Shown: one piece after another, positions 1-36,346 of the stretch | Numbering within the stretch: position 1 is the stretch's first letter | Layout: every line of letters begins with the position of its first letter | Origin: an uncultured bacterium | GTDB lineage: Bacteria; Patescibacteriota; Gracilibacteria; Absconditabacterales; Absconditicoccaceae | NCBI GenBank assembly: GCA_946408385.1 | Contig: CAMJSB010000001.1 | Span: forward strand, 1 to 36,346 | Length of the DNA: 36,346 nucleotides | Direction of reading: 5' to 3' | Program-made: the position numbers and the translations under genes | Notes under the pieces: model-generated | What the model was told of the DNA's origin: nothing | The model's input: only the letters and a program-made list of their open reading frames with translations | The model's database searches: none

Positions 1-670
1 AGCATTCAATTCTTCTATCTCATTCATGCTCTTTTTTGAAATTAGTCAGAATTTCATTCAAGCTTTCCAAAGTCTGTCTGTTTAATCCGAAAATATTCAT
101 ACTACACAAGTCATTCAAAGTGAGTCAGAATTCTGATAACTTATCTTTTTCAATTCCAATTGTCTCATTAATATTTTTTACATATCAGTCTTCTACCGTA
201 AAAATTCATCTATTCGTACTTCATACTTCTGGAATCACATTTCACAAAATATAACCTAATGTACACAACTCATCAGGATTATTTTTCAAATGGTCGTATA
301 AAATTTTGAAAGAATTCTTTCCATAAATATCATCTCCATTACAAACTACAAAAGGTCAGTCAATACAGTCCAAAGCACTACAGACTGCATCTACAGTTCC
401 CCATGGTCTATCGCGATTTTCTGGGTCAAAAGTCTGCTTTGCATATTTTACAGGTACTCAGTTGTATTCATCACCAAACATTTCTTTAAATGGTCATTCG
501 GTCATATTTCATACAATGAAAACTATATGGTCAAATCATGCAGGTAAAGCTTGGCTTAATGAGTATTCAATCAAAGTTGTGTCGTTTGGTCAGACTTTTG
601 CAAATTGCTTGATTCTTCATCCAAAACGAGAAGACATTCATGCAACCATGTAAACAAGAGATATAGCCAT
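1..670 (-). CDS. Sugar-phosphate nucleotidyltransferase (NTP-transferase family), 3' end outside window
   Basis: The visible part is the N-terminal 223 residues, read with TGA as Gly. It begins MAISLVYMVAGMSSRFGG-R-IKQF, the GxGxRF/K nucleotide-binding loop typical of nucleotidyltransferases that join an NTP to a sugar phosphate (UTP-glucose-1-phosphate uridylyltransferase and relatives). Further on come PWGTVDAVCSA (the G-T-x-A contact to the base) and VVCNGDDIYG, where the D-D pair matches the metal-binding acid of the family. Many glycines are TGA. The likely role is to make an activated sugar for envelope polysaccharide in the cytoplasm; the exact sugar cannot be told. The ATG at 670 is the first in frame. 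The gene runs off the left edge, so its length and C-terminal domain are unknown. Confidence 0.8.
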
Positions 671-1007
671 TTTGTTTATTGATAAAAAATAAAAGAATTT
701 ATTGTTATTCTGAGGCGTTAGCCAAAGAATCTTGTGTGTTTTATCCATTATCACCAAAGATTTTTCACTTTTTTTCAGGATGACTAAATAATACACATTT
801 TATTATTTATTGTTAAATCATAAAATTTCAAGATTCAACTGCACATGAAAGCATTGACTTTTGTTAGAAATTATATAACATAAATTATAGAAAACATAAG
901 TTAAACAAATTTAAAGCAGGTAGAAAGGAGGTAAAATAACATCCTGCCGACTTATCCGGTCGTAAAATGGAACGTTAACAAAAATAAATTAAAAAAATAA
1001 GATTATT
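671..1007. other. Intergenic region between the nucleotidyltransferase and phoH
   Basis: There is no gene here. The stretch separates two divergent genes. It holds one copy of the palindromic repeat (704-784), an AT-rich part with a weak promoter-like TTGACT at 854-859 facing phoH, and, from about 917, a part richer in G+C with an AAAGGAGG-like string that lies about 85 bases before the phoH start, too far to be its ribosome binding site. That last part resembles the phoH gene in composition more than the host DNA and may be the left flank of an imported segment. Confidence 0.5.
704..784. repeat. Palindromic interspersed element, copy 1 (intergenic)
   Basis: Starts GTTATTCTGAGGC and ends TCAGGATGAC; the two ends are imperfect inverted complements (GTCATTCTGA type). 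The internal string TTAGCCAAAGAATC matches TTAGCCGAAGAATC of the copy at 7628-7718. The copy is about 81 bases, shorter than the other two, and lies outside any gene. Confidence 0.65.
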
Positions 1008-2455
1008 ATGCCAAGACCTAGTAAAACTAAGAAACGTACTTTCGTTCTTGACACCAATGTGCTTATCCACGATCCAAATGCAATATTCAATTTTGATGAA
1101 CATAATGTTGTGATTCCTGTTACAGTCGTGGAAGAGCTTGACCGCTTAAAGAGCGGTAATGAGTCACGCAATGTTAGTGCACGCCAGGCTTCAAGAAATC
1201 TGACGAGACTTATCAAAGAAAGGGGAAAATCTCAAACATCTATCTCTCTTGGAGAGAAGAAGGGAAATCTGATTTTCTTTGTCTTTGAAAAGTACCCTCA
1301 AGTTTCCGCTAAAGAGAAGAATTCCTTCAGAAATATTTTCCTGGAGGATTGTGCAGATCACCGCATTATCGCTATTGCTTATATACTTAAAGAGAATGGA
1401 GATGATGTTACTATTGTAACAAAGGATAATAACGTTCTCATTAAGGCTACGGCATTAGGCATTAATGCAGAGGATTATACGCACGACATGGTCAAGAATC
1501 CTGATCAACTCAGCGAGAAGATTAAGGAAATTGACCCAGAAGATTTACAGTTATCTCCAAAAAAAGCGACGAAAGATCTTGAACTTTACCTCAACCAACC
1601 AGTAATGGTGAAAGGATGCTCTGATGATCAAGACCATATCTATCGCTGGCAGGGGAAGGATTTCGACCTCATCAAGAGAGAGGAAATTGGTAAGACTAAG
1701 GTTAAGTCAAAAAATCTCGAGCAAGATTTCGCTGTAAATATCCTCATGGATCCAAGCCTTTCAGCAATTGCTTTGATTGGATCTGCTGGTTCTGGTAAGA
1801 CTTTGCTCGCTATCGCCTGTGCCATCTCCCAAAGAGATGAATATGACCGCATTCTGGTTGCAAGACCAGCTATTGAACTCAGTAACAAGACTATGGGCTT
1901 CTTGCCAGGAAATCTGGAGGAAAAATACAATCCCTATCTTGCCCCAGTTCGTAGTGCTTGTCGTTTCATTATGGATAAAATGGATGTGGAGCAGAAACGA
2001 AAGGAGGCTGAAGTGGCTGCCTGGATGGATGATCATGGAATTGAATTACTGCCGCTTTCAATGATTCGTGGTGATACATTCCACCATGCATTCATCCTTG
2101 TCGATGAAGCTCAAAATCTGACACCGAACGAAGTGAAGACCATCGTCTCTCGTGCTGGTGAGGATACAAAAATCGTCTTTACTGGAGATATCAACCAAAT
2201 TGATGTTCAGTATCTCACCAAAGAGACTAGTGGACTTTCACATTTGATTGAGCGTTTCCGTGGACAGAAATACTTTGCTTTCATCGAAATGCAGAAGTCT
2301 GTTCGTTCACCATTGGCAGAGGCGGCTGATAAACTCTTGTAACACATGAAAATATGCTCCACTTTTAAGGGTAGCTGCTGAAGGCTGAGGGTTTAAAATA
2401 TAACCCTTCTGTCCTAATGGACATCTTCCCTTGAAAGGGACGAACAAGAGAAAAT
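917..2455. mobile_element. Putative horizontally acquired segment carrying phoH
   Basis: The segment is richer in G+C than its neighbours. Its single gene has about 20 glycines and no TGA, whereas flanking genes use TGA for most glycines. The 3' flank (about 2345-2455) carries short G+C-rich repeats such as GTCC-taat-GGAC and TTCCC-ttga-AAGGGA, a style I associate from memory with Bacteroidota (Prevotella-like) intergenic DNA. No transposase, integrase or target duplication is visible, so the mechanism is unknown and the borders are approximate. Confidence 0.45.
1008..2342 (+). CDS. phoH: PIN domain-PhoH family ATPase/ribonuclease, likely acquired from a standard-code bacterium
   Basis: 444 aa. 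Residues 1-135 or so form a PIN domain (FVLDTNVLIHDP near the start, EELD, then LEDCADHRIIAIA with the conserved acids), a metal-dependent RNase fold. The C-terminal half is a PhoH P-loop ATPase: Walker A GSAGSGKT at about 258-265, Walker B ILVDEAQN, and FTGDINQID. PIN-PhoH proteins are linked to RNA unwinding and cleavage; the substrate here is unknown. The length is normal and the frame is intact under either code, ending in TAA. All glycines are GGN and none is TGA, unlike every large neighbour, and base composition is higher in G+C. I infer recent transfer, with Bacteroidota as the likeliest donor from overall resemblance. No strong ribosome binding site lies next to the ATG. Confidence 0.92.
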   Translation: MPRPSKTKKRTFVLDTNVLIHDPNAIFNFDEHNVVIPVTVVEELDRLKSGNESRNVSARQASRNLTRLIKERGKSQTSISLGEKKGNLIFFVFEKYPQVSAKEKNSFRNIFLEDCADHRIIAIAYILKENGDDVTIVTKDNNVLIKATALGINAEDYTHDMVKNPDQLSEKIKEIDPEDLQLSPKKATKDLELYLNQPVMVKGCSDDQDHIYRWQGKDFDLIKREEIGKTKVKSKNLEQDFAVNILMDPSLSAIALIGSAGSGKTLLAIACAISQRDEYDRILVARPAIELSNKTMGFLPGNLEEKYNPYLAPVRSACRFIMDKMDVEQKRKEAEVAAWMDDHGIELLPLSMIRGDTFHHAFILVDEAQNLTPNEVKTIVSRAGEDTKIVFTGDINQIDVQYLTKETSGLSHLIERFRGQKYFAFIEMQKSVRSPLAEAADKLL

Positions 2456-2465
2456 TAATTAAAAA

Positions 2466-2492
2466 TCCCCATGGAGTATATATCTATGGGGA
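2466..2492. terminator. Hairpin terminator between convergent genes
   Basis: The arm TCCCCAT (2466-2472) pairs with ATGGGGA (2486-2492). A-rich sequence lies before it and a T-run (ATTTTTTA) after it, so it can stop phoH (+) and probably also the TPR gene (-), whose stop codon is 22 bases to the right. Confidence 0.8.
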
Positions 2493-2513
2493 ATTTTTTA
2501 TTAATCAGTTCTT

Positions 2514-3503
2514 CTAGTCTGTAAACTGTCTTAACTTTTTTTTAGCTTTATCATTACTTGGTTCAAATTCTAGAATTGTATAGTAATTCTTCTTAGCATT
2601 TGCTATATCTCATATCTCTTCATAAAGCATAGCTAAAGTGAGGAGATAGTTTGTATTCGTAGGTCTAAGTTTTATCACTTTTTCCATACAAGAAATAGCC
2701 TCCATAATTCTGTCTGTATTGTAATATATCTCAACTAAACTCAAATTATATTTTGGGCTATCTGGTTTAAGATTAACAGCTTTATCCACCAATAGCTCAG
2801 CTGTTCAATTATCTCAATTGATAAAATAAATCTCTCAAATTTGCCATAATGACTTATGATCTTCAGGTTCTCGTTCAATAATCTTTTTCAAAAGAGGTAA
2901 CGCTTTCTTATAACTTCAAATAGTGAAATAATAATCTGCAAGCATTCTCGTCAATTCTAAATTTGATGGATCTATAGCCAATCACTCGATAATTCTCTTC
3001 TCATACTCATCATATTTTCAACCATTCTTCAAAGTTGTTGATTCAAGAATTATTCTTTCAATTATTTTCTTTTCTTTTTCATCCAAAACTTTTTCGCTAG
3101 GTGTATCAAGAGAAGTTGTTTCATCAAAAATTGAAACTTCAGTCTTATCTCACTGTTTTTCTTCAACATTTTCCTCTTTTTTAGCTTCCTTCTTTTCTTG
3201 TTTTTCCTCAGACTTAAATCCTTTTTCATCTTCCTCAGCTTTTTCGGCTACAGCTGCTTCTATAATTTCTTGAAATTCTTCATTAGTATTTGAATCTTCA
3301 GTATTAGGATTAATTATAGACTCTTTTTTTTCTTTCAAATCTCTCTTTATCTGCGTTTTTTTAACCCTTTCCTTAAAAGAAGAAGAAATTTTTCATCACA
3401 AAAATCACAATTTCGATAAAATCCACTTAATTATCCATATAACAACAACAACAACTAGAATAGCTGTTAATATAGCCCACATTTGAGCCAAAAAATGTTT
3501 CAT
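2514..3503 (-). CDS. Membrane-anchored tetratricopeptide (TPR) repeat protein
   Basis: 329 aa with TGA as Gly, ending in TAG. Residues about 8-28 are one hydrophobic helix (WAILTAILVVVVVIWIIKWI), probably an uncleaved N-terminal anchor. Residues about 60-130 are a highly charged Glu/Lys-rich linker. The C-terminal 180 residues hold TPR-like helices: a stretch at YFTIGSYKKALPLLKKI, another at LVEIYYNTDRIMEAISCMEK, and LAMLYEEIGDIANAKKNY, with spacing near 34 residues. TPRs bind proteins, so this is probably a scaffold held at the membrane. No partner is evident from the neighbours. Its own promoter lies just upstream (3543-3570). Family identity beyond TPR is unknown. Confidence 0.85.
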
Positions 3504-3542
3504 CTATACTTTAAATTAATTAAAGGACTAATTTCCAAATAC

Positions 3543-3570
3543 ATTATACTAATCTCCTAAAAATATTCAA
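3543..3570 (-). promoter_or_regulatory. Sigma-70-type promoter for the TPR gene
   Basis: On the minus strand, TTGAAT (3565-3570) is followed after 16 bases by a perfect TATAAT (3543-3548). The start codon of the TPR gene lies about 40 bases downstream. Confidence 0.6.
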
Positions 3571-3654
3571 TGTATAAAATTTTGCGAATATAGAATTTTA
3601 ATAAAAAGATGATTTTTATCCAAAAATCATCTCTTCATGATTAGCCTATCTTTA

Positions 3655-6288
3655 TTATCTTTTTTGAGGAGTATACTTTTGTTGAGAATTAATTGGTTTA
3701 CTATTTTGAACTAATACATTTCTTCCAGTATTAAAATTCTGTTTTCCTCTATATCATCATCTCTTTTTGCTTTCATTAAAAGTCTTTCATATTTCTTTTT
3801 GAGTTGTCCTAACAGATTCTTTCATTTGTATTTTTTCACCTAGAGGAAAAATCATAGGAGTGATTTTACTTACATCAATATCTCTAGGAGTACCCCTAGT
3901 TAAAGGTATAACAATTAAGAATGAATCACCTTGTTTAAGTTCATCAAGGTCTTCCCATATGGATCAATCAGGTTTCCTTATCAATTGTCTAATAACTCTT
4001 TTAGTAATATCTTTTTTTTCTATAGAATCCTTTCATATAATTCTTTTCAGAATTTGAGAAAAGCTATAGTCATGATTTTGCTTTAATGTATCTTGTAATT
4101 CATATATATATCCACAAAAAGTATCTCACCTCCTTGCTTTTCAAATAATAGGTGTATTTGTAACAATTTGTTCTGTATTCATTGTATTGAAATAAAGTGT
4201 AATTTCAGTTTTTCAGCTATAGGCTTGATCTAAAGCCTCACGATTATCTTCATTATTAAGAATAAAGCGAGATATAATATTATCAGAAAGTTGATTGATA
4301 TCAGTTATTGGCCTTCACACATGATCTCGACAATTATTTTTGATATATTGCATAATATTTTCATCTTTTGATATAACATCTCTAATCTTTGATATAACAT
4401 CATTAACAGTGTTTTTAGAGGAAATATTTATATTTAAATTAATAGGAATTCATTTTTCCGCTTCTTCCATCCTTAATACCTCAGCCCTTGTTCACGAACA
4501 GAATCTATATAAAGTATTTTTTTCATTTGAAGTACTACTTCTTTGTCATTGAATTTCAGGGACAACATTTCATGTCTCTGATAAAATGATGCTAGTTCAT
4601 AGTAATGCAGGTCATAAACGGTGTTTTATAAAAAATTCATAATCAGATTTTTTTAGTCATGTAGCTTCCATGAACTCTGTTTCATGAGTAAGAATTTTGG
4701 CAAGATTTTGACGTTTTTCCTTTTGTCTTCCATCATTTTCAACATTTGTTACATAATTATCTCGCAAAATATCGAGTTTCTCAGTATTTCAGTTTCTTTC
4801 CTTTACATAATCCTGAAAGTATTGCACAGAAATATATAAATGGTTAAAACTAAGATTTAAATTCTGTTCTAAAAAGTTCATTTGTCTTTCACTCAACTCA
4901 TTTCGAGTGCTTTTTCATCCTTTTATTTCTTCTTTTGAACCGTTTAACAAGAATAATCTTTGAAAATTAACAATATAATCTGCAATGATTTTATTTTTAA
5001 ATTTTTCGATAATTTCAGGATGCTCATTTAAATAATTTTTAATATCTTGTGGATCTTTATCTTTAAGTTCATCAGGTAAATCCAAGTGTTTTACTGCTAA
5101 GTCTTTTGATGCTGGTCAAAAAGTTCCAGTAGGAGTTGTAATACTAAGCTCTTGATGATTTCCATTTATTTCATCATTAAACCGTTGATTTAATTTTGCA
5201 ATACTCAAATCCATAAGATACTCAGAATTTTTTCGAGCTTCTGTACTGGTACTCCATCAAGCCGCAATTTCTCAAGACTTAAATTCAGGACTTTGTAATT
5301 TTTCTTGAATATTTTTAAAAGATATACGATTTTTTCAGCCATGACTATCTGTTCTTGATAGTATATATAACGATTTTAATTTTTCTCATTCAGATCATTC
5401 ACGATTTAGAGCTTTTCTAATTGGATCTTTTTCATCAAGAGAATCAAGATATTTACCTTTTATGTTTTGAGTTTTCCTTATTACTTTATTCTCATTATAT
5501 TTCTCCCATCATTCATTGCGATCCACTAATTGTTCATTTAACAAAACCGTTCATAGAGCAATTCATAGTCTACCACCTCATGTATAAACTGGAAGCTCTT
5601 TATTTTTTAAATCGGAAATCATCTCATTATCAGAATGATATTCTAATTGTTTATAAAGTTCTTCCCAATTACCATCTTTATTCGGTAATTTAAAATTTGC
5701 AATTTTTTTGCAAATATCATTATATCTATCAGGATTTTTTTTATATCAATTTTCTATTGCCTCTCTTTGTACCTGAAATCGTCAATAACTTCAATTTCCT
5801 GATACTGATTTGAGAAGCCTTCAAATAAGACTTTCACTATTCCCTGATCTTTCAACTCAAGTTTTAGCTAAAAAATTATCAAAATTATGAAATAATCAAC
5901 TAGTTTTTAGTGCATTTTCATTGGTCATAATCGTCAATAAAGCAGAAGATGAGATATCATAATCATTTTTTCTTAGAAGCTCATCAAGAAATCCATGCAA
6001 TCCAAGACTATCAGCGATTTCTCAGTTTCCATCACGAAAATACACAGTACTATTACTTAACCTATCATAAGAGCTAGCTGTATCATCCTTCAATTCAATT
6101 TCTCCATGTTTATGTTTATCAGAATTTTTTCTAACACATGATTGTGTTACATCAATTCATCATCCTATTCACAGTATTGTAGCTAAAGCTATCAACCAAT
6201 TTCTTTTCTTTTCCCATCGCTTTTTTTGAAGTTTTTTTCCTTTTTCACTTCAAGATGGAATATTTCCACTGTTCACTTTTTTAGCCAT
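3655..6288 (-). CDS. Large membrane-anchored protein of unknown function with a possible lysozyme-like segment
   Basis: 877 aa, continuous only with TGA as Gly, ending in TAA. A basic N-terminus (KKLQKKRWEKKRNW) precedes a hydrophobic segment at about 32-48 (LIALATILGIGGGI), which suggests one membrane anchor with the rest outside the cell. Around residues 115-180, TIMTNENALKTSG followed by SVSGNGSYGRFQVQ recalls the Glu ... G-S-Y-G-x-F-Q pattern of muramidase/transglycosylase folds; this is only a resemblance. The middle is long and helical with few landmarks. The C-terminal part (RGDTFCGYIYELQDTL, then a Gln/Lys-rich tail) is not recognised. No family was identified. A 387-base AT-rich gap lies upstream, so it is probably transcribed alone. 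Confidence 0.75.
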
Positions 6289-6675
6289 ATTTAGTATAAA
6301 TCATTAAATAAAAATACAATTAAATTTAATGTACATATTATATATATTATTTTTTATTTGTCAAATTTTAGGAAACTTTTTAATATTTTTCATGCACAAT
6401 ACAGATTAATAATATATATCATCAATTATAATATTATGCAAAGACATTGTGAAAAATAGAGAATACTTCGTGAAAAGTTCCTAAAAATTATACCAAAACA
6501 TACAACAACATATAATTCATATTATATAGTATAGTATATTATACCACGAAAGTCAATGTAATATTAACAAATTATGTTGACGAAAAATAACGAAAAATAA
6601 CAAAAAATAACAAAAAATTAAAATTTTTCAAAAAATCATTGTTACTCCCATAAAATGAATTACATTAAAGCATAA
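6289..6675. other. AT-rich intergenic region
   Basis: No gene is seen in any frame under code 25. The region is rich in A/T runs, with TATATA-like strings, and contains a short tandem repeat (6581-6620). A TATAAT on the minus strand (6538-6543) could be part of the promoter for the gene at 3655-6288, but no well-spaced -35 box is clear. No convincing terminator for the upstream operon was found. Confidence 0.5.
6581..6620. repeat. Short tandem repeat, four 10-base units
   Basis: CGAAAAATAA occurs twice, followed by CAAAAAATAA and CAAAAAATTA. The units sit in a non-coding gap. The function is unknown; it may be only low-complexity sequence. Confidence 0.7.
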
Positions 6676-7560
6676 CTATTCATCATCTTTTTTCACTTTC
6701 CCTTTTAATTTTTCCACAGGAATTCTGATAAATCAATCATTCGTCTTAATATTCACATCCTGAGTGATGATGTTATAAGATGCAACTATTCACGTATTAT
6801 CACCAGCCTCATCAGATCTTCTTTCACGAAGTCATGCCATATCTATTTTCGAACCTTTACGTGGAAATTTCTTACTCTCACTTACATACAAATCTAATTC
6901 ATAGAGCAGGCAGCATTTCAATTTTCAGCATTTTCACTTCAATCTCTCGATATCTCTTCATTCCAAATTCTGCATAACCACACTTTCAATCTCTATATTT
7001 GGCAACATTGTACAAGTTTTACAGCATAGACATTGACCAGAACTACACATCATTCCATCAGCTCATGGAGACATTCTCATCATGTCTCTAGCTCATACTT
7101 GGAATAAGAACATATTTTTTCATAGTTTTTCTCTGAATTTTTTTACAAATTCTGTGAAGACATATCTTTCCTCTGAATAAAAGAAGAAATAAAGCTGATC
7201 AGAAAAAATCTGAAATCTAGCTGTTACAGGCACGGAATTTGGAAATTCTTCCTGAAATTCTCTCTTAAACGTTGGGAATATCTTTAACGCAATTTCTTGT
7301 TGAGTATTAAATTCTTCTTCTTCCTTTCACTCAAGCATTCTTACAAAATCAGCAGAAAAGAAATTTTTATTTTTATCTCCAGACTGCACTCCTCACGAAA
7401 TTATAGTTCAGATTGAAAGTTTCATGGCTCCAGTTTTTGGATCAGGCTGTTCATAAACGATTTTATCTCACACCTTCAAATTTTCCAAAATTTCAGGAGA
7501 AACTTTGTTAATATTCAAATATTTATTTGTATATCGGTCTAGAGCAAGTACGCTTTTCAT
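6676..7560 (-). CDS. PSP1 domain protein (YaaT/RicT-like)
   Basis: 294 aa with TGA as Gly, ending in TAG. The central part carries the PSP1 signature: FQVGARDMMRMSPGADG, then the cysteine-rich MCSSGQCLCCKTC, and later GKCGKLKCCLLYELDLY, which matches the G-x-L-x-C-C-L-x-Y-E motif of YaaT/RicT. In Bacillus, RicT works in the Ric complex, which carries iron-sulfur clusters and aids RNase Y-dependent mRNA processing; the cysteines here fit that. The extra N-terminal 60 residues and a Lys/Asp-rich tail are less conserved. It starts 25 bases after ftsH ends and is probably co-transcribed with it. An upstream ATG in the same frame is followed at once by TAA, which fixes the start at 7560. Confidence 0.82.
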
Positions 7561-7585
7561 GAATATTTATTTCATGGATAAAATA

Positions 7586-9682
<2,097 letters not shown>

Positions 9683-9849
9683 GTATGTTTATGTAAGATA
9701 AATTATTTATACTAACTTATAAAATATATGAAAATCAGATACTAATGCAAGAGAGATGACCTTATCATTTTTCATAATTAATTCCAAATTTTATAATTTC
9801 TAAATTTCACTTTTATCACAAAATATAATACACTAATAAAATCCATAAT

Positions 9850-10821
9850 CTATTTTATTAAAGCTATCACACCGTTAACAAAATTTAATACATCTTTTTC
9901 TAAATTTCAAGATTTATCTGTTGAACATCAGGCAGCATTTGCATGTCATCATCATCCAAAATGTTTCGCTATATCTCTACAATTATACTTTCACTTTCCA
10001 CGAAGACTAAACTTTATATGATCTTCTTTCTCTTTTCCTAGAATAACTAACTGTTGATCTTTTATGTCTCAAATTAAATACAAAGCATAATCAGCACTAT
10101 CAGGATGTAATCAAAATTTTTCTAATTCTGATTGTGAATATCGAGAATAGATTATATCATCGACTTTCTGCATTCTTCAAAGGATGATTTGCATAAATTC
10201 CAAATCTTCATAACTTTTAGAACGGAAAACGTTATCGATAATCTGCTTTTTCTTTGCTCATTTTTCGAGTAATTCCAAATTATTTCTAGAGACACGGATT
10301 GATTCTTCTCATTCATCAAAACGAAAATTACCACTATCAGTCATAATTCATGTCAGCATGAATGTAGCAATCTGCCAATCAATCAAACCTGGTCGCCATT
10401 GTTGAGTAAGTTCAAAAACCAATTGAGCAGCACTGATAGAACTATCATCACGAAACTCAACTGAATTTGGAAGTGCAACTGAAAATATATGATGATCAAT
10501 AACAACTTTTTGATGTCAGTCGAAATAATCTTTGTGTAACTCTGAAAACTTTCTAATCATATTGTATGTAGAAAAATCTACGAATACGATTAAATCATAA
10601 TTTCAATAATCAAATTCTGTTTGAAGACTCTGTATTGGCAAAAATGAAAAAGTTTCACTAGGCGCATCCGGAGTAAAATATGAAATATTTTTTCAGAGCT
10701 TATCTAACTGTAATCATAATCAAAACATTGATCCTATTGCATCTCCATCGATTGATTGATGTCCAAAAATTGCAATATTTTGTGCTTGTTCGAGTTTAAA
10801 CTTTAATTCTTCTCCCTGCAT
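9850..10821 (-). CDS. DHH family phosphoesterase with DHHA1 domain (NrnA-like)
   Basis: 323 aa with TGA as Gly, ending in TAG. Motif order: IFGHQSIDGDAIGS (equivalent of HxxPDGDAxGS), VFVDFST (metal-binding Asp), VIDHHIF (the DHH motif), LTGIMTDSGNFRF, and near the end the DHHA1 nucleic-acid-binding loop HFGGGGHANAAG. This is the architecture of oligoribonuclease/pAp phosphatase NrnA and the related bifunctional enzymes that cut di- to penta-nucleotides or cyclic-dinucleotide products using Mn. The first His of motif I is present as H in GHQS. It lies 21 bases downstream of dnaE and 167 bases before ftsH, so probably in the dnaE transcript. The exact substrate is not decidable from sequence. 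Confidence 0.88.
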
Positions 10822-10842
10822 TATATTAACATTAATTATAAA

Positions 10843-13800
10843 TTATTCTTGGATTAGTTTTTTTAACTCACTAAGTCATTTTTCTGAAACTTTCATTTCA
10901 TTTCACAGAACTTGAATAGTTATATCTCATGGATTTCATGAGATTATAGTCATTAGTTGTTTCATCTTTGAAAATGGTAGATTCTCGGATGTGATAACTA
11001 AAGTCTGATTTTCATCTGTAATTGAATTATTTTCTGGTTCAAGTCCTTCATCACCATCATTCTGAAGCTTAGCCGAAGAGTCTAGTGTATTTTCAATATT
11101 TCACATATAAGTTCCTTCACTTTTTCATCCAGCTCAGCTGGACAAGTTTCACTCCGTTCAGTATGACTCATTTTCTTGTCATTCAGAATTTATTTCTTGT
11201 TCTTCAACTAGCCCATTATCCTCTGCACTATCTTCATCAACACTTTCTTCATCAATTTCATCTATTTCTTCATCAACTTCTGAAACATCTTCAACATCAT
11301 CTGCTACTTCATTTTCTTCTCTGGAAATATTTTTAGTCTGATTATCTTTATTTTCTTCTGCCATTTTTTCATTTTCTGCAGCAATTTCAGCTTTTATACG
11401 TTCAATATTAAGTTGCTGCTGCTCTCCAGCTCTAGCTTTTTTAACAGAAGAAACCGTATCTTTTTCATCATAAGAACCTCAGGCTAATTCTTTTAGTTTT
11501 TCACGAGAAGTTTTTACGATTTTAGAAATCTGAATTCTATTCTTTTTTCGTCAAGAAACGATAACCAAATCAAATTTTTCTAATCAGTACGTATCAGACA
11601 AAAATATATCAAAATTATCAGAAATATCTTCAATCGTAATAAAGAATCATTTCTTCTTTGCACGACGAATTTCTTTAATAAATCACACAATTTCAAAATT
11701 TCAAACATCAACCTTATCCTTAATATTTGAAAGGAGTGTCCTTTTTTTGATAAATTTATATAATCAATCCAAAGGATTTCATGAAATAAAGCTCTTGAAA
11801 ACTTCCTGTTCCATCATCAATCTTTCCATGAGTGTTGATTTTTCCACTTTTTTCACCGGAATCTTGCTCTCTAAATCTCAAAACAATCATTTACTTGCAT
11901 GTGCTGAATTCGAAATCCAATTAATAATTTGATCTACATTATTTCGGAGAACTTTACGATCTTCAAAGTGATCCAATGCTCACGATTTAATCAATCATTC
12001 TAAGCTCTTTCTATTCAACACTTTTGAACATCTTTTACAAAAATCTTCTAGTGATGTAAATTTTCATCATCTTTTTCTTTCTTCTTGAATCTCTTCTCAA
12101 GTATCAAATCACACTCATTTTATAGAAATGAATCATATTCTTACACTTTGGTCGATGGCTGCCACATGATTGAATGATACATTGACGTCTGGCTGTAAAA
12201 TATCAACTCATTTCTGTTGAATCTCAGAAAAATAGAAACTCTGTGTATCTATGTCTTCCTCGACAGAACGTATCAAAGCGGCAGAGAACTCAATTGGATA
12301 ATGAACTTTAAGATATGCAGTCTGATATGCAATCATAGCATAACAAACGGAATGTGATTTATTGAACGAATATGAAGCGGCAGGTTCAATCATTCTCTCA
12401 TAAATCTGGGTCGTAGTTTCAGGTTTATAATTATGATAACTAGCACCACGTTCCTGGAATTCTTTCTTGAGTTGTTCAATGATATATTTTTTCTTTTTTC
12501 AAACTCCACGACGAAGAAGATCCGCCTCTCAAAGAGAGAATCATGCCATTGCTTGTACTAGAAACATTAGCTGCTCCTGATATACAGCGATTCAATACGT
12601 TTCTTTTAGAAATGGATCGAGATCTTCAATCAACTTTCTTCTTTCTTCTTCTGCTACTTCTGCTCAATATTTTTTGGTCAATTCTACTCTAAGTTCTGGG
12701 TACATATATTCAATTTCTTCTTTCCCTAGTCTTCTATTAATATAACTTGGGATAAATTCCATAGGTCATGGACGATAGAGTGCATTCATGGCAACTAAGT
12801 TATCGATTTTTTCTGGAATTAGTTCAATTAAATAACGGCGCATTCATGGAGATTCAAACTGGAATATTCACGTAGTATCTCATTGCTGAAAAATTGATTT
12901 GTAAGTTTCTTCATCATCAATTGGTATATCCAAACTCATTGTTTCCAGAAATTCTTCAAACATCTCTGGAATCTTTTCTCATCTCTGATCTGCACGAGCT
13001 TTGATAATTTTTACACAGTTCTTGATGATGGAAAGATTACGTAATCCCAAAAAATCCATTTTGAGAAGTCAGATTGATTCTAGTGTTGGTCCGTCATACT
13101 GACTAACAATCGTATGATCTTCCTCTTTGTTATACTGAGTCGGAGTATAAGTCGTAACTTTTTCTGGAGCGATAATAATTCAACAAGCATGAACTCACAT
13201 CTGACGAAGATTTCACGTGAGTTTGTCTCAGAATTCTATTGCTTGTTGGATTTTTTCATCACTTTCGTAAATATTCTTCAATTCAGGAGATCATTCTGGA
13301 TCTTCCACTTGTGCGACTAGTCAAACTTTATCTTGGAGCAAATTCGTAACGTAATTTGATTTTTCAAAAGGTACTCAAAGAGTCCTTGCAACATCCTTGA
13401 ATGCGGCTTTGGTTGCCATTTTCATGAATGTTCAGATTGAACAAACTTTTTCAGCTCAGTATAAATCGTAACAATGCTCGATTACAGTTTGACGTAAAGA
13501 ATCCTCAAAATCGATATCGAAGTCTGGCATCGATACTCTGGCAGGATTTAAGAATCTTTCAAATAGTAAATCGAATGGCAATGGATCCACTTCTGTGATT
13601 CAAACAAGCCACGCGAGCAAAGATCAAGCTCACGATCATCTTCATGGTCAAACTGAAATTTGATGTTCCTTGGCTCGACGTACGTATTCTGACACGATTA
13701 GAAAGTATGAATTGAATCACATTTCCTTGATAACCTTTAATTCATATTCCAAACGGTCAATATAATATCATAATGAGAATCTCTTATCTCTACCAGGAAA

Positions 13801-14055
13801 TTCAGTCTGATTTTTTTCTATAAAATCTTTTTTATATTGAGTATAAGTCTGAAGTGTAAATTTGTGCAAATCCTCTGGAGAAGTGTCTTTCAATGCAATT
13901 TCGAGATTTCATTTATCTGTCCTCTTTACTAAATTTGCGATAGTTTCTTCATCTCGAGAATATCTAAATCTTCTAGATAATCATGCGAATGCTCTCCAAC
14001 GTAATTCAAATTCATATTCCTGCATTCTAGTTTCCTGTGTAACTTCTCAAGTCAT
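10843..14055 (-). CDS. dnaE: DNA polymerase III alpha subunit (replicative polymerase), PHP domain missing
   Basis: 1070 aa with TGA as Gly. The palm has GFNSYFLIV followed by the V-G-P-G-R-G-S-G-A-G-S motif (about residues 134-145, all five glycines TGA), and the catalytic aspartates in SMPDFDIDF (about 175-183). Then come [52 protein letters not shown], the [11 protein letters not shown] motif, a helix-hairpin-helix region and an OB-fold ([17 protein letters not shown]). Typical DnaE has about 270 residues of PHP domain first; here only about 100 residues precede the palm, and an in-frame TAA lies 45 bases upstream of ATG 14055. ATG 14025 is an alternative start. Before the C-terminus is an unusual acidic Glu/Asp tail, then residues encoded by a palindromic repeat copy. 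Confidence 0.95.
11056..11167. repeat. Palindromic element, copy 3, inside dnaE
   Basis: The ends ATCATTCTGA (11056-11065) and TCAGTATGAC (11158-11167) are inverted near-complements. Internal TTAGCCGAAGAGTC and CCAGCTCAGCTGG match copy 2. It is read in frame by dnaE, giving LSSGAGGKSEGTY and later [10 protein letters not shown], between the acidic tail and the last conserved domain. A further half-end GTCATTCAGA follows at 11178. Confidence 0.78.
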
Positions 14056-14130
14056 GAAATTTTGGAGAACAAAAAATAAAAAAATCTGTATATAAAATAT
14101 AGTTTAGATTGAAAATTTCAAGCAGTAGAT

Positions 14131-14382
14131 TTATTCTCAGAATAACTTTTTCCTAATTTTTTTTGGAGTCCTAAAATAGAGAATATGCAGCATTCACATA
14201 AATATTCATGATATTATACTCATTCGAATTCATGTTTTCATTAGACAAATATCATATTTATATCATCAGATAGTTCAGATTACTACTCAGGTAATAAAAG
14301 AGATTAGAACGATGATACATACAATTGCTCAAATAATTCTCAACTTTTTATTTTTTATTTGATGAATTTTATATGTTTTCAT
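14131..14382 (-). CDS. Small membrane protein of unknown function
   Basis: 83 aa, visible only with TGA as Gly. MKTYKIHQIKNKKLR is followed by a strong hydrophobic helix (IIGAIVCIIVLISFITGVVI), a Gly-rich turn, a second moderately hydrophobic stretch (IISGIFMGMLHILYF) and a basic tail. It was considered as the missing first part of dnaE, but it shows no PHP metal-binding histidines and lies in separate membrane-like sequence. It is about 75 bases upstream of dnaE on the same strand and may share its transcript. Confidence 0.6.
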
Positions 14383-14414
14383 AAACAAACGTATAAATTA
14401 AATTCAAAAACTAA

Positions 14415-15713
14415 TTAATAACCTAGTTCTTGTTTTTCCTTTAATAGAGAATACAACTCGTTCATATCCTTTAAAGCATTTACCTCTTTTTGAGTAATTA
14501 CCCTATCATCATGATATTGAGATCAAATACATCTTATAGTTCATCAATTATTTGCAATTATCTTTTCAACAATCTCTGCCTCTGCTGTTCAGTAATAATT
14601 ATCAGACCATTCCCAAATAGTAGTATAGTTATCTCTTTCCACTTTCTTAGGAACATAATCAATCACCTCATTTCAAATCAAGAACTGATATTTTTTAATA
14701 AACAACCAATTCCTTGCTGCATACATAATTTTGAATCTACGAATCATAGATCAATCATTATACTTTCAAATATAAACTTCTATTGTATTTTGATTATTCG
14801 TATCTTTAAATGCATTAGGTTCCAACCAATTAATTTTATCAAAACTATCATATGTAATTCTACACCAAGACTTTAATTGGTCTATTCTTTTTTGTTTCTC
14901 TGCATATTTTGCCTTTAATGCCGCCTCCTGTTCAGCTTGAATCCTTTCTGCTTCAGCCTCTTGCTCAGCTTTAATCCTTTCCGCTTCTTCTCTAGCAGAT
15001 TTTTCCTCAGGAGTTTCATTTCTTTGAATCATTAGTTCATATCTAGATTCCTTATATTCATTTTTAGCAATAATTACGATATTATTTTGTGTGCTATCAA
15101 GATTTACATTTTCTGTAATTTTTCAATCAACAATTTCTACATCATTTCAATTAACTGTAACCCCAGTTGCATCCAATATAGATGCCTCTAAACTATAAGT
15201 CTGATTATCTCAAACATTACCTTCTTCAGATAATACTTGAATTACTGGTTGAGGAGCTGCATCATATTTTGCTTGATATTCAGCTTTTATTCTTTGCTCT
15301 TCACGATGACTAGAATTTAATCAAAGTGCAAATAAACCAAAAATCAAAGCTAATATACATGCTACAACAATTCTTAGCACACTCTTATACCTTTCAGGCA
15401 GAAAACATGATTTAAAATCAACTACTTTTTCATCATCCTTAGAACATAGAGCATACCAAACACAAATAAATATCGTTACTAAAATAAACAACCATAATAC
15501 ATTACTCAATATCAACGATAAAATGATCCCAAAGAAAAACAATAAAAACTGATAAAAACCTCTTTTACCTTTTGACATAGGTTGTTGTTCAATTTTTTGT
15601 TTTGAAGATCCCTTTTTAGAAGTCGCATTTTCTGCTCCATCTATGAATTCTCAACAATAGCGACATTTAATCGCTCAATCTTTAATTTCTTCCGCACAAA
15701 AAGGACATTTCAT
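14415..15713 (-). CDS. Zinc-ribbon membrane protein with a coiled-coil region
   Basis: 432 aa with TGA as Gly, ending in TAA. An N-terminal zinc ribbon MKCPFCAEEIKDGAIKCRYCG has two C-x-x-C knuckles. Two or three hydrophobic helices follow at about 55-80 and 100-125 (QFLLFFFGIILSLILS; VLRIVVACILALIFGLFAL). The outer part first has a beta-rich segment (EASILDATGVTVNGN), then a Glu/Ala/Arg coiled coil with the repeat-like E-E-A-E-R-I-K-A-E-Q and Q-A-E-Q-E-A-A, and finally a C-terminal domain of about 130 residues (KSWCRITYDSF ... IRRFKIMYAARNW). The zinc ribbon is cytoplasmic by the positive-inside rule. The function is unknown. A second zinc-ribbon gene lies immediately upstream. Confidence 0.8.
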
Positions 15714-15740
15714 TTTTATTATTTTGTTAAAAAATAAATA

Positions 15741-16112
15741 CTATAATTTTTCTAGATGATCTTGTCCACATCTAGGACAGACAAAACAACCAGATTTCGA
15801 AAACAAAATATAAAGTATTCATGGAATGATACAGCAACACAATAAAATAATTGCAAAGCATCAACTATAACTTCCACTTTTATATTCTGCATTACCTACA
15901 AATCCACAATTAGGACACCTAACCTTTGGATTCATCTGAAAGATATGCCTCTTAATAACTCTACAATTTGTATAATCTCATGTCATATTTATATTTTCCT
16001 TTGTATCTACTGCTTTGATTATTTTTTTATTATCACCAAAAAATTCTCCACAGTAACGACACTTCTTAGCATTATCCTGAATTTCTTCCTTACAAAACGG
16101 ACATTCCTTCAT
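15741..16112 (-). CDS. Small double zinc-ribbon membrane protein
   Basis: 123 aa with TGA as Gly, ending in TAG. The N-terminal knuckles in MKECPFCKEEIQDNAKKCRYCG closely resemble the neighbour at 14415-15713 and suggest duplication of that module. In the middle, VRCPNCGFVG and at the end CFVCPRCGQD form a second zinc-binding pair that brackets a hydrophobic, cysteine-rich stretch (CFAIILLCCCIIPGILYILF). The function is unknown. The 27-base gap to the next gene suggests co-transcription. Confidence 0.75.
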
Positions 16113-16184
16113 CAACTAAACAAAAATATAAATTTGTCACATTAAGTATTATATACTTTTTCAATTATTTTGTCAAATTTCAAG

Positions 16185-17276
16185 CTATTTTTTCTTCACT
16201 CTCTCATAACCAAGTTGTCCGCAAGCTCACTTAGCTTCTCTTCACATAGATTCACGAACTGTAACCGTAATTCAGCCTTTTTCTAAAATTCTTTTGAAAT
16301 TCTGAATAGATTTTTCACTAGATTCTTTCAAATCAATTACAGGATTCGCATTATAAGGAATCAAATTCACATGAGCTAATCTATCCCTCAAAAGATCAAC
16401 CAATTCATCAGCCAATTCAGGTTTATCTGTAATTCAAGCTATCATAATGTATTCATAAAAAATCCTATTATCAGTCGCTTCCACATATCTATCAATCACT
16501 TCCATCAATTCGTTTAATTGATATCTTCTCGCTATTGGCATAATTCTTTCTCTCAATGCTTGATTTGGAGCATGAAGACTTACAGCCAATTTTACATCCA
16601 ATTTATCTTCAATCAATCTCTCAATTCATGGAATAATTCATGCCGTAGAAATAGTTACATGCCTACGACCAAGCGAAAATCTATCCTGCTGAAGCATAAT
16701 TTCTACAGATTTTTTAACTTCATCATAATTCAAAAGCGGTTCTCACATTCACATAAAAACTACATTTCTCACTCATCGATGACTTCAATCTTCCTTCTTT
16801 CCAAAACGTTTAAAAATATAAGCATTTGCATATAAAATCTGACTAATTATCTCATCCCATGTTAAATTCCTAGTAAATCAAAGTTTCCCCGTCACACAGA
16901 ATAAACAATTCACAGGACAGCCAATCTGTGAAGAAATACATAAAGTAATACGATTCAGCTTTCTTTTCCCATTTTTGATATATTTTTCATCCTGCCAATG
17001 ATACATTATAATCGATTCCACTGTATATCAATCCTCGGTTTGAAATGCAAATTTAGTCGTAGTCTCAGCTTCCACCGTTTCCATACATTTCAAAGAAATA
17101 GGAGAAAAATCTGATTTTAATTCATCTTTTAACTGCTTCGAAAGGGTAGTCATTTCATCCCACTCAATATGCTGATTTTTAAATAATTCAAAAAAAATCT
17201 GTTTCACTTTGAATTGTGGAATTTTATGCTCTTTCGCTCGAATTTCTAATTTTTCTTGATCAAATAATACATTCAT
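16185..17276 (-). CDS. rlmN: 23S rRNA (adenine-C2)-methyltransferase RlmN, radical SAM
   Basis: 363 aa with TGA as Gly, ending in TAG. RlmN methylates A2503 of 23S rRNA and A37 of some tRNAs, using a 4Fe-4S cluster and SAM. The radical SAM motif C-x3-C-x2-C is in [16 protein letters not shown]. Family motifs follow: [38 protein letters not shown], the acceptor-side region [11 protein letters not shown], and near the end [13 protein letters not shown], whose Cys matches the methyl-carrying cysteine of RlmN. The N-terminal helical RNA-binding domain ([16 protein letters not shown]) is complete and the length is normal. The ATG lies 6 bases after the stop of the HIT gene, so the two form an operon. 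Confidence 0.95.
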
Positions 17277-17282
17277 TTGAGA

Positions 17283-17726
17283 CTATTTTAATTTAAATTT
17301 AGCTTTAAAAGCTGTTGTTTCTTTTTCCAATTGATAATCAGTATATATTTCTCTATTTCATCATGAATTGGTAGAATAAATCGGGATATCAGGTACTATA
17401 TGAAAATGCAAATGATCAATACTTTTACCAACTTTTCATTTAGCCACACCATCTCTAAGCAAAAGATTTACTTCACTATGAATCGTTTCCATTTTTCTCA
17501 TCCACTTCTCGATCACCAAAATCAAATCTCATCGCTCTTTTGGAGTAATCTCAGACAAACGAACTAAATGTCTATTAGGTACTATTAAAATATGATCTTT
17601 AATATATGGAGCTCTAGCAAGCAAAACCGTAAAATGTTTTCATTTTTCCACAACATATTCATTTTTTATATCACAAAATGGACATTCATGTTTCAATACT
17701 CTTAACAAATAATCATCATACTTCAT
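17283..17726 (-). CDS. HIT family nucleotide-binding hydrolase
   Basis: 147 aa with TGA as Gly, ending in TAG. The catalytic histidine triad H-x-H-x-H appears as SIDHLHFHIVP at about residues 112-122. An N-terminal zinc knuckle CPFC and the IL-I-VPNRH segment are typical of the HINT/FHIT group, which cleaves nucleoside phosphoramidates or dinucleoside polyphosphates. The size fits the family. It is the first gene of the minus-strand operon with rlmN and stands divergent to the gene at 17885. The substrate is unknown. Confidence 0.88.
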
Positions 17727-17884
17727 TATCCAAATACTTTAAAAAATGAAAAACTTAAACAAATAATAATATAATTGTTCAACATAAAAACTCAATATCA
17801 AAAAAGTACCAAAAATTTGACAAAACAAGCTTATCTGAATATAATAATCAAACAAGTAATTTTAATACCAATACTTTTATAAGA

Positions 17885-19405
17885 ATGGTAGATGTAAATC
17901 CATATGAAAAATTTAAAAACGATGAAAGAGTACTACAAGATAATAACTTAAAGATTTTAATAAAAGAAATAGAAGAACTAAAAGACTCAGACAAAAATAA
18001 CGACAAAATCGAATGAGTATTTACTGAAACGCCAGAATTACAAGCAATAGAACAAGCTTTTAACAAATGACTATTTGAATCTTTAAATAAACTAGATAGT
18101 TGAACTCTAAATGGGTTAATCCGAGAAATTAAAGGGATCATCCAAGACTCAAATCTAAATTTAAATGAAGAAGTTAAAAAAAGTACCAAGAGTCTCTTAA
18201 ACTTAACTCAACAACTTTGACTTGATACGAAAAGGAATAATCACAATTTCGAAATACCATTTAAGAATTGAAAATGCGAATATATTAATATGGAAACAGG
18301 GGAACCTGCTGAAAATATAACTATAGAACAAGCAGAAAAATGTTTTTTCAATTGATTAGATGTTTTAGCACAACTAATGGAATGACAATCTGAACGAGCC
18401 GTCCTAAGCTCATGATCATTATTCTTAAATAATCCAGACTATAAGAAATTATGATGAGATGTAGATATTGCAACTGATGTAGATAGTTTTTATAATGTCG
18501 CTCTAAATAAATGAGATGATGGGAAAACTAAACTAGAAAAATTCGTTGAAGAGTGAAAAATTACAGATCTAAAATTTATGTGCATATCCAATAGAAAAGA
18601 AATTGATATTAATGACACAGACTCCATTAAAAATCTTATTGAAAAATGAGATATAAAATTAGATTTTAATATGCCATCTCCTGATTGACTACTTATTAAT
18701 TGTGAATTCTTTCCAGAGCCACGCTGATATTGATTAATCCAATTATGAACAGAAAGAGCTGAATGAAAAGTAAATTCATACACGATGAATGGTAGAGAAG
18801 TAAAAACTGTAAATGAAGAACTAGCAGCAATGTCATATATGATTAATCTAGCTCACGAAATCAAAAATAATAGCATAGAATGAGTCCAAAAATGAAAAAA
18901 ATTAAAAGATTCTGTTAGAATAAACAATTTTTTACAATATCTATCAACTGCTTGAATAAATACTCCCGAAGATATAATTAATTTTATAGATAAAACAAAA
19001 GCTAATTATGAAAGTCAAAAATGAGAGGAGATAACAACAGACAAATGAGAAATTATAAATATGTCCAAATATTTAAAAACGGGATTAGATAATCTAGACT
19101 ATCTCAAAGAAATTATGGGGAAAGTAATATCAATGTATAATACTATTGACAAAGAAGACTATAGTTCTTGGTGAAATGAAACAACGATATCCATAAATGA
19201 ATTTGTAAACATATGAACACTCGAAATAAAAAGATTATGTATTAAATATGGAAAAAATAACTCTTCTGAGTTGCAAACACTTATTTTAGAAAAAATTACT
19301 AATTTAAAAAAGAAGGTGGACATTAGGGATCCTAAAAACTTTGCATATTTTTACGAAATGTATCAACTAGAAACAAACTTTATTTCAAAATTATTCAACA
19401 GCTAA
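17885..19405 (+). CDS. Putative nucleotidyltransferase-fold protein of unknown role
   Basis: 506 aa with TGA as Gly, ending in TAA. After about 165 helical residues comes VLSSGSLFL, 13 residues, then GGDVDIATD (G177-S178 to D192-x-D194), which matches the hG[GS]-x9-13-Dh[DE]h signature of the polymerase-beta nucleotidyltransferase fold. A later strand, LLINCEFFPEP, could hold the third acid. The C-terminal 200 residues are helical, again with no landmark. No TM segment or signal peptide is seen. It is followed 27 bases later by an HD hydrolase gene on the same strand. The start is uncertain: the frame is open for about 95 bases upstream, but without ATG. Assignment to the fold rests on one motif and needs a profile search. 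Confidence 0.55.
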
Positions 19406-19432
19406 ATATTTTAATATATAAACATCAACAAA

Positions 19433-20479
19433 ATGGAAACAAATGAACAAATCAACACACAAAAATTTACACAATATGATATAAATCTATTGTTAGAAAA
19501 CACATTAAACAAAACATGAGATATTTTTGTATGTGATAATATATTACTAAATGAAATTGAAAAATACATTGAATCTGAATGAACACTTAAAGGAACACTT
19601 AAAAGCCTGATTCTCTCACGATTTTTTGAACATAGTGACGATCACATAGATACATCAAATGACAACTGGATATCTGAATTCAATAGATTCCTTGAGTTAT
19701 TATCAAAAGAAAAATGAAAAACAATTAATGAACTATCAAAAAATTTATCATTAAATTTATTTAGAAACAAAGAAAATCTAAAAAAGATTAACTACATAAA
19801 AGAAAATTCCAACATTACAGATGACATTATTTTGATAGCAAAAAATTTATCAGTAAACAACGAATACCATAACTTTTGACACGAAATATGAGTGGCCGAA
19901 AATATTATAAAATTATGTAAAGATGAAGACATTGACCAAAGAGCTTTAAATCTATTGGTACTGACTGCATTATTTCACGATGCATGATATACAAAAAAAT
20001 ATGATATAGATCAAGAAAATTTGGCTTGCAATTTATCTAATACTTACATACCTGAAGAAACATTCAAAAAGCTACATATAAAAAGAGACGATTTCAACAA
20101 ATTAATTATGATGACTAAGCTAGAAAACCGCAAATTAGAAAACAATGAATACATTAAAATCTTACAGGATGCTGACTTATGATGACTATGATACTGACCA
20201 CACTATATTTTATATACTTGCATGTGAATGATTGATGAATGAATCATTTCACTAGATAATTTTATTGAAGATGAACTAAATTTCATAAACAATCACTCAA
20301 TAAACTGAAATTTATATTTAAGCAAATCTTGAAATAAAAAACTACAAAATCCAATCGAAAGCATAAAAATTATTTCTTGATGGCCAAAATGAGTTATCGA
20401 AAAGGCTTATGCACTCAGAAAGTCAAACATAACATTTGAAGAATTTAAAAAAGAAATAGATGACATGCTAGAATACTAA
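19433..20479 (+). CDS. HD domain phosphohydrolase
   Basis: 348 aa with TGA as Gly, ending in TAA. The metal-binding set of the HD superfamily is visible: EYHNFGHEIGVAE (first His, about 146 or 150), LTALFHDAGY (H182-D183) and ILQDADLGGLG (Asp at 246 or 248). HD enzymes of this kind hydrolyse nucleotides or cyclic dinucleotides. The first 120 residues are a separate helical domain that is not recognised. It is the second gene of a two-gene + strand unit with the nucleotidyltransferase-like gene, a pairing that suggests synthesis and removal of the same nucleotide modification (inference). It ends 5 bases before the convergent SbcC-like gene. Confidence 0.78.
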
Positions 20480-20484
20480 ATTAT

Positions 20485-23046
20485 CTAATCAGATTTTGAA
20501 CCAATTTCAATTACATCATCCCAAATCTGCATATCTTGAATCTCTTTATTATGCGTAACAGTATAAAATTTCATAGTTCTCTGTTTCACAAAATTATTAA
20601 TCATTTCAGAAACTTTTCAAACTGTATCTATATCTAAATTATTAATCGTTTCATCCAAAAATAAAAGGGGAGTATGCAAATATGAAGAAACTGCTAACAT
20701 CCACACCAATTTCAAAACAGTTCTCTGACCACCACTCAGACTTTTTACTTCTCTTTCTCATTTTGAGTCAATAACCCTCACATTCAGCTCAAGTTTATCT
20801 CCATTTTCATCTATCTGCATTTTCAAGGTATAATCTACACATTGTGAAAGATAATTATTAATTACATCACTCAGAACTGGCAGATAATCATCCAAAGCTA
20901 AAAATACAATCTCCTTAGAGAGAATAGAATACAAACGACCTAATTTCTTCTCATCTTCCTGTAATTGTTTAGTCAGATTTTTATTATTTACGCTATCCTC
21001 AACAAGTTGCTCAATTTGAGAAATTGTCTGAAAAATCTGCTTGATTTCATTTTGCTGTTGCTGTAATTTTAAAGAGTTTGATTTTTCTTTTTCAGACTTC
21101 ACTCACTCGATTTTCACATTCAAGTCTTCAATCTGCTTATCCTGCTCTTGCAAAGATTTCTCTAAATGTTGCAACGAAGTTTCAGCAGCCACTTTATCCT
21201 GTTTATATTTATCCAAATTTTTACTTTCTTCTTCTCGCTGAAATAACTGTTTATCAATTGCTTGAATCTCACTCTGAATTGATTCCCATTCACGATAAGA
21301 CTTTTCCCAATCTGCAAATCAAATCTTCATCAAATATTCTCTCAAAGAATCAGAAAATTCCGTTTGCCCTTTTATTTTTTTCTCCAAATCTACCTTTAAA
21401 TCTCATCATTCAGGATTTTTCTGACTTTCTAGTTCTTTAATTTTATTATCAAAATCCTGCTTTTCATATTCAGCTCTCATAGTTTCCAAAGTCTGACTCA
21501 GTTTTTCTTTTTGCTGAGAATATTGTTCGTATTGTTGTTTATTTATTGCATTGATATGGGGACATTTTTTGCATAAATCAGGACAATCAAAATCCGCAGT
21601 TTCAGCCCACATTTTATCCAATTCATCAATTCTAGTTTGCTGTAACTTAATTTCGTCTTCCTTTCTAGATTTCAAATCTTTCATTTTCTCAACCTCTCTA
21701 TCATGATTCTCTTTCCAATTTTTTGCTTGCAAATCAATATTTTCCAATTTAGTTTTTCCAGATTCTATCAAAGCTCTTAATGAAATTCACGCATTTTTTA
21801 CAATTTGCAAAATATCAAAAGCTGACTTCAAATCTTTTGGCATCTCCAAACTATCAAAGCTATCATCACCTTCTGCAGCTTTGTTCCAGAATTCTATCAA
21901 TCCAGAGAAATTTGAATATTTAGCATTTAAAGCCAAAGAATCTCACTTCTGATAAAGTCACATCTTCATTTCTTTCAATTCATTTCACTTCTTCGCATCA
22001 ATATTTTCTATTTTTTTCTCTAAACCAGAAATATTTGTTTTAGCTGTCTGAATATCTCTTGAAATTTGAAATTTTTGCTGATTTAAAGCTGATATTTGCT
22101 GATTAAACTCATTTAATTGTGCATCCAATTTTATCACAGCATCCATTTTAGTTTGAATCAAATTCTCAGCCTTTTCAAAAGGGGAGTAATCCAATCAAAT
22201 CAAACTAAAATCATTCAAAGAAATCTGATCAAAAAATCATTCAATATTCTCAAAAAATTCATCATTTACTGACAAAATATCTTTCAATTCATCATCTTCC
22301 TCCAAATTTTTTATACTATTCCATAATGATTTCAAATTCGCTCTTAATTTATTATCTTGTAAAGAATGGTCTTGTAAAGCCTTTAATTTATATCAAACTT
22401 CTTTTTTCTTCTCTTGAACTTTTTCTTTAGCATCATCAATTCAGAGTAAATTGAATACATTTTTGAGCACAATGAGCCTATCAGCAGGCCTCATTTCAAA
22501 AATATTATCCGCATCCTGCAAAAGAAAAACTGTACTCAAAAACACCTCTTTCGGAGGCAAAAGAGCTTCCAAAGAAGTTTGCAAATCTGTTTCATTTTTA
22601 AATGAAATTTCTTCCAAAGTCCATCTCTTTCAATTTTCTTTTTCAAACTTTTCAATTATATTTTCTCACCACTGCAAAATCTCATTATTTCAAGTCAGAT
22701 TTTTGATATCTTTCAGTAAACTTTCTCAACTATAATTGATAGAAAACAGCTGAGATATACAGCTATCATTTCATGCAGTCGTACGTTTTAAGATTCTTTT
22801 AACCAAATAATAAGCTCAATCTACATCAAAAATCAGACTAATTTCCCCACTTTTACTTTGAAGATTTAGCATATTTCTAGAGCTATCTTTATACAAGGCA
22901 TATCTAGGAGCATCAAAAAACAAAAAACTTTTTCCACTTCATATTGGAGCTTTGATTAAATATTTTCATTCATCAAAAACTAAAGAACAACACACATCCT
23001 GAAATGGTCATATATTTTCGTAATATGCAACTATCAGATTTATCAT
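20485..23046 (-). CDS. sbcC: SbcC/Rad50-like SMC-type ATPase
   Basis: 853 aa with TGA as Gly, ending in TAG. N-terminal Walker A appears in YLIKAPIGSGKSFLFFDA. Long coiled-coil arms (for example KEKVQEKKKEVGYKL; QLNEFNQQISALNQQ) flank a central cysteine cluster, FDCPDLCKKCPH, that fits the zinc hook by which Rad50/SbcC dimerises. The C-terminal ABC signature VKSLSGGQRTVLKL is followed by Walker B PLLFLDETINNLD and the switch VTHNKE. SbcC works with the SbcD nuclease in repair of hairpins and double-strand ends. No sbcD lies next to it in this window, and the arms are shorter than in E. coli SbcC. The symbol is by family resemblance. Confidence 0.85.
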
Positions 23047-23225
23047 AAAATTCAACTGAAAAATAAATTTAAAATTAATTATAAAAATCTGTCACCCAAT
23101 TTCTAGTTATAAAAATTTACATTAATACATTTTCCAAAAAATCTTACATTTTTTTTGCTTTTTTTAGTTGTTTCAGATATAATAATTCTATATAATCACA
23201 AACTTTATTTAATTATTAAAAAATA

Positions 23226-24575
23226 ATGGAAAATTATGAACTCTCTAGCGACAACATTAAAGAAGTTGATCGAGCCACTTCACAAATAAAGAATTGATTA
23301 AATGATTTAAAAAATAAACTTAACGGGAAAAATACAACAGAGCAGTCTTCTGAGCAAAAAACAGAGCAGTCTTCTGAACAAAAAACACAGCAGTCTTCTG
23401 AGCAAAAAACAGAACAGTCTTCTGAACAAAAAACACAGCAGTCTTCTGAGCAAAAAACAGAACAGTCTTCTGAACAAAAAACAGAACAGTCTTCTGAACA
23501 AAAAACAGAGCAGTCTTCTGAACAAAAAACAGAACAACAAACTGATAAGAACGATTTATTCTATGAAATAAATGATAAAAAAGCCACTCTTAAGATGGAT
23601 ATCGTAAAAAATTATTTGGATATGATTAAAGATAAAGAATGGAATGAGCTAAAATCTAACAATCCAGCAGCTTGGATTATGGCCGTACAAATTGCTCTCA
23701 GAAGCACCCAGATTTGAGGAGAGAATCATGACAAATATTGAAAAATTCAAATAGACGGAATATTAGGACAAAATACGAAAGATGCAGTAAAAAAATTTCA
23801 GGAAGAAAATAGCTTAACTGCCGATGGTTTACCAGGCAAAAACACATTAAATAAAATTTATGATATTTTAGATTGAAAAACAACAACTAATTCAACAACC
23901 ACTTCAACAGAAAATTCATCAAGCTCTTCAACAGAATCGACCAGCTCCTCAACAGAGTCAAGTAGTTCCGCAACGGCTTGAGCAACTACTACCACATGAA
24001 CATCAGCTGAAACTTCCTCTGAATCTCAAGAAAAAGAGCCAGAAGATAGTAAAATCGTTTCAATAAAAGACTATATAAAAGATATTCAATTTGATATGCG
24101 TTATGCTACAACTAATAATTTTACATGACAAAAAATTTATAATGATGCTGATGCAAAACTTAGATATTGAACAATTAAGAAATTAAAAGTAGCTCAAGAC
24201 GAACTTATTAAAAAATGATATTCAATAAAAATCTGGGATGCTTATAGACCCCAATCTGCTCAAGTAAAATTACGAAACGTTAGACCTGATCCAACTCTTG
24301 TAGCTAGACCTGAAAAATGATCTGCACATACAAAATGAAATACAGTTGATATTACACTTGTTAAATCAGATGGGACAGAAATTCCTATGCCATCTGAATT
24401 TGACGATAACAATAAAGCAAAAGTAGATAGAAACTATTCTGATTTAACTGAAGAACAAAGAACAAATGCAAAAATTCTTGAAGACGCTATGAAAAAAGCG
24501 TGATTCAACTGATATGACAAAGAATGGTGGCATTATTCAGATACAAAAAATTACCCAATGGAAAGAGGTGATTAA
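23226..24575 (+). CDS. VanX-like D-Ala-D-Ala dipeptidase with peptidoglycan-binding domain and octapeptide repeats
   Basis: 449 aa with TGA as Gly, ending in TAA. Residues 38-101 are eight copies of TEQSSEQK (or TQQSSEQK). Residues about 145-212 form a PG_binding_1 domain (VQIALRSTQ ... IDGILGQNTKDAVKKFQEEN ... ADGLPGKNTL). A Ser/Thr/Glu linker follows, then a peptidase M15D domain from about 275: FDMRYATTNNF, WDAYRPQSAQ, the zinc site GSAHTKGNTVDITL (S-x-H-x6-D) and EWWHYSD with the catalytic Glu and third zinc ligand. Such enzymes cut D-Ala-D-Ala dipeptides or the end of peptidoglycan stems. There is no signal peptide at the N-terminus, so export would need another route. It may act on its own wall or on a host cell wall (inference). 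Confidence 0.88.
23337..23528 (+). repeat. Eight 24-base tandem repeats in the VanX-like gene
   Basis: Units of the type ACAGAGCAGTCTTCTGAGCA + AAAA, all in frame, differ only at a few positions (GAG/GAA/CAG, GAGC/GAAC). The copy number is prone to change by slippage. The encoded region is a flexible, uncharged-acidic linker. Confidence 0.95.
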
Positions 24576-24641
24576 TTAAATTAATTGATATTTTTCAGAA
24601 AATATATATAATATATAATATATTTTATTCATCAATAAATA

Positions 24642-25121
24642 ATGAAAAATAATCATGAAAATAGAAAAATTGAATGATTAAAATCATTTAGAATATCTGA
24701 CAGTAACGATATTTCTTTTGATTTATACAAAAATTTTTCAGAATCTGAAGAAAGTTTAAAAAATTTCTGAGAAACCTTTTCAGATTTCTACTATATTTCT
24801 TGTGCTCCTTTTAAAAAAAGCATAGAACAATGGAAAGATATTCCTGAAATTTATGAGATTTTAAAAAGAAGCATCCACATGGCAAATGGGTTCCCTCTAG
24901 AAATTTTGATTGGAAAATATAGTAAAGAATCAATGGAAAAAGCTCAAAAAATAACAGAGGAAAAGAGAAAAGAATTTGAATGATCTAACATAATAATATG
25001 AGACCCAAAACATTATGTGTATATTGTTGGATTTTTCGGCGGAAGTACATGAAGAGCCAACGAAGAAATAATTAACGATATCAAAAAAATGTTTCCTGAT
25101 AAAATTAAAACAATAAAATAA
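24642..25121 (+). CDS. Unknown cytoplasmic-type protein
   Basis: 159 aa with TGA as Gly, ending in TAA. There is no TM segment, signal peptide or cysteine pattern. It mixes aromatic-rich stretches (FGETFSDFYYISCAPF) and helices (SKESMEKAQKITEEKRKEF) and ends with a hydrophobic Gly-rich turn VYIVGFFGGSTGRANEE. No family is recognised. It lies 66 bases after the VanX-like gene and could be its immunity or accessory protein, but nothing in the sequence proves this. Its stop is 6 bases from the stop of the convergent AbiEi-like gene. Confidence 0.65.
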
Positions 25122-25127
25122 TCAGCC

Positions 25128-25898
25128 TTACAACAAAAATCCATATTTTTTAATCAGATTTTTTATATCTTTTGATAATGCAGGATACATAGTTTTTGTG
25201 AGGGAGTACAATCTATTAAGAGAGGTATTATGTTTTCATAACTTAATAATATTTTCCAAATTCTGAAGATTTAAAGTCTTTCAATTTTTTTTAATAGCTT
25301 TTTTAATACATTCTTCAATATATCATTTATTGGTAGTATCAAAGTTATACAAGCATTCGAGTATTGATAACTCTAAGTTTGCAGTCAATAAATTCCTGGA
25401 GTTATGCATATTTACTTCATTTGTTTGTTTCAACAACAAAGAAATTAAATTTTTTCACTTAGTTTCAAATTTTTTAAAAGAAATCTGCTTTTCAAAAATT
25501 ACAGTTTCCGTAGTCTGTTTCTCCTTATTTACAATCATAATTGATTCAGGTATCGTTATTCAGTTTCAATGTAAATAAATTTCTAATGCAGCTAGCCCTC
25601 CAATATACCATTGTTTGCAAACTCAATTACAATGATCTTTTAATAATTTTCGATATCGCAATTCTTCGATTTCTTCACCAGTAATTGGCTTTTCTGGATT
25701 GGTAATATAAAATAAATCCTTCCTTAGTGAATAAAGGAATCAACGATTCCTCAACTGAAAAGTAATCTTATAAATTCTGCTAATTGGGGTAGAATCTCAA
25801 AACGAAGAATAAACAAACTTTTTTAGATCATCCGAATTTATAATTTTTTTCTTTTGCTTTTGTAATATTTGAATTAAATTTTCTATTGGTCTTTCCAT
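25128..25898 (-). CDS. AbiEi-like winged-helix protein (type IV antitoxin family resemblance)
   Basis: 256 aa with TGA as Gly, ending in TAA. The N-terminal 65 residues look like a winged helix: SDDLKKFVYSS, RIYKITFQLRNRGFLYS, LRKDLFYITNP. Then come KQWYIGGLAALEIYLHG, similar to the Y-x-S/G-x-x-S/A-A-L-x-x-H-G-L element of AbiEi, and TANLELSILECLYNF, like the D-L-E-R-T-L-L-D-x-L element. AbiEi proteins repress their operon and neutralise the AbiEii nucleotidyltransferase toxin. No AbiEii lies beside it here; the nucleotidyltransferase-like gene at 17885 is 6 kb away. The function is therefore open. Confidence 0.5.
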
Positions 25899-26072
25899 AA
25901 TCAGCTTTTTAAGTAAAATTTGCATAAATTTTTTATAGAAATCTTTCCCAAAAAATCAAGTAGATTTTTCCTAATTTTTTTAATTGATTTTTCCATTGAA
26001 AAAAGATGTGATAATCATAAAAGCAGGGTAGTTGAATTTATAAAATTTTTATTTCTTCTATAACTTGTATTA

Positions 26073-26351
26073 ATGATTACCCAGTGAGCATTGATAGATC
26101 GCGAAATTTGTGCAAGAAAAGACGTCACACGAAATTCAGTTAAAGCAAGTTTTCTGGAAGTTCAACAAAGCAACTATGAAGTTTTACTAGAAGTTAGTTC
26201 AAATAAATTTTTGGTTAATATGATTACAGATATTACATGAGCAATACAATGATTTGAAATTATAGCCGTAAAATGATTCATGGAACTTTCCAAAAAAGTA
26301 ATAGAAGTCGTTAAAAAAGTAGTTTCTCATATGCGAGAAATGTGTGATTAA
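26073..26351 (+). CDS. Small protein of unknown function
   Basis: 92 aa, open only with TGA as Gly (four in-frame TGA), ending in TAA. It begins MITQGALIDREICARKDV. The middle (NYEVLLEVSSNKFLVNMI) could form strands, and the C-terminus is an amphipathic Lys/Val helix (ELSKKVIEVVKKVVSHM). No motif is recognised. It lies 40 bases before the lysozyme-like gene on the same strand. A real gene is likely because the frame is clean and the stop spacing to the next gene is short, but it could be spurious. Confidence 0.5.
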
Positions 26352-26391
26352 TAAAAACAAATACCAAACTTTATTCTTTACAAAGTGAATA

Positions 26392-27243
26392 ATGGAAATA
26401 GAATCAGGGAATAAAGGTACGGAATCAAAATCTGAAAAAAATTTTACAGACTATATACGTGAAATTCGAAATAACTTTAAGAATTTTCTTTCTGATATTT
26501 TTTCAACAAAAAAAGATAGCTCACAGAAATTGAATAACCTAAAAAATGACGTCACAAACAACAAGCCTAATAAAAATAATGAAAAACTTGAAACTAATAA
26601 TACAGAAACTGAAATTAAAAATACCAACGAAAGAATTAACGATTCAATTGAAAATAATGATAAAAATCTAAAAAATAAATTAAAAGAAATATGTGTACGT
26701 AGTAGAACATATTGAGAAGTCAATAAAAATGATGTTTGATTTGTATCTTTTTGAAAACTTCAATTTCATGGAGATAAATCAAAAAAAATTATGCATAATA
26801 TAAAATCTGCAGATCCAGGTAGGTTTGATTCCATTATGACGGATCCATTATTTAAAAATATTGATGTTGCATGTACTTCTGTACGAAATGATAACCAGGC
26901 TAAACAGTTTAAAAAATTAATGGAAGATCCTAAAGCACAACAGGAAATGGATAAAGTGGTAGATGAAACAATTGCTGGATATTTAGAATTTGTAAAAGGG
27001 TTATGAGTAAGTGATGCAAGAGCAACTTTAGCATTTTGAAGAATTTGTAACTTCTGAATATGACATGCAAAAAAAATTAAAAATAATATGGCAAAAAATG
27101 GTGCAAATTTTAATGATTATAATCAAGTTATTGATTATTACGAAAAATCTGTAAATTGAGCCGTTCGTACCAAATTCCAAAAAAAGTACGCATGCTTTTG
27201 AAATAAAAATTTGAGAGAGGTTATAGGTGAATATAAAGCATAA
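26392..27243 (+). CDS. Putative lysozyme-like peptidoglycan hydrolase
   Basis: 283 aa with TGA as Gly, ending in TAA. Residues 1-95 are low-complexity, rich in Asn/Lys/Glu. The C-terminal 185 residues start RTYGEVNKNDVGFVSFGKLQFHGDKSKKIM. From memory this resembles bacterial and phage wall hydrolases whose catalytic part reads Y-G-x-V-N-x-N-D-x-G-x-x-S-x-G-x-L-Q-x-H-G; a Glu and an Asp are at suitable places. LGVSDARATLAFGRICNFG follows. There is no signal peptide, as in the VanX-like protein upstream. It could act on the organism's own wall or on another cell's wall. The family call needs a profile search. Confidence 0.5.
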
Positions 27244-27253
27244 ATATTTTTAC

Positions 27254-27290
27254 AAAAAAGTCTCAACCAGATACGATCGAGACTTTTTTT
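27254..27290. terminator. Bidirectional terminator
   Basis: AAAAAAGTCTC (27254-27264) pairs with GAGACTTTTTTT (27279-27290), with A-runs and T-runs on both sides, so it works in both directions. It ends the lysozyme-like gene (+) and the membrane protein at 27292 (-). The TGA that closes that membrane protein lies directly beside it. Confidence 0.9.
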
Positions 27291-27291
27291 G

Positions 27292-27672
27292 TCAGTGTTT
27301 TTTCCTAGATTTCTTCACAATCAGTCCAAAGAAGACCGATAAGACAAAACATATAAACATAAATAATCCTATAATGGCTGTTAATATTCCCGGTATACTT
27401 AACGAGATAATCCCATTAATTAACCCGAGGATAATAAATAGGATCCAAGAGATCTCCATCGTTCTTGAAATTTTAGTCCTTTCCTCTTCCTCCAGGACAT
27501 AGTCGCTTTGGAGAAATTTAATGGTAAACATTACCATTTCCGCCACCCAAACGATAGAAAGAAACATTAATACCAAGAACCATTTCGAAAAGGCAATCGT
27601 TGCATAAACGCTTATGCAAAACGATGCAATGGATGCAATAAGCACCCAAGAGTAACATCTAAATTCTTTCAT
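27292..27672 (-). CDS. Four-helix membrane protein ending in a standard-code TGA stop
   Basis: 126 aa if TGA is a stop. Four hydrophobic segments: WVLIASIASFCISVYATIAF, WFLVLMFLSIVWVAEMVMF, ISWILFIILGLINGIISL and ILTAIIGLFMFICFVLSVFF, then a basic end KKSRKKH and TGA. There is no internal TGA; its five or so glycines are GGA or GGG. Base composition is clearly richer in G+C than its neighbours. If TGA is Gly, as elsewhere, the protein gains 14 residues (GQKKSRSYLVETFL) encoded by the terminator and stops at TAA 27250-27252. I infer import from a standard-code organism. The protein family is not recognised. Confidence 0.72.
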   Translation of the reverse strand: MKEFRCYSWVLIASIASFCISVYATIAFSKWFLVLMFLSIVWVAEMVMFTIKFLQSDYVLEEEERTKISRTMEISWILFIILGLINGIISLSIPGILTAIIGLFMFICFVLSVFFGLIVKKSRKKH

Positions 27673-27796
27673 TTTCTCTTTTTTTATTTATTATGTTAAT
27701 GTATATTATATATATAATTTATTATATGTAAATACTTTTTAAAATCAATCAAAAAATCTGAATTTTTAGAAAATCTATCAATCTTATATTATAAAA

Positions 27797-27825
27797 AAGT
27801 ACCTCCTCTAGCAAAGAAGGTACTT
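27797..27825 (-). terminator. Terminator of the aquaporin gene
   Basis: AAGTACCT (27797-27804) pairs with AGGTACTT (27818-27825). On the minus strand the hairpin is followed by a T-run, 14 bases after the aquaporin stop. Confidence 0.85.
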
Positions 27826-27838
27826 CAATAATTATGAA

Positions 27839-28498
27839 TTAATTATTTTTCTTGAAAAAGTAATTGAATAACAAAGCTGCCAAAGCTGCTCAAATTAATG
27901 GAGCAACGATGAATACCCAAACTGAACAGAAAGTTCAATCTTGGAAAGCTCAACTCTGAAATAATGCAGGTCCAAAACTTCTAGCTGGATTTACTGAAGT
28001 ACCTGTAAGTCCTAGTCATAATAAGTGAACTAAAGTAAGAGATAATCAGATTACCAATCCTGCAACTGGAGCATTTTCAGACTTATTAGTAGCTCAAAGT
28101 ACAGCGAAAACAAAGACAAAAGTCAGAATTATTTCTGCTAATAATCCTAGCCAATAGCTTCCATTAACTCACTCTAGTCCGTTTGTTCACAAACTATCAA
28201 ATCAATTTGGTAACAATAATCCAAGAACCAATGCTCATAGAATTCATCCAACAAACTGAGCAGCCATGTAAAGACAACATTCTTTAGCTTTCATTTTTCA
28301 TGTAAGATAGACTCATAAACTAACAGCTGGATTTACATGACATCCTGAAATTGGACCAATAGCATATGCCAATGCTACAATTACAAGTCAAAATGCTAAT
28401 GCTGTAGCCACAAAATTAACATCAGTCAAAACAGCCACACCACATCAAAAAACAACAAGAATCATAGTTCATAGACATTCTGCGATGAGTTTTTTCAT
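27839..28498 (-). CDS. Aquaporin / glycerol facilitator family channel (MIP)
   Basis: 219 aa with TGA as Gly, ending in TAA. Six membrane helices and both half-helix signatures are present: SGCHVNPAVSLGVY and GTSVNPARSFGPAL, each with the NPA box. The start MKKLIAECLGTMILVVFGCG is the classic MIP N-terminus; an ATG three codons upstream (28507) is an alternative. The second NPA is followed by Arg (NPAR), the selectivity arginine; His in the fifth helix region (LTLVHLLG) resembles water-selective AqpZ. Many helix-packing glycines are TGA. It should pass water, perhaps small solutes, through the cell membrane. It has its own terminator. Confidence 0.94.
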
Positions 28499-28640
28499 GA
28501 TATGCATATTAGAAAATAAAAATACAATTATTGAATATTGAGTTGTATGGAAAAATCAAGATATTTTGGAAAATTTTAATCATCTTGAAAAAATAGTTTG
28601 TATCCGTAATTTTTGGATGTTTTATTATTAAAACATTTTT

Positions 28641-29237
28641 ATGAAAAATTTTCTGACTATAACTAATATTTTGATTGTGATTAATGTTGTAATTTTCCTT
28701 TTGGAGGAAGTGGCATGATGAAGTACTAATACAGAGGTTGCATTTAATTTTTGAGCAATGTTTACTCCAGTTTTTACTGCACAACCTTGGAGAGCATTTA
28801 CTGCGATGTTTTTGCATTTTTGAGGTACGCATTTGCTTATGAATATGGTATCACTATACAATATATGACCAGCGATTGAGCATATTATGTGAAAATGGAA
28901 ATATATGATAATTTATCTATTTAGTTGAATATGTGGAAATTTATTGGTATTTGGTGTAGAATCGGTTACTCAAGATTTTTCATTATGAGCAGGAGCTTCA
29001 TGAGCGATATTCTGAATTTTATGAGCTTGGTTGGCATTTGTTTTGTTCTTTTCGGATAAGCTGAAATGAAAAATAAATGTTGGTCAGGTCGGAGCATCGG
29101 TATTTTTTGCTTTACTTCCTTGATTCCTTATTTCATGAATATCATTAACAGCTCATATCGGTTGATTGATATGAGGTTTTGTGATGTGTTATGTATTTTT
29201 GATAGCAAAGAAATTGTCTATTAAGAAGACTATTTAA
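28641..29237 (+). CDS. Rhomboid family intramembrane serine protease
   Basis: 198 aa with TGA as Gly, ending in TAA. Six helices are predicted. Motifs: WRAFTAMFLHFGGTHLLMNM (with the H-x-x-x-N oxyanion region), the catalytic serine in GAGASGAIFG (S120), and the catalytic histidine in TAHIGGLIGGF (H172). Rhomboids cleave other membrane proteins within or near their helices; the substrate is unknown. The length is that of the minimal bacterial form. The last 8 bases overlap the end of the convergent DUF4153-like gene. Confidence 0.93.
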
Positions 29238-30969
29238 TTAAAATATATCATTCTGCATTATAAATCTGACTTCATTCTCTGTTTTCTTCTATTCCAAAAC
29301 TATTGATAATCACTTTATAATTAGGCTCCGTCAAAATTAGAGCTGGATTTTTTAAAATTTCCTCTTCTTCTTTAGTTAATTCTGATTTTGCGTAGATATC
29401 AGATTTTTCTTTAAGTTCTCCTAGATAGTCAGTTAAATCGACTTTATATTCTTGGTCGTCTGCTTGTATATTCAGAGTGAAATCATTCATTTTACCATAA
29501 GATTTTTCAAAGTATAATGCTTTTGAATATCATGTAACATCGATAGATTGTTGGAATTTTCCGTATTGTCTGTAACTTCGGTATTTGTATGTAGGGTAGT
29601 AATAATCATAATCTGTGTTTACACCCAAAAATTCTCTGATATCGTAACGAGAAGATCGATAAGTATCTTTGTATTCAAAATTGATTATTTTGTTGATGAT
29701 TTTATCTTTATTGTAATTCTCCATTAGTCAATCGAGTGTTCACATGATTAATTTAGTAGATTCTTCATTTGCATCTTTCAAAGCTCACTCGGTAAGAGGA
29801 AGTGAAATATTTTCTTTGGATAGGAGAGTTTCGAGTCTATTTAATTGTGAGTTAAATGAGATATTCCCTACATTTAAAGGTCGAGCATAGACAGCGATGA
29901 ATGCTAAAATTCACAATGTGGATACAAATGTTAGTAATCTCTTTTTGGTAAAGATAAGAGACAAAGCTGAAAAAATAATGATGAATGCGATAATGTAACA
30001 TACAAAACATCTGTTGATAGTGATTCAGTATTGGTTGATTCTTTTTACAATAGCTCATATCATCATAAATGAAATGAGAATGAAACTCACATATAATATT
30101 TTATTTATGATTTCGTGAATTTTAGTTTTATCTGGATAGATTAGGTAAGAACTAATTATTCATAGTGTAAAGTATCAGATTCAAAGTCGTACAATGATTC
30201 ATTTTGGTCGTACTCATGTGATGAGAATTTTGATTCCGTAAGCTCCGAAGATTGCAAGATATATTAAGGCAAGTGGTAGGAAAATGAAGGATCAGAAAAT
30301 CCTTCTAAGGCGAGATGGTTTGATTTCAAAGTCAGATTTTTTATTTATTTCTTGTGTAAGTGTAAGATAATAATTAAATATGAATGATCATGCTAATAAA
30401 ACCATGGAAATCATTCAAATATCTAAATATAAATCTCAATCGATATTGACATCAAAAAGTGCTTCAATTGATGCTAAAGCGCCAGAGATTCATCATCGAA
30501 CAATGCTTCATGCAATTCATCAAAAAACGATGGCAACGAATAAACTAGTTCGTGAAAATCGGATTTTTTGTTCATGTTTTTTGTGTAATAGGGCAATGAT
30601 TAGTGGGATTCAAAGTAGATCTAGAGGAATAATTCGTAGGTATAATAATCATTCAGAGTATGTAAGATTGTCTAGGTTAGTATTGTACAATAATATATAG
30701 TATAGTCATCATAAAATTATGGATCATATCTGTAATGTTCGATTAATCAGATTTTTATTCTTTATTTCACTATGAATGAGAAATAGTGGTCAATAACAGC
30801 TAATTATGAATGCAAAAATTAAACTGAGTATTATGTCAGGGGAGTCTAAATCGATAATTCATTCGATTTGTAAGATTCAAATGATGGTTAAAACTACTAA
30901 TAAAATATGAGAAACAGGAAATGTTTCAATTGCATTAGTCCAGTTTCAAAATAGTTTCTTTAATCTCAT
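29230..30969 (-). CDS. DUF4153-like multi-pass membrane protein
   Basis: 579 aa with TGA as Gly, ending in TAG. About eleven hydrophobic helices fill the first 390 residues (for example SHILLVVLTIIGILQI; IFGSFIFLPLALIYLAIFGAYG). The stretch ALIYLAIFGAYGIKILITG-V-RPKGIIVRLGIGYF and the later KRINQYGITINRCF (cf. R-I-x-x-Y-G-I-T-x-x-R) match what I know of DUF4153 proteins. The C-terminal 190 residues are soluble: a Tyr/Asp-rich region (DYDYYYPTYKYRSYR), then acidic sequence. The biochemical function of the family is unknown. The first ATG in frame (30969) follows an open stretch without other ATGs. Confidence 0.75.
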
Positions 30970-31083
30970 TTTTGCAATAATTCAAAATAAAACCAAAGCA
31001 ATTCTGATTATATTTAACTGTATTTCAAGTGATTCTTATTTAAGAACAACATTACAAAAATGTTTAACTATATAAATTTTCTA

Positions 31084-31111
31084 TTGATTTAAAAAAATAA
31101 ATCATTATACA
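31084..31111 (+). promoter_or_regulatory. Promoter of putative small RNA 1
   Basis: TTGATT (31084-31089), a 16-base spacer and TATACA (31106-31111). Transcription would start near 31117-31120, at the first ACTCC element. Confidence 0.55.
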
Positions 31112-31116
31112 TGACT

Positions 31117-31197
31117 CCGTGTTTGAGGGAACAACTCCGGTTTTCATATTTTCGGGGAGTGTTTGGGGGCGTCTTATTAGATGCTCCCCTTTTTTTT
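31117..31197 (+). ncRNA. Putative small RNA 1, about 80 nt
   Basis: The unit is notably G-rich for this genome. An ACTCC (31134-31138) can pair with GGAGT (31156-31160), and an ACTCC at 31114-31118 could compete for the same GGAGT. It ends in a terminator: GGGGGCGTC (31165-31173) pairs with GATGCTCCC (31180-31188) over a 6-base loop, followed by eight T. There is no start codon with an open frame inside. It does not match tRNA, SRP RNA or 6S RNA as I know them. Confidence 0.55.
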
Positions 31198-31351
31198 AAT
31201 TTTTATATTTTGTAAAATTTGTAAAAAACGATGATTTGTATCAAAAATACACAAAATATCATATTTAGATATATCAATTTTAATCTCTCAGTATCATTTC
31301 TTGAATAAACAAAATTAACAAGCTATTAATAATATTTTTCAAAAAAATCTA

Positions 31352-31379
31352 TTGAATATTGTTCTGATTTTACTATATA
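31352..31379 (+). promoter_or_regulatory. Promoter of putative small RNA 2
   Basis: TTGAAT (31352-31357), a 16-base spacer and TATATA (31374-31379), the same geometry as at small RNA 1. The start of transcription would be near 31386. Confidence 0.55.
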
Positions 31380-31385
31380 GACAGT

Positions 31386-31490
31386 ACACGTTTTCTAGTA
31401 TATTTCTCCCAGATTCTCCATGAGAATCTTTGATGTTAATGCTGTCGTTATGCGTTAACTAAGAGCTTGAGAAAACTCAAGCTCTTTTTT
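31386..31490 (+). ncRNA. Putative small RNA 2, about 105 nt, three hairpins
   Basis: Three well-formed stems follow the promoter. AGATTCTC (31411-31418) pairs perfectly with GAGAATCT (31422-31429). GTTAATGC (31435-31442) pairs with GCGTTAAC (31452-31459) with one G-T pair. The terminator AAGAGCTTGAG (31461-31471) pairs perfectly with CTCAAGCTCTT (31476-31486), followed by T-run. The first 25 bases are unpaired and U-rich. No open frame of note lies inside. No known RNA family is recognised. Confidence 0.65.
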
Positions 31491-31601
31491 AATGCTTTAT
31501 AAATCTATCAATTTTTTACTTTCTCTTGAAATTACATATTTTTTATATATACTCACAAAAGTCAATATAGGGATATTACTTTATATCTTACTTTTATAAA
31601 A

Positions 31602-31823
31602 ATGAAACATACTTTTTTGTTAACCATTTTTATTATCTGAATAATGCTTTTATCATGATGTTATAATAAGAATTCAAGTACATCTATTTCAAAGACTGAT
31701 CGAAATTGCGTAGATGTAACTTCTTATGATCATGATCGAAATAACGATATGAAATGTACATCATCAGATTGAGATGTAAAATATACTAGCTATGAATGAG
31801 CTAGAGTGCTTGAAAGTTTATAA
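31602..31823 (+). CDS. Small lipoprotein
   Basis: 73 aa with TGA as Gly, ending in TAA. It starts MKHTFLLTIFIIGIMLLSGC, a lipoprotein signal peptide with the lipobox L-S-G-C; Cys20 would be lipidated after cleavage. The mature part is short, hydrophilic and Ser/Asp-rich (NCVDVTSYDHDRNNDMKC), with two further cysteines that may form a disulfide. The two glycines that make the signal peptide readable, including the lipobox Gly, are TGA. The function is unknown. The next gene begins 28 bases later. Confidence 0.72.
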
Positions 31824-31851
31824 AATCATTTATCCGTTACTACGAATAAAA

Positions 31852-32199
31852 ATGCCTCTACTATTATGAATAAGATATATAACCATTCCTGCATTATTTA
31901 ACTTTACAAAAAAGATTGACTTTATTTGAAATTTTTGAAATCCATATTTTTGAAATCTCAGAAAATGAAATGTTTACTGCTTTTTCACGCTGTTTTTCAT
32001 CCCACTAATCCCATTATTCTGTAGATATAGTGTTCGAATCGATGAAGATTGAAATCCCGTTTACAAAAGGAAAGTATCAGCAATATGATGGATACTAAAT
32101 CAAGCATTCTGAATTATTTGATTATTTATTTTAATGTGAATCATTTGAGGTTTATGAAGTAGCTTCAGCGGATGACACTTCAGAGTTCGTGCTTATTAA
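31852..32199 (+). CDS. Small two-helix membrane protein
   Basis: 115 aa, visible only with TGA as Gly (13 or so in-frame TGA), ending in TAA. A Gly/Phe/Asn-rich N-terminal half (DFIGNFGNPYFGNLRKGN) is followed by a helix VYCFFTLFFIPLIPLFCRY, a charged loop (RIDEDGNPVYKRK) and a second Gly-rich helix (AFGIIGLFILMGIIGGLG). The function is unknown. It lies between a lipoprotein gene and a secreted-protein gene on the same strand with short gaps, so the three may share a transcript. Confidence 0.65.
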
Positions 32200-32230
32200 T
32201 AAAGTATTTTATCTCCTACATATAATCACC

Positions 32231-32602
32231 ATGAAAAAATTATTCTCTATTCTAGCAACGTTACTCTTTGCAGTAACTCCATTAATATCTTCATGATATT
32301 ACTATTACCAATCATGTTCATCACTCTACTGATATGGAGCAATAGATGCATGAAATTGATACTGTAAATGCATGGCATGATATACACGATATGGGAATAG
32401 ATGTGTATCATGATATACTTACTGTCAAAATGTATATGGATTTAACGCTACTTACAACTCATTAAGTAATTCATGTCAATGTCGCTATGGATATTGATTC
32501 TATTGATGAAGCTGTGTAAGTTATAATACACTTTGTCAGAAATTATATGGTCGGAGCTACCACTACAATTCATTAAATGGATATTGTGAAACTTATTATT
32601 AA
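32231..32602 (+). CDS. Secreted cysteine/tyrosine/glycine-rich protein
   Basis: 123 aa with TGA as Gly, ending in TAA. A signal peptide MKKLFSILATLLFAVTPLISS is followed by a mature chain with about ten cysteines in repeated C-x-C or C-x(n)-G-Y patterns: YCKCMAGYTRYGNRC, SCQCRYGYGFYGGSC, YCETYY. This resembles the EGF-like cysteine blocks of the SLH protein encoded at 32671-34241 (CVCKAGYIFNKSKTKC), so the two may belong to one family of surface proteins. Disulfide-bonded and extracellular is the likely state. The role is unknown. Confidence 0.72.
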
Positions 32603-32615
32603 TATCCAATCTTAA

Positions 32616-32648
32616 AAAAATGACTATCCTGAATAGGGTAGTCATTTT
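32616..32648. terminator. Bidirectional terminator between convergent genes
   Basis: AAAATGACTATCC (about 32617-32629) pairs with GG-GTAGTCATTTT (about 32636-32648), with an A-run before and a T-run after. It serves the secreted-protein gene (+) and the SLH gene (-). Confidence 0.85.
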
Positions 32649-32670
32649 TCATATTACTTTTTTCAATTAA

Positions 32671-34241
32671 TTAATATTTAACATATCAATACAACAATTC
32701 AAAACCATATTTCTCTGCAAATTTACTCTGAACATCTCCTAAATCTTTGGAACTTTTTTTGAATTTTTCATCTAATTCATCCAATTCTGATTGAATTGAT
32801 TTATATTCCTTCTCCTGTGAATATGTAATATCATCCAAATCTCGATATGAAGTAAGCTCTAAAGCTTTATTATAATATAAAATACTATAAGATATCAAAT
32901 TTAATACAGCCTTCTGTAAAGAATCATCACCATCCCAAGCTCATAAATCTTTCACTTCCTTTTCAGATTCTTTACACACATTTACTACTTTTTTAAATGC
33001 TGATTGTATCTGAGCAGTTGTTCAATTTTCGATAATATCTGATACATCACCTTGAGCATTTACACAAGCATTTACAGAATTAATCATACTATCATTATAA
33101 TCAATAACAGGAGAAATTTTGTCATCTGCACTATAAATTGCTTTATAAAGAGTATAAAGAATCAACGCCATATCTCACCTAGTAATATTCGTTTTATCCA
33201 AACTAGATAAATCAAAATTTCATCGTTTCAGCAATCAATAACTATCAGCTTTATTATAATAATTTGTATATCGAGCTCCCGCACTCTCATCCAAATATCA
33301 ATCTATCATCCTTACTACAACTGCAATCGCTTGTGCTTGGGTTAATTTATTAAAAGGCATAAATTTTCAGTTTGATCACTGGAATAATCACATATAATTT
33401 GCCTGTATAATATAGTATGTTAATGTAGGATCAGCATTTTTAATATCTGGAAATTTATTTAAATCTACATTATCCGTAAAAGGCTTATTTAAAACCTTTG
33501 CAGCAAATTGAGCAAAAAATTTAGAAGCCTGTTCTCTGGTCAAATTATCATTACTCATAAATGTAGAAGGAGTATTAAATATAGTTAATCAATTAGCATA
33601 CATCCATTCAATAGCTTCTTTTAATTCTTGATCTCTTGTATTTCATTTATTTACTTGTTCGCTTCCAATTAAAATACATTTTGTACCAGCTGAATTCCAC
33701 TCATATCATTCTCTACATCCACACAAGGAATAATCATCATGATTTGCTACAGAATAATTTCCAAACGCATCCTTACAATCTCTATCAGCAGTCTCCTGTG
33801 TGTACTTTTCACATGATGTTTTATCTTTATTCCATGTATATCAGTCAATACATTCACACAAAGAATAATCATCTTCATCTACCTCTGAATATTTTCAAAA
33901 ATTTTCCTTACACATTTTATCTCAATATTCTTTTGAAATTGCACATTCCGTTCAATCCCATTCATATCATTCTTTACAAACACAATTTTTGTAGTCATCT
34001 TCTTCTGATTCTGCACCTGCTCAATAATCATACATACACCAATAATCTCCAAGTTCTTTAGTTTCTTCTACACATTTCGTCTTAGATTTATTGAATATGT
34101 ATCCAGCCTTACATACACATTGATCATCTCATCGACTGATTGAATTTGCTCAATACAAATCAGAACATCTATCCGCAAATGTAAAAGATGTTAATCAAAA
34201 AAACAGCGATAAACCCAAGAAACCTCCTAAATACTTTTTCA
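32671..34241 (-). CDS. Surface protein with EGF-like cysteine repeats and SLH domains, one-base frameshift in the signal peptide
   Basis: About 520 aa once a frameshift is repaired, ending in TAA. From ATG 34241, MKKYLGGFLGLSLFF runs into a stop within a homopolymer (six A on the plus strand, 34197-34202). In the next frame the protein continues as GLTSFTFADRC and is open for 500 codons. One more base in the tract would give a perfect signal peptide. The mature part has five cysteine repeats of the type CVCKAGYIFNKSKTKC, then two or three SLH motifs (LTREQASKFFAQFAAK; FPDIKNADP; LTQAQAIAVVVRMIDG; ITRGDMALILYTLYK) that would anchor it to wall polymer, then a helical, acidic C-terminus. Either a sequencing error, a decaying gene or a phase-variable one. 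Confidence 0.78.
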
Positions 34242-34336
34242 TAAGCATTAAATAAAAAAATAAAAAAATTCATAATCAAGTATGTAATTATTTATCATAA
34301 TTTCAATGGAAATTATAAAAACATTTTAAATTTTAA

Positions 34337-34978
34337 TTAGAAATTTCATTTTAAGAAAGGATTAATTCTGAGAACTTCTCAATAGGTCATAGCTTCTCAA
34401 TGTCATGGATAGCATAAAATTCAAGTATCGATTCATAAATGCTTGAATTTTCATAGTGAAGCTTGCATTTTATTTATATCTCATGTTGGTGTGTGTAGAG
34501 TTCATATGCTATCACCCATGACAGTATCTCAAAGGAATAAAGCTGATAGCTTTTCGAAATAATACATTACACATCAGTCTGTATGTCATGGGACGTGGAT
34601 TACTTGAGCAGGCAATTCTCAAAAATCATAATTTCATTGCTCGATAAAATTTACATCAGATTTTATTTCTATAGCTTCTCTTCAAACCAAAAAAGAGCAG
34701 TTTAACTCTGTGTTAGTTAATAATTCTTTATCGAAATGATGAATATAAACATCAGCGTTAGGGTAGTCTTCAACTATTTTATCAACACATCTAATATGAT
34801 CTCAATGTCCATGAGTTAGTAAAATTGAATCAACTTTTCAGAGTTTAGCTAGATATTCTTTGAAATTTCAATCATAAAATCATGGATCGATAACGATTAC
34901 TGTATTGTTGTATGTGATGACGTAAACTTCAGATGTGAATATGTTTGGATTGCTGAATGTTTTTATGCTGGATTCCAT
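34337..34978 (-). CDS. Metallo-beta-lactamase-fold hydrolase
   Basis: 213 aa with TGA as Gly, ending in TAA. The zinc site is complete: LLTHGHGDHIRC (H-x-H-x-D-H), VIHVPGHTDG (third His), LFLGDTVMGD (bridging Asp) and CYPGHGE (last His). Small MBL proteins of this type include glyoxalase II-like thioester hydrolases and others; the substrate cannot be assigned. Several motif glycines are TGA. The start at 34978 lies 5 bases after the stop of the gene at 34984, so the two are co-transcribed with the upstream hsdS-like gene. Confidence 0.88.
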
Positions 34979-34983
34979 TTTTT

Positions 34984-35415
34984 TTATTTAAATAAAGCAA
35001 TAATAGAAACAATCAAAGCTATTCAAGATATTATGTATGCTCATCGATTTTTTAATCGTGGTTGAAAATATAAATATAGTCGTCATTTTTTCAGTTCTCT
35101 TTTTAATGAATTCATAAAGCATGTTCATTTTGTAGATATCTTATATTTAGAATATACGAAATCCTCCTGAAATTCTTTACAGATTAAATCAGTTGTTATT
35201 TCAAACTTTCATTCAGCAAGTCATAATTTTGTTAAGTCTGTGGCAATTCTGCTGTTATAGTTATTTGGAATTTTTATAAATTCTCTGTATTTTCATGTTT
35301 TCATATCAAGATAATGCAAAATTTGGATATGTTCAAAAGTGAGATCTTGTCATAGTCATTTACTGATTTCTTCGATTTTCCTTCTGTTTTTCAAAGATTC
35401 TTTGTTGCTTTTCAT
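34984..35415 (-). CDS. Small protein with C-terminal membrane helix, unknown
   Basis: 143 aa with TGA as Gly, ending in TAA. The basic N-terminal part (MKSNKESLKNRRKIEE) and the middle (TFEHIQILHYLDMKTGKYREFIK; RIATDLTKLGLAEGKF) have a helix-turn-helix-like rhythm, reminiscent of a winged helix that reports on a C-terminal sensor, but no motif is certain. The last 18 residues (AYIISGIALIVSIIALFK) form one membrane helix, as in tail-anchored proteins. It sits 20 bases after hsdS and 5 before the MBL gene. Confidence 0.68.
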
Positions 35416-35435
35416 AGAATATTGTTATATAAAAA

Positions 35436-36346
35436 TTATTCTTTTTCGATTTCATCTTCTACCATTTTTTTAGCTTGTTCTAACAACTCTTTACTTTCAT
35501 TTCTAAGTTTAAAACTCTCTTTAATTTTATCTGAAATTTCTTTTTGAAGTTCTGAATTTATCAATGGTAGTTTTATTTTTTCAAAATCTGATGGTTTTAA
35601 GTGAGAAATTAAAGCTCATCAAGAGAATCTTTCAACTTGTAATTTACAAATAATTGAATTTAAAATCAAAGCTAAGCATTCTTTTTCATAGTTTTCATAT
35701 TCTTCTTTCAAATTTAATCTTAAAAATGCTGAACTAATAATTCATTTTAAATCTTCTTTCAAAACATAAGTAATTCAAATCGTTCAATCCTTAGTGAATA
35801 GAATTTCTCATTTTTTAGCTTGATAATTTTCTTTTAATTCATCATACATTTTTTCAGAAATTTTCTTTTCAACTCCATCAATTCAAAATTTTGTAAAATC
35901 CGAAACTCTGATAAAGTCTATTCATTCTTGAGTATATGCTTCTGCTCAGGGTTCAAATCATTTTTTATATTTAAATAAATTTTCTACATAGTCCCAACCT
36001 CATTTATAATTTTCTATTTTTTCAATGAGTTCATCATATTTTGGTTGAAAATAATCGGCATCATATCTTCATGCTTCATCTACTGCTTTTTTAGTGGTAG
36101 AAAAAGTTAAAGTATGTGAAATAGTGTGTTCTTTTAGTCAAATTTCTCTGAGAAGTAAATCTTCAGCTTCGTGATAAAGTTGTTTTGATAACTGTTTTTT
36201 GTTGTATGCTTTTTGTACTATTTCAGAAATGCTTTGTTGAATATTATTATTAAATAGTGGAACTAATACATTTTCAACTTCTTTACAGTTTAAGTTTACT
36301 TGTTCAGTTTGCCTTGAAATAGAATGTAAATATCATCTTCAGTATT
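35436..36346 (-). CDS. hsdS: Type I restriction-modification specificity subunit (HsdS-like), 5' end outside window
   Basis: The visible part is the C-terminal 303 residues, read with TGA as Gly, ending in TAA. It starts inside a target-recognition region (GRGYLHSISRQTEQVNL), then the central conserved helix (NNNIQQSISEIVQKAYNKK), a second target-recognition domain (YDADYFQPKYDELI; TQEGIDFIRVSDFTKFG; GEILFTKDGTIGITYVL) and the second conserved helix (NSELQKEISDKIKESFKLR). HsdS sets the DNA sequence read by HsdM/HsdR. No hsdM or hsdR is in the window; they may lie to the right. A standalone or BREX-type specificity protein is possible. Confidence 0.82.

Follow-up and report, generated by a model that had tools for sequence, protein, structure and literature searches.

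A candidate small RNA gene of a multicopy, lineage-specific family in a code-25 bacterium of the Absconditicoccaceae

Within the window, that is, the whole 36,346-nt stretch of DNA analysed here, from an uncultured bacterium of the Absconditicoccaceae, a gap between two protein-coding genes contains what is best read as a small regulatory RNA gene; the kind of regulator is ordinary, but the family is new. It is probably a stand-alone gene that belongs, as a diverged member, to a multicopy family specific to the lineage, and its product most likely acts in trans. The small RNA first proposed in a sequence-only reading remains the best interpretation, given that all three hairpins are kept through compensatory changes in a diverged paralogue, which has a promoter and a terminator of its own, and that related units form tandem arrays. 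The promoter, hairpins, terminator, paralogy, compensatory changes and arrays can all be read from the DNA itself. None of the papers searched describes small RNAs in Gracilibacteria, and a multicopy small RNA family with covarying structure would offer a first way into the riboregulation of this code-25 lineage.

The window was translated with genetic code 25, in which TGA encodes glycine. Under this code, long genes fill the window, compared with short broken ORFs under table 11, and the TGA codons of NusA from the same genome correspond to glycine in relatives in 33 of 55 comparisons. The 605-nt gap (30997-31601) contains no notable ORF under code 25, in agreement with the sequence-only reading, which had described the gap as gene-free and had listed a promoter, two 8-bp stems, the second with one G-T pair, and an 11-bp terminator stem; all of these parts are found where it had placed them (Table 1). 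Within a gap free of genes, the stretch has both a promoter and an intrinsic terminator of its own, as is characteristic of a small RNA gene. Upstream in the same gap lies a second candidate unit, the similarity of which to the small RNA family is not above that of shuffles; the gap is, judging from these signals, a tandem of two candidate small RNA genes. The downstream lipoprotein-like gene has no Pfam match. Elsewhere in the window, the minus-strand gene at 32671-34248 encodes a secreted protein in which EGF-like cysteine repeats accompany an SLH domain.

Table 1. Features of the candidate small RNA gene and its surroundings (window coordinates)
Feature	Position	Strand	Description
DUF4153 membrane protein	29230-30996	-	borders the gap of the candidate
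Neighbouring tandem transcription unit, second small RNA candidate	31084..31198	+	promoter TTGATT-16-TATACA; terminator 31165-31188, 10-bp, GC-rich
Sigma-70-type promoter	31352..31379	+	TTGAAT-16-TATATA; -35 at 31352-31357, -10 at 31374-31379; read directly
Predicted small RNA, ~105 nt	31385..31490	+	start inferred from -10, end from terminator
Putative base-pairing seed	31400..31410	+	AUAUUUCUCCC; predicted mostly unpaired
Hairpin 1, 8 bp	31411..31429	+	stem AGATTCTC/GAGAATCT (31411-31418/31422-31429); loop CAU
Hairpin 2, 8 bp, one U-G pair	31435..31459	+	stem GTTAATGC/GCGTTAAC (31435-31442/31452-31459); loop UGUCGUUAU
Hairpin 3, 11-bp intrinsic terminator	31461..31490	+	stem AAGAGCTTGAG/CTCAAGCTCTT (31461-31471/31476-31486), then U run
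Promoter of the lipoprotein gene	31526..31553	+	TTGAAA-16-TATACT; 10/12; separate, boundary of the small RNA unit
Small lipoprotein-like gene, 73 aa	31602..31823	+	MKHTFLLTIFIIGIMLLSGC...; downstream flank, outside the RNA

The promoter had been called clear. Both hexamers are indeed present, but measured against the Escherichia coli consensus they are weaker than that word implies, matching at 8 of 12 positions, and the promoter is absent from the list of generic promoter matches. By generic consensus, the count of promoter-like matches is about equal to that in shuffles. The genome follows a rule of its own: TTGnnn-16-TATAAT is intergenic at 72 of 104 sites and TTGnnn-17-TATAAT at 52 of 102, and TTGA[AT]T-16-TATA[AT][AT] occurs at 26 intergenic sites versus 13 in ORFs, with intergenic DNA making up ~10% of the sequence. 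The hexamers of the window promoter and their 16-nt spacing fit this intergenic rule, and the same promoter type is found in a paralogue on contig C13 of the same genome and in the related genome G004.

The predicted structure is more stable than expected for AT-rich spacer, as had been noted from the sequence: the z-score is -4.8 for the 116-nt fold, with none of 200 shuffles equally stable, and -5.5 for a 111-nt form, whereas stems 1 and 2 alone reach -4.7. When the terminator is left out, the full 5' part attains only -2.5, because CUGUC in loop 2 is an alternative partner for GACAG at the 5' end; the RNA start at ~31386 suggested by the -10 hexamer removes this alternative, so that the three-hairpin form would be dominant. 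When started at 31386, the RNA is predicted to fold into three separate hairpins preceded by a mostly single-stranded leader, which is CU/U-rich (UAUAUUUCUCCC), with two positions of the putative seed having a predicted unpaired probability of just 0.4-0.5.

A DNA search of the same genome located a second copy at C13:10515-10409 (C13c), the complement of which reads ATATTTCTCCCC-hairpin-hairpin-terminator; homology to the window copy spans the leader, the hairpins and the terminator. The local alignment of the two copies scores 51, compared with 34 for the best of 5000 dinucleotide shuffles. All 22 aligned pairs are paired in both copies, and five of these have both sides changed, three in the terminator and one in each of the other two hairpins; hairpin 1 also has one G-U variant in C13c. 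In slid-partner controls, 30-49% of positions are paired and 0-1 double changes occur, whereas the pair counts are equalled by 12 of 500 shuffles, and the covariation, being drawn from two sequences, is limited. It nevertheless points to a structure maintained by compensatory change. The seed is identical in C13c at 11 of 11 positions despite the drift of the adjacent stems. This run, the most conserved between the window copy and C13c, is largely single-stranded and lies next to stems that drift by compensation, a pattern that usually marks a base-pairing seed; we infer the seed itself, the transcription of the stretch and the action of its product in trans. A coding role was rejected: the sole internal ATG frame has 12 codons and no counterpart in C13c.

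C13c is the last of three units (C13a, C13b and C13c) arrayed on the minus strand at C13 10400-10960, between a surface-protein gene and nusA; the first two form a 193-bp tandem repeat with the hairpin GUC-GAGAU-GAU, and each unit carries its own terminator. The Cys-rich surface-protein gene adjoining this array is similar to that at 32671-34248 of the window and has no Pfam match. At the same place in the related genome G006, between the surface-protein gene and nusA (C6 1700-2490, plus strand), there are five tandem units with hairpins mostly capped C-GNGA-G, and the arrays of the two species are strongly diverged despite their common location. Another copy, upstream of serS (C3:90960-91060, minus strand), has GUCGGGAUGAUAGGUU in common with the C13 copy, and its tie to the window copy is weaker (11 of 5000 shuffles); its terminator hairpin lies in an exact tandem duplication. 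A further unit, with GUC-GUGAU-GAU, is found near position 114100 of C2 in the same genome.

A model (R1) for which only C13a, C13c and the C3 copy were used, with the window copy left out, recovers a hairpin-terminator unit at G004:C31:8591 (E 0.004), which has the long stem CCGAACGACCUGUC-GCGAG-GACAGGUUGUUCGG, as well as several units of the G006 array with weak E-values; the family is thus real in three species, though very divergent. The window copy was not recovered by R1 up to an E-value of 10, owing to the missing GNGAU motif in its loop 2. Most members (C13a/b/c, C3, C2, G004 and the G006 units) have in common a hairpin cap GUC-GNGA(N)-GAY, in place of which the window copy has GUC-GUUAU-GC. 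Given the missing cap, the lack of recovery by R1 and the tie through C13c and, weakly, C3, the window copy is better classed as a diverged relative than as one of the capped-hairpin group proper. The family is best read as spreading by local tandem duplication and dispersal. Two further sets of terminator units were seen in passing. Units at C1:198810-198844 and C5:25062-25094 (both minus strand) of the same genome carry GTGTGGTAGAACCTTATAGAA just before the terminator and a TTATTGACA box upstream, and constitute another small family of paralogous putative RNAs. C3:85475-85501 (plus strand) and G006 C2:114866-114897 (plus strand) have a common terminator unit, ATATGCCCC...AAGGGGAC...CTCACAT..ATCGATGTGGGAG, a predicted conserved RNA in two species.

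Conservation of the stems in relatives is borne out in part: they are kept among paralogues in the same genome, but the two nearest relatives have no copy at the syntenic site. In G006 and G004, the DNA of the DUF4153 gene shows 88-89% identity, with the similarity stopping near its start codon, and the adjacent gap differs. No window copy was found in the syntenic gap of G003, G004 or G006, with the G003 contig ending within 390 nt, and no window-like copy occurs among seven congeners. The absence from the G004 and G006 sites marks the family as lineage-specific and fast-evolving; the window gene was gained or lost recently, and, with the congeners also lacking a copy, conservation rests on one close paralogue.

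Consistent with the earlier statement that the structure belongs to no known RNA family, no Rfam family, LhrC included, reaches its gathering score; matches that appeared at lax E-values, among them RsaF, sbrA and IsrM, were set aside as sub-threshold and due to chance. Matches of the DNA search in 58 relatives are, outside the same genome, all AT-rich or within ORFs and were attributed to chance, as were R2 matches in G021 and G009, which lie inside or straddle genes. Matches of the pattern TGTCGGGATGATAGGTT in relatives were likewise dismissed, those in the same genome being the only real ones. The pattern ATATTTCTCCCNGATTCTCYAT has four matches in GTDB genomes, in unrelated taxa and taken as chance, and one match in viral contigs.

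At all loci examined, the family units lie upstream of the next gene on the same strand, and the possibility that the hairpins and terminator form the 5' leader of that gene, with regulated read-through, therefore deserves weight, although we consider it unlikely. The distance from the window terminator to the ATG of the lipoprotein gene is 112 nt, and an extended inverted repeat (31452-31471/31476-31495) would allow the 3' arm of hairpin 2 to compete with the terminator region, as an attenuator might. However, the downstream genes have nothing in common, comprising the lipoprotein gene in the window, nusA at C13 and in G006, serS ~100 nt away at C3, a membrane-protein gene at C2 and a secreted-protein gene in G004. 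Furthermore, a single leader would hardly consist of three or five successive units, each complete from promoter to terminator, riboswitch families yielded no match, and the lipoprotein gene has a better promoter of its own past the terminator, which argues for an independent small RNA unit. We therefore prefer the stand-alone small RNA over the leader.

The cap retained in most members while the rest of the stem varies raises an alternative function, namely that hairpins capped C-GNGA(N)-G bind an RNA-binding protein which the tandem copies would titrate, as CsrB and RsmZ do for CsrA. This decoy role appears quite improbable, considering that the cap has been lost in the window copy, that GNRA-like caps are frequent for stability alone, that no motif is repeated inside one RNA and that no protein partner is known. 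Least credible of all is a chance promoter combined with ordinary terminator-like hairpins in AT-rich spacer and no functional RNA, a scenario compatible with the shuffle-like frequency of generic promoter matches and the unconserved syntenic site but hard to reconcile with a structure far beyond shuffles and five compensatory changes in the paralogue.

The 16S rRNA tail of this genome is GGAUAGACUACCAUUCUAA in place of GGAUCACCUCCU, and Shine-Dalgarno (SD)-type 5-mers are nearly absent at positions -20 to -3 of 687 genes, with starts picked mechanically as the first ATG; SD-dependent initiation seems to have been lost in this code-25 lineage. ACCUCCU, the canonical anti-SD sequence, is missing after helix 45 of the 16S rRNA in this family; the tail of the genome studied here (C2:175670-175740) reads GAUAGACUACCAUUCUAA and is identical in G004 and G006, whereas GGAUCACCUCCU is retained by several families elsewhere in the class. 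No Hfq (PF17209), the presence of which would be expected for an Hfq-dependent small RNA, turned up among 8 genomes of the genus, compared with 5 positives among 14 control genomes (the genome studied here is 88.6% complete). Together, the lack of detected Hfq in the genus and of SD motifs before the 687 genes makes classic SD blocking unlikely. Complements of the seed in start regions are not in excess over those of shuffled seeds, and the seed does not behave as an SD-complementary one of the csRNA or UCCC type. The best single start-region site, at the C3:118474 start (AUGGGAGAGAUA) of a gene for a peptidoglycan-binding-domain protein, and a 13-nt perfect complement near 5495-5507 within the window ORF 3655-6288 are not statistically notable. 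Along with C3:118474, C2:164727 ranks among the top predicted targets.

In the preferred scenario of a stand-alone small RNA, a housekeeping sigma-70-type promoter would start an RNA of ~105 nt, which would end at its own intrinsic terminator; most likely the RNA would act in trans, its conserved leader pairing with purine-rich stretches of mRNA complementary to it (GGGAGAAAUA-like), with the first two hairpins stabilising or displaying the RNA. A more specific version, that a fast-duplicating lineage-specific family controls genes by a UCUCCC-type seed without Hfq and SD initiation, can be put forward only tentatively; under it, the seed would have to work on coding sequence or the start codon instead of a ribosome-binding site. 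The apparently lost anti-SD tail and the lack of detectable Hfq raise the question of what a CU-rich seed binds when there is no ribosome-binding site.

Among known systems, the SD-blocking small RNAs of low-GC bacteria typically have CU-rich UCCC seeds (PMC4132741). LhrC1-5 of Listeria monocytogenes have CU-rich sites in two loops and in a spacer, three in all, and are proposed to block the SD region (PMC4132741). The RNA described here resembles them in being multicopy and short, with a terminator hairpin at its end and a single-stranded CUCCC stretch with U's, but has a single site, in the 5' leader, and three hairpins, occurs in a genome without SD motifs and has no sequence match to LhrC. 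The csRNAs of streptococci are CiaR-dependent and expose an unpaired anti-SD/anti-AUG stretch (PMC3091779). Similar to the family studied here, they are several sibling small RNAs located between genes, and each of them has a promoter and terminator of its own as well as an unpaired stretch that is conserved; by contrast, anti-SD/anti-AUG sequences and a CiaR promoter element are described for the csRNAs. RsaE, FsrA and RNAIII are UCCC-type small RNAs of low-GC bacteria, in which UCCC binds SD sequences (PMC4132741); the window RNA has in common with them a single-stranded UCUCCC, whereas its genome lacks SD motifs before 687 genes and ACCUCCU in the 16S tail, and no Rfam family matches. The window RNA is best regarded as resembling LhrC and the csRNAs in logic while being unrelated to them in sequence.
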